DNA of 64,000 bases. It comes from Methanothermococcus okinawensis IH1 (GTDB taxonomy: Archaea; AGJL01; Methanococci; Methanococcales; Methanococcaceae). The position numbers were made by a program, and so were the translations under genes. Of the stretch, positions 1 to 64,000 are shown in pieces. The notes below the pieces were generated by a model. The model saw only the letters and a program-made list of their open reading frames with translations, had not been told where the DNA came from and searched no databases. The stretch lies in contig NC_015636.1 of the NCBI RefSeq assembly GCF_000179575.2, positions 1,465,495 to 1,529,494 on the forward strand. The letters are read 5' to 3'. Each line of letters begins with the position of its first letter. The first letter of the stretch is position 1.

Positions 1-1785
1 ACCAACTAAATTCATAAGTTTGTCCAATTTTTCAATATTTATTCTTACAGTCTGGGTTAATGTTTTCTTTTCTCCAGATTTTTCAGAAGGTTTCTTTTTT
101 GAGTTTTGTGGTTTAGTAGATGTACTGCTTTTTTCATGTGGTTTGGAATTTTTTTTCATTTTTGACTGTTCTTTTAGATATTCAGGGGTTTCTATTATGA
201 CATTCTTTATTTCTGGAATACTAAACACTATTTCTTTTAAATCATCCTCTTCTTTATTTGAAATTATATAAACTACAACCTCATTACCATCAAATTCTCC
301 CTCTTGAAGTTTTTCACAAGAAGGTTCTGTTTTAATTATTTCTCCCACATTTTTAAGCTCTTTAATGGCCATGTAGGCACGAACAGATTTTAAAATACAC
401 TCTTCATCGATTATTATTTTTAATTTATATGCATCTTTTATTCTATCATCTTTCACAGTTTCATTATTATTACCTCCTTCATCCACCCCTCCAATATTTC
501 CAATTTTAAAATCGATGTTTATCGGAGCTACCGCAATGTACTCCATTTCACACATGGTATCGAAAACCTTTGTTATTTCGTCCAATTGTTTATTTGATAG
601 AAAAATAATTTCAAGCTCATCATGGCTTTTTTCTTTAATTTCTTCTTCACTGGGGGTTGAAATTAATATATCTCCAATTTTTTTAATATTGGATATAACC
701 ATGGATAATCTAACAGATTTTAAATCACAATCTTCTAGGACTTTGGATTTTAAATGATATAGTGTATATCCGTTATCCACCATTTCCTTTATATGTTCAG
801 CATATTTATTAAAATCAAACTTGGAATGGTCTAATATTACCCCATATTCTTTAACATTATCAGATGAGCTCCGATGTTCATGCTTCAATGTTATTGCATC
901 ATCTATTTTTTTATTTATTTTAGATAAATCAATGTCTAAATTATCAATACCGCCATTTTCCTCGAATGATTTTGCAATTTTCTCCATTGCATCTAATGAA
1001 CATTTCAATGCTTCCATGACTGATTTGTTAAATATAATATCCTCATTTAGAACATAATTAACTAAATCATTTATTTTTGTTAGTGTTTCTTTTAAATCAT
1101 CATAATTAAAGGCGTCAGCAACAATGTTAAGAACTTCAACAGATTTACTCATCTGACTAAGGATTTCATCAAGATTTTTCGGTTTTTTTATCTCGTTTTC
1201 ATTTCCTTCATTTTTTTCATCGTTTAAATTTGTTTTAATATTTACTGTTGTTTTTGGTTCCTTTAACACTATACTAATGGTGGATTTGGTATTTTGAGTA
1301 TTGTTATTTTCTTTCTTCGATTCTTCATTTTCTGCAACTTTTGAAATATTTACATTACTTTTTGAAGCTTCTGAGGCAGAGCTTCCCCCATTACCCATGT
1401 ATTTTTCTTTCAATGTTTTTATTTCATTAACTATACTATCAACATCGATAGAGCTAGTCTCAGCGTCTTCTTCAATTTCATTAACCATGGTTTCAAGAGC
1501 ATCAAGACATTTAAATAACAAATCCATAATTTCTGAATTTACAGCTATTTCACCGTTTCTTATGTTATCCAATATATCCTCCATATGATGCGTAAGGTTG
1601 GAGATATTATCAAAACCTAGGGTTCTTGCAGAACCTTTCAATGTATGGGCAGACCTGAATATTAAATTTATAATGTCTTTATTATCGGGATTATTTTCAA
1701 GTTCAACTAAGTTTTGATTTAAAGCTTCAAGATGTTCCGTAGCTTCAGCCATAAATAACTCTTTATATTGTTCCATTTCATCCAT
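1..1785 (-). CDS. cheA: Chemotaxis histidine kinase CheA (C-terminal part beyond window)
   Basis: CheA autophosphorylates and passes phosphate to CheY and CheB in the archaellum-driven chemotaxis pathway. 595 N-terminal residues are visible; the gene runs off the left edge inside the dimerisation domain (ending EKLDKLMNLVG). Residues 1-130 form an HPt domain with the phospho-acceptor His47 in RSAHTLKGSARTLGF. An acidic low-complexity linker follows. At about 200-310 a second helical HPt-like segment lacks the histidine. At about 340-425 and 450-530 there are two similar P2-type domains, each with the pattern (D/E)xCxLKSVRxxM. The ATG at 1785 overlaps the cheB stop by 8 bases, so translation is probably coupled. 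Family and direction are certain; the kinase domain is not visible here. Confidence 0.93.
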   Translation of the reverse strand, partial: MDEMEQYKELFMAEATEHLEALNQNLVELENNPDNKDIINLIFRSAHTLKGSARTLGFDNISNLTHHMEDILDNIRNGEIAVNSEIMDLLFKCLDALETMVNEIEEDAETSSIDVDSIVNEIKTLKEKYMGNGGSSASEASKSNVNISKVAENEESKKENNNTQNTKSTISIVLKEPKTTVNIKTNLNDEKNEGNENEIKKPKNLDEILSQMSKSVEVLNIVADAFNYDDLKETLTKINDLVNYVLNEDIIFNKSVMEALKCSLDAMEKIAKSFEENGGIDNLDIDLSKINKKIDDAITLKHEHRSSSDNVKEYGVILDHSKFDFNKYAEHIKEMVDNGYTLYHLKSKVLEDCDLKSVRLSMVISNIKKIGDILISTPSEEEIKEKSHDELEIIFLSNKQLDEITKVFDTMCEMEYIAVAPINIDFKIGNIGGVDEGGNNNETVKDDRIKDAYKLKIIIDEECILKSVRAYMAIKELKNVGEIIKTEPSCEKLQEGEFDGNEVVVYIISNKEEDDLKEIVFSIPEIKNVIIETPEYLKEQSKMKKNSKPHEKSSTSTKPQNSKKKPSEKSGEKKTLTQTVRINIEKLDKLMNLVG

Positions 1786-2920
1786 TTTCAACGCCCCCGA
1801 TATTTTTAATTAATTTTACAATAGTTTCTGGTATTTTTGATGGAGGCAATACTGCATCTGCAATATTCATTTCAATAACAGCTTTTGGCATGCCAAACAC
1901 AACACAGGTATCCTTATTTTGGGCTATTATTTTTCCTCCTTTTTCTTTTATTAATTTCAGACCATATGCTCCATCTCTGCCAATTCCTGTTAAAATTACT
2001 CCTACTGTATTTTTACCATATATTTTTGATACATATTCCGCAGTAACATCCACTGAAGGTTTTGTTCCATGAACTTTTGGCATCTTACCATCCAATACTA
2101 TATAAACATCATTTCCTCTTTTTCTAAGAAGCATTTGGTAATCTCCCGGTGCTACATAAACATAGTCAGGTTTAACTAACTCCCCATCCTGTGCTTCTTT
2201 CACATTTAATTTAGCTCCTGTATTCATTCTATCTGCAAACATTTTTGTAAATCCTTTTGGCATATGCTGAACTACAAATATTGGAGGCATGTTTTTCGGG
2301 AGATTGTTTATAATTTCTGAAACTACGGGGGGACCTCCTGTTGATGAACCTATCATAATAGCCATGTTTTTAAGTTTCTCAGAAGGCATTTTAATATCGG
2401 GAGCTGACACCTGTTTAGATATTCCAACATTTTGATTTTCTTCCTTACTTTTTTGATTTTGATTTTCTGGTATTTTTTCGTTTTTTTCATTTTTAGGCGG
2501 AGAGACCTTTTGCCTGACATATGCTTTTGAAACTGACTTTACTTTTTTTATTAATTCATCACCCACTTTTCTAATATCCAATGATATAGTCCCCGAGGGT
2601 TTTTGAATAAAGTCGATTGCACCAGCTTCCAGAGCTTCAAATGTTGCCATGGAGCCCTTTCTTGTTAATGCAGATATCATCAGTACAGGTGTGGGTTTTA
2701 TTTCCATTATTTTCTTAACTGCTTCAATCCCATTCATTCTAGGCATTTCTACATCCATTGTAATTACATTTGGATTTAATTTTTGCGTGAGCTCGACAGC
2801 TTCTAAACCATCTTTTGCTGTGCCTATTACCTCAATATCATCATCAGAGTTTAATATGTCAGAAATTATTTTTCTCATAAATGCAGAATCATCCACTACC
2901 AATACTTTTATCTTTTTCAT
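1778..2920 (-). CDS. cheB: Chemotaxis response regulator protein-glutamate methylesterase CheB
   Basis: CheB removes methyl groups from chemoreceptor glutamates (and can deamidate glutamines) when phosphorylated by CheA. Residues 1-120 are a receiver domain with the acidic pair in VVDDSAF and the phospho-acceptor Asp in ITMDVEMPRMNG. A charged Lys/Glu/Asn-rich linker (about 140-185) leads to the methylesterase domain, whose catalytic triad is visible: Ser in IGSSTGGP, His in VVQHMPKGF and Asp in TGIGRDGAYGL. The 380-residue length is normal. It lies between cheW and cheA in a minus-strand operon and overlaps the cheA start. Confidence 0.96.
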   Translation of the reverse strand: MKKIKVLVVDDSAFMRKIISDILNSDDDIEVIGTAKDGLEAVELTQKLNPNVITMDVEMPRMNGIEAVKKIMEIKPTPVLMISALTRKGSMATFEALEAGAIDFIQKPSGTISLDIRKVGDELIKKVKSVSKAYVRQKVSPPKNEKNEKIPENQNQKSKEENQNVGISKQVSAPDIKMPSEKLKNMAIMIGSSTGGPPVVSEIINNLPKNMPPIFVVQHMPKGFTKMFADRMNTGAKLNVKEAQDGELVKPDYVYVAPGDYQMLLRKRGNDVYIVLDGKMPKVHGTKPSVDVTAEYVSKIYGKNTVGVILTGIGRDGAYGLKLIKEKGGKIIAQNKDTCVVFGMPKAVIEMNIADAVLPPSKIPETIVKLIKNIGGVENG

Positions 2921-2955
2921 TATTTCCCTCTCATATGCGTAAAAATAATAAGTTT

Positions 2956-3399
2956 TTAAAATTCTTGTGGATTTATGAGGTTGTCAATATTTAACAATAT
3001 TATTAACCTGTTGTCGATTTTTGCAATTCCTTCAATATGTTCTCCACTTATATTTTTCCCGATTTCCCCTAAATCTTCAATCTGCTCATGGGATATCTGT
3101 ATAACATCATTAACCGCATCTACCAAAATACCCACTGGAACTCCATTAATTTCTATTACCATAACCAACATTTCTTTATCATCATGGTTTTCTTCAAAAC
3201 TGGATATATTTAATTTTTTTCTCAAATCGATAATAGGGGTTATTTCACCCCTGATATTTGTAACACCAACAACATAATCTGGGGTATTAGGTAATGCTGT
3301 AATGTCTTGAAGTTTTAAAACTTCCCTGACCTCATCTACTTTTAAACCATATTCATTCGAAGAGAGTTTAAAAACAACAACTTTTGGCATATCTTCCAT
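2956..3399 (-). CDS. cheW: Chemotaxis coupling protein CheW
   Basis: CheW bridges chemoreceptors to CheA in the signalling array. The 147-residue protein is a single CheW domain with the typical elements VGVTNIRGEITPIIDLRKKL and VDAVNDVIQI followed by IEGIAKIDNRLIILLNID. The start ATG at 3399 is preceded by a GGTGATGAG ribosome site; an internal Met at residue 4 is less likely. It is the first gene of the visible cheW-cheB-cheA run, 35 bases before cheB. The A+T-rich 3400-3524 segment upstream should hold the operon promoter. Confidence 0.95.
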   Translation of the reverse strand: MEDMPKVVVFKLSSNEYGLKVDEVREVLKLQDITALPNTPDYVVGVTNIRGEITPIIDLRKKLNISSFEENHDDKEMLVMVIEINGVPVGILVDAVNDVIQISHEQIEDLGEIGKNISGEHIEGIAKIDNRLIILLNIDNLINPQEF

Positions 3400-3524
3400 A
3401 TCTCATCACCTATCTGATATTAACATAAGCTATTAACATAAGTTATTAACCTATAAATTTTAATAAAATATTGATATTAAGAAATTTAAAAAAATATAAA
3501 AATATAAAATTATTTTTACAAAAA

Positions 3525-4169
3525 CTAACTAACACTATTTGAGAAATATGTGCATTTAATTTTATCTAAAATATTATGAACAATAACAATACATTGGTTT
3601 GCATGCAATTCTAATGGAGATATTGAAACCCGTTCTGCTCCAATTTCGTCTAAAAATTTCTCGTCTTCTTCCCCAATACCTATATGGTCTCCCAACACAA
3701 AAACAATATCTTTTTTACAGTTAGATGGATTAATCAAATCTTCAATAGGAACTCCGTTTTTATGAAGATAAAAGATTTGTTTTCCTTCCTTTTTTCTTTC
3801 CAATATAATATCTCTAAACTCTTTTTTAGCATGGTAAATCCCAGAGGTGCTTTCTTTCCAAACACTCAAATGTTCTTTTTCTAATGCCTTTTTTATGAAA
3901 ATAGCAATACTTCTTTCATCGGGACTTACTCTTTTTAATTCAGAACCTACAAATTTTAACGCCACGGGAGGATTTGGATTTCCATAATGAACCGAGTAAA
4001 ATACAGTATCCCTTCTCAAATCATGGGAAAGAAAAAATGCACTACTGACGCATCTACATACCAAATCCAACCTACCACAACTTCCAGGGAGGTCTTTTAA
4101 ATTGACATCTCCTGAGGTTATTGCCTTATTTGCTTTTAATATAAATTCTCTCAAATTTTCACCATGCAT
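3525..4169 (-). CDS. trmY: tRNA (pseudouridine(54)-N1)-methyltransferase TrmY
   Basis: TrmY methylates N1 of pseudouridine 54 in the T-loop of archaeal tRNAs, using S-adenosylmethionine. The 214-residue protein matches the SPOUT/DUF358 family: N-terminal [34 protein letters not shown], then the SAM-binding trefoil knot with [15 protein letters not shown] and [18 protein letters not shown]. Length is close to that of known family members (about 200). It stands alone, about 70 bases downstream of dapB on the same strand. Confidence 0.9.
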
Positions 4170-4240
4170 GAGTATAAAAAATAAGAATAAACAATATAAA
4201 TAATATAAATGAACATATTAAAATATATTAATAATAATTA

Positions 4241-5059
4241 TTACTCGTTTAATCCTAAAACATCAAATGTATTGTATATTCCTTCTTTTTTCTGTGAAAT
4301 GAATTTAGTTGCCAAAACCACTCCATTTACAAATGCCTGTCTGCTACTTGCTTTATGGGTGAGCTCTAATCTTTCACCATCTCCTGCAAATATCACTGTG
4401 TGGTCTCCAACCACATCTCCCCCTCTAAGAGCATGGATACATATTTCTTCCTTAGTTCTTTCTCCAACAAGCCCTTCTCTTCCGTATATTAACTTAGAAT
4501 CCCTATTTAAATTATTTTGAATAATTTCAGCAGCCCTTAAAGCAGTTCCACTTGGAGCATCCTTTTTAAATCTATGGTGCATTTCTACAATTTCAATGTC
4601 ATAATCCCCAAGTTTTTTTGCCAAAAATTCCAATGTTTTAAAGAATATATTTACACCTATGGCATAATTTTGGGAAATTACTGCTGCAATATTGTTTTTA
4701 TTAATGTTATCCTCTATTTCTTTTCTCTGTTCTTCTGTAAATCCTGTGGTTCCAATTACTAAATTAACACCATTTGATGAGGCTATTTTAACGGTATTTA
4801 CGCATGGTGCAGGGGCAGTAAAATCAATCAAAACATCAGGTTTAGTTTCTTTTAAGACATTATCTAAATTATCGGAGGTCTCCAAAGGAACTCCAATGCT
4901 TCCCAAACCTATTAATTCACCAACATCTGCTCCTTTTTTGGGATGATTTGGCATATCTATTGCTGCAACTATTTTAAAGTCTTCTGGATTGTTATATAAT
5001 GTTTTTATTATATTACTTCCCATTCTTCCAAGAGCTCCTGTAATAGCAACTTTTATCAT
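4241..5059 (-). CDS. dapB: 4-hydroxy-tetrahydrodipicolinate reductase DapB
   Basis: DapB reduces hydroxy-tetrahydrodipicolinate with NAD(P)H in lysine biosynthesis. The 272-residue protein starts with the Rossmann motif GALGRMGSNII. It has DFTAPAPCV and IGTTGFTEEQ, and the catalytic stretch EMHHRFKKDAPSGTAL, with the catalytic His and Lys pair. C-terminal GGDVVGDHTVIFAGDGERLEL is also characteristic. The start ATG at 5059 follows a GGTGAT ribosome site. No other lysine gene is adjacent; lysC (aspartate kinase) of the same pathway lies at 37.5 kb. Confidence 0.96.
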   Translation of the reverse strand: MIKVAITGALGRMGSNIIKTLYNNPEDFKIVAAIDMPNHPKKGADVGELIGLGSIGVPLETSDNLDNVLKETKPDVLIDFTAPAPCVNTVKIASSNGVNLVIGTTGFTEEQRKEIEDNINKNNIAAVISQNYAIGVNIFFKTLEFLAKKLGDYDIEIVEMHHRFKKDAPSGTALRAAEIIQNNLNRDSKLIYGREGLVGERTKEEICIHALRGGDVVGDHTVIFAGDGERLELTHKASSRQAFVNGVVLATKFISQKKEGIYNTFDVLGLNE

Positions 5060-5089
5060 ACAATCACCTTCTTTCTAAATTATTATTTC

Positions 5090-5716
5090 TTAGTCATTTA
5101 CACTTAGTTTTATTTTTTTAAATTCTTCTATATAATTATCCATTTTATTATTTAAATTATCTGCTATCTCTATGGCTTTATCTATGTTTTCATGTTTATA
5201 GTTGTTCAATATATCTTTTATTTCATTAATTCCTAAATTTATTTCTTTTATAAGATTTATAATGTCTAATATTGTTATGTTCCCGCTTTCGTACAATCTT
5301 AAAGCTTTTTCAGATATATCATCTATTTTAGCCAATACTTTATCGATTTCAAGGATGATATTATCTAATTTTGAAGAATACTCGTCATTTTTATCAATCA
5401 GTATGTTTATCTTTTCAAGTATTTGATTTAGTGTATCTTCAATTTTCGAATTATCCGTATCAGATAGTGTAGAGGATAATTTATCCAATTTCTCATTAAC
5501 TTCTTTTAAATAATTAAACTGCTCATCAGTATTGGATTTTTCCGTATTATCCTTATTAATAACTGCATATTTTATTCTATCTTGTAATCTATTCACTATT
5601 TTTTTTAGATTTTCAGATTTTTTATTAAATTCAATATCCAGATTAGATTCTAAACATTCCTGCTCTATTTCAGGTTTTAATTCTTCATCCTTTTTAATAT
5701 CATTTGGAGATTCCAT
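5090..5716 (-). CDS. Hypothetical acidic coiled-coil protein
   Basis: I do not recognise a family. The 208-residue product is rich in Lys, Glu, Asn, Ile and Leu, with long heptad-like stretches from about residue 30 to the end (for example LKEVNEKLDKLSSTLSD and IDKVLAKIDDISEKAL). There are no membrane segments and only one cysteine (C18). It ends 30 bases before dapB on the same strand and may be cotranscribed with it. It contains no GAGCTC site although most genes nearby do; that alone proves nothing in a 600-bp gene. Structural or scaffold-type roles are only a guess. Confidence 0.7.
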   Translation of the reverse strand: MESPNDIKKDEELKPEIEQECLESNLDIEFNKKSENLKKIVNRLQDRIKYAVINKDNTEKSNTDEQFNYLKEVNEKLDKLSSTLSDTDNSKIEDTLNQILEKINILIDKNDEYSSKLDNIILEIDKVLAKIDDISEKALRLYESGNITILDIINLIKEINLGINEIKDILNNYKHENIDKAIEIADNLNNKMDNYIEEFKKIKLSVND

Positions 5717-5816
5717 AGTATGCCCCTATAAGTGCTTATTAGAATGTTTTTAATTCAATATATTAATATTTTTTGTGTATATACTTATGTGTGTTGAGAG
5801 GCATTAAATTATAATT

Positions 5817-6176
5817 TTACTGCTTTGGATTCTTCTTCCTTTTTAATTTCTTTTCCCTAATTATTGGTATTCTAACAATATTACCACATTCTAAACATTT
5901 AATCATTACATTTGGAGGGTTTTCATTACTTTTTATCCTAACCCTAGCATTTTTTCCAAAAACTAAAAACGTTCCACATTTTTTACATATCCTTCTTTTC
6001 CATTTTTTTGGAAATGGCATTCTTATTTTCATTGCGATTTTCCTACTTAATTCCACATATCGTCTTGCCCTATTCATTCGGTTTTGTTTAGCTTCTTCTT
6101 CTGCAAGATTCATCAATATATCTATCCTTTCAAGTGCTATATTTTTTATTTTTTTAACATTTGTTCTGTGTCTCAT
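5817..6176 (-). CDS. rnp4: Ribonuclease P protein component 4 (Rpp21 homologue)
   Basis: This is the zinc-binding Rpp21-type subunit of archaeal RNase P, which trims tRNA 5' leaders together with the RNase P RNA and Rpp29. I chose the ATG at 6176, which gives MRHRTNVKKIK and is preceded by GTGAAATT; the longer frame upstream would add 19 hydrophobic residues unlike the family. The 119-residue protein has helical N-terminal ALERIDILMNLAEEEA, the basic RYVELSRKIAMKIRM segment, and a zinc ribbon with CKKCGTFL and CLECGN. The basic C-terminus fits RNA binding. Confidence 0.9.
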   Translation of the reverse strand: MRHRTNVKKIKNIALERIDILMNLAEEEAKQNRMNRARRYVELSRKIAMKIRMPFPKKWKRRICKKCGTFLVFGKNARVRIKSNENPPNVMIKCLECGNIVRIPIIREKKLKRKKNPKQ

Positions 6177-6381
6177 AATTTCACAAATAATAATTATAGT
6201 AATTATTGTAAATAGGTATAACTTATGCAGCAATAGTTAATCTATAAAGCCATAATATAGCTATAATATTTCATAAGTATAAAATAAATCATGCATTAAT
6301 AAAATATATAAAACATGTTGAACATATATCAAATAGATAATAAGATTATTAAATATATAAAATGAATATGATGGTGAAATA

Positions 6382-6783
6382 ATGCTTTCAAACTATTTCG
6401 TTAGAGATTTAATGAATAGGGGCATATATGAAGTATCTTTAAAGGATAAGGTATCGGATGTAATCAAATTAATGGGTGAAAATAATATTTCATCGGTGGT
6501 AGTTTCTGATGATAACAATGTATATTGGGGAATTATAACTGATATAGATATATTAAAACATTATACTGAAAACTTGGATGAATTAAAAGCAGAAGACATC
6601 ATGATATCCAAATTAATCACAATAAGTCCAACAGCCCCTCTTGAAAAAGCAGCCGCACTTATGGCTGAGAATAATATACATCATTTATATGTGGTCTCTG
6701 AGCTCAGGGAAGATAAGATTATTGGAGTGTTAAGTTCAAAGGATATTGTAAAATTGATATCAGAAAAACTGAGCTCCCAATAA
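6382..6783 (+). CDS. CBS-domain pair protein
   Basis: The 133-residue protein consists of two CBS motifs (about residues 7-60 and 72-130) that together form one Bateman module, which usually binds adenosyl ligands such as AMP, ATP or SAM. Repeated features are the [18 protein letters not shown] and [19 protein letters not shown] helices and the following [10 protein letters not shown] and [12 protein letters not shown] strands. There is no other domain, so its target is unknown. A GGTGAAATA site precedes the ATG. It is monocistronic, and short A+T-rich spacers flank it. Confidence 0.88.
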
Positions 6784-6954
6784 ATTTCATATAATATTTT
6801 TATTAAATTTACTATATTTTAGTCTATTGTTTATTCCATTTAATTATTTTAATTAATAAATCATAAATAATAATCAAAAAATAACATATAAATGATATAT
6901 TATTTTATAATATTTATTAATTATTTTATTAATTTAAATTTTTGAGATGAAATT

Positions 6955-7872
6955 ATGGGTATGGATATTATTTATGAAACCTACGAAAAAATAAAAAGCA
7001 TGGAAATAAGAGGGGCTGGACGAATAGGAAGAGCTGCGGCAAAAGCTTTAAGGGATTATGCAAAATCCATAACTGATATAGATGATAATGAATTTAAAAA
7101 TAAGATGATTGATGCAGGCAATATTTTAAAATCTGCAAGACCTACTGCTGTATCCCTTCCAAATGCTATAAAATATGTTTTAAATGGATTAAATGATAAA
7201 AATCCAAAAGAGGCAGTAATAAAAAAGGCAGAAGAGTTTATAATATCCTCATCAAATGCTACAAAAAAAATAGGAGAAATCGGTTCAAATAGAATAAAAG
7301 ATGGATATAGAATATTAACCCACTGCAATTCAGAGGCTGCCCTGAATGTTATAAAAACAGCCCATAGAAACGGGAAACATATAAAGGTAATTTGCACAGA
7401 AACACGCCCAAGAAATCAGGGATATTTAACGGCAAAAGACCTTGCTAATGAAGGAATAGATACTACATTGATAGTTGATAGTGCAGTTAGATATTTTATA
7501 AAAGAAGTTGATTTAGTTGTTGTTGGGGCTGATGCCATCACTTCAAATGGGTGTTTGGTCAATAAGATAGGAACATCCCAAATAGCACTTATTGCACATG
7601 AAAGAAGAGTTCCATTTTTAACAGCTGCTGAGACTTATAAGTTTCATCCTAAAACCATAGTTGGGGAATTGATAGAGATAGAGGAAAGGAGCTCCGATGA
7701 AATACATGTATTTGAAGAGCAATATATAAATAAAATAAAATTAAGAAATCCCGCTTTTGATATTACACCAGCACAATATATTGATGGAATTATTACGGAA
7801 ATAGGTGTAATACCCCCACAGGGTGCTTGGTATATTATTGAAAAATACTTTGGGGAGTTATTTAACGAATAA
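6955..7872 (+). CDS. Ribose-1,5-bisphosphate isomerase (eIF-2B-like family)
   Basis: Archaeal members of this eIF-2B alpha-like family isomerise ribose 1,5-bisphosphate to ribulose 1,5-bisphosphate in the AMP phosphorylase/RuBisCO route of nucleoside breakdown. The 305-residue protein has RGAGRIGRAAAKALRDYA near the N-terminus, the phosphate-binding TETRPRNQGYLTAKDL, the Asp of VVGADAITSNGCLVNKIGT, and TAAETYKFHPKTI. These separate it from methylthioribose-1-phosphate isomerase. A start two codons in (MDIIYET) is possible. It is monocistronic. Confidence 0.86.
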   Translation: MGMDIIYETYEKIKSMEIRGAGRIGRAAAKALRDYAKSITDIDDNEFKNKMIDAGNILKSARPTAVSLPNAIKYVLNGLNDKNPKEAVIKKAEEFIISSSNATKKIGEIGSNRIKDGYRILTHCNSEAALNVIKTAHRNGKHIKVICTETRPRNQGYLTAKDLANEGIDTTLIVDSAVRYFIKEVDLVVVGADAITSNGCLVNKIGTSQIALIAHERRVPFLTAAETYKFHPKTIVGELIEIEERSSDEIHVFEEQYINKIKLRNPAFDITPAQYIDGIITEIGVIPPQGAWYIIEKYFGELFNE

Positions 7873-8201
7873 AATGATAATATATAATAAAACAGTAAAA
7901 TAATGATAAATTATGCAATATAATAAAAAATAATAAATTATAATAAAATAATAGAAATAACTAATTAATAATAAAATAATAAAATAATAGGATGATATCT
8001 TATAATACTAAATGTAATAATAAATGTAATAATTAAATAAAATTAGAATAAAACTATAAAAACTAAAAAGAGGCATAAATCTTCATTGTATAAATATAAT
8101 TAAATAAAATTAAAAAATGATAAACATAATTATAATAAATATAATAAATTAAATAGAATAAAATTTTAAGAATAATATAATAATATAGAAATTAGCACAA
8201 A
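7873..8201. other. A+T-rich intergenic region without a visible gene
   Basis: These 329 bases are almost pure A+T with many imprecise repeats of the type AATAATAAAATAAT. I see no open reading frame with a ribosome site, no G+C-rich island that would mark a structured RNA, and no SAM/SAH riboswitch. It must hold the promoter of the downstream SAH/SIH hydrolase gene, but no single TATA box stands out in so A+T-rich a stretch. Confidence 0.6.
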
Positions 8202-9479
8202 ATGATAAATAAAAATATTCTTGGTGAAATTGTGAGTAAAGTTAAGGATTTAAGTCTTGCTCCTGATGGAGAATTAAAGATAGAATGGGCTAAACAACAC
8301 ATGCCTGTTTTAAAATTAATAAGAGAAGAATACATAAAAGAAAAACCATTTAAAGGTATTACTATTGGTATGGCACTTCATTTAGAAGCTAAAACCGCGG
8401 TATTGGCTGAAACTTTAATGAATGGTGGGGCAGAAATTGCCATTACAGGATGTAACCCATTATCTACTCAGGATGATGTAGCCGCTGCCTGTGCAAAAAA
8501 AGGCATGAATGTTTATGCATGGCGAGGAGAAACAAACGAAGAATATTATGAAAATTTAAATAAAGTTTTAGACCATAACCCCGACATTGTTATAGATGAT
8601 GGTGCAGATTTAATATTCTTACTGCATTCCAAAAGAACCGAGCTCCTAGATAACATCATGGGTGGATGTGAAGAAACCACAACTGGGGTTATAAGATTAA
8701 AAGCCATGGCTGAGGAAGGAGCTCTAAAATTCCCAGTAGTCAATGTAAATGATGCCTACACAAAACACCTATTTGACAATAGGTATGGAACTGGACAAAG
8801 TGCAATGGATGGTGTTATAAGAACTACAAACCTTTTAATTGCTGGAAAAAATGTTGTAGTGGCTGGATATGGCTGGTGTGGTAGAGGAGTAGCAATGAGA
8901 GCATCAGGAATGGGTGCAAATGTTATAGTTACGGAGGTAAATTCCATTAGGGCATTAGAGGCTAAGATGGATGGATACAGGGTTATGAAAATGGACGAAG
9001 CTGCGAGAATAGGTGATATATTTATAACTACAACAGGCTGTAAAGATATAATAAGAGCTGAACACATGTTAGTAATGAAAGATGGAGCAGTTTTAGCAAA
9101 TGCAGGTCATTTTGATAATGAGATAAACAAAAATGACTTAATGAACCTTTCAAAATCAGTTAAAACTGTTAGGATGAATATTGAAGAATACGATTTAGGA
9201 AATAAAAAATTATATCTTCTTGGAGAAGGAAGGCTCGTAAATCTTGCATGTGGAGATGGCCACCCATGCGAAGTTATGGATATGAGCTTTGCAAACCAGG
9301 CTCTTAGTGCTAAGTTTATAAAAGAAAATCACGAAAAGCTTGAAAATAAGGTATATGAAATTCCTTATGAACAGGATTTAAGAATAGCTTCATTAAAATT
9401 AAAATCTATGGATGTTGAAATAGATGAGCTCACTCCTGAACAGAGAAAGTATTTAAGTGATTGGAGAGAAGGAACATAA
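8202..9479 (+). CDS. ahcY: Adenosylhomocysteinase / S-inosylhomocysteine hydrolase family
   Basis: Enzymes of this family hydrolyse S-adenosylhomocysteine, the product of SAM-dependent methylation. The M. jannaschii homologue was reported to prefer S-inosylhomocysteine after deamination, so the substrate here is probably SIH (inference from relatedness). The 425-residue NAD-dependent protein shows [57 protein letters not shown], the NAD-binding [20 protein letters not shown], and the Asn/His of [10 protein letters not shown] and [10 protein letters not shown] near the C-terminus. It stands alone. Three GAGCTC sites fall within it. Confidence 0.94.
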
Positions 9480-9623
9480 TTTTATTTATATTATGTAATT
9501 ATTTATATTATTTTTAATATTTCATTTTTAAATACATTTTTGAATAATAAAATAGTAATTAAATAAAATGTAATTTAATAAAATGTAATTTAATAACTTG
9601 TAAAAAAAGATAAAGAATTATAT

Positions 9624-10208
9624 TTATTCTTTTTTAATTAATTTAACAACTTCTGCTACTTTTTTACCCAAATTTCTTGCAGTAGTTATACCGAACTCAT
9701 CTTCTTGGCATGCACCCGGAGCTCCGCCTACACCTGTTCCACCATAGTGGGCAGTAGGCTCATTATCTCCAACAACAATCATAGAGTGTATTAACATGAA
9801 GTCATGAATTTGTCTTATTGTGGTTTCTTGACCTCCATTTCTTGAAGCTCCAACAGATATTGCTCCACCAACTTTATTTTTTAATTTGAATCCTATCCTA
9901 CATGGTCTAGACCTGTCAAATAACATCTTTGTTTGGGCACTAACCCCTCCAAAATAAACTGGTGAGCCTATAATAATACCATCGGCCTCTTCCATCTTCT
10001 CTAAAATCTCATTTATATCGTCCATAATTACGCATTTACCTTCTTGCTTACACACATCGCAGGCAATACATGGATTTAATTCTTTATCATACAATGATAC
10101 ATATTCTGTTTTTACACCTTCTTCTTCGGCAGCTTTTAATGCTTCCTTTACTAAAAATGATGTATTTCCATTTTTTCTTGGAGAGCCACATATCCCTATA
10201 ATCTTCAT
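9624..10208 (-). CDS. Iron-sulfur flavoprotein (Isf family)
   Basis: The 194-residue protein has a flavodoxin-like fold of the NADPH-dependent FMN reductase superfamily: the FMN phosphate loop [12 protein letters not shown] at residues 8-19 and [18 protein letters not shown]. The compact cysteine motif [13 protein letters not shown] (C-x2-C-x2-C-x5-C) is diagnostic for methanogen iron-sulfur flavoproteins, which carry a 4Fe-4S cluster plus FMN and act in electron transfer, possibly reducing O2 or H2O2. The physiological partner is not shown by the context. The ATG is preceded by GGTGATTTA. It is monocistronic. Confidence 0.9.
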
Positions 10209-10357
10209 TAAATCACCATTTTATATTATTTTATATTTTATATTTATTTTAATTTTTATTTTTTATACATTCATTAATTATTGTTCTTTAATTACTATAA
10301 TCATTCTTATTTTTTAATTTAATTTTTAACATATTTTTTATTATTTATTCATTTTAT

Positions 10358-10732
10358 TTATCCATATATAGATTTTATCTTCACCACTACCATGGTAGGA
10401 TTTAATACATCATTATTTACGGCATCAATACAAATACCATACCCAACAACTTCAAATTGAACTTTTGCTACAACAGTATCAATCTCTTCAAAATACATAG
10501 GATTTTCTTTTTGAGAACATATTGATAATTTTTTTATCTGTGCTACAATTCCCTCTGTGCCTGGAATGATATCTTCCTTTGATACATCAGTTATAAATAC
10601 ATAATCACCAATATCCAAGGAAGTTAAGGCAAGAATATTGGAGAAATTTTTTAGATTAAATGTTTTCACATGATTTTTAACCAATCCTGAAATATTGGTT
10701 GGAGATATTCCTGTTAAGGCAGTAATTTCCAT
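10358..10732 (-). CDS. DUF473-type conserved archaeal protein
   Basis: I assign this 124-residue protein tentatively to DUF473, a small methanogen-centred family of unknown function, from the pattern ALTGIS near the N-terminus, DIGDYVFITDVSKEDIIPGT in the middle and VQFEVVGYGICID toward the end. It is predominantly beta strand, soluble, and has only two cysteines (C71 and about C105). A GTGATATT site precedes the ATG. It has its own A+T-rich flanks and no informative neighbour. Confidence 0.7.
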   Translation of the reverse strand: MEITALTGISPTNISGLVKNHVKTFNLKNFSNILALTSLDIGDYVFITDVSKEDIIPGTEGIVAQIKKLSICSQKENPMYFEEIDTVVAKVQFEVVGYGICIDAVNNDVLNPTMVVVKIKSIYG

Positions 10733-10904
10733 AATATCACTTTTTATTATATATCTTATTGTATTACTCTATATTCTTATATTATTATTGCTATTTCATT
10801 ATCATATTAGGTTATTATCTTATTATTTTAAATATTATCCGTAATATGGATTATATAAATTTTTTAACAATTATAATTTTATTTAATTAATTTATTTATT
10901 TAAT

Positions 10905-11636
10905 TTATAGATACATAGGATTTTCGACTTTCTGTTGTTTAGTCATAAGTTTAAGGTGTTCCTCAGCAAGTTTTTTAAGTTTTTCTTTTATCTTTTCATC
11001 CTCTTTTATTAATTCCTCGGTATTTACATTCAAATTATATAATTTATTTAAAACTTCAATTACATTGGAAGCTCCCATAGGGTCAGGTCTTAAACCAGGA
11101 GTTTCAGCCATTAAACATAATGAGGGAATGTTTTTATCGGCACTTTTTAAAGATATAAGCCCAGACATTCCTCCAACCATTCCAAATTCTAAAATTGGTA
11201 TCTTTTGTTCTTTTATATTAGTTAATATATCCTCGGAAGTGGAAACAGCATATATATCTTTTGGATTTAATGAAGTTATACCGTCCAAATTAACAATAAC
11301 CTTTGGATTTATATGTGAAGTATATTCCAATAATTTATCGGTTAAACTATAAACAATATTTTGAGGAATTAAAACCTCAGAAAATATTGCCACTATGTTT
11401 TCATTTGCATGAGCTCTGATTGGTGGATATATCTTTCCGTTTTCCACAGTCATAATGGGTGGAATATTTGGAGAATCAAAATAACCTATATAATCTAAAT
11501 TAAGTTCTTTGATGATTTGACGGGTTGCAATATTTCCAATAAGTCCAATACTTGGAAAACCCGTAATTACTATTGGTTCTTTAAAATCTATTTCTTTTTT
11601 GGCAATATATTCCATATGCTCCATATAATCCCTCAT
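10905..11636 (-). CDS. PAC2-family proteasome assembly chaperone (PbaB-like)
   Basis: PAC2-family proteins are related to eukaryotic PAC1/PAC2 proteasome assembly chaperones; the archaeal member PbaB binds the 20S alpha ring. The 243-residue protein has the family signature PIVITGFPSIGLIGNIATRQI at residues 20-40, then IAIFSE-type strands and GMVGGMSGLISL, and a charged C-terminal helix. It ends in Met-Tyr-Leu, which fits the HbYX motif (hydrophobic-Tyr-any) that docks into proteasome alpha-ring pockets. The start is uncertain: Met1 or Met5 (11624). Confidence 0.85.
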   Translation of the reverse strand: MRDYMEHMEYIAKKEIDFKEPIVITGFPSIGLIGNIATRQIIKELNLDYIGYFDSPNIPPIMTVENGKIYPPIRAHANENIVAIFSEVLIPQNIVYSLTDKLLEYTSHINPKVIVNLDGITSLNPKDIYAVSTSEDILTNIKEQKIPILEFGMVGGMSGLISLKSADKNIPSLCLMAETPGLRPDPMGASNVIEVLNKLYNLNVNTEELIKEDEKIKEKLKKLAEEHLKLMTKQQKVENPMYL

Positions 11637-11726
11637 AATTTTTATTATTATAATTAAATAAATAAAATAAATAGAAAAAATAATAGTTAAATAATTATAA
11701 TTAAAATTAACAATAATTAAGTTAAG

Positions 11727-12224
11727 TTATAATTCAAATTCTTCATATTTTTTTGATACGGTATCCAATATACCAATTGTGGCAATTCCACTTAGATATC
11801 CGCAACACTCCCCAGGATTTATAACTAAAACATTGTCGATTTCTTTAAATAATCTTTCATGTGTGTGTCCGTATATTACAACATCATAATTTTTAGATTT
11901 AATTACTGCATCAAGAATCTCATTGTTGGTCCCATGAAGAACAAAAAATTTTAAAGAATCTGCTTCAAAACTTAAATAATCGTCTATTTCATTTTCTTCA
12001 TTTAGTTCTTTTAACCATTCTTTTAACTTTGTTCTTTCACCGTCGTTATTTCCATAGGTTGCTACAATCCGTGCATTTAATCTTTCAAATTCTTTTATAA
12101 CAAATAGGGAAACAAAATCACCACAATGAACAACTATATCAACATTTTTATTGTTAAAAATATCCACGGCTTTTCTTATATTCGGTAAATAATCGTGGGT
12201 ATCCGATATAATACCTATCTTCAT
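11727..12224 (-). CDS. YfcE/MJ0936-type metallophosphoesterase
   Basis: This is a calcineurin-like phosphodiesterase of the YfcE/MJ0936 family. These proteins hydrolyse artificial phosphodiesters with Mn or Ni; the biological substrate is unknown. The 165-residue protein carries all metal-binding motifs: IISDTHDYLPN (D, H), VVHCGDFVS (D), TYGNNDGE (N, D), FVLHGTNNE (H), and VIYGHTHERLF (GHTH). A GGTGGTTTT site precedes the ATG. The hemD gene begins upstream, so the two may be cotranscribed (15-base gap after the hemD stop). Confidence 0.92.
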   Translation of the reverse strand: MKIGIISDTHDYLPNIRKAVDIFNNKNVDIVVHCGDFVSLFVIKEFERLNARIVATYGNNDGERTKLKEWLKELNEENEIDDYLSFEADSLKFFVLHGTNNEILDAVIKSKNYDVVIYGHTHERLFKEIDNVLVINPGECCGYLSGIATIGILDTVSKKYEEFEL

Positions 12225-12238
12225 AAAACCACCTTTAT

Positions 12239-13009
12239 TTAGTGTCTATTTTTTAGAGATTTAATAACTTCAATCATACCCTCAACTGTATATTCATTTG
12301 GAATATAGCCTTTAAATCCATAGTGCTCAACAATTCTATTTGTAATTGGACCTATTGAAACAATATAATGATTTTTTAGTAGATTAAATAACTCGTCATC
12401 TGAATTTTTAAAAAAATTCTTTGCAGTTAAACCACTTGTAAAGGTTAATATTATTTTTTTATTATTTTTCTCCTCCTCAATTATAATGTCCTTCAATTCT
12501 TTAAGTTTATCTTTTAGATTATTGGGTTCTTCGGAGGAATATACATATATTATATCTGCATTTAGATTTTTGTGCAAAATATCTCTTGCAGATGGTGTTG
12601 TAGGTATCAATATCTTTTCATCTTTATTAATATGTTCTTTCAAAACCTTTAAAAGATAGTCTGCTGTATATTCATTAGGCATTACATCTACATCCCTCCC
12701 AAATATCCTCTTAAATTCCTTTGCAGTTTTTATCCCAATTACTCCTATTTTTTTGTTTTTTATCTTATTTATATCTGATTTATCCAAATTATTAAACAAT
12801 CCTAAAACCCCCCTAGGGCTTGTAAATACCACCCAATCGTATTTATCTAAATCTACACTGACATCTTTAAATACCAATTTCAATGTTGGAATTAATATTG
12901 GTTCAAAATCGTTATTGCTATTTCTATTACTATTATTATTAGTATTTTCCTTTAACAGATTGGCAAATTCAATTCCCTGCTCTGGTGGCCTTGTAATTAC
13001 TACTTTCAT
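12239..13009 (-). CDS. hemD: Uroporphyrinogen-III synthase HemD
   Basis: HemD cyclises hydroxymethylbilane with ring-D inversion to uroporphyrinogen III, the precursor of cobalamin, F430 and siroheme. I chose the ATG at 13009 (MKVVITRPPEQG); it follows GGTGGTATTT, while the GTG 9 bases upstream lies in the ribosome site. The 256-residue protein has the weak but typical N-terminal ITRPPEQ, WVVFTSPRGVLGL, and C-terminal TFTSGLTAKNFF and VSIGPITNRIVEHYGF. Residues about 22-33 are an Asn/Ser run, a low-complexity insertion. It lies 15 bases before the phosphodiesterase gene. Confidence 0.9.
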   Translation of the reverse strand: MKVVITRPPEQGIEFANLLKENTNNNSNRNSNNDFEPILIPTLKLVFKDVSVDLDKYDWVVFTSPRGVLGLFNNLDKSDINKIKNKKIGVIGIKTAKEFKRIFGRDVDVMPNEYTADYLLKVLKEHINKDEKILIPTTPSARDILHKNLNADIIYVYSSEEPNNLKDKLKELKDIIIEEEKNNKKIILTFTSGLTAKNFFKNSDDELFNLLKNHYIVSIGPITNRIVEHYGFKGYIPNEYTVEGMIEVIKSLKNRH

Positions 13010-13045
13010 AAATACCACTTTTATATTAATTTATTAATTGTAGTT

Positions 13046-13321
13046 TTATATGGTTTTCATATTTACTTCCCTTAAATAAGAATTTAGTTTTTCCAATTCC
13101 TCTTCGAGCTCCTTAATTTTTTCCAAATCCTTATTAATTTCTTCATCCTGAGATGCCATTATCTCCATTTCTTTGCTACTTTTAATGTTGTATTTGTTGT
13201 ATAATTCATTTAACTCCTGCTCTATTTTGTCAATTTCTTCCTTAAAAACTTTTTTCATGGATTTCGCTATAACTTTATCATCAACATGCACTATTACATT
13301 ATCTAACTTATCCAACTTCAT
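13046..13321 (-). CDS. Small coiled-coil protein, unknown function
   Basis: I do not recognise a family. The 91-residue protein is highly charged. A short strand-like N-terminus (KLDNVIVHVDDKVIAKSMK) leads into a long coiled coil, KEEIDKIEQELNELYNKY through LEKIKELEEELEKLNSYL. There are no cysteines and no membrane segment. It ends 37 bases before hemD on the same strand and is probably the first gene of a hemD-phosphodiesterase transcript. The ATG follows GGGGATAAT. Confidence 0.7.
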   Translation of the reverse strand: MKLDKLDNVIVHVDDKVIAKSMKKVFKEEIDKIEQELNELYNKYNIKSSKEMEIMASQDEEINKDLEKIKELEEELEKLNSYLREVNMKTI

Positions 13322-13492
13322 ATTATCCCCATAACATGTAATGAATATATATTTTAAATATTTTTATTTTTATTTTACTTAATAATTTATTTAATATTTT
13401 AATTATTAATCAATTTATCTGCTATTTATATCATTTTCTATTTTTTTAGTTATTTCCTATTACTTTTGCTTATTTACTTTATTTATCGTCTT

Positions 13493-14164
13493 TTATCCAT
13501 TATGTCCTTTTAATAACATACTGTATTTGTAAGCACTTTCTTTTGGATTTTCACTTTTATATATTGCCCTTCCCACTATAATATAGTCATCTTCTCCTAA
13601 TATATCCAATACAGCATTCAATTCACCACCTTGGGCACCAATGCCCGGAGATATTATAGGAATATTTCCAACAATTTTTTTTATCTTAGTTAATCTCTCA
13701 GGTCTTGTGGATGGAGCAACAATACCATCCACATTTAATATTTTAGCAACTTCTGCAAGTTTATCGGCAATGGGTTGCATAAACTCCACAGCACCAGGAT
13801 GGGACATTTCGGTAACCATTATAACCTTTTTTTTATGGTGTGTTTTTATTTCATATTGTTTTGCTATCTTTTGAATAGCTTCTACACTATCCCTTCCAAC
13901 AAACCCATGGCATATAATTCCATCAGCATAATTTAATGTTAATTTAGCAATTTTTTCATTTGTTGAAGGAATGTCCGCCACTTTAAAATCGCATATAACT
14001 TCTTTATTTGTTTTATCTTTTATTTCTTTAACAATATCTAACCCAGAAGATAATACTAAGGGATATCCAATTTTAATTGCATCGATATATTTAGAAATTT
14101 CATCAACCATTGTTAATGCCTTATTTTTATCCATCACATCAAGAGCAAGCATTAATTTTACCAT
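13493..14164 (-). CDS. pyrF: Orotidine 5'-phosphate decarboxylase PyrF
   Basis: PyrF converts OMP to UMP, the last step of de novo UMP synthesis. The 223-residue TIM-barrel protein shows ALDVMDKNKAL, the catalytic D-x-K-x-x-D array as DFKVADIP, TEMSHPGAVEF, GIVAPSTRPERL, and the phosphate-binding SPGIGAQGG with VGRAIYKSENP. Length and motif order match the archaeal short type. A GGTGATAAT site precedes the ATG. It is monocistronic, divergent from the DUF92 gene. Confidence 0.96.
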   Translation of the reverse strand: MVKLMLALDVMDKNKALTMVDEISKYIDAIKIGYPLVLSSGLDIVKEIKDKTNKEVICDFKVADIPSTNEKIAKLTLNYADGIICHGFVGRDSVEAIQKIAKQYEIKTHHKKKVIMVTEMSHPGAVEFMQPIADKLAEVAKILNVDGIVAPSTRPERLTKIKKIVGNIPIISPGIGAQGGELNAVLDILGEDDYIIVGRAIYKSENPKESAYKYSMLLKGHNG

Positions 14165-14523
14165 ATTATCACCATAATGTTAAAATAAAAATTAATATAT
14201 AAAATATAATCAAATAATTATTTAGAAACGTTATTATTGTATTATTACATTATTATAACATTTATTAAATATGTATTAATTTTACATTTATCTACATATA
14301 TATTTATATATCGCATTTAGTATATTTAAATAAAATTATAATATAGTATAAAATAAAATATAAAATAAAAATATAAATTAAAAAAATTTAATTATTCAAA
14401 AATTATATATATTTAGTTAATTGATAAATTGATAATATAAATTTTATTAGATATATGCTTTAATCCATAAATTATAAGTTTTATTTTTTATGTTTCTATT
14501 TATTTTTAGTCTTGGTGGAAAAA
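14165..14523. other. Divergent intergenic region, promoters only
   Basis: These 359 bases between the divergent pyrF and DUF92 genes are nearly pure A+T. TATA-like stretches occur throughout (for example around 14298-14312 and 14400-14411), so individual promoters cannot be fixed by eye. I see no structured RNA and no small gene with a ribosome site, apart from the GGTGGAA at 14514-14520 that serves the next gene. Confidence 0.55.
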
Positions 14524-15237
14524 ATGGACATTTACATAAAATTTGTTACCTCATTAATTGTAATTCTAATATTGGCATATATTACAAAGAAAAAGGGATT
14601 TTTGGATAATTGTGGGATTTTATGTTCATCTATAATGGCTTTTATAATATTGATGGGAACAAATATAAATTGGTTAATTGTTATGGTGTGTTTTTTAGTT
14701 TTTGGAAGCTTAGTAAGTAAAGTGGGTTATTCCAAAAAATACAGTATGGGTATGGGTGAATGCAAAAGAACGGTAAAAAATGTGCTTGCAAACGGAGCTC
14801 TGGCTGTTATAATTATATTATTTTATATATTTGGAATTATCGATTATAACATGGCATTATTTGGATATATTGGTTCAATCGCAGCTGCCACATCTGATAC
14901 ATTCTCATCGGAATTGGGGGTTTTATCGGATGAAACACCAAGATTAATAACTACACTCGAAAAGGTTGAAAGGGGGACTGATGGAGGGATATCATTATAT
15001 GGAACATTAGCAGGGATTTTGGGAGCATTTTTAATAGGTATCATATCGGGTATATTATTTAATAATTACAATTTAATATGGGTAGGAACAATATCAGGGA
15101 TAGTTGGAAATTTATCCGACAGTCTTTTCGGAGCTCTGCTTGAAAGAAGAGGTATATTTAACAACGAACATGTTAATATTACATGCACACTTATGGGTAG
15201 TTTATGTGCAATAACTTTATATTTAACCATGACTTAA
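14524..15237 (+). CDS. DUF92 family integral membrane protein
   Basis: The DUF92 family (related to TMEM19 and bacterial proteins near polyprenol metabolism) has uncertain function; some relatives are phytol or phytyl-phosphate kinases. I chose the ATG at 14524, spaced correctly from GGTGG; the longer TTG start overlaps that site. The 237-residue protein has about six hydrophobic helices. Family motifs are visible: ATSDTFSSELGVLSDETPRLI, with the conserved Asp, Ser and Glu, then VERGTDGGISLYGTLAG and GNLSDSLFGALLERRG. It is followed 30 bases later by the TrmJ-like gene. Confidence 0.87.
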   Translation: MDIYIKFVTSLIVILILAYITKKKGFLDNCGILCSSIMAFIILMGTNINWLIVMVCFLVFGSLVSKVGYSKKYSMGMGECKRTVKNVLANGALAVIIILFYIFGIIDYNMALFGYIGSIAAATSDTFSSELGVLSDETPRLITTLEKVERGTDGGISLYGTLAGILGAFLIGIISGILFNNYNLIWVGTISGIVGNLSDSLFGALLERRGIFNNEHVNITCTLMGSLCAITLYLTMT

Positions 15238-15266
15238 AATTTAAAAAGAATTAAAGTGATAGTGGA

Positions 15267-15962
15267 ATGAAGGTAATAGTTATTTTAGTAAATCCAAAAT
15301 ATAGTGGAAATGTTGGAGCAATTGCAAGAAATATGATGAATTTTGGAGTAAATGAATTAAGGATTGTTGGTAGTAAAGATATATTAAATGATGAGGCATA
15401 CATAAGGGCGGTGCATGCAAAAGAGATTTTGAATAATGCAAAATTTTATGATAATTTAAATGATGCTACACAGGATATTGATTTTATAGTTGGAACTTCT
15501 GGTGCAGTTTCAGGTGATAGAAATCTAAAAAGAGTTCCTATTACACCACATGAGCTCGCAGAGAAGTATAAAATAGTTGATGGAACAATGGGTATTGTCT
15601 TTGGAAGGGAAGATGATGGATTGAGCAATAAAGAACTTGAATTATGTGATTTGTTTGTATCCATACCAACATCTGAGAAATATCCTATAATGAATCTATC
15701 CCATGCAGTTTCTATTATACTATATGAATTATATGTATCATCACTGAATAAACCCTACAATGTAAATATGAGGGAGGCTTCTAAACTTGAAAAAGATGTT
15801 TTATTAAATATTTTCAATGAATTTGTGGATAAAAATGAGTATATTCCAGAATATAGGAAAGAATTATGTAAAACAATATTTAAAAGAATAATAAGCAGAG
15901 CATTTATCAGTGGAAAAGAGGCAAACACATTAATGTGTGCTTTTAAGGAAAAAAATAAATAA
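15267..15962 (+). CDS. TrmJ-like RNA 2'-O-methyltransferase (SpoU family)
   Basis: This is a SPOUT-class methyltransferase of the TrmJ type; archaeal TrmJ methylates the ribose of C32 in tRNA. All three family motifs are present in the 231-residue protein: motif 1 NPKYSGNVGAIARNMMNFG, motif 2 GIVFGREDDGLSNKEL, motif 3 IPTSEKYPIMNLSHAVSI. The C-terminal 60 residues are a charged helical extension. The GTGATAGTGGA segment before the ATG provides a ribosome site. It follows the DUF92 gene closely and is probably cotranscribed. The exact tRNA target cannot be read from the sequence. Confidence 0.87.
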   Translation: MKVIVILVNPKYSGNVGAIARNMMNFGVNELRIVGSKDILNDEAYIRAVHAKEILNNAKFYDNLNDATQDIDFIVGTSGAVSGDRNLKRVPITPHELAEKYKIVDGTMGIVFGREDDGLSNKELELCDLFVSIPTSEKYPIMNLSHAVSIILYELYVSSLNKPYNVNMREASKLEKDVLLNIFNEFVDKNEYIPEYRKELCKTIFKRIISRAFISGKEANTLMCAFKEKNK

Positions 15963-16027
15963 TATATCTTTTTTTATTGCTATTATTTATATTTTAATTA
16001 TTATTATTCATTTTATTTATTTTTATT

Positions 16028-16297
16028 TTATTCTATATTTTCAGATTTCCTTTTCATAACTTTTGAGAATGCTATTGTTCCCACAGGTCCTGCTACAAGT
16101 ATAAATAGTGCCACAGTTTCACCAAAGGATACATTGAATTCTGCTGAAAGAATCACCAAGAAGGTAGCTATTATAATTGCCATTAATCCTTCTCCTATCA
16201 ATACATTTGAGGTATTTTTGTGAAAACATAATTTTAATGAGGATAACGCACCGATTAATAGAGCAAACATTGTAAAATACAACACATATTCGTTCAT
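16028..16297 (-). CDS. Small membrane protein, MrpF/EhbB-like
   Basis: The 89-residue protein has three hydrophobic helices. Its last part, ETVALFILVAGPVGTIAFSK, resembles the end of MrpF/MnhF subunits of multisubunit Na+/H+ antiporters, also found as subunits of the energy-converting hydrogenase Ehb in methanogens. I infer a single MrpF-like subunit, possibly EhbB, but no other antiporter or hydrogenase subunit is nearby. In Methanococcus the ehb genes are known to be scattered. The ATG follows AGGGGATTTT. It lies downstream of two small genes on the same strand. Confidence 0.6.
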   Translation of the reverse strand: MNEYVLYFTMFALLIGALSSLKLCFHKNTSNVLIGEGLMAIIIATFLVILSAEFNVSFGETVALFILVAGPVGTIAFSKVMKRKSENIE

Positions 16298-16387
16298 AAA
16301 ATCCCCTCTTTTGATAAATCTTTATTTTATAGATATAACAAATAAACATACATATATACTTATAATTATTAGATTCATAATTATAAA

Positions 16388-16573
16388 TTAATAACCACTC
16401 AAATATTTAAATGCCCATATTATAAAAATTATAGAACCTAACAATATAGCAAACCAAACCCATATATTTATTATGTAGTATATTTTATATAATTTTTCCA
16501 CATTTTTCTGGTCATTCATTATTTTTTTAAATGGGTCGGTGCCTCGATATTTTTTCTTTCTTATTCTGTTCAT
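16388..16573 (-). CDS. Small single-span membrane protein, unknown
   Basis: A 61-residue product with a basic N-terminus (MNRIRKKKYRGTDPF) and one hydrophobic segment at about residues 33-56 (INIWVWFAILLGSIIFIIW). I do not recognise a family. It begins 8 bases after the stop of the UPF0216 gene and has a GTGATACA ribosome site, so it is probably real and cotranscribed with it. Its role is unknown. Confidence 0.65.
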   Translation of the reverse strand: MNRIRKKKYRGTDPFKKIMNDQKNVEKLYKIYYIINIWVWFAILLGSIIFIIWAFKYLSGY

Positions 16574-16581
16574 TGTATCAC

Positions 16582-16977
16582 TTAATAGGAGCTCATCTTA
16601 AATAGGTAGGTTGTGGTTGTAGGTAACTCTCTTCTTAATATTCGGAGCTCCGGTTTATATATATAAATTATTTTCTCTTCGTCAAATAAATTTATTTCCT
16701 TACCTAATATCTTTGAAATTACTTTTACCTCCTCATATCCTTCTATTTTTACAGTTCCACTTTCAAGGGAAGCATCGATTTCTAAAATTATTGGTATCTT
16801 TAAGTTTTCATCAATATTTAATTCTTTCAGTAATTCAAGTTCCCTTTTTTTTATCCTATGTCTTTTTCCATTTATAATTACATGTGGCTTTTCTTCTTTT
16901 AATAATTCTTTTAATGTTTTTCTCTTAAAATTTGTATTTAAACCATGCAAAAATTTATAAATAGATTTGTCATCCAT
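16582..16977 (-). CDS. UPF0216 (DUF61) family protein
   Basis: The family is conserved across euryarchaea and its function is unknown. The 131-residue protein matches the pattern: LNTNFKRKTLKELLKEEKP, then the invariant-type KKRELELLKEL, PIILEIDASLESGTVKI, VKVISKILGKEI and the C-terminal PELRILRRELPTTTTYLF. Two GAGCTC sites lie in its last 65 bases. It is first in a three-gene minus-strand run with the two small membrane proteins. Confidence 0.85.
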   Translation of the reverse strand: MDDKSIYKFLHGLNTNFKRKTLKELLKEEKPHVIINGKRHRIKKRELELLKELNIDENLKIPIILEIDASLESGTVKIEGYEEVKVISKILGKEINLFDEEKIIYIYKPELRILRRELPTTTTYLFKMSSY

Positions 16978-17145
16978 ACTATCACATATTATAAAAACAT
17001 ATTTGACCTAATAATATATAGTGTTTAAAATTATAAAAAAGTATTCCAAAATTCCATAATTACGATAAAATAATAAATACTATAATAATATAAAACAATT
17101 ATAAGAATTATAAAAAAGGTATATAAAATATTTTAAAAAAACTAT

Positions 17146-17517
17146 TTACTCTTTTCCATGCAAAAGTAATAAATTACCTATAACATCTCCCTTTTTAACA
17201 ATCCCATCCTTTACAGCTGCAAATATTGCATACTCACCAATTCTTTTTGAACCATAAGGCATTGGAGTTTCCTCTCCAATTGATAGAGTTGTTCCTATAC
17301 TATGTTTCGCATAGGCACTGATAATTGAAATTGTATAGGGTAAGAGCTCTATCTTTTTTATTTTTATAGCTTTAACCTCTCCAGCTTTAAATTCTGCATC
17401 TTCATCAGCTATTATGCATTCTTTTTTACCCAGAACCTCCAATTTAATTTTCCCGGGATATTTATTTTCTTTTAATTCTTCCTCAATCTCTTTGATTCTC
17501 CCTACAATTTTAAACAT
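17146..17517 (-). CDS. DUF22 domain protein
   Basis: The 123-residue, all-beta protein fits DUF22, an archaeal family of unknown function, through AGEVKAIKIKKIELLPYTI, AYAKHSIGTTLSI, and the C-terminal IFAAVKDGIVKKGDVIGNL. The GGTGGTTTT site before the ATG supports the start. It lies downstream of the ATP synthase operon on the same strand but is separated from atpD by the duplicated-tail hairpin element, which may end or process the operon transcript. Confidence 0.8.
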   Translation of the reverse strand: MFKIVGRIKEIEEELKENKYPGKIKLEVLGKKECIIADEDAEFKAGEVKAIKIKKIELLPYTISIISAYAKHSIGTTLSIGEETPMPYGSKRIGEYAIFAAVKDGIVKKGDVIGNLLLLHGKE

Positions 17518-17598
17518 AAAACCACCAAGGCTTTTAAAAAGTAATTATTTAAATCAATTATTTATTGAAATATAATCTATTATTATGCTATTATTATG

Positions 17599-17792
17599 CT
17601 TCTTCTCTTGCATCGATTCTAGCTTTAATTAACTTTAATCTGAAGAAATTCCCCCTGCAACTTTTAAAAAAAGTTGCATCAAAAAATCCAAAACTCACTT
17701 CGTTCGTTTTGGAACCTATTATCATGCTTCATCATGCCTCTTCTTCTCTTGCATCGATTCTAGCTTTGATTAATTTTAATCTGAAGAAATTC
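17599..17792 (-). repeat. 53-bp direct repeat of the atpD 3' end flanking an inserted element
   Basis: 17740-17792 (the true end of atpD) and 17599-17651 are direct repeats with 51 of 53 bases identical. The downstream copy would encode the same C-terminus ([18 protein letters not shown] plus stop), but it is separated from the gene by the double-hairpin element and is not translated as part of it. The two differences are silent, and the stop region also shows a weaker second repeat (GCATRATAATAG). Read as a duplication of the gene tail linked to insertion of the element; the same layout recurs at tRNA-Val. Confidence 0.9.
17657..17713 (-). mobile_element. Double-hairpin element, copy A (downstream of atpD)
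   Basis: In atpD orientation the 57-bp unit starts with hairpin 1 (17687-17713, stem TCCAAAAC/GTTTTGGA around GAACGAAGTGA). A T-run and GATG follow, and then hairpin 2 (17657-17677, stem GCAACTTTT/AAAAGTTGC). The same two hairpins, with identical lengths of 27 and 21 bases and the same order, occur at 31710-31765. No coding capacity. A small non-autonomous mobile unit is inferred; a duplicated transcription terminator is the alternative, because both copies sit just after a gene end. Confidence 0.75.
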
Positions 17793-18373
17793 TCTCTTTC
17801 CATTTCATCCAATCTCATGGCAATATACTTTCTTGTTTCTTCCATTCTTGGTATTACAACATATTCAAGGGCATTTACTCTTCTTTTTGTTGTAATTATT
17901 TCCTCTGCAAGTAACTTTATGGAAGTTTCTATTTCTGCGAGCTCTACAATGAGTTCCAAAGCCTCTTCAAAATTTTTTGCAGCTTCATCAAGTTTTGAAG
18001 ATATACCATAAGGACCGTAGCCCCTGTTTGCCATGCTTCTTTTAACATTTTCAATTTCAAGAACTGGAACTGTAACTCCCATAATATTTCTTGTATCGGC
18101 ATCTAATTTAATATTTTCATTCTTAGATGCAAAGGAAGCTTCTTTAACTGATAAAGTTCCCATTACTGCCTGAGCCATTATTAAGTTTTTATATGCCTTT
18201 TCAAGGGCATCATTTACTTTATCCCTAATACCAGAAGCTTGGTCTAATATTTCAAAAAACTCCATTATAAGAGCATCTCTTTTCTGTTTTAATAGCTTAT
18301 GCCCTTTCTGAGCAAGTTTAATTTTGGTTTTAAGCTTTAACAGTTCCATCCTTGTAGGATTAACATCTGCCAT
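17732..18373 (-). CDS. atpD: A-type ATP synthase subunit D
   Basis: Subunit D is the central rotor shaft in the A1 catalytic head of the archaeal ATP synthase. The 213-residue protein is two long helices with the family start [20 protein letters not shown], the middle [14 protein letters not shown] and C-terminal [20 protein letters not shown] followed by [12 protein letters not shown]. The stop at 17732 is directly followed by the double-hairpin element and then a second copy of the last 17 codons. Last gene of the operon, 148 bases after atpB. Confidence 0.95.
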
Positions 18374-18521
18374 TTTATATCCCTCAAAAGCGAAATTATG
18401 ATGATTAAAAATAAAAAAATTAAAGTTAAGAACTATTAAGAATATATATAGTTAAGAATTTAGAATTATTATTTATTTTTTTATATATTTTTATTTTATT
18501 ATTTTATTTTTACTTTTTATT

Positions 18522-19910
18522 TTATTTCTTAGGAAGGTATTTTTCAATTAACTCATCTGGAACTCTCTTTAATTCCTCTCTTGGTAATATTGTCAATAAT
18601 TCCCATACTATATCCAATGTTTCCTCGATACTTCTATCTTCATCTTTTCCTTGCTGGACAAATTTCTTTTCAAATTCCTCTGCAAGTTTTAAATATGCCC
18701 TATCCCTCTCGGTAAGTGCCTCTTCACCAACAACGGCAACAAGGTCTCTTAAACTTCTACCTTCTGCATAAGCCGCATATACCTGACTTATAACTTTTGA
18801 ATGGTCTTCTCTTGTTTTGCCTTCTCCTTGTCCATTTCCTGCCAATCTTGAAAGTGATGGAAGAACATCAACTGGTGGGTATATACCTTTCCTGTTGAGC
18901 TCTCTTGAAAGAACTATCTGACCTTCTGTAATATATCCTGTTAAGTCAGGAATTGGGTGGGTAATATCATCGTGTGGCATTGTTAAGATAGGTATCTGTG
19001 TAACTGTTCCTTCTCTTCCTTTAACTCTTCCTGCCCTTTCGTAGAGTGTAGCAAGGTCTGTATACATGTAACCAGGATAACCTCTTCTTCCTGGAACCTC
19101 GTTTCTTGCTGCTGCAATTTCCCTTAAAGCTTCACAGTAGTTTGTAATATCTGTTAAAATAACTAAAACGTGCATACCTTTTTCATAGGCAAGGTATTCT
19201 GCTGTTGTTAATGCAATCCTTGGTGTAAGGATTCTTTCAATGGCTGGGTCATCTGCAAGGTTGATATATACCACTGCTTTTTCAAGAGCTCCGGTTCTTT
19301 TGAATTCTTCCATAAAGTAATTTGCTTCCTCTGCTGTAATACCCATAGCTGCGAATACAACCGCAAACTGTTCTCCCTCTCCTCTAACTTTTGCCTGTCT
19401 TGCAATCTGTGCTGCTAAAAGGTTGTGAGGAAGACCTGAACCTGAGAATATAGGTAACTTTTGACCCCTAACAAGCGTATTTGTTCCATCTATTGTGGAG
19501 ATACCTGTCTGAACAAAGTCGTTTGGGTTTCTTCTTGAAACAGGGTTTAATGGGTATCCGTTAATGTCAAGTTTTTTCTCAGGTATAATTTCAGGACCGC
19601 CATCAATTGGTTTTCCAGCACCGTTAAATATCCTACCAAGCATTTCAGGAGATACTCCGATTTTTGCAGTTTCTCCTGTAAATCTTACTCTTGTTTCACT
19701 TGTGTTCAGTGCTGTTGTTCCCTCGAAAACCTGAACAACTGCAATATCTTCTCTTGCTTCTAAAACCTGTCCAGTTCTTTTTTCTCCATTAGGGCATGTA
19801 ATATTTACAATTTCTCCATAAGCTACTCCTTTAATACCTTCCACTACCATCAATGGACCGGCAACACTTGATACTGATGTATATTCTATGTTCTTTTCCA
19901 AAGCATCCAT
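18522..19910 (-). CDS. atpB: A-type ATP synthase subunit B
   Basis: Subunit B is the non-catalytic nucleotide-binding subunit of the A3B3 head. I chose the ATG at 19910 ([13 protein letters not shown]), directly after the strong site GGAGGGTTATAT; the longer frame adds 19 residues unlike the family. The 462-residue protein shows [32 protein letters not shown] and [11 protein letters not shown] where the catalytic subunit has a P-loop. It also has [16 protein letters not shown] and [18 protein letters not shown]. It lies between atpA and atpD. Confidence 0.97.
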
Positions 19911-20020
19911 ATATAACCCTCCTTTATTTTTAATGTTATATACTATAATAATGTTAAAAATATTCAAAATAAATAATTAATATGGTAAATATTAAATATT
20001 ATTGTAAGTTTTTACATTAA

Positions 20021-21781
20021 TTACATTAATGAACCTAATTCGCTATCTATTTTGTTTATAATTTCAGGAGCATTTTTATTTAAGAATTCATCTTCTGGAA
20101 CATATTTCATTTTAGCTATGTCTCCTTTAACAGATACTTTTGAAATTTCTGCTGGGTCTGCTCCTTTTGAAACAGCTTCCAATGCCTTGTTGTAGAATGT
20201 CATGATTACTTTTAACATAGTATATTGTTTCATTGGAGAACAATAACTATCTATCTCGTTAAAAGCATCTTGTTGTAAGAAATCCTCTCTAAGCATTCTT
20301 GCAACTTCCAATATAACTCTTTCCCTATCTGGAAGTGCATCAGGACCAACTAACTGAACGATTTCTTGCAATTCTGCTTCTTTCTGCAATAGATTCATAG
20401 CTTCGTCTCTTAATTCTCTCCAGTCAGCTCCCGTATTTTGTTTCCACCATTCCGAAATATCATCCAGATATAAGGAATAACTCTGCAACCAGTTAATAGC
20501 AGGGAAGTGTCTCCTTCTTGCAAGATTAGCGTCTAATGCCCAGAATACCTTAACAATTCTCAATGTATTTGAGGTAACTGGCTCTGAGAAGTCCCCACCA
20601 GGTGGTGAAACAGCACCAACAATACATATAAATCCTTGTTTTTCATCCTTACCTAAACATTCAACCCTTCCTGCTCTTTCATAAAACTGTGCCAATCTTG
20701 AAGCAAGGTATGCAGGATAACCTTCTTCCCCAGGCATTTCTTCCAATCTTCCTGAAATCTCCCTCATAGCCTCTGCCCATCTTGATGTGGAATCAGCCGT
20801 TAGAAGAACACCATATCCCATATCTCTGAAATATTCTGCAATTGTAATTCCAGTATAAACCGATGCCTCCCTTGCTGCAACAGGCATATTTGAGGTATTT
20901 GCAATTAAAACTGTTCTGTCCATCAATTTATTTCCTGTTTTAATATCATCTAAATGTGGGAATTCTTCAATTACCTCAGTCATTTCGTTTCCTCTTTCCC
21001 CACATCCGATATATACTACAACATCTGCATCTGCCCATTTTGCCAACTGGTGCTGTGTAACTGTTTTACCACTTCCAAATGGTCCAGGAATTGCTGATGC
21101 ACCACCTTTTGCAAGACCAAAGAAGGTATCTTCTACTCTCTGTCCTGTCACCAATGGAATAACAGGTGGTAATTTTTCTTTATAAGGTCTTGGTTTTCTT
21201 ACAGGCCATTTTTGCATCATTATAATTTCTTTTTCTTCACCATCTTCTGTTTCAACTACGGCAACAGTTTCTTCAATAGTAAAACTTCCTGATTTTATTT
21301 CTTTAATTTTTCCTTTTACTCCAACGGGAACTAATATTTTATGGATAATGGACTTTGTTTCTGGGACTGTCCCAATAATATCTCCTTCCTCAACATAATC
21401 TCCAACTTTTACAGTTGGTGTGAAGTCCCATTTTATGTCCCTAGGTAATGAAGGAACACTAACTCCCCTTGGTATAAATATATCGCCTGTTTCGGATTCA
21501 ATTGCTGTTAATGGTCTCTGGATACCATCATACATAGCCCTTAACATACCAGGTCCAAGCTCTACTGACAACGGAGCTCCTGTACCTTCAACTGGTTCTC
21601 CTGGTTTCATGCCTGAGGTTTCTTCATAAACCTGAATAATTGCTTTATCATTTTGCAATTGAATAATTTCTCCTGTTAATCCTTCTTCACCTACTTTAAC
21701 AACCTCATACATCTGAGCTCCTTTCATACCTTCGGCTACAACAACAGGACCTGCTATTTTTATAATTTTGCCTGATACCAT
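20021..21781 (-). CDS. atpA: A-type ATP synthase subunit A (catalytic)
   Basis: Subunit A carries the catalytic ATP sites of the A1 head. The 586-residue protein has the beta-barrel N-terminus ([18 protein letters not shown]) and the long non-homologous insert at about 115-190 typical of A/V-type catalytic subunits. The P-loop is [17 protein letters not shown], the Walker B region [15 protein letters not shown], the catalytic-Glu region [12 protein letters not shown], and [15 protein letters not shown] follows. No intein is present, unlike some thermophilic archaea. Two GAGCTC sites lie near the 5' end. Confidence 0.98.
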
Positions 21782-21899
21782 ACTTTTTCACCTCAATATC
21801 TCCATATATTTAGCTAATTTAAGCTAATAAGTATATTAAGTTTTAATATTTAATATTTTTAATAAGTTTTAAGCTTTTTAATATGCTTTTAATTTTTAT

Positions 21900-22199
21900 T
21901 TATTTAAGTTCAATACCCACAGCTTTTCTTACTAATTCTTTAACAGGGTCATTTTCTCTAACAATTGGTCCATTTTTATCTGGAACTTCTACAACAAATT
22001 TATTTAATTTGGAGAGCTCATCCCTTATGGATTCACCTATTTTTTCAGGAATTATAATCAATCCAATGTCCTCTCTACTACTGAGTTTTTTAAGAGCATC
22101 TATTGCCTCATTGTTATTTTTAACCTCATAAACATCTACGAGACCAGCTAATCTAAACCCAATAGTCATATCAAGGTCTCCAACTACACCTATTTTCAT
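21900..22199 (-). CDS. atpF: A-type ATP synthase subunit F
   Basis: Subunit F is a small CheY-like stalk subunit that binds subunit D and can modulate ATP hydrolysis. The 99-residue protein has the family order GVVGDLDMTIGFRLAGLVDV, the middle IGLIIIPEKIGESIRDEL and C-terminal FVVEVPDKNGP followed by RKAVGIELK. Its ATG lies 30 bases downstream of the frame-restored end of atpC (22229). Length is normal. Confidence 0.94.
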   Translation of the reverse strand: MKIGVVGDLDMTIGFRLAGLVDVYEVKNNNEAIDALKKLSSREDIGLIIIPEKIGESIRDELSKLNKFVVEVPDKNGPIVRENDPVKELVRKAVGIELK

Positions 22200-22228
22200 A
22201 ATATCCCTTTAATATTTTCTTTAATTTA

Positions 22229-22301
22229 TTATGCCATAAGTAAGTCCCTTATTTGGTTTGAAGAGAGTCCTTCCATCTTTCCTTTTATAATTATTTTTAA
22301 A
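22229..22301 (-). other. Out-of-frame C-terminal tail of atpC
   Basis: In the minus-strand frame next to the atpC stop, codons read LKIIIKGKMEG and then LSSNQIRDLLMA before TAA at 22229-22231. This is the conserved end of archaeal subunit C (helix with Lys/Gly, then L-S-x-x-x-I-R-x-L-L). It shows that the present stop at 22297 is not the ancestral one. The segment contains an in-frame Met but no ribosome site, so it is unlikely to be a separate gene. Confidence 0.8.
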
Positions 22302-23382
22302 TTTTTATTTCCTGCTCTTTTGAAGTTATTAATCCAATTATTGGTCCAACGCCAAATGGCTGTCTAAGGGATAATTTTTTGCCGACCTTTGCAACATATT
22401 TATCAAGAGCCTTCTCAAATACATACACACTTTTGGTTTTTTCATATTCTTCAAGGTTTTCTGAAATTATATCTCCATATTTTGTGCCTTCCAATGAACT
22501 TATTATTCCTTCAATGGATTCAGATTCAGCGAGCTCCTTTAACTTCCATGGTGCGAGCTCATACCCAACATTTGATATGTAGTTTAAAATATCCTCTGAG
22601 GATAACCCATCAGCTTTTCCTCTCAAAATTACTTTTAAGTTTTCAATATCAACTATTGCCCCAATAAATTCTTTAAATATGTCTTCATTGGTTCCTTCTG
22701 TGCCTACGGATTTCCAGAGATTTTCGAGGATATATTTATCCAATGCAAGTTCAAATGGAATTAACTTACCTGTTTGTTCATAATTTGCAGCTTCATTTGA
22801 CAATATTTTTGAATATTCTGTGCCTTCTAAACCATTTAATAGTTCTTCAATGGTTTTTGTTTCGCATAATTCCCTTAACTTGTTTTCTGGTATTGTTCCC
22901 AATGGAATAAGTAATTTAAAAGTTTCTTCTGCATTTAATCCAACATATTTAGCTCTTAAAAGTGTTTTAATATTTTTAACATCAAACTTTTTTTCAAATA
23001 ATGATAATATTTTCTTTGATTTACTTGGAGACATCTCCGAAAGTGTTTGATAAACATGTGCCATGTGAGTATTCAATGCCTTTTCAATGCCCATAGCATC
23101 ATTGGAGGCATCTGTAATATAAGGAGCATAATCGGTATCTTCCAATAATCCTATCAATTCGGTTATTCCAGCGGATTCTATTAATTCATTTAATTTATGT
23201 TCATCCAACAATCTGGATTCCATGCTTCTTACTCTTGCATTAACATAAGCGAATGGAGCATTCTCCATTAAATATTTTATTAAATATATGATTACTACCA
23301 AAAATATTACAATACCTGCCAATACAAGCAATATTATAAATATATTGGAAGGCAATCCAGCAATTATTTGACCCATATCCAT
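22297..23382 (-). CDS. atpC: A-type ATP synthase subunit C, C-terminus lost by apparent frameshift
   Basis: Subunit C couples the central stalk to the K-ring in the archaeal ATP synthase. The 361-residue frame has an N-terminal hydrophobic segment (about residues 10-35) and three similar helical repeats (LNELIESAGITELIGLLE; LRELCETKTIEELLNGLE; LKELAESESIEGIISSLE), each followed by (D/E/K)xxxY(A/S/G)xxI. It ends too early, in KEQEIKI. Adding one A to the A5 run at 22302-22306 restores EIKNLKIIIKGKMEG and GLSSNQIRDLLMA, the typical subunit C ending, stopping at 22229 for 384 residues. The context says the subunit is essential, so sequence error, recoding or tolerated truncation must be distinguished. 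Confidence 0.9.
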   Translation of the reverse strand: MDMGQIIAGLPSNIFIILLVLAGIVIFLVVIIYLIKYLMENAPFAYVNARVRSMESRLLDEHKLNELIESAGITELIGLLEDTDYAPYITDASNDAMGIEKALNTHMAHVYQTLSEMSPSKSKKILSLFEKKFDVKNIKTLLRAKYVGLNAEETFKLLIPLGTIPENKLRELCETKTIEELLNGLEGTEYSKILSNEAANYEQTGKLIPFELALDKYILENLWKSVGTEGTNEDIFKEFIGAIVDIENLKVILRGKADGLSSEDILNYISNVGYELAPWKLKELAESESIEGIISSLEGTKYGDIISENLEEYEKTKSVYVFEKALDKYVAKVGKKLSLRQPFGVGPIIGLITSKEQEIKI

Positions 23383-23427
23383 TTAGAATCACCTTTAAGT
23401 TATAAATAAATCTTATAATCACCTCCC

Positions 23428-24038
23428 TTAGAATAACAATTCTGCAACCTTTGCCCTTATGGATTCCAGATTTCTTTCAAATACTGATTCCAAACTATTA
23501 TCGCAGACTTTCAAGTTATCGGCTGTTTTTACTATACATCCTCCTATGATATCCACAGGAGCTCCTTTTTTCAATATTGTAGATTTTTTTAACCTATCTT
23601 CCATTTCTTTTTCAATAGCCCATAATGTTGAATCGTCAATCAATCCAAGGTCTTTTTCATTTAATTCTAAAACTACCTCTCCTCCTCCGACTGATATTAT
23701 ACCTTCTATTATGAGTTTTAATAATTTGTCTTTATAATCATCTTTTTGAGGTAATTTTATTAAATCTTCTTTTAATTTTTCGATAGCCATATTAATTATT
23801 TTTCTCTTTCTTCAAGCATTTTTTTCTTAGAATTTAATCTTGCTTCTGCAATTATTCTATTTTTAACCATTTCAGCTTCTTTTTCTCCTTTTTTGAGAAT
23901 ATTTTGCTTTTTTATTTCTGCTTCACTTTTTGCCTTTTCTAAAATGGAATTAGCTTCCTTCTGAGCTTCTGATTTGATTTCATCTGCTGTTTTTTGTGCA
24001 TCATCTAATATTTTGGAAGTTATTTTATCTGCTCCCAT
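23428..24038 (-). CDS. atpE: A-type ATP synthase subunit E, split by apparent -1 frameshift
   Basis: Subunit E forms the peripheral stalk (EH heterodimer) of the A-type ATP synthase. Here it lies in two frames. 23796-24038 encodes an 80-residue Ala/Glu/Lys-rich helix ([20 protein letters not shown]... to LEEREK), and 23428-23790 encodes the 120-residue globular end with [17 protein letters not shown]. One extra A in the A5 run at 23799-23803 would join them as [15 protein letters not shown] into 203 residues, the usual family length. The second part has a Met (MAIEKL) but no ribosome site. Same defect type as in atpC, the next gene. Confidence 0.88.
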
Positions 24039-24105
24039 GTTTTTCCACCTTATGATAGATAATATCGATTATTTAAAAAATTAAAATTAAAAATTTTTAA
24101 TATAT

Positions 24106-24774
24106 TTAGAACATAATTCCAAGCATAATTAAGATTGCTATTAACAAACCGAATATAGCGAATGTTTCTGGCATAACTGCTAAAACAAGACCTTTACCCA
24201 TAGCATCTGGATCTCTTGCAGTAGCTCCAATAGCACCTGCTGCTGTAATACCCTGTCCAATACCTGAAAGACCAGCAAAACCAACTGCAAGACCTGCACC
24301 AAGGGCAGCTATTGTAGTAACACCTGCTCCACTAAATACTCCAACTAATAAAAGGATTGATACTAACAAACCATAGATAGCCTGTGTTTCTGGAAGAACT
24401 GAGAAAACCATAGCTTTACCAAATATTCCCTCATCTTCTGCAACAGCCCCAAGACCTGCTGATGATGCTATACCTTGACCAATTGCTGACAAACCTGCCA
24501 AACCTGTTGCAACTCCTGCACCTAACATAGCCCATTCTGGTGCTGTTTTAAACACGAACAATATAAGGATTGCTACAAGGAATCCGTAAAGACCCTGTGT
24601 TTGTGGCAATGCCTGGAATACGATTGCAGTACCAAACTTATTTGGGTCCTCTGCAACAACTCCTGCACCGCTTGCTCCTGTAATACCTGCACCAATACCA
24701 GAACCTAAACCTGCTATACCTACTGCTAAACCTGCTCCAACGGCTCCAAGGAATAATGGGTTTTCAAATACCAT
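24106..24774 (-). CDS. atpK: A-type ATP synthase subunit K, triple-hairpin rotor subunit
   Basis: Subunit K forms the membrane rotor ring. The ATG at 24774 (MVFENPLFLG) follows GGTGATAAGA. The 222-residue protein is a threefold repeat of a two-helix hairpin, six membrane segments in all. The ion-binding carboxylate is present in hairpins 2 and 3 (LPETQAIYGLL and MPETFAIFGLL) but hairpin 1 has Gln instead (LPQTQGLYGFL). Hairpins 2 and 3 also carry Gln in the first helix (GIGQGI). The Gln and Glu-Thr pattern is compatible with Na+ coupling (inference). Triplication with one inactive site is known in M. jannaschii. Confidence 0.95.
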   Translation of the reverse strand: MVFENPLFLGAVGAGLAVGIAGLGSGIGAGITGASGAGVVAEDPNKFGTAIVFQALPQTQGLYGFLVAILILFVFKTAPEWAMLGAGVATGLAGLSAIGQGIASSAGLGAVAEDEGIFGKAMVFSVLPETQAIYGLLVSILLLVGVFSGAGVTTIAALGAGLAVGFAGLSGIGQGITAAGAIGATARDPDAMGKGLVLAVMPETFAIFGLLIAILIMLGIMF

Positions 24775-24934
24775 TCTTATCACCTTTTTTATTCTCTTAT
24801 TTTTCTTTTTTATTTTATTTTTATTTATTATTTTTTTCTTTTACTTCCTTTTAGATGGTTTTAATTTAGAAACATTATTTTATTTATAGGCGTTATAACT
24901 CTATATTATTGTTATTCTTATTTTATTTATTATA

Positions 24935-27013
24935 TTATTGCATTGTATATTCTCTTTTGGCTTTGAAAGGATTGAACTTTTTACCTCCTCCTTCATAGAA
25001 CTGACCAAAGAATTCCACATAATGCAATCTAAGGGAATGTATGAATGCACCAAGTCCATTCATTACAAAGTTAAATGAATGACCCAATATAAGCACAATT
25101 ATTGCGAGTATTATACCAATTATTGGAACACTATCCCCAAGTAATTTAGCCATGATATTCACAGCCATTGCAAGACCACCAGTAGCTAAACATAAAGCTA
25201 AAAGCCTTGCATAAGATAAAACATTACCTAAGAATCCAGTAATGTCCATCCATCCAAGAGCTCCGGTAATTGCTCCTCCTTCTTTATAACCTTTATACAT
25301 ACAACAAACTACTGTCAATAATACAGCACCAAGTATAACTCCGCCTCCCATTAAGGTAGCACCACCAACTGCTATGGCAATACCTACTATAAGGGCGATT
25401 ATTAACAATATCCATATACCTTGGCTTAAAAATGCCTCTCCAAATCCTTCTTTCAATGACTCTTTGAAACCAACGCATAATCCAATAAATAAATGCAATA
25501 TACCTACTGCAATTGAAAAGACCAATATTGTTATTGGACCGTTGTTTATGGATATTCCAAACAAATTAAGCAATGGATTATTTTCTCCAATGTATAAACT
25601 ACTTCCAAAGGTATTTACCAATGCATAAGGTGTTTTAAATATGTCAAATCCTAAAAACTCGTTTGCAAAATCTCCCAAATAACCTCCTGTTATAATACCA
25701 ATAATTATGGTAGAGACGCCTGCAAGTGTTAATATATATCCAAGATTGTGAGCTCCCATACTAGTTTTCCCAAGTCTCTTCCAAACAGCAAGTCCAATAA
25801 TTGTCAATAAAAGACCATAAACAGCATCTGTAAGCATAATCCCATAGAATAATAAAAATCCTGGGACTATTAACATAGTAGGGTCCACTTCATTATATTT
25901 TGGTGGAGCATACATTTCGGTTAGCATTTCAAATGGTTTTATAGACTTTGGATTATCTAACATCACAGGGATTTTTTCCTCAGGTTCATCAGGTTCTGCT
26001 ATCTCAACAACGGCATAACCTTCTGATGCGTTCTCAATAATTTCTTTTATTTTATTTGCATATTTCTTAGGAACCCATGCTTCCAATAAATATGTTCTTT
26101 TGGTTTTACCACAGTATGAATATGCCTCTGCTCTCTCCTTTTCAATTTCAAGTATTTCATGCAATACAAGTAATTCATCATACCATTTTTTTGATATGGC
26201 GTTTAATTTATCCAAAATAGAGCTTATTTCTTTTTCACATTCTGATAATTCTTTTTCAATTTTAGCTAGGTTCTCTTTCGGAGCTCCTTCAACATTGGAT
26301 ATTTCAAATCTTTCAAAGCCAGATTTTCTTAATTCTGCTCCAACAACATCTTTATATTCTTTCAATGTAGCTAAAATTAATGAAACTTTTTCCTCCTTAT
26401 CTTCACCGATAAAAGAACCGCCTTTAACAATTTCAACATAATCATTTGTTATATTTGATAGGTTATTTTCGAGCTCAGGCAAATTTTCTTTTGGAATCAA
26501 ACCTGAAACTATGTAAGTAAAGGGACCTTCTCCAATATATTTTAAATCTAAATCGAAATCAATAAGATATTTCAACTGTTTTTTTAACATTTGGAGATTG
26601 TTCTTTTTAGTTTCTAACTCAGATAATTTGTTAGAAGGTGCTTGCACTTCATTTTCTACATTATTTAAGGTAGTTTCTGCATAAGTTATCGCTTCCTCAG
26701 CTGATGAAAACGAAACTCTCTTTTTTTCAGGAATTACTGGGTTTAACAATTCTGAAAATCCCTTTTTTTCTTCAACTTTTACGCTGTCAAATAAATCGAG
26801 AATCCTTCCTATTTTTATTATTAATGACGATACATCCCTACCGTATTTTGCAGGTGATGACTGAGATAGAAGTGCAGCCCATTCAGGATTTTCGAGCTTT
26901 GGAGTTAAATCACATAACTCTACTAACCCGCTCTCATGGAGATTCCTTACAATAGAATCCATCTTTTCATCTAATATCACCGCTCTAACTTTATTCATCC
27001 TTGCGGGTTTCAC
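24935..27013 (-). CDS. atpI: A-type ATP synthase subunit I (membrane stator)
   Basis: Subunit I (the a-subunit equivalent) forms the ion channel facing the K-ring and anchors the EH stalks. The likely start is the GTG at 27013 (KPARMNKVRAVILDEK follows), five bases after AGGTGG; a GTG nine bases upstream overlaps that site. The 692-residue protein has a soluble N-terminal half with coiled coils (about 80-130 and 255-300) and a C-terminal half with about seven or eight membrane helices. The essential Arg is seen in LSYARLLALCLATGGLAMA. Followed by atpK. Confidence 0.96.
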   Translation of the reverse strand: MKPARMNKVRAVILDEKMDSIVRNLHESGLVELCDLTPKLENPEWAALLSQSSPAKYGRDVSSLIIKIGRILDLFDSVKVEEKKGFSELLNPVIPEKKRVSFSSAEEAITYAETTLNNVENEVQAPSNKLSELETKKNNLQMLKKQLKYLIDFDLDLKYIGEGPFTYIVSGLIPKENLPELENNLSNITNDYVEIVKGGSFIGEDKEEKVSLILATLKEYKDVVGAELRKSGFERFEISNVEGAPKENLAKIEKELSECEKEISSILDKLNAISKKWYDELLVLHEILEIEKERAEAYSYCGKTKRTYLLEAWVPKKYANKIKEIIENASEGYAVVEIAEPDEPEEKIPVMLDNPKSIKPFEMLTEMYAPPKYNEVDPTMLIVPGFLLFYGIMLTDAVYGLLLTIIGLAVWKRLGKTSMGAHNLGYILTLAGVSTIIIGIITGGYLGDFANEFLGFDIFKTPYALVNTFGSSLYIGENNPLLNLFGISINNGPITILVFSIAVGILHLFIGLCVGFKESLKEGFGEAFLSQGIWILLIIALIVGIAIAVGGATLMGGGVILGAVLLTVVCCMYKGYKEGGAITGALGWMDITGFLGNVLSYARLLALCLATGGLAMAVNIMAKLLGDSVPIIGIILAIIVLILGHSFNFVMNGLGAFIHSLRLHYVEFFGQFYEGGGKKFNPFKAKREYTMQ

Positions 27014-27073
27014 CAAAACCACCTTTAAATGTTATATTCCTATGCACTCATGCCATAATTTTTCTTATTTTTA

Positions 27074-27382
27074 TTAGAGTTCCAATACATCCTCTAATTT
27101 TAAAGACAGTATTTTTACTTTTGCAACAGATACAGTCTCATGTATTTTCTTTTCCTCTATTGCAACGATTTCATCTGCTTTTATCTTACCTTCTTCTTCA
27201 TTTTTTGATATTATTTCTTTAACCTTCTGTTCTGCCTCAGATACGGCATCAGATATTATTTTCTTACCTTCTTCGATGGCATTCAATTTTATCATTTCCG
27301 CCTCTTTCTTGGCATTTTCTATTAACTCAACAGCTTTATTTTCTGCATGCTTTATCTGTCTAATAGCGTCTATTGCAACCAC
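27074..27382 (-). CDS. atpH: A-type ATP synthase subunit H
   Basis: Subunit H pairs with E in the peripheral stalks. The 102-residue protein is one long helix rich in Glu, Lys and Ala (AENKAVELIENAKKEAEMI... IISDAVSEAEQKVKEIISK). A GTG start at 27382 is supported by the strong ribosome site AAGGAGGTAATCCT. It is the first gene of the operon atpHIKECFABD, 60 bases ahead of atpI. Confidence 0.93.
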   Translation of the reverse strand: MVAIDAIRQIKHAENKAVELIENAKKEAEMIKLNAIEEGKKIISDAVSEAEQKVKEIISKNEEEGKIKADEIVAIEEKKIHETVSVAKVKILSLKLEDVLEL

Positions 27383-27426
27383 AGGATTACCTCCTTAAAA
27401 ATGCTTAAACCATTCTTTAATTTATC

Positions 27427-27450
27427 ATATATATATAATTTTCTTTTTAA
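27427..27450 (-). promoter_or_regulatory. Probable ATP synthase operon promoter (BRE/TATA)
   Basis: Reading on the minus strand, an A-rich BRE-like stretch (AAAAAGAAAA) is followed by an alternating TATATATAT box, 45-60 bases upstream of the atpH GTG. It is the best archaeal promoter candidate in the 230-base gap between atpH and the DUF531 gene. The surroundings are A+T-rich, so the exact box is uncertain. Confidence 0.45.
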
Positions 27451-27615
27451 ATCTAATTATAATGAATAATCATTACAAATTTACTTATTTAAAATATTTA
27501 AAAAAATTAAGTACTAATAAATAAGTATTAATAAATTATTATTAAAAATTAAGTAATTAATATGCTATAATCAAATTTTAAGGTTATATTATTTTCTATA
27601 AGTATAGAAGTTATA

Positions 27616-28125
27616 TTATAAAAATTTTAGATATGTAGATATTACAGAAGGTATTGTAGCTATTGCAGTGCATGTTTCTAATGAAACCCTTTTTTCAGTT
27701 ATATCCAATTGATAATCACTTAGTTTAATAATATTTTTAGGAAGTCCATGCCTCCCGAGACCGACAAAAATCCCACAGGGTTTTTTTAGCAGGAGATTGG
27801 CTATTTCCCTTGGAGTTATTAATTTTCTTTCATCAGGTTTTGATGTGGTAATAATCGGTACTCCAAACTGAGCTCTGTATTTATCGATAATACTGAATCG
27901 GTTGTTATCAATTAATTCTTTCAAATATTCCCCTGAATTTCCTATGGTGGTTTCTATTGATAAAATATCTTCTTTTTTGCATGGAAAATCCATTATAGCC
28001 AGATTACAATTAAAAGCATAGCATATTGGTGCAGCCCTTGCTATTGCCCTTTTATGGGCTTCGTGCCATCTACTTTTATCGTAGGAATTGTATAATATCA
28101 AGGTCATTCTTTTCAAGTGTTTCAT
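27616..28125 (-). CDS. DUF531 family protein
   Basis: The 169-residue protein fits DUF531, an archaeal family of unknown function, possibly with a SPOUT-like fold. It has LILYNSYDKSRWHEAHKRAIA at the start, CYAFNCNLAIMDFP in the middle and GIFVGLGRHGLPKNIIKLSD near the end. The GxGRHGLP-like loop and the following hydrophobic C-terminus resemble nucleotide or SAM-binding knots (inference only). The start ATG follows GTGATATT; Met7 is the alternative. It lies upstream of the ATP synthase operon on the same strand but has its own spacer. Confidence 0.8.
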   Translation of the reverse strand: MKHLKRMTLILYNSYDKSRWHEAHKRAIARAAPICYAFNCNLAIMDFPCKKEDILSIETTIGNSGEYLKELIDNNRFSIIDKYRAQFGVPIITTSKPDERKLITPREIANLLLKKPCGIFVGLGRHGLPKNIIKLSDYQLDITEKRVSLETCTAIATIPSVISTYLKFL

Positions 28126-28342
28126 AATATCACATAAATTAAATACTTCTTTTCTAATTGAGCGATAATTTATCCCAATTATTTACTATCTCCACATATA
28201 ATTTCTAATTGTAAATTCTAATCGAAAAATATATATACCATATAGATAATTTTATTCTTGTTATTAATTTTATATTGAATAGTAATACCAAACTTTAAAA
28301 TAAAAAATTATTATAATAAAAAATAATATAAAAGGTGAGTTT

Positions 28343-28996
28343 ATGCATATTCCAGATGGATATTTAGGTCCTATCACCTGTGCAATATTTTATATAGTGA
28401 TGATATTCTTTTGGGTCATGGCATTAAAAAAGATGAAAAACTTACATCCAAAACAAATACCCTTATTGGGTGTTTTAACAGCGTTTTCATTTTTAGTAAT
28501 GATGTATAATCTTCCAGTTCCAGATGGAACTACTGCACACATGGTAGGTGGAACACTTATAGCCATATTAATGGGAAATCCATGGACTGCAACTATTGCA
28601 ATATCCATAGTTTTGTTAATACAGGCATTATTCTTTGGAGATGGAGGAGTTACATCATTTGGAGCAAACTGTTTTAATATGGGTGTGGTTTTGCCATTTG
28701 TAGGATATTACACTTATAAAATATTAAGAAATAAAATAGGGGATGTTGCTTCAAGTGGAATTGGAGCTTATGTTGGTATTGTTGTAGCATCAATCGTAGC
28801 AGGATTTGAATTTGGATTGCAACCATTTATTCAGCCAGGATATTGTCCATATCCATTTACAATATCAGTTCCAGCAATGGCTATTGCACATTTAGTCACC
28901 GCAGGTCCAGCAGCAGCGATAGTAACGGCAATAGTAGTTTGGTATGTAAAAAAATCAAGACCTGATTTATTAGACATTGCCAATAAGGAACAATAA
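28343..28996 (+). CDS. cbiM: Cobalt/nickel ECF transporter substrate-binding subunit CbiM/NikM
   Basis: CbiM is the metal-binding membrane subunit of an energy-coupling-factor importer for Co2+ or Ni2+. The 217-residue protein begins MHIPDGYLG, whose free N-terminal Met and His2 coordinate the metal, so the start is fixed. It has about six or seven membrane helices and the family stretches PVPDGTTAHMVGGTL, QALFFGDGGVTSFGANCFNMG. It is first in the run cbiM, CbiN-like, cbiQ, cbiO. Methanogens need both metals (F430, hydrogenase, cobamide), so the choice cannot be read here; hypA and cbiC also occur in this window. Confidence 0.93.
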   Translation: MHIPDGYLGPITCAIFYIVMIFFWVMALKKMKNLHPKQIPLLGVLTAFSFLVMMYNLPVPDGTTAHMVGGTLIAILMGNPWTATIAISIVLLIQALFFGDGGVTSFGANCFNMGVVLPFVGYYTYKILRNKIGDVASSGIGAYVGIVVASIVAGFEFGLQPFIQPGYCPYPFTISVPAMAIAHLVTAGPAAAIVTAIVVWYVKKSRPDLLDIANKEQ

Positions 28997-29026
28997 AATA
29001 AATTAAATAATCTAAATGGTGATATA

Positions 29027-29374
29027 ATGGAATTGAATTTTAATGACCCATTGGTTAAAAAATTTTTAATTGTAATAGGAGTGCTTGTTGTATTATCTCC
29101 CCTTGGTATCCTTTTAACATGGAATAATGGAGATGCATGGGGAGAGTGGGGAGTTGAAGATTTGTCAAACGAAGTCCATGCCGATATTTCAGGACTTCAA
29201 TCTTTATCTGATGCATGGTCTTATGCCCCATTGCCCGATTACGATATTCCTGGATGGGATAATCCTACAATGGCTTCAATAGGATATATTATCTCTGCAA
29301 TAATTGGAGTGATATTAAGTATTGCAATATATTACGCATTGATAAAAATAGTAAATCCTGCATCAAGGCAATAA
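29027..29374 (+). CDS. CbiN-like accessory subunit of the metal transporter
   Basis: This 115-residue protein has an N-terminal helix (VKKFLIVIGVLVVLSPLGILL), an external loop of about 55 residues, and a C-terminal helix (IGYIISAIIGVILSIAIYYAL). This is the layout of CbiN/PDGLE proteins that accompany CbiM. The usual PDGLE word is replaced by GDAWGEWGVEDL, and the loop is rich in acidic residues and Trp. Position between cbiM (31 bases upstream) and cbiQ supports the role. The exact family name (CbiN, NikN or PDGLE) is uncertain. Confidence 0.75.
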   Translation: MELNFNDPLVKKFLIVIGVLVVLSPLGILLTWNNGDAWGEWGVEDLSNEVHADISGLQSLSDAWSYAPLPDYDIPGWDNPTMASIGYIISAIIGVILSIAIYYALIKIVNPASRQ

Positions 29375-29664
29375 ACGGAATATAAAATAAAAATAAATAA
29401 TAATGGTTAATTTTATTTTATAATTTTATTTTATTTTAATTTTTTTATTAATTCATTAATGGACATATAATTATTACTAATTATAGTTATATATTATTAC
29501 ATAATCATGGTTATATATGTTATTACACAATTATAGTTATATATCACATATTATTACATATAATTATTTATTGTTATTTATATTATGCTTACTTTTTTAA
29601 AATTAATTTTTTTAATTTAAATTTATTAAAGAGATAATTCAAATTGTCATTTTTTGGTGATTTT

Positions 29665-30489
29665 ATGAAATTATTTGATAAAACAATAGAAGGGGTAATA
29701 AAATACATCAATGAATCAGTATTTGCAGAAAAATATTCAAAGAATAAAAATGGATTTTTACAGAACATTGACCCAAGAGTAAAACTTATTGTTATAATTT
29801 CATTTGTAATAATAACGGTTTTTATGAAAAACATAGAAACTATATTAATTATGTATCTATTGTCTCTTGTTATGGCGTATTTATCCAAAATTCCACTTTT
29901 GCATTATATAAAAAGAGTATGGTTATTTATACCAATTTTCACAGGAATTATTGCACTTCCCATATTATTTACAACTCCCGGAGCTCCTATATATATATTG
30001 TTAAATCACCCATACATTACCATCACAGATGCAGGCGTAAATTATGCCATTGTATTTACTATGAGGGTTGCCACTGCTGTTTCCTATGCAATTTTATTGA
30101 CTATTGTAACACCATGGAACGACATTATAAAATCACTAAATAAACTTGGAATGCCTGACATTGTGGTAACCATTATGACCATTGCATATAGATACATATT
30201 TCTTCTTATGAATATACTTTTGGAGTCCATGTATTCAAGAAAATCAAGGACCTGCAAAAAATTGGGAATGAAAGAAAGTTGGATAGAAGCTGGAAAAAAT
30301 ATGGGGGCATTATTTATAAAAACTCATCAAATGGGGGAAGATGTATATTATGCCATGTGTTCAAGAGGATATTTAAATGAGGCAAAATCTTATTCGACAT
30401 ATAAAATTAATGTAAAAGATATATTATTCTTGATAATAATGCTAAGTATTGGGCTTTCTTTTTACTTTATCGATAATGGATATTTTTAA
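29665..30489 (+). CDS. cbiQ: Energy-coupling factor transmembrane protein CbiQ
   Basis: CbiQ is the transmembrane coupling subunit that transmits ATP hydrolysis by CbiO to CbiM. I chose the ATG at 29665 (MKLFDKTIEG), preceded by GGTGATTTT; a TTG 21 bases upstream is weaker. The 274-residue protein has DPRVKLIVIISFVII, several membrane helices, and the two cytoplasmic coupling motifs SRKSRTCKKLG and AMCSRGYLNEAK with the A-x-x-x-R-G(F/Y) signature. Spacing to cbiO is 126 bases. Confidence 0.93.
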   Translation: MKLFDKTIEGVIKYINESVFAEKYSKNKNGFLQNIDPRVKLIVIISFVIITVFMKNIETILIMYLLSLVMAYLSKIPLLHYIKRVWLFIPIFTGIIALPILFTTPGAPIYILLNHPYITITDAGVNYAIVFTMRVATAVSYAILLTIVTPWNDIIKSLNKLGMPDIVVTIMTIAYRYIFLLMNILLESMYSRKSRTCKKLGMKESWIEAGKNMGALFIKTHQMGEDVYYAMCSRGYLNEAKSYSTYKINVKDILFLIIMLSIGLSFYFIDNGYF

Positions 30490-30615
30490 ATTTAAAATAG
30501 CATAATGAATATTATAAAATTAAAATAAATAGATATAATAAATATAATTACAATAAATATAATAAATGATAACAACTTGTAAATAAATTATAATAAATAT
30601 ATATTAGGTGATTTA

Positions 30616-31494
30616 ATGAATAATGAGGGAAAGGAGAAGAAAGAAGTAATATTCTCATTAAACAATGTTGGTTATACATATCCCGATGGAACCGTAGCAT
30701 TGGAAAATATTAATATGAAAATATATAAGGGAGAAATTTTAGCAATAATTGGGTCAAATGGTGCAGGAAAAACCACATTGTTAAAAATAATCGATGGTTT
30801 GGAATTTCCAGATAGTGGGGAAATATATTTTGAAGGAGAAAAACTTACAGAAAAAAAACTTAGAAATAAAGAATTTATGAAGTATTTTAGAAGTAAAGTA
30901 GGATTTGTTTTTCAAGACCCCGATATCATGCTTTTCAGTCCAACAGTTTGGGACGATGTAGCATTTGGACCTTTACATCTATATTCTAAGGAGGAAGCAT
31001 TGGACCTTACAGAAAAAACAATAGATGAATTAAAAATAACCAATTTAAAAGACAGACATCCCTACAATATAAGTGGTGGAGAAAAAAAGAAAGCTTCAAT
31101 AGCATCTGTTTTATCAATGATACCTGATGTTATCCTTATGGATGAGCCTGCTTCCTATTTAGACCCGAGAAATAAAAGATATATAAAAGAATTAATAAAA
31201 GAATTAAATAAAAAATCAAAAACTATTGTATTTGTATCACATGACCCGAGTTTAGTGTCTATTGCCGACAGATGTTATGTTTTAAACAAAACTATTGTTT
31301 ATGAAGGTTCTCCAAAAGAGGTATTCTCAAATATAGAGCTCCTAAAAAATGAAAATTTGGATGTTCCAGAAATAGCAAAATTATTTAAAAGACTTCAAGA
31401 TAAATTTGGAAACGAAGTAATACCCTATATACCAATAAATGAAGATGAAGCATGTGAGCTCATGGAAAAACTTATGAAAAATTTTAAAAAATGA
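30616..31494 (+). CDS. cbiO: Cobalt/nickel transport ATP-binding protein CbiO
   Basis: CbiO is the ABC ATPase of the metal ECF transporter. The 292-residue protein has Walker A IGSNGAGKTTLLKI, Q-loop VGFVFQDPDIMLFSP, signature NISGGEKKKASIASVL, Walker B DVILMDEPASYLDP and the switch His VFVSHDPSL. The C-terminal 60 residues form the helical extension of ECF ATPases. A GGTGATTTA site precedes the ATG. Two GAGCTC sites lie near the 3' end. Last gene of the transporter cluster. Confidence 0.95.
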   Translation: MNNEGKEKKEVIFSLNNVGYTYPDGTVALENINMKIYKGEILAIIGSNGAGKTTLLKIIDGLEFPDSGEIYFEGEKLTEKKLRNKEFMKYFRSKVGFVFQDPDIMLFSPTVWDDVAFGPLHLYSKEEALDLTEKTIDELKITNLKDRHPYNISGGEKKKASIASVLSMIPDVILMDEPASYLDPRNKRYIKELIKELNKKSKTIVFVSHDPSLVSIADRCYVLNKTIVYEGSPKEVFSNIELLKNENLDVPEIAKLFKRLQDKFGNEVIPYIPINEDEACELMEKLMKNFKK

Positions 31495-31550
31495 AACTTC
31501 TGTTAAAATACCTAAAAACCAAATAACCAATTAATTTAAATATTATAAAC

Positions 31551-31565
31551 CGAAAAATTTATATA
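31551..31565 (+). promoter_or_regulatory. Promoter (BRE/TATA) of tRNA-Val
   Basis: The sequence CGAAAAATTTATATA combines a purine-rich BRE with a TTTATATA box, as in methanococcal stable-RNA promoters. It lies 33-47 bases upstream of the mature tRNA 5' end, which places transcription start a few bases before the tRNA. Confidence 0.75.
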
Positions 31566-31597
31566 GTAATTTATATTATTAGGTTATAGATTGCTTT

Positions 31598-31671
31598 GGG
31601 CTCGTAGTCTAGTTGGCTATGATGCCGCCCTGACACGGCGGTGGTCGGGAGTTCGAATCTCCCCGAGCCCA
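31598..31671 (+). tRNA. tRNA-Val (anticodon GAC)
   Basis: The 74-base G+C-rich island folds into a full cloverleaf. The acceptor stem is GGGCTCG/CGAGCCC with discriminator A. The D-arm starts GTCTAGTTGGC. The anticodon stem CCGCC/GGCGG encloses the loop CTGACAC, giving anticodon GAC (Val), and the T-arm GGGAG-TTCGAAT-CTCCC completes it. CCA is not encoded. No intron. Immediately downstream lies the hairpin element with a duplicate of the tRNA 3' end. Confidence 0.96.
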
Positions 31672-31791
31672 CTTTTATTTAATATTTTTTTATAGAGTTT
31701 ATTTTAGATTCCAAAACGAACGAAGTGAGTTTTGGACTTTTGATGCAACTTTTTCCAAAAGTTGCGTTTGAATCTCCCCGAGCCCACTTTT
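31651..31791 (+). repeat. 26-bp direct repeat of the tRNA-Val 3' end flanking an inserted element
   Basis: 31651-31676 (T-arm to just past the tRNA) and 31766-31791 are identical except for one C to T change, which breaks the TTCGA of the T-loop in the downstream copy. The second copy is not a tRNA because it lacks the D and anticodon arms. Between them lies the double-hairpin element, which ends exactly where the copy begins. The arrangement matches that at atpD. Confidence 0.9.
31710..31765 (+). mobile_element. Double-hairpin element, copy B (downstream of tRNA-Val)
   Basis: Hairpin 1 spans 31710-31736 (TCCAAAAC/GTTTTGGA, loop GAACGAAGTGA). CTTTTGAT follows, and then hairpin 2 at 31745-31765 (GCAACTTTT/AAAAGTTGC). 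Compared with copy A at 17657-17713 the stems are identical; differences are limited to the linker and the loop of hairpin 2. Same orientation relative to the upstream gene as copy A. No coding capacity; non-autonomous mobile unit inferred. Confidence 0.75.
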
Positions 31792-31821
31792 TAATGGTTC
31801 TATTTTAGGTTTAATTTAGGC

Positions 31822-31847
31822 TCCAACCGAAGCGAAGCGAGGTTGGA
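31822..31847 (+). repeat. Variant hairpin related to hairpin 1
   Basis: The stem TCCAACC/GGTTGGA encloses GAAGCGAAGCGA. It is shifted in sequence but has the same outline as hairpin 1 of the double-hairpin element (TCCAAAAC, loop GAACGAAGTGA). It is preceded by a TTTAATTTAGGC segment resembling the TTTATTTTAGAT before hairpin 1. It follows the duplicated tRNA tail, so the tail-plus-hairpin unit appears to have been duplicated and diverged. Hairpin 2 is absent here. Confidence 0.65.
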
Positions 31848-31889
31848 TTTTTATTTTACATAAATATTTATAAATTTATATGGATAAAC

Positions 31890-32558
31890 TTATTTATCAA
31901 CTAATTTGGCATCTTTAACAATATAGAATCCACTTATGCCGTCCCAAATTATTTCATAATCTAAAATTTCTATCTTTTTATTAAAAAATGGAGCATCAAA
32001 AACAAATGTTTCAGCTTCTCCGCCTTCAAATGCTTTATTTATTTGGTATTTTTCCATAATTTTAAGTAGTTTTTCAATATTCTCATCAGTTATTCTTTTT
32101 CCAAGCCATTCTTTGCCAAGTCCATAGGCTGCCACACTAACAATTCTAAAATCGAAGAACTTTGAAGTATCTCGTAATATTAACTCTTGATTTTTGTGCC
32201 ATAGTGGAGCAAAGGATTTTATTCCGAGCTCCTCACATATATGGTCTATCCTTGTTCTTTGGTATTCACTTGCCAGAGCTCCGCTAACGACACCATCTAT
32301 ATTTAACTTTTCCAATGCTTTTTTTAAGTCCAATATTTCCTTTTCTTTCTCTCCTTTTGTAATAACCTTTATTAATGGAATTCCAGCACTTTCAGAAACC
32401 AAATCCGTCAATTCTACATTTGGAATATGAAACATATAACTCTCTTTATTTTTAGAAACTACATTAACCATATATTTAACATCCCAGCCTTGATTTAATG
32501 CCCACCAAAGTGCATAGGCAGAATCTTTTCCACCAGAATATAATGAAGCTATTTTCAA
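31890..32558 (-). CDS. dph6: Diphthine--ammonia ligase (Dph6 family)
   Basis: Dph6 amidates diphthine on the modified histidine of elongation factor 2. The 222-residue protein is a PP-loop ATPase with [17 protein letters not shown] at the N-terminus, [15 protein letters not shown] in the middle, and the family-specific [11 protein letters not shown] and [14 protein letters not shown] toward the end. Length and motifs match the archaeal MJ0570 type. A GGTGAAAC site precedes the ATG. It is monocistronic between the tRNA repeat region and the decayed insertion sequence. Confidence 0.9.
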
Positions 32559-32642
32559 AGTTTCACCATAATACTACATAATAACATAAATAACTGTAGT
32601 TTGATTTAACGATATCAACCTTAACATCGAAAAATAAAATAG

Positions 32643-33790
32643 TTAAAAGGAACATACTCAAATAAAAAGTTTAGTGATAACAGGTTAGAAACACTTAATA
32701 ATGTACTCACTAATTCTATAAATAGTTTAGGATTTAACTATTCAGATGAGTTATCCAGGTTTGCACAGGTTAGAGTGCTAACCCCAATAAAGACCATTAA
32801 AGCATTTTCAGAGAGTATTTCAAAAATCCACAGAACTACCATCATCAAAAACATTCAAAAACTATCAAAAAATGAGATTTGCGTATATAACCAATTAGCA
32901 AGCCTTCCCGATATCTTGAATGATAAAAGGTTTAGATTCACTGCAATAATTGATTCAACATTCATAAGGAGATGGAGTGAAAAGGTTTATGGATGTATTA
33001 TTAGATATAATTACATCGAAGAACATAGAAAATTATATCAAGAACAAATAAATTGCTGTATTTATCATAATAAAAAGGGATATACTCAATTTATACTACA
33101 ACAAAACCTTTAAACAAAAAATCTACAAATATATTTATAGATATTCTTGGGTTCTTATCCAACACCGATATCAGGACGGTAATAGGAGACGCTTTTATAA
33201 CTACAAAGGATGTTATGAAGGAGTCTAAGAAATTGGGTCTATGTTACATTGGGAAAATTAAGAAAAACATCATAGTTGAGTATTTTGGTAAGAAAGTCCA
33301 AATAGAAAAACTATTTAAGAAGGATTTGGAAGAAAATAAGTTTAAATTAAGGACAATTAACGAAACAGAAGTTAAACTATATCATAAAGTGGTTAATATC
33401 CCTAATGTAGGTAGGGTTAAAATCGTTGCAGTGCTAATGAAACTTAACAAAAACCCAAGGGGTTTTTGTAAGTCAGCGAATCTTTCAGATTCGCTTCGAA
33501 ACCAGGAGGAACCCAAGTATTTGGTATGTATAGACCATAAAAAGAAGGCAGAAAATATAATAGGGGAATATATCAAGAGACCTATGATAGAAGAAAAGCA
33601 TCAAAGGGATAAATCAGTTTTAAAAATTGAAGGGAACTATTTAACATCTAAAAATAGTAATATAGGGTTTATTAGATTTTTAGCAATAGTTTCAAATTGC
33701 ATAGAATATTTAAGCCATAAATATGGTTTATCATTTTATGAAGTGGTTAAATCGTGTAGTAAAGAACTAATAAAGAGAGGAATACCGTAA
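32643..33790 (+). pseudogene. DDE transposase, frameshifted and interrupted
   Basis: One transposase in two frames. From 32643 to about 33104, without a clear ATG, the frame encodes a helical N-terminus and IIDSTFIRRWSEKVYG (first catalytic Asp). From about 33104 the next frame encodes NIFIDILGF, TVIGDAFITTKDVM (second Asp), YIGKIKKN, YLVCIDHKKKAENI and RPMIEEKHQRDK (candidate Glu). A palindrome-bearing segment of about 58 bases (33460-33509) interrupts the second part. The frameshift and insertion mean no active enzyme. An IS4-like/ISH3-like family is likely but not certain. Confidence 0.85.
33452..33517 (+). repeat. Palindromic insertion in the transposase, flanked by AACCCAAG
   Basis: The 8-base word AACCCAAG occurs at 33452-33459 and again at 33510-33517. 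Between them lies a segment with the perfect 9-bp hairpin AGCGAATCT-TTC-AGATTCGCT (33475-33495). It adds residues CKSANLSDSLRNQEE that do not fit the transposase. This looks like a small palindromic insertion with a short target duplication. It is not the same sequence as the double-hairpin element. Confidence 0.6.
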
Positions 33791-33879
33791 TCACACTGTC
33801 AGTATATTAAAAAAATTAAGATTAATTATATTATTATTTATTTTAAATCTATCACTATATATCATAATAAAATAAAAGT

Positions 33880-35283
33880 TTATAATTTCTTTTTTAGAAT
33901 TTCTACGACCTTTTTAGGCTCTGCTCTTCCTCTTGTTAATTTCATTACCTGTCCCATTAGGAAGTTAAGTGCAACCTTATTTCCATTTAAATAATCCTGC
34001 ACTGCCTGAGGATTGTTTTTTATGGCTTCATCACAGGCATTTTCAAGCACATCATCTGAGGTAATTACTGTTAATCCGAGCTCCGATATAATATCTTTTG
34101 GTGATTTTTCACCCCTGTTTTCAACCATTATTTCAATTACCTTTTTACCGATTTTTTGACTTATGGTTTTATCTGTTATCAATTTTATCAATTCGGTTAG
34201 ATGTTCAGGTTTTAAATTACTTTCAAAGAAATCTATTTTATTATATGACAATACCCTTCTCAATTCATTTCTTATCCAAATTACTGCAAGATTTACATTT
34301 TCCTCATTTACTCCGAGTTCATTTACAACTTTTTCAAATACATCTGCAAGAGCCAAATCAGAAACAAGCACCTTAGCATCTTCCATTTTTACATGGTATT
34401 GCTCTACAAATCTTTTTTCCTTCTCCATTGGTGTTTCTGGCATTTGGGATTCTACTTCTTTTAACCATTTTTCATCTATTACAATAGGTTGGATATCGGG
34501 GTCTGGAATATATCTGTAATCATCTGCGGTTTCTTTGCTTCTCATTCCTTTTGTAATCATTTGGGATTCCATATAAGCCCTAGTTTCTCGCTTAATTTCT
34601 CCCCCTCTTCTGAGTATATTTTTCTGTCTGATAAACTCATACTTCAAAACCTTATATACTCCCCTTATGGAATTAACATTTTTTACCTCAACCCTGTTTC
34701 CTTGGATGCCGTTGTAATTGACAGATATATTTACATCTGCCCTCATTGTTCCTTCTCCTCTCAAATGACCGATATATCTAAATAATCTAAGGAGCTGTTT
34801 TAAAAATTCTCTCGCTTCCTCAGGACTTTTTATGTCTGGTTCAGATACCACCTCAATAAGTGGAGTTCCGCTTCTGTTGTAATCTACCAATCCTAAATCA
34901 GGTTTGTACTGTCCTGGGTCTTCTTCAAGATGCACCTCAGTAATACCTACGCCTAAAAAATTCCCATTTACACCTATTGGAACGGATGTTCTTTGATATC
35001 CACTTGGTAAATCAGGATAACTGTAATGTTTCCTCTGGAAATAAATATCTTTATCTAAAACTATTTCACATCCAAGCATTTTAGCCACCATAATAGCCAC
35101 ATCTACTGCCTTTTTATTTGGTGGCATTGGGCGAGCTCCGGGATGTGCAATACATACTGGACAAATATTTGTGTTTGGTGGAACATCTTTATAATTTGTA
35201 GGGCATCTGCAAAATAATTTAGATTTTGTATCGACCTGAACATGTATTTCTAATCCGCATTTCATAGATACATTTTCATCCAT
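33880..35283 (-). CDS. gatB: Asp-tRNA(Asn)/Glu-tRNA(Gln) amidotransferase subunit B
   Basis: GatB binds mischarged tRNA and phosphorylates the Asp or Glu side chain in the GatCAB amidotransferase. The 467-residue protein has the catalytic-domain start MKCGLEIHVQVDTKSKLFC with zinc-type cysteines (CRCP and CPVC), then YFQRKHYSYPDLPSGYQ, EDPGQY, DYNRSGTPLIEVVSEPD, and RADVNISV. The C-terminal helical and YqeY-like tail domains end in NFLMGQVMKLTRGRAEP. A GGTGATTAA site precedes the ATG. gatA and gatC are not in the window. Confidence 0.96.
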   Translation of the reverse strand: MDENVSMKCGLEIHVQVDTKSKLFCRCPTNYKDVPPNTNICPVCIAHPGARPMPPNKKAVDVAIMVAKMLGCEIVLDKDIYFQRKHYSYPDLPSGYQRTSVPIGVNGNFLGVGITEVHLEEDPGQYKPDLGLVDYNRSGTPLIEVVSEPDIKSPEEAREFLKQLLRLFRYIGHLRGEGTMRADVNISVNYNGIQGNRVEVKNVNSIRGVYKVLKYEFIRQKNILRRGGEIKRETRAYMESQMITKGMRSKETADDYRYIPDPDIQPIVIDEKWLKEVESQMPETPMEKEKRFVEQYHVKMEDAKVLVSDLALADVFEKVVNELGVNEENVNLAVIWIRNELRRVLSYNKIDFFESNLKPEHLTELIKLITDKTISQKIGKKVIEIMVENRGEKSPKDIISELGLTVITSDDVLENACDEAIKNNPQAVQDYLNGNKVALNFLMGQVMKLTRGRAEPKKVVEILKKKL

Positions 35284-35568
35284 TTAATCACCATAAGTAT
35301 AATACTTTAAAATTTTTAAATTTTTATTTAAAGTTTTTATTTAAATTTTTTAATTCTTATTTAGTTTTATTTTAAAATAATATATATCCTATATTTAAAG
35401 TTTTTAGAATATGCCGTATAAATTTAATGATATTAAATCGTAGTAGTATATTAAATTACTTATAAATTATCCATTATCAAAGTATTATAATATATAAATA
35501 ATAATATAATTTAAAAAATAAAAATAAAAGGAAATCTAATTATTATTTATAATATTATTTATATTATA

Positions 35569-37044
35569 TTAAATCAGCAAATTTATACCTTCCATTACAG
35601 CTTCTACCGATGCTCTTATAATATCTCCCTGAGAATTTTTAACCTCAACCACTTCATGACCTCTTCTCAACTTAACAACCACTTCAACAAGGGCATCTGT
35701 TCCACCGCCGATGGATTTTACACGATAATCCTCCAATGTAATATCTGCAACACCACTCAAAGCCTTTCTTATGGCATTTATTGCAGCATCCACTGGACCA
35801 ACACCAAATGCAGTTTCTATAAGTTGCTCTTTTCTGCATTCATCTGCAAAGTCCAATCGTATTGAAGCCACTGGTGTAATTTTATTTCCTGACACCACAG
35901 TGAGCTCATCCAACAATATTTTCTTCTTAATGATTTCTCCTTTAACTTCGTTTATTATGGTTTTTAAATCAATATCTGAAATGTATTTTCCTAAATCTCC
36001 AAGATTTTTTATTTTATCATACACCTTTTCAAATTCCTCATTTGTTAGTGATATGCCCATAAGTTTAAGTTTGTATTTTAAGGCAGCCTTTCCACTATGT
36101 TTTCCAAGTATTATTCTTCTTCTGTTTCCAACAGCTTCGGGAGATATAGGTTCATAGGTTTGAGTGTTTTTAACAAGTCCATCAACATGTATTCCTGCCT
36201 CATGGGCAAAAGCATTATCTCCCACAATTGCCTTATTTGGTGGAACTGGAAGTTTCATCAACCTAGATACAACTCTGGATGTTTCGTAGAGCTTTTCAGT
36301 TTTTATATTTGTTTTAATATTGTATAATGTATGAAGTGCCATTACAACCTCTTCCAACGAGGAATTACCTGCCCTTTCACCTATTCCATTTACTGTAAGA
36401 TGACACTCCTGAGCTCCCCCTCTTATGGCTGAAATTGTATTGGCAGTAGCCATTCCAAAATCATTATGACAGTGAGCAGATATGGGGATAGATACATTTT
36501 CGCTTAGAGTTTTAAATAATTCAAAAGACCTTTCTGGCGTTAAAACCCCAACGGTATCACAAACGCATGCCCTATCTGCACCCAACTCTGCACCTTTATT
36601 AAATAACTCTATTAAAAATGATACATCGCTTCTTGTGGCATCTTCTGCTGAGAGCTCCACAATTAAACCATGTTCTTTTGCATATTCAGTAGCCTTTAAT
36701 GCTGATTCAAGTGTTTCCTCTTTTGTTTTTCTGAGTTTATATTTCATGTGTATTTCCGATGTTGGAACCACAAGATGAACGCTGTCTACATTACATTCAA
36801 GGGCATAATCTATATCAACAGGCAGAGCTCTAACAAATGAGCATATTTCAGCATTCAAATTTTGAGAGGTTATAAGTTTTATAGCTTCTCGCTCTCCCTT
36901 AGAGGTTATAGCACTTCCTGCCTCTATTATATCTACCCCTAATTCATCCAATTTTAAAGCTATTTCAAGTTTTTCATTTGGAGTTAAAGAAACCCCCGGA
37001 GTTTGTTCTCCATCTCTTAATGTGGTGTCAAATATCCTTACCAT
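35569..37044 (-). CDS. cimA: (R)-citramalate synthase CimA
   Basis: CimA condenses pyruvate and acetyl-CoA to (R)-citramalate in the pyruvate route to isoleucine. I chose the ATG at 37044 (MVRIFDTTLRDGEQTPG), after GAGTGATTTTT, giving 491 residues, the length I recall for M. jannaschii CimA. Visible are the aldolase-type motif DTTLRDGEQTPGVSLT, metal-binding HCHNDFGMA, and NGIGERAGNSSLEEV. The C-terminal LeuA-type regulatory domain (about 370-491) has GGGTDALVEVVVKLRRG. Homocitrate and isopropylmalate synthases are close relatives; the conserved PTSEIHMKYKLRKT and overall similarity favour CimA. Confidence 0.88.
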   Translation of the reverse strand: MVRIFDTTLRDGEQTPGVSLTPNEKLEIALKLDELGVDIIEAGSAITSKGEREAIKLITSQNLNAEICSFVRALPVDIDYALECNVDSVHLVVPTSEIHMKYKLRKTKEETLESALKATEYAKEHGLIVELSAEDATRSDVSFLIELFNKGAELGADRACVCDTVGVLTPERSFELFKTLSENVSIPISAHCHNDFGMATANTISAIRGGAQECHLTVNGIGERAGNSSLEEVVMALHTLYNIKTNIKTEKLYETSRVVSRLMKLPVPPNKAIVGDNAFAHEAGIHVDGLVKNTQTYEPISPEAVGNRRRIILGKHSGKAALKYKLKLMGISLTNEEFEKVYDKIKNLGDLGKYISDIDLKTIINEVKGEIIKKKILLDELTVVSGNKITPVASIRLDFADECRKEQLIETAFGVGPVDAAINAIRKALSGVADITLEDYRVKSIGGGTDALVEVVVKLRRGHEVVEVKNSQGDIIRASVEAVMEGINLLI

Positions 37045-38851
<1,807 letters not shown>

Positions 38852-38982
38852 TTCTAATATTTATTTTATATTATTTTTATTATTTTAATTGGTATTTAAC
38901 GAAAAAAAGGAAACTAAAAATAAAAAAATTAATAAAAATTAAAAAAATAAAAATAAAAAATTAAAAAAAATAATAAATTTAT

Positions 38983-40182
38983 TTATTCTAATATCCTTTT
39001 ATTGTTTTTTGGATGGCTTTTTTCTTTATCTATTTCCATCTGTTTTATAACTGAATCTAAGGCATCTTTTAATACTTCTATGAAATCCCATCTTTGTTTT
39101 TCAACTACAAGCTGGATATCTTCCCCATCCATTTCCATTCTTTTTGTGGTGGATAATTTAGGTTTTCCTTCTGCAACATAAAGTTTTCTTGGAGTTTTTA
39201 CATATACATTAACTGTATAATACGGAGCTCCTCCTTTATCGTGTTCTTTCTTTACAGCGATTTTAATCCAATGAAGCCTTTTAGACTGTTTTGCTATCTT
39301 TTTAACTTCCGTCATTAATATTCTTTCTGCGAGCTCCTTCATATCTTCGTCAAATTCGCCTTGAAGCATTACTTCAATTACAGATTCTTCCCTTAAATTC
39401 TTTATATATTTCATTATGTCGATTCTTGTAACAATTCCTCTTAATGTTCCTTTTTTAGTAATTGGAACACCCCTAATGTCGTGTTTTTCCATCAACTTTG
39501 CCACATTAGCAACTGATGAGTCTATGTCCGCAGTTATTATTGGAGAGTTCATTATTATATGTACAGGTTGAGCCATTCTTGGAACTTTTTCTCCTGCAAG
39601 TTCTCCAACAGTCATTTTTTTCTTAGGTTTAAATACCTTTCTTATAATGTCATCTTCTGTAACTATACCTGTTGGATTTCCCTCTTTATCGAGAACAATC
39701 AATCTTCCTATGTTATATTTTCTCATTAAACTTCTAGCTTTACCTATACTCTCATCTTTATCAATGGTAATTGGACTTCTTGACATAATTTTAGTTACTT
39801 TTACATCTTTTAGGAGCTCCGATTCTCCAGCTCTTTTCATTATGTCATAATCCGTTATAATTCCTACCAATTTTCCTTTTTCATCTACAATAGGTGCAGC
39901 CCTTTGACCACAATCTAGTATTTCACATACTGCATCCATTACTGGTGTGTTTTGGTCAATACAGTGTGGTTTAAACATTAAAGATTCAACAGTTTCATTT
40001 AATGACGATGCTAAAAGTAAGTCATGTATCGTTACCATGTATATATTTTCATCGTTATCCATAACTACTAAATTATGGAAGTGATTATTATCCATTATTC
40101 CTATTGCCTTTGATATTGGAGTATCTGGCGTAACTGTAATTACATCTTTTGTTGCTATTTCTATTACAGGTTCATTTAACAT
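38983..40182 (-). CDS. Four-CBS protein with C-terminal HPF/RaiA-like domain
   Basis: The 399-residue protein has four CBS motifs at about residues 8-60, 65-120, 128-180 and 210-260. Examples are ISKAIGIMDNNHFHNLVV, RSPITIDKDESIGKARSLM, GIVTEDDIIRKVF and GIVTRIDIMKYI. The last 130 residues (IEVMLQGEFDEDMKELAER to VYVKTPRKLYVAEG and DFIEVLKDALDSVIKQ) look like the beta-alpha fold of ribosome hibernation factors (HPF/RaiA). I infer an adenylate-sensing ribosome-associated protein; family members of this layout are common in Euryarchaeota. The start ATG follows GAGGTGAAAAC. Confidence 0.85.
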   Translation of the reverse strand: MLNEPVIEIATKDVITVTPDTPISKAIGIMDNNHFHNLVVMDNDENIYMVTIHDLLLASSLNETVESLMFKPHCIDQNTPVMDAVCEILDCGQRAAPIVDEKGKLVGIITDYDIMKRAGESELLKDVKVTKIMSRSPITIDKDESIGKARSLMRKYNIGRLIVLDKEGNPTGIVTEDDIIRKVFKPKKKMTVGELAGEKVPRMAQPVHIIMNSPIITADIDSSVANVAKLMEKHDIRGVPITKKGTLRGIVTRIDIMKYIKNLREESVIEVMLQGEFDEDMKELAERILMTEVKKIAKQSKRLHWIKIAVKKEHDKGGAPYYTVNVYVKTPRKLYVAEGKPKLSTTKRMEMDGEDIQLVVEKQRWDFIEVLKDALDSVIKQMEIDKEKSHPKNNKRILE

Positions 40183-40287
40183 GTTTTCACCTCTTACCTA
40201 TTCACATATTTTATTAAATGCATAAAATAAATACCATAATAAAAATAATGCTATTAAATAAAAAATACTAATGCTATATATACTTTT

Positions 40288-40968
40288 TTACTTAGATATC
40301 ATAGCTTTAAACATGTTTAATCCATCATCAGAACCCAGTATTTTTTCACTTGCTCTTTCTGGATGTGGCATTAATAAAACACAGTTCTTATTTTCATTGC
40401 ATACGCCTGCGATATTATCAATTGAACCATTTGGATTAACCTCATCGGTAACTTCTCCATTTTCATCGCAGTATTTAAATACTACCATATTCTTTTTATA
40501 CATCTCTTGGAGTGTATCCTCATCGGTATAAAACCTACCTTCTGCATGAGCTATCGGTATTTTTAGGACTTCTCCTTTTTTATAGTATTTTGTGAATGGT
40601 GTGTTATTGTTTTCAACCCTTATATAAACCCATTTACATATAAATCTTGCATTTATATTATTTGTCAATGTTCCGTATGAAAAACCTGCTTCCAATCCTA
40701 TCTGAGCTCCGTTACATATACCCAATACAGGTTTTCCATCATCAATCATCTTCTTTAATCCATTTATTACAGGTGTTTTTGAGCTTATAGCACCTGCTCT
40801 TAAATAGTCCCCATAGGAAAACCCACCTGGTATTACTGCACCGTTAAATCTACTCAAATCAGTCTCAGAAAACCATACCAATTCTGGTTTTCCACCTGCC
40901 AATTTAACGGTATGACATACATCTTTATCACAATTCGTGCCTAAAAATTTTATAACTGCAATGTCCAT
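40288..40968 (-). CDS. purQ: Phosphoribosylformylglycinamidine synthase, glutaminase subunit PurQ
   Basis: PurQ supplies ammonia from glutamine to PurL in de novo purine synthesis. The 226-residue class I glutaminase shows IKFLGTNCDKDVCHTV, VIPGGFSYGDYLRAGAI, the nucleophile in VLGICNGAQIGLEAG, and the His-Glu pair in LMPHPERASE. A GTGATAGT site precedes the ATG. It stands alone; purS and purL are not in the window. Confidence 0.95.
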   Translation of the reverse strand: MDIAVIKFLGTNCDKDVCHTVKLAGGKPELVWFSETDLSRFNGAVIPGGFSYGDYLRAGAISSKTPVINGLKKMIDDGKPVLGICNGAQIGLEAGFSYGTLTNNINARFICKWVYIRVENNNTPFTKYYKKGEVLKIPIAHAEGRFYTDEDTLQEMYKKNMVVFKYCDENGEVTDEVNPNGSIDNIAGVCNENKNCVLLMPHPERASEKILGSDDGLNMFKAMISK

Positions 40969-41108
40969 ACTATCACTATAATTATATGTTATATATTATC
41001 GTCCTAATATTAAAATATCTATTTATTAAATTAATTTAAACATAAAATATAAATTTTTATAAATTTTAGGAATGCTACAAAAATTTTAATTTTCATTGCA
41101 TATAAAAT

Positions 41109-41408
41109 TTATTCCCTCAATAATTCAGAGGCTAAAACCTTTAAAAATTCTTTTGTCAATATATTTACTTTTTCAGTCCTATCTGCAATTTCCATAATTT
41201 TTACTCTCAACCTCTCTTCATCACAGTTTTCAATGTCTCTTGCTTTAATAGTTTTTCTTTTATCTTTTCTTGCGTTATCCTCTGCCATTTTTGTTGTGGT
41301 TACGATATATTCCTGCAATATTTCCACAAGTTTCTCAACTGATTCAGCGGATATATTCATATCGGTGTTTTCCTTCATCAGTCTCTTAACTGTACCTTTT
41401 GGTATCAT
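41109..41408 (-). CDS. Archaeal histone with C-terminal extension (MJ1647 type)
   Basis: The 99-residue protein is a histone fold (residues 1-65: IPKGTVKRLMKE, LQEYIVTTTKMAEDNARKD, KRKTIKARDIE) followed by an extra 30-residue helical tail (VKIMEIADRTEKVNILTKEFL). This layout matches M. jannaschii MJ1647, a histone whose tail mediates tetramerisation and DNA bridging rather than nucleosome-like wrapping (established for that protein, inferred here). A strong GGAGGTTTTATT site precedes the ATG. Confidence 0.93.
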   Translation of the reverse strand: MIPKGTVKRLMKENTDMNISAESVEKLVEILQEYIVTTTKMAEDNARKDKRKTIKARDIENCDEERLRVKIMEIADRTEKVNILTKEFLKVLASELLRE

Positions 41409-41646
41409 AATAAAACCTCCTGTTTTAAATATTAAATAAATATTATGTTTAAATTTATTTAAAGTTTATGCATATTTTTTAAAATTTATAAAGAATTATG
41501 AAAAATAAGAAAAATAAGAGATTAAGAAAAATAAAATAATAATAAAGAATAATATTAAAAATAAAATAATAATAATGGCAAAGTCAAAAATATGTATATC
41601 TCTATTGATTATTAAGTTAGAGGTCCCATAATACTATAAAAATTTA

Positions 41647-42561
41647 TTATGGAAAATTATAATACTCCCTTTTAATTTCCTTTAAACATTCATCAACTTT
41701 CTTTAATTTAATATTTAATAATTTTTCAGATTTTTTACTGATTAATGAAGTGTCAGCTGGTCGATTTGCTTTCCATCCTAATTCTGAGCTCGGTATAGGT
41801 TTTATCAAATCCTTATTTAAATCAAATATTTCAGCAACCTTTAAGGCAAATTCATATCTGCTCACCTTTTCGCCCCCTCCAAAGTGCAATAGACCATTAA
41901 CCTCTTTTTCATGAATTTTAACAATTCCCTCCATGAGCTCAGGCACATAAGTTGGTGTATTCCACTGGTCAATTACAGCATTTACTTTATTTCCCTCTTT
42001 TAAGGTATTTAAAACCCACATGAGGAAATTGACTTTAATAGGACTTATGCAGTAAGGAACAGAAATTCTTACAATAGATGTTAAATCGTGATTTAATTCA
42101 TTTAGAATCTTTTCTCCTTCTGCCTTTGTCCATCCGTAGTAGTTTATAGGATTTATTCTATCATTTTCAATATAATCACCTTTTTCCCCATCAAAAACAT
42201 AGTCTGTGGATATGTGGCATAATGGAATATTAAGCTTTTTACAGGCTTCGCCAACATATTTAACGGCAAGGGCATTTGTTTTATATGCAACTTCTCTTTC
42301 AGTTTCGCATAAATCCACATTGGTAATAGCCGCAGTATTTACAACAAAATCAGGATTTATAGTTATAATAGTTTCTTTTATCTTATTTTCATTGGTAATA
42401 TCCACAAAATGCTTATTTATATTATTTATATAATTGTATTTGTCAAAAAATCCTTTATCACTTCGTGTAATTATATGAACTTTGAAGCCCAAATCGTTAT
42501 ATTTTTTTACGAGCTCATACCCTATCATGCCCAAGCCAATAATTGCTATTTTTTCTCCCAC
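41647..42561 (-). CDS. rfbD: dTDP-4-dehydrorhamnose reductase (RfbD/RmlD family)
   Basis: RmlD reduces dTDP-4-keto-L-rhamnose to dTDP-L-rhamnose. The 304-residue extended SDR protein has the nucleotide loop IIGLGMIGYELVKKY, NTAAITNVDLCETE, ISTDYVFDGEKGDY and the catalytic YGWTKAEGE (Tyr-x-x-x-Lys). It lies 4 bases downstream of rfbB, with rfbA before that, so the three form a dTDP-sugar operon. The glycine-rich loop is GLGMIG rather than the usual GxxGQLG, and the epimerase RfbC is not in the window. Confidence 0.88.
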   Translation of the reverse strand: MGEKIAIIGLGMIGYELVKKYNDLGFKVHIITRSDKGFFDKYNYINNINKHFVDITNENKIKETIITINPDFVVNTAAITNVDLCETEREVAYKTNALAVKYVGEACKKLNIPLCHISTDYVFDGEKGDYIENDRINPINYYGWTKAEGEKILNELNHDLTSIVRISVPYCISPIKVNFLMWVLNTLKEGNKVNAVIDQWNTPTYVPELMEGIVKIHEKEVNGLLHFGGGEKVSRYEFALKVAEIFDLNKDLIKPIPSSELGWKANRPADTSLISKKSEKLLNIKLKKVDECLKEIKREYYNFP

Positions 42562-42565
42562 ATTA

Positions 42566-43570
42566 TCACCATTTCAATTTCCAAGGAGTAGGTGAAAGAA
42601 CCTTTTCATTAATTAAGGGTTTCCACCACCATTCGTTGTCCATATACCAATTGACAGTTTCTTTTAACCCCTCTTTAAAATCATATTTTGGTTTCCATCC
42701 AAGCTCCTTCAATTTTGAAGAATCTAAACTGTATCTAACATCATGTCCTGGTCTATCTTCTACAAATTCTATCAAATCTAATGGTTTATTTAGGAGCTCC
42801 AATATCATTTTAGCAATATCGATATTCATTTTTTCATTATTTGAAGAGATATTGTAAACCTCTCTTTTTTCTCCCTTTTCCAAAACTGTTTCAATTCCGC
42901 TGCAATGGTCTAACACATAAAGCCAATCTCTAATATTGTCTCCTTTACCATATATTGGGATTTTTAAATCTTTACTTGCCCTAATTATAGTTTTTGGAAT
43001 TAATTTCTCTGGAAACTGATATGGACCGTAGTTATTTGTACATCTTGTTATCTTTGCATTTAAGTTATAGGTTCTTGCATAACCCAAAACAAGCATATCT
43101 CCCCCAGCTTTACCTGCTGAATATGGAGATGAAGGCATTAACCTATCATTCTCTGTAAATGAACCCTCTTCAATATCGCCATATACCTCATCCGTGCTCA
43201 CATGAACAAGATTGACATCTGGATTGTATTTTTTAACAGCTTCTAAAATTGTATAAACGCCCATAATATTACTTTCTAAAAACGAATAAGGGTTAGATAT
43301 ACTTCTATCAACATGAGTTTCTGCCGCCATATTTACAACAGCATCTACCTCTTTAATTAACTTAGATACCAATTCAAAATCGTTTATATCCCCTTTAACA
43401 AAAGAATACCTTGAATTATATTTATTAGTGATATCTTTTAAATTTTCCAAGTTTGAACCATATCCAAGTTTATCGAGATTAATTATTTCTAAATCCTTGT
43501 ATTTATCCAACATATATCGTATAAAATTGCTACCGATAAATCCTGCTCCACCTGTAACCAACATTTTCAT
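42566..43570 (-). CDS. rfbB: dTDP-glucose 4,6-dehydratase RfbB
   Basis: RfbB dehydrates dTDP-glucose to dTDP-4-keto-6-deoxyglucose. The 334-residue protein shows the NAD loop MLVTGGAGFIGSNFIRYML, NMAAETHVDRSI, HVSTDEVYGDI, the active-site SPYSAGKAGGDML (Tyr-x-x-x-Lys), and TRCTNNYGPYQFPEKLIP. Length is typical. It is followed closely by rfbD, and rfbA lies 117 bases upstream. The product probably enters surface glycans or archaellin/S-layer glycosylation (inference). Confidence 0.96.
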   Translation of the reverse strand: MKMLVTGGAGFIGSNFIRYMLDKYKDLEIINLDKLGYGSNLENLKDITNKYNSRYSFVKGDINDFELVSKLIKEVDAVVNMAAETHVDRSISNPYSFLESNIMGVYTILEAVKKYNPDVNLVHVSTDEVYGDIEEGSFTENDRLMPSSPYSAGKAGGDMLVLGYARTYNLNAKITRCTNNYGPYQFPEKLIPKTIIRASKDLKIPIYGKGDNIRDWLYVLDHCSGIETVLEKGEKREVYNISSNNEKMNIDIAKMILELLNKPLDLIEFVEDRPGHDVRYSLDSSKLKELGWKPKYDFKEGLKETVNWYMDNEWWWKPLINEKVLSPTPWKLKW

Positions 43571-43687
43571 TATTTCACCAAATGATTATATTTTTACATT
43601 TTTTATTTTATTTTATGTTTTTCCTTTCTATTATTAAAAAACATAGTTATAGTTATATCAAATTATAAAAAAGCAAATTTATTTAAT

Positions 43688-44560
43688 TTATTTAACGAGC
43701 TTTTCCAAATATTTTCCATAGTCAGTTTTCATCAATGGTTTAGCAAGTCTTAGGAGCTCATCCTTAGTTATCCATCCGTTACGATATGCCACCTCTTCCA
43801 AACATCCAACCATCAGTCCCATCCTGTTTTCAACAGCAGATATGAAATTGCTAGCCTCCAAAAAACTTTCATGGGTTCCAGCATCAAACCATGCCGTCCC
43901 CCTTGGTAAAAGCTTTACCTTTAATTTATTTCTCTTTAAATATTCGTTATTTACATCGGTTATTTCTAATTCGCCCCTCCATGAAGGTTTTATATTTTTT
44001 GCAATATCTATTACATCATTATCGTAGAAGTAAAGACCAATTACAGCATAATTTGAAGGCGGATTTTTAGGTTTTTCAACTATTGATTTTACATTTTCGT
44101 TTTCATCGAATTCAACAACACCGTATCTTTCAGGGTCCTTTACATACTGTCCAAACACCACACCCCCTCCATCTTTCAGGAGCTCCTCTTTTGCATCGAG
44201 TAAAAATCCTGTTAATCCACTTCCATATACAATGTTATCTCCAAGTATTAGGCATACGCTATCGTTTCCTATAAACTCCTCTCCAATAATAAACGCTTCT
44301 GCAAGGCCTTTTGGTTTTGGTTGTTCTTTATATTGAATATTTATCCCTAAATGCTCACCATTTCCCAAAAGTTTTTTATATCTCGGCAAATCCTCGGGTG
44401 TTGTTATTATTAATATATCCCTAATTTTAGATAACATTAAAGTAGATAGTGAATAATATATCATAGGTTTATTATATATGGGCATTAAATGTTTATTTCC
44501 TGCATAAGTTATAGGGTATAGTCTAGTTCCAGAGCCTCCCGCTAAAATTATACCTTTCAT
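43688..44560 (-). CDS. rfbA: Glucose-1-phosphate thymidylyltransferase RfbA
   Basis: RfbA forms dTDP-glucose from dTTP and glucose 1-phosphate. The 290-residue nucleotidyltransferase has the loop [58 protein letters not shown], and [19 protein letters not shown]. Length equals that of the short bacterial RmlA. A GAGGTGTAAAAT site precedes the ATG. First gene of the rfbA-rfbB-rfbD run. Confidence 0.96.
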
Positions 44561-44655
44561 ATTTTACACCTCTTTTAGAACAATATTATATTTTTACATT
44601 ATAATTTATATAAAGATATAATCACATATCTCTCTATTTTATCATTCGTTTAGCA

Positions 44656-45309
44656 TTAAGATTCAGTAAATAGTTTTCTAACCTCATCCACAGCATCCTT
44701 TTTTGCCAAAATAATTATCCTGTCATTAGGCTTTAATTCTGTTTCTCCATCAGGTATTTTCAATTCATTTTCTTCATATACTGCAATAATCAAATAATTT
44801 TTATTTTTGCCGAGCTCCTTTATACATTTATTAGCTACCTTTGATTTTGAGTCTATGATTAATTCAAAAATTTCTGCATCTCCTCTTCCAACTATTGCTA
44901 AATCTACAATTCCCGGTCTATTTATTAGTTTTTCAATATAATTTGCAGCTACGAGCTCAGGGCTAATAACTACATCCACATTTAATTTTTCAAATACCTC
45001 TTTATATTCTGGTTCGCTGACTCTTGCTATTGTTTTTGGTATTTGATAATTCTTGGCAAGCAAAGAACTTATTAGATTTATTTCTTGACGACCGGTAACT
45101 GCTATGAACATATCGGCATTATCAATACCTGCATTTTCAAGGGTTTTAATACTCGTGCAATCTCCGTTTATTACCAATGCATCAACTTCGCTTGCAATAG
45201 TTTCACAAACTTTTTTATCCTTTTCAATAAGCACCAAATCATGTTTTCCAGAGAGTGATTTTGCCAATATATGTCCTACTCTCCCCATTCCAGCAATGAT
45301 TATATACAT
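44656..45309 (-). CDS. trkA: TrkA-type potassium uptake regulator
   Basis: TrkA proteins bind NAD(H) or ATP on the cytoplasmic face of Trk/Ktr potassium channels and gate them. The 217-residue protein has one TrkA-N domain (MYIIIAGMGRVGHILAKSL, DALVINGDCTSIKTLENAG, DMFIAVTGRQEINLISSLL) and one TrkA-C domain (about 135-217, ending in LKPNDRIIILAKKDAVDE). The channel subunit TrkH is not adjacent. The DUF483-like gene lies 8 bases upstream on the same strand, suggesting cotranscription. Confidence 0.93.
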   Translation of the reverse strand: MYIIIAGMGRVGHILAKSLSGKHDLVLIEKDKKVCETIASEVDALVINGDCTSIKTLENAGIDNADMFIAVTGRQEINLISSLLAKNYQIPKTIARVSEPEYKEVFEKLNVDVVISPELVAANYIEKLINRPGIVDLAIVGRGDAEIFELIIDSKSKVANKCIKELGKNKNYLIIAVYEENELKIPDGETELKPNDRIIILAKKDAVDEVRKLFTES

Positions 45310-45317
45310 ATTATCCC

Positions 45318-45914
45318 CTACAATAGCAATATTTTTTCATAGTATTCATTGTATGCTCCGTGAAAGTGAGGGAGTTCTTTAAATAACTCTGCTTCAAGGT
45401 CTTGAATAAGTGAATATTCCTTATAAGATACAATAGATATAAGATTTCTCTCCCATGCCTTTTTGCATTTTAAACTGCATGGAATAAATCCTGAGGGCAT
45501 TATTATAGCAACTTTTTCCTTTACATCTTTATTATTTTCTAATATATCATTTTTTATTTCTTTTTTTATTTCTTCAGCTTCCTTTAAGTGTTCATTGTCT
45601 ATTCCAAATCTCGCAGATTTAAACGACTCTATACAGCATTTTGGATATCCCATTAATGCTCCATATTCTTCTGGAAAGTCCAAACCTGAATATACTCCGA
45701 GCTCCGATGAAACCATGGGGTCTATTGCAGGTCTAACCTTTGGATTATATTTTTTTACTATATCTATCTGTCTTATAAGCCGGGATAATATATAATTATA
45801 AATTTCATCATCCATATTTTCTATATGAACTCCGATAAAATTTAAATTGGATTTTCCATTCCTTGCAACTATTATCCTTTTAAAAATCTCTTCCATAGAC
45901 TCAACAGCATTCAT
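45318..45914 (-). CDS. DUF483-type conserved archaeal protein
   Basis: The 198-residue protein carries the word GALMGYPKCCIESF and a second cysteine pair in IPCSLKCKKAWE, suggesting a metal site. I assign it to DUF483, a family of unknown function, with moderate certainty. The N-terminal part is helical and charged; a His-rich tail (ELPHFHGAYNEYYEK) closes it. It lies 8 bases before trkA on the minus strand; a functional link is not evident. The ATG follows GTGATATA. Confidence 0.68.
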   Translation of the reverse strand: MNAVESMEEIFKRIIVARNGKSNLNFIGVHIENMDDEIYNYILSRLIRQIDIVKKYNPKVRPAIDPMVSSELGVYSGLDFPEEYGALMGYPKCCIESFKSARFGIDNEHLKEAEEIKKEIKNDILENNKDVKEKVAIIMPSGFIPCSLKCKKAWERNLISIVSYKEYSLIQDLEAELFKELPHFHGAYNEYYEKILLL

Positions 45915-46139
45915 TATATCACATATTTTTAAATTTAAATTATTTATAATTAATTATTTTTATTTTAATCTTATATATCTTATTTGATTATTTTGTTTAT
46001 ATTTATTTTATCTTTATTTGTATTATTATCAGCCTATTATTTCATTTTCATTTCATTTTTAATTTTTATTTTTTAATTCTTTTTTTAATTATTACTTTAT
46101 TTATTTTTATTTATTTAATATATTTTGATTATTATAGTT

Positions 46140-47048
46140 TTATAATTTTCTTTCTTTTTTAAGGTCTTTAATCAATACTACTGGCGTATGTTCTAACTCA
46201 GATAATACATCCTCCGTAATTTCAAAGGTATTGTATTTTTTCATAATATCATGAATTGATTTTGTAAATGGCACCTGTGAGGTATCCGCTAAATTTGCAA
46301 TATATAGGAGCTCATCCATGCTATATTTTTCATAGATTTTATGACCCACAATGCTCAATGGCGTAGCCCCACATAATCCTCCCATATTTAACAATCCTCC
46401 TAATTTACCAATAATATATCCTAATACTCCAACTTTTGATATAATGCCGTTTATTGCATAAGGTAATGCCGTTATATGCCATTTAAAAAATTTATATGTG
46501 GCGTCAGTATCTATAATTATGATAGCAACATCCAAATTTAATTCATCTTTAATGGCACAATATAATCGCTCTGCTGATTTTTTTGGATTTTTTGGAAGAA
46601 GTGCTGCATAAGTCCCAGGGACATTTGTTAAATCAACACCACCTTCCGAAGCAGGTTTTAAGGCGTAAATAAGACCTACATTATCTATTACAACCTGTTT
46701 ATGCCTTAAAGTTTCTTTTTTCGGCATTTTTCTAAGATTTTTTATTCTATCTTTCCGTGTTTTTAATAGTGGTCCAAGCACATAACCCCATACATATTTT
46801 GACCAATAATAGCAAAAATATGCCCAAAATTTAGGTTTAGCATGTTTCTCATCTACAAAGTTATTTTCACTTGTGGATATAACTTTTTCACTCAATACAA
46901 TAAAATCACCATTTTCAATATTTAGACCTTTTTTCATTTCTCGTTTTAGAGAATTTATAACCACGGGAACAAAATCTTCGTTTCTTCTGATATATCTAGT
47001 TTTTATGGGTATGGCTTTTATATTATAATTAATAGGTTCATCTTTCAT
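46140..47048 (-). CDS. CofE-like protein (F420-0:glutamate ligase family paralogue)
   Basis: CofE adds glutamates to coenzyme F420. This 302-residue protein shares the family order: IPIKTRYIRRNEDF, GDFIVLSEKVIST, HKQVVIDNVGLIYALKPASEGG, VDLTNVPGTYAALLPKNP, VAIIIIDTDATYKFF and MGGLCGATPLSIVGHKIYE. It is longer than CofE (about 250) and has a Trp/Tyr-rich insert at about residues 65-105 with the hydrophobic WAYFCYYWSKYVWGYVLGPL, perhaps membrane-associated. I therefore call it a paralogue of unknown substrate, not CofE itself. Confidence 0.75.
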   Translation of the reverse strand: MKDEPINYNIKAIPIKTRYIRRNEDFVPVVINSLKREMKKGLNIENGDFIVLSEKVISTSENNFVDEKHAKPKFWAYFCYYWSKYVWGYVLGPLLKTRKDRIKNLRKMPKKETLRHKQVVIDNVGLIYALKPASEGGVDLTNVPGTYAALLPKNPKKSAERLYCAIKDELNLDVAIIIIDTDATYKFFKWHITALPYAINGIISKVGVLGYIIGKLGGLLNMGGLCGATPLSIVGHKIYEKYSMDELLYIANLADTSQVPFTKSIHDIMKKYNTFEITEDVLSELEHTPVVLIKDLKKERKL

Positions 47049-47204
47049 ACTCTCACGGCATTATGACGATAACATTAAATAGTTTATATAATAAATAAAC
47101 TATATTATAATATAATTAACATAATATTTACAATGAAATAATATAATAAATAAAAATATAATAAAAAATAATATAATAACTGTAAAAATATAAAATGTGA
47201 TTAT

Positions 47205-47675
47205 ATGGATATGAATTTGGGGTATTCACTAATATTGGTGGGTTTGATATTAATATTCTTTGAGGTAATCACACCAGGGTTATATTTTCCAGCCATAGGT
47301 ATAGCTGTGCTAATATACGGTATATTTTTATTATTTATGCCTTCATTAGCATTACCTGCTGCCATATTATCTGGGCTGATTACTGTATATATCATGTATC
47401 GTTTGGTATATAATGTGGGCACTGACATAAAAATAGGGGCAGAACGATTTATAGGAAGGGAGTTAATTTTGCAGAATGATTTGGATAAACAGGGGTATGG
47501 GTTAATAACCTTAGATAATGAAAAATGGCATATTAAGGCAACAGAACCTTTAAAAAAAGGAGATAAAATAAAAATAGTGGGTATAGAAGGGGTAAGTTTA
47601 ATAGTAAAAAAGGTTGATGATAAGAAGGAAAAATTAAAGATAGACAATAATACTGACAATAAAAAAATAGAATAA
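47205..47675 (+). CDS. NfeD-type membrane protein
   Basis: Short NfeD proteins partner with stomatin/SPFH proteins in membranes. The 156-residue protein has three hydrophobic segments at about 7-26, 28-48 and 52-70 ([20 protein letters not shown], and [19 protein letters not shown]). A C-terminal OB-fold domain follows (about 78-145, [36 protein letters not shown]). The charged tail is low complexity. It is followed 58 bases later by the SPFH gene, the classic pairing. A GTGATTAT site precedes the ATG. Confidence 0.88.
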
Positions 47676-47733
47676 TAGTAATTTAATAAATAATAATCTT
47701 AAAAATAATAATAAAAAATTTAGTAGGGATATA

Positions 47734-48537
47734 ATGGAATGGTTTTGGATAATAATAGGTTTAATAGTGCTTTATATTATAATAAAATCAGTAGTCATTG
47801 TAAATCAGTACGAATTGGGATTAATATTTAGATTAGGTAAGGTATCCAGGGTGTTGAAACCCGGAGTAAATATATTGATACCACTTATAGAAGAGCCTGT
47901 AAAAGTGGATGTAAGGACAAAAGTAATAGATGTTCCATCCCAAGAGATGATTACAAAAGATAATGCTGCTGTTTCAATAGATGCTGTTATATATTATAGG
48001 GTTGTAGATGTAAAAAGAGCTCTATTGGAAGTGCAAAACTATGAGTATGCCATAGTAAATCTTGCTCAAACAACATTAAGAGCAATAATTGGTAGTATGG
48101 AACTTGATGAGGTTTTAAATAAAAGGGAACATATAAATTCAAAACTTTTAGAAAGTCTTGATAAAGATACCGATTCATGGGGAGTAAGAGTTGAAAAGGT
48201 AGAGCTCAGGGAGATAGAACCACCACAAGATATAAAAAATGCCATGACTCAGCAGATGAAAGCAGAAAGATTAAAAAGAGCAGCCATATTAGAAGCAGAA
48301 GGAGAAAAACAAAGTAAGATATTAAAGGCAGAAGGTATAGCTGAGAGTTTAAGAATTGAAGCCGAGGGACAGGCAAAAGCAATAAAAATTGTTGCAGAAG
48401 CTGCACAGCAATATTTCAAAGATGAAGCACAGCTCTATAAGGCACTTGATGTAACCAATACAGTATTGAAAGAAAATACAAAATATATAATTTCTGAAAA
48501 TATAATGGATGTTGCAAAGAAACTTGTTAAAAAATGA
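47734..48537 (+). CDS. SPFH/stomatin-family membrane protein (slipin)
   Basis: SPFH proteins form membrane-bound oligomers and scaffold membrane proteases. The 267-residue protein has an N-terminal membrane helix ([20 protein letters not shown]), then the SPFH domain ([57 protein letters not shown]) and the coiled-coil [20 protein letters not shown] typical of slipins. The upstream NfeD gene is its expected partner. Confidence 0.94.
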
Positions 48538-48811
48538 TTTTAAGTTTCTATTTTATTTTTAATTTATTTTTATTATCCTATTTGTTATTATCACTTATTT
48601 ATTATATTTTTATAGTATATTTTTTATAGTATGTATTTTTATATTTTATATTTTATATTATATATTATTATATTTAAATATCTATTTTTTAGAAAAACTA
48701 TATATATCATACTTGCAAATATAAATATTAATAGTGTAATATTATGCCATAATCATAAACACTAAATATAATCGATATAATATTATTTTAAAATTAATAA
48801 GGTGATGTATC

Positions 48812-49858
48812 TTGGTAATTTGTCAAAAAGAATTTACAAATATGTATTGGAGACATAATTATCCACAATATTGGAATAGAATTATAGAAAAAAATCATTT
48901 AAAACCGGTGAATAATCACGAATTCACAAATTTACAAAGTTATAGGTTCATTGGGATGATTGGGGATAAAATATACAAAGATATTACAACAGGACCTTGT
49001 CTATTAACTCCAAAGGAAATAAGAAGTTTAAATAAGAATACCACTATTGACGATATCCAAGAAATGCTTATGAGGCATCCTACATTTGAGGATTATACTG
49101 CTATTGCTGTGGAAACAAAAGAAGAGTATTCTACAAATATAATTATAGAAACATATGAATATGCTAAACTTATAGAGTATAAAACAGAAATTTCATTTGA
49201 AGAGGCACTTAAACTAACAAAAAAAGCAGGAGAAAATTTTAAAAAATACTACAATAAAAAATTAAAAAATAATAATAAAAATAACCCCAATAATGACAAA
49301 TCTGGAAAATTAAAATACTTCCCAACGCATAAATCATCATTTGATAGTAGGTTAAGGGAGCTCTGTAATGAATATTATATATTTTACCTGAACAATTCAA
49401 ATATATCTAAAAAAGGTAGGGCGATTATAGAATCCAACCCCGAAGAAAGCACATGGTTAAGAATAAAAGTCTCATTTCTTCCAGAAGCCATAAATAAAAA
49501 TAAAACAACGATAATTGAACCAGCTTCAAGTATTGATGGAATGAAATATGCCAATATGATTTCGGGGAGCTCCTCAATAATTACAAGAAGCCCACCTACC
49601 ATTACAAATAAACCAGTAATGAATGGAGGTTATGATTATGAAATATTATATTTAAACGGCTCTATTGAAGAAGAATTTAAAAAATTTAGATTAAATGAAG
49701 GAAAAACACCATACGGGTGTCCAGCATACAATTTATATGCATTCCTATGCAATAACCATGATGAAAATACCGATGAATTTAGAGAATATAATAAAAATTG
49801 TAAAAAGTGCATGGAATATTTAAAGGATAAGCTCAAAAATATTATAGTGGAAAAATAA
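48812..49858 (+). CDS. Conserved-looking protein of unknown function with Cys-rich C-terminus
   Basis: I do not recognise a family. The 348-residue protein probably starts at TTG 48812, behind GGTGATGTATC; the next in-frame ATG is at 48842 (MYWRHNYPQYW). An Asn/Lys low-complexity linker lies at about 148-165. The C-terminal part has a possible metal site: YGCPAYNLYAFLCNNHDEN and NCKKCMEYL provide four cysteines and a histidine. Other distinctive words are KDITTGPCLLTPKE and MISGSSSIITRSPP. It has no membrane segment, stands alone upstream of the thioredoxin reductase gene, and contains two GAGCTC sites, so its composition is native. Confidence 0.72.
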   Translation: MVICQKEFTNMYWRHNYPQYWNRIIEKNHLKPVNNHEFTNLQSYRFIGMIGDKIYKDITTGPCLLTPKEIRSLNKNTTIDDIQEMLMRHPTFEDYTAIAVETKEEYSTNIIIETYEYAKLIEYKTEISFEEALKLTKKAGENFKKYYNKKLKNNNKNNPNNDKSGKLKYFPTHKSSFDSRLRELCNEYYIFYLNNSNISKKGRAIIESNPEESTWLRIKVSFLPEAINKNKTTIIEPASSIDGMKYANMISGSSSIITRSPPTITNKPVMNGGYDYEILYLNGSIEEEFKKFRLNEGKTPYGCPAYNLYAFLCNNHDENTDEFREYNKNCKKCMEYLKDKLKNIIVEK

Positions 49859-49905
49859 AAAAATAATAAAAAATAAATAAGTTTAATAAATAAATGGGTG
49901 ATAAT

Positions 49906-50838
49906 ATGGATAATACATATGGTAAAGTTTATGATTTAATAATAATTGGTGGGGGTCCTGCTGGATTAACGGCTGGAATATATGCTATGAGGGCAAAATT
50001 AAATACTATATGTATTGAAAAAGAGAATGAAGGAGGAAAAATAGCAGAAGCTGGTATTGTAGAAAATTATCCGGGGTTTGATAGTATAAGCGGTTTTGAA
50101 TTATCTCAAAAGTTTGTAGAACATGCAAAGAAATTCAATTTAAACATAGTTCATGACACCATTAAAAAAATCGATATATCCAAACCTTTTAAAATAATTG
50201 GTGAAAATAACACATATATTACAAAATCCATAATAATAGCAACAGGAACAAAGGATAAAAAATTGGGGTTAAATGAAGATAAATTTATTGGACGAGGGGT
50301 TAGTTATTGCACAACCTGTGATGCCTTTTTCTATTTAAATAAAGAGGTAATAGTTATTGGAAGGGGAACTCCTGCGGTTATGTCCGCATTGAATTTAAAG
50401 GATATAGCAAAGAAAGTAACAATTATTACCGATAAACCTGAGCTCAGGGCTGCTGAAAATATCATGCTGGAACGATTGAATGATGCCGAAAATGTAAAGA
50501 TAATCACCAATGCAAAACCTTTAAAGATACTTGGTGATGATAAAGCAGAGGGTGTTTTGGTATCGCTAAATGGAGAAGAAAAGGAAATAAAAGCAGATGG
50601 TATTTTTATAAGTATGGGGCATATACCAAACTCTGAATTTTTAGAAAGTAGTGGCATAGCATTAAATAAAAAAGGATTTATAATAGTGGATAAATCATGC
50701 AGAACAAACATAGATGGAATATTTGCCTGTGGTGATATTACAGGTGGTGTTTTGCAGGTATCCAAATCTGTTGGTGAGGGTGCAGTTGCACTTGCAAGTG
50801 CCTCACAGTATTTAAATAATTATAAAAATGATAAATAA
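49906..50838 (+). CDS. trxB: Thioredoxin reductase-type flavoprotein
   Basis: The ATG at 49906 ([10 protein letters not shown]) follows GGGTGATAAT. The 310-residue protein has the FAD loop [18 protein letters not shown], the redox-active CTTC ([11 protein letters not shown]), and the C-terminal [20 protein letters not shown]. The second nucleotide domain reads [15 protein letters not shown] and lacks the HRRxxxR motif that binds the NADPH phosphate. The M. jannaschii homologue was reported to use coenzyme F420 instead of NADPH, which fits this absence (inference). Confidence 0.92.
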
Positions 50839-50934
50839 GAATTTTATTTTAATATTTTTACTTATTTTTAATATTTATTTTAAGTATTTATATGTTTAAA
50901 ATCATTATTTATTCATTTTATTTATTAATATTAT

Positions 50935-53277
50935 TTATTTTTTCTCCTTTTTCGTTTTTGTTTTTTCATTTTTGATTTTTTCGGTATATCTACATTTTGG
51001 ATAATTGGAACATCCTATAAACTCTCCAAATCTTCCCTTTCTCATTATTAAGTCCCCTCCACACTCTGGACATTTACCTACCACTACTTTTTCAGCTTTT
51101 TCAGTTTTAGTTTTATTATTTAGTTTTTCGGTATATCTACATTTTGGATAATTTTCACAGCCTAAAAATGCTCCATATATTCCTTTTTTTACCACCAATT
51201 TTCCACCACATTTTGGGCAGATTTTTTCAGATTTTTCAGCCTTTTCCATTTCTTTTTTATCTTCGTTGGATATTTTTGAAGGACATTCTGGATTTATACA
51301 GACTTTTTGATTATCTATGCTTATTATAGGAGCTCCGCATATTTCACAAGTTTCATTTAATATTTTTATCCTTCCCTTTTGTGGCAATGGATAGGTTTTT
51401 TTACATTCTGGATAATTTGTGCATCCTATGAATCTCTTCTTGCCTTTTGTTTTAATTATTATTAAGTCCCCCCCACACTCGCATTTACCAACAGTTTTTA
51501 AAGATTTATTTGTAGTGTCTATTTTTTCCACCAATTCCTTACCAATTTCTTTTTCTTTCTTTTTAACCTCTTCTAATATGGCTCTTAATTTATTTTCAGC
51601 ATCTTTTAAAACATTTTCTTTTTTTATGGTTCTTTTCTGTAATCTATCCAGTTTTTTTTCTAATTCTCTTGTCATCTTTTCATCAATTATTTCGGGACAG
51701 TATTTTTTAAGGGTTTCAATTACTGCTATTCCCAAATCAGTTACTTTTAAAGAGCCATCATCAATTAAATATCCTCTTTTTACGAGTTTTTCCACAATGT
51801 CAGCTCTAGTGGCTTTTGTTCCTAATTCCCTTGATTCAAGTTCCTTTATAATAGATGCCATTGTATATCTTTTAGGAGGCTTTGTTTCCTTTCTTTCAAT
51901 GGTTATTTTTTCAACAGGTATTTTATCATTTTTTCTTAAACTTGGGAGCTCCTTTTCATCAAACTTTGTAAAGTAATATATCTCATGCCATCCTTCTTTT
52001 ATAGTTCTTGAACCACTTAGTTTGAAGTTTTCTCCATCGATATTCAACACTACATTAATATACTCCCTTTCTGCATTATCCCAAAAGGCCGCAAGTGTTC
52101 TTCTTACAATTAAATCGTATAATTTTTTCTCATCATCATTTAATAGTTCTTTTGGAACATCTACAACATGTATTGCAGGGTGTGCAGGGTCGCTTTTTTT
52201 ACCTTCTATTGGCTTTCTGTTCTCTCTCAATATGAGCTCGGCATATTTTTTATAATCGCCATGGTTTGAAACTTTTGTTAGAATATCCTTTATGTAATTA
52301 TCATCCTTTGGAAGTTTTTGAGAACTCGTCCTTGGATAAGAACAAATTCCCATTTCATAAAGCTTCTGTGCAATTTCTTGCGTCTTTTTTGGTGAAAATC
52401 TAAATATTCTGTGAGCCTCTCTTTGTAATGTTCCTAAATCAAATGGTGGATTTGGTTTTATCTTTTTCTTAGTTTTTTTGATACTTGAAATTATTGCCTC
52501 TTTTTCATCCTTTATTCTGTTGTAAATTTCGTTGGCTTCCTTTTCATCCCAAAATTTATCCTTTTCATGAATTGCTAAGAGCTCATTTTTTAGGTGAGCT
52601 CCGATTACCCAATATGGTTTTGGAACAAATTTTTTTATTTCCAGCTCTCTATCGACTAAAAACGATAAAGCAGGTCCTTGAACTCTACCTGTGCTCATCG
52701 TCTGCCATCTATTAACAGCCCTTATGGATTGCATCAGAGCTCTTGAAACATTTATTCCATAATACCAATCTACCCTATGCCTACTGTCTCCTGCATCAAC
52801 AAGCCCGAAATCTACTCTATCTGGATTCTCATACGCCTTAATAATTTCATTTTTGGTTAAACTTGAAAATCTCATCCTTTTTGCATCATTTTTTCCACAA
52901 CAGTAGTACAATGCGTGATAACCAATTAACTCTCCTTCAATATCCCAGTCCGATGCTATATAAAACTCATCAGCTTCTTTTGCAAGTTTTTTAAGTGTAT
53001 TTATATATTTTTGGACATACTCCTTTCCTTTAATGGTTGAAGCAGGAACCCATTTTATATTAAAAACAGGATATTCCCCAAATTTTTTCTTTTCCCCTGT
53101 TTTTTCTTCTTCTAATGTAAATAAATGCCCAACAGCAGAAGCTACAATTATTTTTTTTCCATTTCTTTCCAATTCATAGTATGGAATTCCGTTATTTGAT
53201 TTCTTTTTAGGATTGCCCAAAGCACTTGCTATTTTTTTTGCTACATTTGGTTTCTCACATATTATTAAATCAGTCAT
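50935..53277 (-). CDS. topA: DNA topoisomerase I (type IA)
   Basis: Type IA topoisomerase relaxes negative supercoils through a 5'-phosphotyrosine link. The 780-residue protein has the TOPRIM domain (LIICEKPNVAKKIASALG, IASDWDIEGELIGYHALYY), GLVDAGDSRHRVDWYYGINV, and the active-site Tyr in MGICSYPRTSSQKLP. At the C-terminus (about 600-775) there are four zinc-finger units: CECGG...CTNYPECK, CEICG...CINPECP, CPKCGG...CENYPKCRY and CPECGG...CSNYPKCRY, the second atypical. GGTGA-less start with AGTGAAATT before the ATG. Divergent from the beta-CASP RNase gene. Confidence 0.96.
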   Translation of the reverse strand: MTDLIICEKPNVAKKIASALGNPKKKSNNGIPYYELERNGKKIIVASAVGHLFTLEEEKTGEKKKFGEYPVFNIKWVPASTIKGKEYVQKYINTLKKLAKEADEFYIASDWDIEGELIGYHALYYCCGKNDAKRMRFSSLTKNEIIKAYENPDRVDFGLVDAGDSRHRVDWYYGINVSRALMQSIRAVNRWQTMSTGRVQGPALSFLVDRELEIKKFVPKPYWVIGAHLKNELLAIHEKDKFWDEKEANEIYNRIKDEKEAIISSIKKTKKKIKPNPPFDLGTLQREAHRIFRFSPKKTQEIAQKLYEMGICSYPRTSSQKLPKDDNYIKDILTKVSNHGDYKKYAELILRENRKPIEGKKSDPAHPAIHVVDVPKELLNDDEKKLYDLIVRRTLAAFWDNAEREYINVVLNIDGENFKLSGSRTIKEGWHEIYYFTKFDEKELPSLRKNDKIPVEKITIERKETKPPKRYTMASIIKELESRELGTKATRADIVEKLVKRGYLIDDGSLKVTDLGIAVIETLKKYCPEIIDEKMTRELEKKLDRLQKRTIKKENVLKDAENKLRAILEEVKKKEKEIGKELVEKIDTTNKSLKTVGKCECGGDLIIIKTKGKKRFIGCTNYPECKKTYPLPQKGRIKILNETCEICGAPIISIDNQKVCINPECPSKISNEDKKEMEKAEKSEKICPKCGGKLVVKKGIYGAFLGCENYPKCRYTEKLNNKTKTEKAEKVVVGKCPECGGDLIMRKGRFGEFIGCSNYPKCRYTEKIKNEKTKTKKEKK

Positions 53278-53527
53278 AATTTCACTTTTTTAAAATTTAA
53301 AAATTTTTTTAATTTTTATGAACATCATGCATAATATTTAATAGTTATATAATTAATTTATTTTATTATATTATTATTTTATTTTATTATTTTTTATATT
53401 ATCTTTTATTACTGGACTTTTTTTATCAATGTAAAAAAAATTAACAAAAGAAATATAAAAAGGAGCGGTATAATTATAAATAATTATAAGTAGATAATTA
53501 ACATAATGAAAGATAAGAGGTGGTTTT

Positions 53528-54811
53528 ATGGATATTCTATTTAGAGGGGGAGCTATGGAGGTAGGAAGGAGTTGCATAGAAGTTAGAAGTGATAAAAGTA
53601 ATATATTTCTCGATTGTGGTGTAAAATTATCCGAGGATAATCCAGAATATCCTGTATTTGATAAAATACATCCTGATGCTGTTTTTGTATCCCATGCTCA
53701 TCTCGACCATACAGGTTCTTTACCCATATTATCCCATTTACATATGCACTGTCCCGTATATACAACTTCAATGACAAAGGCTATAACAAAGGAGCTCCTA
53801 AGGGATTCATTAAAGATAGGCATAGAGGAAAACAGAGAGCTACCATTTAATAAGGGAGATATAAACAATATATTACATCATCATAAATATGTAAAATATG
53901 GAGAAATTTATAATATTAGGGATTTTGAATATATCTATTATGATGCGGGACATATTCCAGGAAGTGCCTCAATTTACTTAAATTATAATAACGGCAAAAA
54001 AATAGTATATACAGGAGATATCAAACTTTCAAAAACAAGGCTCACAAAAGGAGCGGATTTAAGCTATTGTGATAACGATATAGATATTCTGATTATTGAA
54101 TCCACCTATGGAAATAGGCTTCATCCAAATAGAAAACAGCTTGAAAAAGAATTTCTAAATAAAGTAAAAGAAACTGTGGAAAGAGGAGGAACAGCTATAA
54201 TTCCAGTATTTGCAGTTGATAGGAGTCAGGAAGTAATTTTAATGTTAAATGATTTAGATTTAGATGTTCCTATATATTTTGATGGATTAGGTGTAAAAAT
54301 AACAAAGATAATGTTAGGACAGCACCCCAAATACCTTAGAAATCATAAAAAACTTAAACGGGCATTTTCAAATACCTATACTGTGGAGAATGAAGAAAGA
54401 CATTATGTAATTAAGGATTTAAAAGAAAATGGTGGTATTATAGTCAGCACTGCTGGAATGCTCAATGGAGGACCTGTAATAAAATATATAAGCAATTTCT
54501 GGAATGACCCTAAGAGCTCCCTTATATTCACAGGTTATCAGGTAAAAAACACAGCTGGAAGAATACTTCTTGAAACTGGAAAACTCCCAATTGGAGAGAT
54601 GATGGTAGAACCAAAATTTGAAATATCATTTTATGAATTTTCAGCACATGCTGGAATGGATGAACTAAGAACAGTTGTAAAAAAGGCAAATCCTGAGATT
54701 TTAATAATACAACATGGAGAAGAAGAGGCAATAAATGTATTCAAAGAATGGGCTATTGAAGAAGGATTTAAAACATATACGCCTAAATTATGCGATAGAA
54801 TAGATATATAA
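53528..54811 (+). CDS. Beta-CASP ribonuclease (archaeal CPSF2-like)
   Basis: This is a metallo-beta-lactamase/beta-CASP nuclease of the archaeal aCPSF2 type, without the KH domains of aCPSF1. The 427-residue protein shows DCGVKL, the zinc motif VSHAHLDHTGSLPIL, YDAGHIPGSASIYL, YTGDIKLSKTRL, ESTYGNRLH (motif A), VSTAGMLNGGP (motif B region) and FSAHAGMDEL (motif C His). Members are endo- or exonucleases acting in RNA 3'-end processing or decay; direction of activity cannot be told here. A GAGGTGGTTTT site precedes the ATG. Confidence 0.9.
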   Translation: MDILFRGGAMEVGRSCIEVRSDKSNIFLDCGVKLSEDNPEYPVFDKIHPDAVFVSHAHLDHTGSLPILSHLHMHCPVYTTSMTKAITKELLRDSLKIGIEENRELPFNKGDINNILHHHKYVKYGEIYNIRDFEYIYYDAGHIPGSASIYLNYNNGKKIVYTGDIKLSKTRLTKGADLSYCDNDIDILIIESTYGNRLHPNRKQLEKEFLNKVKETVERGGTAIIPVFAVDRSQEVILMLNDLDLDVPIYFDGLGVKITKIMLGQHPKYLRNHKKLKRAFSNTYTVENEERHYVIKDLKENGGIIVSTAGMLNGGPVIKYISNFWNDPKSSLIFTGYQVKNTAGRILLETGKLPIGEMMVEPKFEISFYEFSAHAGMDELRTVVKKANPEILIIQHGEEEAINVFKEWAIEEGFKTYTPKLCDRIDI

Positions 54812-54937
54812 TATTCTTAATTATTATTTATTATTTTATTCTTTATTACTTTATCTTATTATCTTGTTTATTATCTTATTATATTCATCTATATTTTATT
54901 TCATTATTCATTTCTATTGTCCTCATTGTTATTTTTA

Positions 54938-55336
54938 TTATCCATTTTTATCTTTATTTTCGTCATCATCAAATTCTACAACTATGTTTTTTATATTAAA
55001 TTCCTTTCCTCCTTTTATTTTTAAAGAATAACTTCCACATTTAGGACATGTAACATCAAATTCATCTTTTGCTTCCAACTCTCCTTCATACCCGCAATTT
55101 TTACATACAATATGTGGTTTTATGTATTCTACTTCCATTTCTGCACCTTTACATATCGTGTCCTCTGAAATTACCTCAAATGCAAATTTTAACTGCTCAA
55201 AGTTTATAAAGGTTAATTCTCCAATTTCTAAGTTTATTTTAGAAACTTTTTTAATATTTTTATCTTTCAATTCTTGATTATCTACTGAATATAAAATTGT
55301 ATTTAATATGGATGTTGCATAGGATAATTCATGCAT
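54938..55336 (-). CDS. hypA: Hydrogenase nickel incorporation protein HypA
   Basis: HypA delivers Ni to [NiFe]-hydrogenase precursors together with HypB. The ATG at 55336 is required because the Ni site uses the N-terminal MHE (here MHELSYATSILN); the longer frame upstream adds 11 unlike residues. A GGTGTAATA site precedes it. The 132-residue protein has IGELTFINFEQLKFAFEVI and the structural zinc site CKNCGYEG...CPKCGS. An acidic Asp/Glu/Lys tail ends it. It lies downstream of the DUF35 gene on the same strand with a 115-base gap, so cotranscription is uncertain. Confidence 0.94.
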   Translation of the reverse strand: MHELSYATSILNTILYSVDNQELKDKNIKKVSKINLEIGELTFINFEQLKFAFEVISEDTICKGAEMEVEYIKPHIVCKNCGYEGELEAKDEFDVTCPKCGSYSLKIKGGKEFNIKNIVVEFDDDENKDKNG

Positions 55337-55451
55337 TATTACACCTTTATTATATAATATCAACATCAATTAATAAAAATTAAAAATAAAAATAAGATAA
55401 AATTTAACATAAACTTATTAAGATATAGTATATCGATTTATGTATTTATAA

Positions 55452-55847
55452 TTATAATTCATCAGCAGGTATAAATTTATATCCATAGCTAATGACTCCA
55501 TCCTTACCATCTTCTTTTATTCTTCTAAAAGCTACTTTCACAGGCATGCCAATATGGACTTTGTCGATATCACAATCAACCTGTGCAGTTAATTTTGGAC
55601 CTTCATCCAATTCAATTACTGCTATTACATAGGGTGCCATTTTTTCAAAATCTTTTGGTGGTGTGTGTATTATAGAATATGTATATATTTTTCCTTTTCC
55701 ACTGAGCTCATATGGTTCGAGCTCTCCCTTTCTCCTACATTTTGGACATACATTTCTTGAAGGAAAATAAACTGTTCCACAGGTTTTGCATCTTGTTCCA
55801 ATAAGGTTATATCTTTCATTGATATGTCTCCATGTTCTTACCACCAT
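55452..55847 (-). CDS. DUF35 OB-fold scaffold protein of the thiolase/HMG-CoA synthase complex
   Basis: The ATG at 55847 (MVVRTWRHINERYNL) follows GGTGATATAT. The 131-residue protein has an N-terminal helix, a rubredoxin-like zinc site (CKTCGTVYFPSRNVCPKC) and an OB-fold (YTYSIIHTPPKDFEKMAP, ITQ-type VIELDEGPKLTAQV). In methanogens the DUF35 protein holds acetoacetyl-CoA thiolase and HMG-CoA synthase in one channelling complex (established in Methanothermococcus). Both enzymes are encoded just upstream; the CooT-like gene sits directly in front, 12 bases away. Confidence 0.92.
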   Translation of the reverse strand: MVVRTWRHINERYNLIGTRCKTCGTVYFPSRNVCPKCRRKGELEPYELSGKGKIYTYSIIHTPPKDFEKMAPYVIAVIELDEGPKLTAQVDCDIDKVHIGMPVKVAFRRIKEDGKDGVISYGYKFIPADEL

Positions 55848-55859
55848 ATATATCACCAT

Positions 55860-56033
55860 TTAATTTTTTATTACTATTTTATTTTCATTTAAATCAATCT
55901 TTATTATTTCTCCACTGAGCTCCTTTACTTCCCCAAATAAATCAACTGCTATTATCTTATTATCTTTTTTCTCAACAAGCATAATATCCTCCATAATAAA
56001 TTTATCATTTACATAGAGGCTAAAATTACACAT
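55860..56033 (-). CDS. CooT-like small protein
   Basis: A 57-residue gene below usual size cut-offs. The ATG at 56033 follows a perfect AAGGTGAAATA ribosome site. The product starts MCNFSLYVND, has VEKKDNKIIAVDLFGE and ends GEIIKIDLNENKIVIKN. The N-terminal Met-Cys, all-beta pattern and I-x-x-I-D-L-x-x-x-x-I-x-I ending resemble CooT-family proteins, small Ni-binding or predicted RNA-binding proteins. One GAGCTC site lies in it. It sits between the thiolase gene (218 bases upstream) and DUF35 (12 bases downstream) and is surely cotranscribed with the latter. Confidence 0.82.
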   Translation of the reverse strand: MCNFSLYVNDKFIMEDIMLVEKKDNKIIAVDLFGEVKELSGEIIKIDLNENKIVIKN

Positions 56034-56251
56034 TATTTCACCTTATATTAAAAATTTTGAGTATATCATTATTTCTTTGATTTATTAAATAGCATGAATG
56101 TTATGAGCTCTATCATTATATTATTGAAGAAATTGGATTTTAATCCCATCCCCTAATCATGATTACCTTAGTTAGGTTTATTATATTCTATTTCGTTTTT
56201 TATAATATTCTTTTATTTTATTTTTAACTATAATTTATTTTTTTATAATTT
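56034..56251. other. Spacer between thiolase and CooT-like genes
   Basis: 218 bases with more G+C than most spacers here, including a C-rich stretch ATCCCATCCCC at about 56145-56154 and a possible weak stem CCTAA/TTAGG nearby. It contains the only GAGCTC of the window (56104) that I could place outside a gene. I see no gene with a ribosome site. It likely contains a promoter for the CooT-like/DUF35 pair or a short remnant. Confidence 0.5.
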
Positions 56252-57466
<1,215 letters not shown>

Positions 57467-57581
57467 TTAATTATTATTTCATGAAGTTCATCAATATGTT
57501 GGTCTTTCTTTAATGTATTAACTTAATTTAACATATTTTGGAAAATTTTTCAAATGTTTTTATCCATCATTTCTATTGCAT

Positions 57582-58628
57582 TTATATCTTAATTCCGCCC
57601 CTATATTTTAGATAAACTGCATAATCCACATATTTTTTTCTATTTAATAAATTCATAGTTTTTGGAGCTCTATCTTTAACTTCCTCAATTCTATCCATTA
57701 CAGTTATATCAAAGGCATCACTACCTGCACCACTTCCATAGGATACCGCCAAAATCCTATCCCCTTCTTTTGCATGGTCCAAAACATTTGAAAGCCCAAG
57801 TGGAACAGCACCTGAATAAGTATTTCCCAAATAAGGTGTTAAAAGTCCGTATTTATATTGTTCATTTGTGAATCCTAATGCTTTTGCTGCTTTTAAGTAA
57901 AATTTTCCATTTGGTTGGTGGAACACACAGTAATCATAGTCTTTTGGAGTGGTTTCCATTCTTTCCATCATTCCTTTGGCAGCACTTAACACATGTTTGA
58001 AATATGCAGGTTCTCCTGTAAATCTTCCGCCGTGTCTTGGATAGGATTCCCCTTCTCTTCTCCAAAAGTCTGGGGTATCCGTTGTAAAGGAATATGTGCT
58101 GTTTATTTCTGCAACTAATTCATCCTTATTGTTTCCAATTATGTATGCTGCCCCACCTGCTGCTGCGGTGTATTCAAGTGCATCACCCGGAGCTCCCTGA
58201 GCAGTATCTGCACCAATTGCCATGCCGTATTTTATAATACTACTACCAACAAGACCCATGCACATTTGGATTCCAGCAGTTCCTGCCTTACATGCAAATT
58301 CCAAATCTGCTGCTGTTAAATCTGGTGTAGCACCAATAGCCTCTGCTACGGTTGAAGCGGTAGGATTTACGGCATACGGATGACTTTCACTACCCACATA
58401 AACTGCCCCAATATCTTGTGGATTAATATCTGCTCTTTTTAAGGCATTTCTGGCTGCTTCAACAGATATTGTTGCAGTATCCTCATCTGGTGATGGCACG
58501 CTTTTTTCATTAACTACCAATCCATTCTTTATAGATTCGGGATTTTTTCCCCAAACTCTTGCTATTTCCTCTACTTTTATTCTGTATTTAGGAATATAAC
58601 TACCGTAGCCCACAATACCAACTTTCAT
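57582..58628 (-). CDS. Hydroxymethylglutaryl-CoA synthase
   Basis: HMG-CoA synthase condenses acetyl-CoA and acetoacetyl-CoA in the mevalonate pathway. The 348-residue protein has the archaeal signature start [20 protein letters not shown], the acylated Cys in [15 protein letters not shown], His in [14 protein letters not shown], and the Ser/Asn region [16 protein letters not shown] with [15 protein letters not shown]. Length is typical for archaea. A GGTGATTAA site precedes the ATG. It is first in the run HMG-CoA synthase, thiolase, CooT-like, DUF35. Confidence 0.96.
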
Positions 58629-58755
58629 TTAATCACCTTTTTTATGAATTTATTATTTATTGTTAGTTATATACAATTAAAAATTTCATAAATAGAAAAA
58701 CAAAAATAACAACATTAAACAATAAATATATATTATATTAATTTAAGAATATATA

Positions 58756-59478
58756 TTAATTCAGGATTCCTTTTAATCTCTTTAACAATTCATTAATATC
58801 AAGTTTTGTTATAATAAGTGGTATTCCTTCAATTTCTGCTATTTTTAGTGCCAATTTATCCAACTTGGATACACCTTGAAGAACAACCAATCTCGGTTTT
58901 ATAGAGCTCACCCTTATGGCAACCATTGGACTTCTTCCAGATGAAACATTGGTGAATATTAATGCCCTTTCCGTAGTCCATCCATATAGATTTAGAAAAT
59001 CCTGCCCATCCATCTCCAATATTGCCTTTATGCTATCTACAACAGTATGACCGAATATTTGGTTATTCAATATACCTTCCAACTCTTTATCATTTGATTT
59101 TCGATTTCCACAACATACGAGCTCCCCTTCGATAACATTCAAGAATTCTTTTATTGATATTGGTGATGTATACTCCCTTATTTGAAGGATAGCTTTCATT
59201 GACGGCGGATTTAAAACCTTTTGAAGAGCCCTTATTGTGTGGCCTCCGTTTTCTTTATCAAGTTCAACCAATGCATCAACATATCTTTTTACTATATTCA
59301 CGCCGGGATTTTTTCTTCTACCAGTTTCATAATCGCTTACAACTGATGGAGACAAACCTAAATATCTTGAAACATCTATCTGTGGAATATTGAACATTTC
59401 TCTCCATTTTTTCATGCTCTTTCCGATGTCATCGGATAATACAATATCTCCAATAATATGCACTTTTATCTTTTCCAT
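58756..59478 (-). CDS. HTH transcriptional regulator upstream of the HMG-CoA synthase gene
   Basis: The likely ATG at 59478 gives 240 residues (MEKIKVHIIGDIVLS); there is no good ribosome site and the TATA-like TTATATAATATATA lies close upstream, so the message may have a very short leader. Residues about 20-75 form an XRE-type helix-turn-helix (WREMFNIPQIDVSRYLGLSP, SDYETGRRKNPG). The rest (LYGWTTERALIFTNVSSGRS to LALKIAEIEGIPLIITK) is a possible ligand-binding domain. Its conserved-looking position before the mevalonate genes suggests it regulates isoprenoid synthesis (inference). Confidence 0.82.
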   Translation of the reverse strand: MEKIKVHIIGDIVLSDDIGKSMKKWREMFNIPQIDVSRYLGLSPSVVSDYETGRRKNPGVNIVKRYVDALVELDKENGGHTIRALQKVLNPPSMKAILQIREYTSPISIKEFLNVIEGELVCCGNRKSNDKELEGILNNQIFGHTVVDSIKAILEMDGQDFLNLYGWTTERALIFTNVSSGRSPMVAIRVSSIKPRLVVLQGVSKLDKLALKIAEIEGIPLIITKLDINELLKRLKGILN

Positions 59479-59625
59479 AAAATCCAATTATAATATATAT
59501 TATATAAAAGTTTCGATTTAAAACAAACTTTTATTCGTTATATGTCGATATAAAAAATAAAAAAATAATAAAAATAAAATAATAAAAGCTAAAATAATAA
59601 AAAGAATAATAAAAATAAAATATTA

Positions 59626-60705
59626 TTAAAGTATTATATCTCTATCAGTTTTACAATATATTCCCAACAACTTAGCACAGAGCTCCATATCTTTATCCCC
59701 TATCTTTACAGTTTCATGAGATTTTTTTAATATATATGGATACCCGCCAACAGATATTTCATTTAAATTTGAAAAGAAGTCATTATTTAATTTTGAAAAT
59801 GAAGTAATATTCAACATACCTGAGCTCCCATCCAATCTTACAAATTGATAGTATAATTTACCAATATCGTATCCAAAATGTTTTATATGATTTATAGTAT
59901 AGTAAATATTCTTATTTATATCTTTTATTTTCTTATCAGACAAATCTAATGGTTTTGAATAACCTGTTCCTTTTATTTTTGAAAATATTGCTATGTCTGG
60001 AATATTAGCCTCTTTAAAATATAAATTCATTTTTGAAGTTTTTGATACCCCTATTATTTTTTTATCATAATTTTGTAGGAGCTCCGTTAAAAGAACTATG
60101 TATTCAAGCTGTTCAAATAGTATTCTCTCTTCATTACTTTTATAGTTTAAATCATTTGTTGGAATAAGCCTATTTTCCCCTATATTTTCAAAAATCCTAT
60201 CTTTAATTTCATTACAATATTCATTATAATAATCTACAATAGATGATTCTGATGAATTTTTGTTATTTTCAATCACTGTTCCGTAGGTGTGAGTTTGGAT
60301 TAAAAGAGAGTATATCGAGCCATCAAATAAATAATAGTCAATATCCTTGTTCATAAAATTCCACAGTGCAGTTTTTAATTCCATATTCATCATATAAAGC
60401 CTAAGCCTATCTGGCACATACTTATATGGAAGGATTATATCCGTGTCCCAATATGAAATGGATTTTTCTATTTTTTCTCCGACTTTATTTATATATGAAA
60501 CAGCGCCTATTGAATACAGGCAATAATCGATATAATTTAATTTATTAAAACTACCATCTCCACCAGCAAATACACAGTCCGATGGATTTTCAAAGTTTTG
60601 TGGTATCCAATATTTGCCACTATCAAATTTTCTGTCAATAGATTCTATTTTTTTACGAATTTTATTTTTTTTGCTAAGTAAATATGAAAAATCCAAATCA
60701 AACAC
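59626..60705 (-). CDS. nurA: NurA-domain nuclease
   Basis: NurA is a 5'-3' nuclease that works with the HerA helicase and Mre11-Rad50 in archaeal DNA end resection. The 359-residue protein has the family metal motif FAGGDGSFNKL at about residue 46, a second Asp in YYLFDGSIYSLLIQ, and ISVGGYPYILKKSHETVKI near the end, with the conserved His-containing segment. No herA, mre11 or rad50 gene lies in the window, so it is assigned by motifs alone. Two GAGCTC sites occur near its 3' end and one in the middle. Confidence 0.83.
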   Translation of the reverse strand: MFDLDFSYLLSKKNKIRKKIESIDRKFDSGKYWIPQNFENPSDCVFAGGDGSFNKLNYIDYCLYSIGAVSYINKVGEKIEKSISYWDTDIILPYKYVPDRLRLYMMNMELKTALWNFMNKDIDYYLFDGSIYSLLIQTHTYGTVIENNKNSSESSIVDYYNEYCNEIKDRIFENIGENRLIPTNDLNYKSNEERILFEQLEYIVLLTELLQNYDKKIIGVSKTSKMNLYFKEANIPDIAIFSKIKGTGYSKPLDLSDKKIKDINKNIYYTINHIKHFGYDIGKLYYQFVRLDGSSGMLNITSFSKLNNDFFSNLNEISVGGYPYILKKSHETVKIGDKDMELCAKLLGIYCKTDRDIIL

Positions 60706-60792
60706 CTAATTTATTTCCTTTTTGATAATAATATTTTATTTTTATTATTATTTTTATATATCATATCCTATTTATTTTTTCTCTTATTATTT

Positions 60793-61152
60793 TTATTCCT
60801 TATCCATTATATCGTTATCTTCATCTTCTTCCTTTTTCTTTACTATATTTGTATCCATAATACTTATTAACCCGTTTTCCCCTATTATTTCTACCAACAT
60901 AGGCAATATTTTTAATAATTTTTCCTCATATTCTATACATTCGACTATTACAGGTAAATCCATGGAAAGTCTTAAAACTTCAATTTCAGATATGCCCCTT
61001 ATACCATAACCACAAAAACCTCTCAAAATCGTAGCTCCTGCAATACCATTTTCTTTAAGTATTTTTAATATATACCGATATAATGGCATTCCTTTATACT
61101 TATCAGTCTCTTTTAAATATATCCTTAGCATTTTAGCATTTAGTATTTTCAT
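60793..61152 (-). CDS. DUF190 PII-like signalling protein
   Basis: DUF190 proteins have a PII-like ferredoxin fold and are often found next to CrcB fluoride channels. The 119-residue protein shows the usual order: AKMLRIYLKETDKYKGMPLY, ILKENGIAGATILRGFCGYG, LSMDLPVIVECIEYEEKLLK and LVEIIGENGLISIMDTNIV. The C-terminal tail is Lys/Glu/Asp-rich. No crcB is adjacent here. The ATG follows AGGTGGCACT. Ligand and partner are unknown. Confidence 0.87.
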   Translation of the reverse strand: MKILNAKMLRIYLKETDKYKGMPLYRYILKILKENGIAGATILRGFCGYGIRGISEIEVLRLSMDLPVIVECIEYEEKLLKILPMLVEIIGENGLISIMDTNIVKKKEEDEDNDIMDKE

Positions 61153-61376
61153 AGTGCCACCTATTATGTTAATTATTTTATTTTATTTCTGCTATAATTT
61201 ATGTTATTTTTTTATTATTTAGTATTATTTATTTTAATTTATTTTGAGTATATTTTACTTTTTTATATGTTATTTTCTTAATCATATTTTTATATAATTT
61301 ATATGTTATTATATGCTAATTATATGAGCGGTTATATTTTGGGATGATGTATACTTAATAACACTTTGGTGGTTTA

Positions 61377-62198
61377 ATGGATATAAAAGAAACATTTTCA
61401 GAGTTTGTTTATAAATATTATATCGAGCCAATCAAACTGAAATCAGGATACAATATCATTCAAGAAATTACCTATGGAATATTATTGTTTGTAATGGTTT
61501 ATTTGTTTTACAAGGTTTGTAAATTGCTTAATATAAAAATAAATAAAAAGTTTGCATTAACTACAATTTTTTATATTATATTAATAGCATTAATGAGAGC
61601 TCTGGTTGATGCAGGATATATCCCTCATTCATATTATACAGTAACTCCCGGCATTGTGATTTTGGTAGGTCTGTATTATATGAGCTCTATAATTATTTCA
61701 GGCATACTATTCAAAAAAGATAAATATCATATTTCCGCAATAATAATGGCATTAATACCAACAGTTTATTTATTAAGTATATTTATAAACAATATGGTGC
61801 ATATGAATGCATTATTTTATGTGCTTGGTATTGTAGCTATTGTATATGGCATTGTAATATATCCTATTGAAAAAATAAAAATCTTGAAAAATAAATTGAA
61901 TTTTGACACCGTAGATAAATATGCAATAATATCGCAATTAACAGATGCCTCAGCAACAGCCGTTGGTATCGGCATGTATGGGTATTGGGAACAGCACCCT
62001 ATCCCAAGACTTTTTATGGGTATTTTTGGTCCATATATAATGATACCTTTAAAATTAATTGTTGTTATAGCAGTATTATATATCATAAACAAAGAAATAA
62101 ATAATAGGGATTTAAGAAATATATTAAAAATAACCATAATGGCTTTGGGACTTGCCCCGGGGCTTAGAGATTTGTTTAGAACTATTATGGGAGTTTAA
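61377..62198 (+). CDS. DUF63 family integral membrane protein
   Basis: The 273-residue protein has seven or eight membrane helices and belongs to DUF63, an archaeal family of unknown function. Characteristic segments are an N-terminal FVYKYYIEPI, the loop ALMRALVDAGYIPHSYYTVTPGI (Arg, Asp and Pro within membrane boundaries), QLTDASATAVGIGMYGYWEQH with its DASAT core, and LAPGLRDLFRTIMGV at the C-terminus. A GGTGGTTTA site precedes the ATG. It stands alone. Confidence 0.86.
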   Translation: MDIKETFSEFVYKYYIEPIKLKSGYNIIQEITYGILLFVMVYLFYKVCKLLNIKINKKFALTTIFYIILIALMRALVDAGYIPHSYYTVTPGIVILVGLYYMSSIIISGILFKKDKYHISAIIMALIPTVYLLSIFINNMVHMNALFYVLGIVAIVYGIVIYPIEKIKILKNKLNFDTVDKYAIISQLTDASATAVGIGMYGYWEQHPIPRLFMGIFGPYIMIPLKLIVVIAVLYIINKEINNRDLRNILKITIMALGLAPGLRDLFRTIMGV

Positions 62199-62319
62199 TT
62201 TATTAATTTAGTTAGTTAATTTAGTTATTTAATTTTAGTTGATTAATAGTTTAATGTTATAATTTTAATATTTTAAATTTATAAGATATAAGACATAATA
62301 AATAATGAAAAGGGATATT

Positions 62320-62586
62320 ATGAAAGTTGTTGAAATGGTTATTAATAAAGAGGATGAATTATATAATTATATAGATAATATTGATGAAGGGGATTATATG
62401 GAGGCTTATTTTGGAAGATGCCATATGGAAGGCACAGTTATTAGTAAAGAGGATACATTTTTTAGATTGGATTCCGATAACGAATTAATGGGAATGGTAG
62501 AATTTGACCTATCAAGTGTTGTTAATGATTTAATAGAGCTCGTCCATACTACGCCAGATAAAAAAGTAATCTTAAAAATAATGTAA
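62320..62586 (+). CDS. DUF2097-type small methanogen protein
   Basis: I prefer the ATG at 62320 (MKVVEMVINKED) behind GGGATATT; an ATG 15 bases upstream lacks a ribosome site. The 88-residue protein has EGDYMEAYFGRCHMEGTVI in the middle and a hydrophobic end, LIELVHTTPDKKVILKI. This fits DUF2097, a small methanogen family of unknown function, with moderate certainty. It lies between the DUF63 and cbiC genes, each with its own spacer. Confidence 0.7.
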   Translation: MKVVEMVINKEDELYNYIDNIDEGDYMEAYFGRCHMEGTVISKEDTFFRLDSDNELMGMVEFDLSSVVNDLIELVHTTPDKKVILKIM

Positions 62587-62740
62587 AAAATATATGTTAG
62601 TAATAATTATAAAAAATAATTTAAAGTTATAAAAATAAAATATAAAATAAAATTGATAAAAATTAATGTGTTATAAGAAAAATGATGATTTATAACTGAA
62701 TAATAAAATTAAAAATACTGCAATAATAAAAGATGATATT

Positions 62741-63382
62741 ATGTTTATGGGAGCTACAACAAAAGAAGGGCTTAATATTGCTGAAAAATCCAGAACAATA
62801 GTAAAAAATAAGATAAGACAAGTATTGGGGGAAGATAAGTTAAAAAGTTATTCCAGTGAAGAATTAACGATAATGGAAAGAGTTGTACATGCTACTGCTG
62901 ATGAAGAATATGCAAAACTATTAATTTTTAAAAATAACCCGATAGAGAATGGAATAGAGGCTATTAAAAACAAAAAACCAGTAGTTGTGGATGTGGGCAT
63001 GGTTAAGGCAGGTATTAGATATAACAATTTATATAATTTTATTAATGATAAAGAGACTTACAAAATGGCTGAGGAAGAGCAGATTACAAGGGCAATAGCA
63101 TCCATGAGAATTGCAAAAAAGCTTATTGATGGTGGGGTTGTAGTAATAGGCAATGCACCTACTGCATTATTCGAAGTAATTAGGTTGATAAATGAAGAGG
63201 GCATAAAACCAAAACTTGTTATCGGAGCTCCGGTTGGTTTTGTAAAGGCTAGTGAGTCAAAAGAAGCTTTAAGAAATACGGATGTTCCATCCATAACCAC
63301 AGTAGGACCAAAAGGTGGGACTCCCGTTGCAGTATCTATTGCTAATGGCATCATAGCATTAAGTAAAAATAAAAGGGCATAA
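62741..63382 (+). CDS. cbiC: Cobalt-precorrin-8 methylmutase CbiC
   Basis: CbiC migrates a methyl group from C11 to C12 to form cobyrinic acid in anaerobic cobalamin synthesis. The 213-residue protein has the family order GLNIAEKSRTIVKNKI, the catalytic-His region MERVVHATADEEYAKL, VVVDVGMVKAGI, VVIGNAPTALFEVIRLI, VIGAPVGFVKASESKEAL and PKGGTPVAVSIANGII. The GATGATATT before the ATG is a weak ribosome site; Met3 is an alternative start. Last gene before the CRISPR leader. Confidence 0.95.
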   Translation: MFMGATTKEGLNIAEKSRTIVKNKIRQVLGEDKLKSYSSEELTIMERVVHATADEEYAKLLIFKNNPIENGIEAIKNKKPVVVDVGMVKAGIRYNNLYNFINDKETYKMAEEEQITRAIASMRIAKKLIDGGVVVIGNAPTALFEVIRLINEEGIKPKLVIGAPVGFVKASESKEALRNTDVPSITTVGPKGGTPVAVSIANGIIALSKNKRA

Positions 63383-63778
63383 TTTATATAATAACATTTA
63401 AATTTAAATCCTTGCTAATTTTACTTATTTTTTTATTATATTGATTATTTAATTTTTATTTTTTAAAATATCTTTAATCTATCCGTCGTAAATCGATGGA
63501 TTTTTTAGTATAATTAATATATTTAAATAAATAGAATTATAGAGATTTTTAAGAGATTTTTTATATATTGTGTTATTTTTAATCCTTCCTTGTAAATTTT
63601 TTAGATTTTAAAAAAATATCAATTTAATATCTTTTATATTCCTAAATACCTTTAAATTATCCGTCGTAAATCACCCTTAAAACTATATAAATAACAAAAA
63701 TCAATGTGATTCGAGATGCAAGGTTTATATAGGGGTAATGCAAAGGTATTTTACATAAAATAAGAAAATTTTTGAACT
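63383..63778 (+). promoter_or_regulatory. CRISPR leader region
   Basis: 396 non-coding bases run up to the first repeat. They include a duplicated 14-mer, ATCCGTCGTAAATC, at 63481-63494 and 63659-63672. The TATA box TTTATATA at 63724-63731, preceded by GCAAGG, lies about 50 bases before the first repeat and would start transcription into the array. A+T-rich leaders on this side of identical repeats are typical. No open reading frame with a ribosome site is present. Confidence 0.75.
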
Positions 63779-64000
63779 GTTAAAATCAGACCATTGATGG
63801 ATGGAAATTTAATTTTGGTATAATAAAAAACCTCAATTTGAGTTAAAATCAGACCATTGATGGATGGAAATTTTTTTCACCTTTATAAGTAATTAGGGAT
63901 TGCCCCTGGTTAAAATCAGACCATTGATGGATGGAAATCAAATATTGCAACATTTTTGTAAGAATAATTGTAAAAGTTAAAATCAGACCATTGATGGATG
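63779..64000 (+). CRISPR. CRISPR array, first repeats (continues beyond window)
   Basis: Four copies of a 30-base repeat that starts GTTAAAATCAGACC and ends GGATGGAAAT lie at 63779-63808, 63842-63871, 63909-63938 and 63976-64000 (the last cut by the edge). They are identical where complete. The three spacers are 33, 37 and 37 bases. The GAAAT end and GTTAAAATCAGACC start are typical of methanococcal type I-B/III arrays. No cas gene is in the window, so they must lie further right or elsewhere. The identical repeats and adjacent leader suggest this is the acquiring end. Confidence 0.97.

Follow-up and report, generated by a model that had tools for sequence, protein, structure and literature searches.

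A small double-hairpin element found between gene ends and their copies in Methanococcales, with template switching as a possible mode of insertion

In Methanothermococcus okinawensis IH1, a gene for tRNA-Val is followed by a double hairpin and then by a second copy of the tRNA 3' end, which raises the question of how a hairpin comes to stand between a gene end and its duplicate. The locus lies in a 64,000-nucleotide stretch of contig NC_015636.1 (the window), from a genome of 1,662,525 + 14,930 bp. Upstream is a gene for an ECF/cobalt-type ABC transporter ATPase and downstream, on the opposite strand, one for diphthine--ammonia ligase. The intact host gene, tRNA-Val(GAC), lies at 31598-31672 (ARAGORN; Rfam tRNA), on the plus strand like the features described next. 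Its 3' part from the T-psi-C loop, together with a T-rich spacer, is the source of the duplication (A, 31651-31704; 54-bp alignment to the copy). Next comes element E (31705-31765; covariance model R1, 88.9 bits), comprised of a first hairpin, hp1 (31710-31736; stem CCAAAAC/GTTTTGG, apex GAACGAAGTGA), a spacer, and a second hairpin, hp2 (31742-31765; GATGCAACTTTTTCCAAAAGTTGC), whose end is the exact border to the copy. The copy of the tRNA 3' end and spacer (A', 31766-31816) starts GTTTGAA, not GTTCGAA. The initial annotation had reported a double hairpin directly before a 26-base tail copy with one change, and this is confirmed: GTTTGAATCTCCCCGAGCCCACTTTT from 31766 differs from GTTCGAATCTCCCCGAGCCCACTTTT from 31651 at 1 of 26 bases. 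The double hairpin folds with z = -5.2 as DNA and z = -5.1 as RNA, and none of 200 shuffles folds as well.

Beyond the copy lies a second, older element that the initial annotation overlooked (E', 31817-31879; E = 4.2e-7, locus L012), with an intact hp1 (CCAACCGAAGCGAAGCGAGGTTGG) and a decayed hp2, such that the full layout is A-E-A'-E'. Here and at locus L002, the newer element has on its outer side an older, decayed one with a different hp1 type; sequential insertion of elements is thus visible at both loci.

The window also holds a sister copy on the minus strand, behind the ATP synthase subunit D gene (17732-18373). The gene end and its flank (A, 17719-17797) are followed by E (17657-17718; 87.8 bits) and by a gene-end copy (A', 17578-17656) that starts AGGGGGAATTTC, the gene itself reading AGAGAGAATTTC. 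The same target position (17578-17797 in the window) is duplicated in four Methanocaldococcus genomes (L023-L026), and the duplication is missing from relatives nearer to the window genome; this distribution points to an old insertion with losses, to transfer, or to one target used repeatedly. Identity between A and A' of subunit D is 85-97% within species versus 82-90% between Methanocaldococcus species. Full concerted evolution of the two repeats was rejected, as it is only partial at this gene.

In a covariance model search, 21 of the 36 genomes of Methanococcales contained E, and both families were represented; the richest genome has 51 copies, and G028 has 24 model matches; these copy numbers are drawn from searches and retrieved stretches. 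For 113 copies we compared 150 bp on either side for direct repeats, with a score cut-off of at least 20. The cut-off was reached by 63 of the 113, and in 53 no more than 3 nt separate hp2 from the start of the copy A'. As a control, 1348 mismatched flank pairs gave 43 that reach a score of 20, of which 11 also start within 2 nt; because 53 of 113 copies stand against 11 of 1348 mismatched pairs, chance is excluded for the A-E-A' layout, which the initial annotation had called unlikely to be accidental. The recurring order is gene end A, hp1, hp2, copy A', where A measures 24-102 bp (median 50). About half of the E copies have no recognizable A'.

The layout also holds its orientation, as the initial annotation had proposed from two unrelated genes, and it does so far beyond two cases. 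Among the 53 repeats, 49 have the gene beside hp1 and three have it beside hp2, with one unassigned; the 49 include orthologues of single insertions (subunit D in four Methanocaldococcus genomes), and independent events are somewhat fewer. The element adjoins the 3' end of a tRNA in 14 cases, the 3' end of a coding gene in sense in 23, the 5' end of a coding gene in antisense in nine (for example L010, at ksgA, and also L096 and L037), and a CRISPR array in three. This tally is based on ORF calls rather than annotated genes and includes at least one doubtful call, L075, which sits at a tRNA and is counted as coding. Head-to-tail arrays are seen as well (132 bp x3, 112 bp x2, and 147 bp x2).

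Several loci add detail of their own. In the CRISPR-array copies L095, L100, and L103, all in G016, a degenerate CRISPR repeat follows hp2, and its start is altered in the same way, AATTAGAGCC. At the start of ksgA (L010, L043), 112-bp tandem units make an upstream ORF with a KsgA-like beginning (MKQNKKLGQCF...) that runs up to the element border. Species-specific changes in G000 and G003 are shared by the repeats, which suggests gene conversion. Longer hairpin modules are nested inside the hp2 loop at L015, L020, L033, and L216, and similar module strings occur elsewhere in these genomes. Finally, a second hairpin family (GGGTATAGCAATAGGGCGAAGCCCTATGC, L325-L354) is multicopy in Methanocaldococcus and likewise precedes a tRNA tail copy at the tRNA-Val site of G022, G026, G030, and G035.

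Both hairpins are conserved as structures. Across 69 copies, 98% of pair cells are standard and 16 of 18 pairs have changed on both sides. The covariation score of 0.600 compares with 0.156 for shuffles and with no more than 0.118 when the structure is slid. Fitting of the alignment to the E model tilts the score toward the E structure, but the gap is wide. Covariation this strong points to structural constraint on both stems. An Rfam search returned only tRNA above its gathering score, with HPnc0260 at 40 bits against a threshold of 59; E belongs to no known Rfam family.

Comparison of relatives establishes what the ancestral sites looked like. In 12 genomes the tRNA-Val site carries one tail, no hairpin, and no relic of a second tRNA, and in other genomes hairpins and a tail copy occupy the same place, some with different hp2 sequences. 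Empty orthologues were found in G007, G008, and G010 for both the subunit D gene and the tRNA-Met site, and also for L013 and L009. Conversely, the window genome is empty at four sites that are filled in its close relative G003 (L018, L037, L079, L082), and of the tRNA pair of L005 and L034, a different member is occupied in each of the two species. E and A' have therefore been gained together at formerly empty sites, and A' is not a relic gene. The initial annotation held that its reading would be undone if the second tail belonged to a degraded second tRNA gene, and tandem tRNA pairs do exist, such as tRNA-Met in G010; with 12 relatives lacking a second tail and the layout present at protein genes as well, the probability of such a relic is close to nil.

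The same sites bear on two explanations tied to transcription. The initial annotation suggested a mechanism that senses gene 3' ends through the transcript or the terminator, and this did not hold up: nine sites are antisense gene starts, three are CRISPR arrays, and empty sites carry no hairpin. Alternatively, the hairpins could be terminator-like structures owned by the gene, with gene end and terminator tandemly duplicated by polymerase slippage. Tandem arrays, the position of hairpins behind genes, and T-rich flanks would all suit such slippage, which we nevertheless consider very improbable, since the missing hairpin at empty sites contradicts it and E occurs at nine antisense gene starts and, in near-identical form, at unrelated genes.

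What kind of mobile sequence E represents was approached through known classes. An integrative element of tRNA genes (attL/attR) was ruled out, as E is 61 bp and has a different A at dozens of unrelated genes; elements of the pNOB8/SSV type also leave a partial tRNA copy beside inserted DNA (cf. PMC3293823), but are kilobases long with an integrase, whereas E is a 61-bp hairpin at many unrelated genes. A MITE of a DDE transposon was rejected on two grounds: there are no terminal inverted repeats, each end being its own palindrome with hp1 and hp2 not mutually pairing, and the duplications (24-102 bp, median 50) are not of short fixed length. An element related to IS200/IS605 or REP/RAYT was set aside because the Y1 HUH transposase PF01797 is absent from G000, G016, G012, G023, and G028 and a target duplication is present. 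Carriage of E by viruses was likewise rejected, with one match among 2.9 million viral contigs.

A retroelement of the LINE/SINE or group II type was also rejected, as PF00078 (RVT_1) occurs in only one of 36 genomes, and not in the window genome. In its broader form, this explanation holds that E moves via an RNA copy by LINE/SINE-like target-primed reverse transcription, with the 3' hairpin and a short tail pairing with the target. Mismatches of the G.U/G.T type, tail-target pairing, a stable RNA fold, and the presence of the hairpin in tRNA introns are in keeping with an RNA copy; the lack of RVT_1 in 35 of 36 genomes, including that of the window, and the use of antisense gene starts as sites leave it improbable.

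The joint between hp2 and A' is the most informative part of the layout. In the first 14 nt of A', changes of A>G or C>T outnumber the reverse by 56 to 18, versus 70 to 71 in the remainder of A'. With tRNA sites removed and related copies collapsed, the bias is 33 versus 11 (p = 0.002, normalized for base content). The consensus start of A' is RTKGRGAR, and the matching gene positions read RTNGARAA; the joint alignments are partly hand-made, and individual positions are uncertain. A' begins as the target blended with a recurrent tail of about RTTTGRGAA. In tRNAs, the GARAA-like target motif is the T-psi-C loop. Across 14 tRNA sites with differing hp2, most copies read GTTTGAA versus GTTCAAA or GTTCGAA in the gene; because this double change recurs at many loci, it reflects a shared tail rather than decay at the tRNA copies. 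Changes of A>G and C>T are the trace that G.T-tolerant pairing of the E tail with the target strand would be expected to leave. Some of the junction mismatches may instead have arisen later, through decay at the margin of a repeat subject to gene conversion.

We propose, with about an even chance of being right, that archaea have in E a small mobile hairpin, non-autonomous and inserted by template switching or tail-primed copying. The 5' joint of E lies in T-rich DNA at the gene border, and the foot of hp2 forms its 3' joint. A DNA strand whose end lies in this T-rich border would gain E by template switching, or an E strand would be joined to it. Imperfect pairing, with G.T wobbles, would then bring the short tail on the 3' side of hp2 onto a GARAA-like stretch that lies 25-100 nt further back along the same template, where synthesis would restart and recopy the gene end as A'. 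Repeats A and A' could thereafter let arrays grow and be partly homogenized by gene conversion. Because the switch into E would be intergenic and the restart would fall behind the switch point, the gene on the hp1 side would stay intact and the copy would lie beyond hp2. Together, a template switch and a returning tail would account for the variable length, sharp hp2 border, blended bases, polarity, and arrays. We infer the tail-priming step from its end products, no intermediate or donor-recipient pair having been caught. The E copies that lack a recognizable A', the three with the gene on the hp2 side, and the possible later decay at the junction also weigh against the proposal.

The main rival to template switching is a transposase with a wide stagger. 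A transposase or integrase encoded elsewhere would recognize the hairpins and make wide staggered cuts, and gap repair would yield long, variable duplications as in IS1634/IS1549; off-target integration of a Cas1-like kind is a variant. The exact hp2 border, conserved paired ends, and a target motif would all fit such an enzyme, and IS1634/IS1549 duplications span 8-514 bp with no mechanism proposed (PMC2266710). A simple target duplication, on the other hand, would leave a perfect A', whereas the copies open with 8-10 bases that form a biased blend. Furthermore, the autonomous relative with a recombinase that the initial annotation suggested looking for was not found: none of the elements carries a transposase gene inside it, the window genome has neither Y1 transposases nor reverse transcriptases, and Y1 (PF01797) is missing from E-rich genomes (G000, G016, G012, G023, and G028). 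Cas1 occurs in 19 of the 21 E-bearing genomes and in 4 of the other 15, uncorrected for phylogeny; its presence tracks phylogeny with exceptions, as G008, G015, G018, and G020 lack E, and G017 and G034 have E and no Cas1 match. The length of the E duplication also varies, unlike that of CRISPR repeats. Searches for Y1, RVT_1, and Cas1 yielded no enzyme candidate for E movement, and E could be moved by an enzyme yet to be discovered. Overall, we rate the transposase or integrase explanation as possible but rather unlikely.

Among described repeats, E falls with mobile double-hairpin repeats, being a dispersed double hairpin with presence and absence between relatives. Double-hairpin and repetitive hairpin elements of mitochondria (DHE of Allomyces, RHE of sponges; PMC2800124) similarly feature two short tandem hairpins, are intergenic, and were recognized as mobile by comparison of relatives. 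Allomyces DHE is reported without flanking duplications (PMC2800124), whereas E usually has long ones. IS1634 and IS1549, related to IS4, do produce long direct repeats of variable length (PMC2266710), but are full insertion sequences with a transposase, whereas E, at 61 bp, has no terminal inverted repeats, and the start of its A' is altered. YPAL/RU-2 of Yersinia, as described in PMC2229807, is a small hairpin repeat with 3-26 bp duplications and targets near dyad symmetry; at 168 bp it is an enterobacterial element with shorter duplications than E, and the passage describing it makes no mention of gene-side polarity. The same paper cites palindromic repeats MJRE1-3 of Methanocaldococcus jannaschii (Suyama, Lathe and Bork 2005, as cited in PMC2229807). 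MJRE and E are both multicopy palindromic repeats of the same order and may be related. The abstract on MJRE by Suyama, Lathe and Bork reportedly does not mention gene-end copies. The combination of a double hairpin and long gene-end duplications, along with the tail-target match and polarity, was not found in the literature searched, outside of which the MJRE paper stands.

Related hairpins reach well beyond Methanococcales. In a search of 84,980 prokaryotic genomes, the hp2 27-mer pattern TTTGATGNAACTTTTTNTAAAAGTTNC matched 65 stretches. Archaea account for about 62 of these, in Methanococcales, Methanovirga, Methanobrevibacter, Micrarchaeota, Aenigmarchaeota, Pacearchaeota, Woesearchaeota, Diapherotrites, Nanoarchaeota, Nanohalarchaeota, Altiarchaeota, and Thaumarchaeota. 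Within Methanococcales, a 24-base form of hp2 gave 58 matches versus none for reversed and scrambled patterns, and an AT-rich palindrome artefact was rejected for that order. Bin contamination or convergence of an AT-rich palindrome may contribute to the wider distribution. Repeats of the A-E-A' type were also found outside Methanococcales; examples are L280, with three units following a tRNA in a Nanoarchaeota bin, and L266, antisense to a tRNA at its 5' end. Predicted tRNA introns contain about ten of the wider matches; most of these introns are from DPANN archaea, and one is in a Bacteroidetes-labelled bin. The intron loci, from Micrarchaeota and others, mostly DPANN, are L261, L268, L270, L273, L285, L288, L292, L297, L316, and L321. 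The hp2 hairpin is a possible source of tRNA introns.

As a tentative extension that we think doubtful, these hairpins may form a pan-archaeal mobile class, common to methanogens and DPANN archaea and spreading by tail-primed template switching, in which the tail pairs with a short motif, the element lands at gene borders, duplicates the gene end, and supplies DPANN tRNA introns, with no transposase, reverse transcriptase, or terminal inverted repeats.

Genomes commonly contain small palindromic repeats, and how the ones lacking a transposase move is an open question. The end products of E record the event in a precise hairpin border, a biased base blend at one joint, and a copied gene end, and empty and filled sites in close relatives make the mechanism testable in cultured methanogens. 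The presence of hp2 in introns of DPANN tRNAs suggests one origin for new introns of this kind, an old question in archaeal biology. If true, the pan-archaeal hairpin class would be a mobile element that operates without transposase, reverse transcriptase, or terminal inverted repeats.
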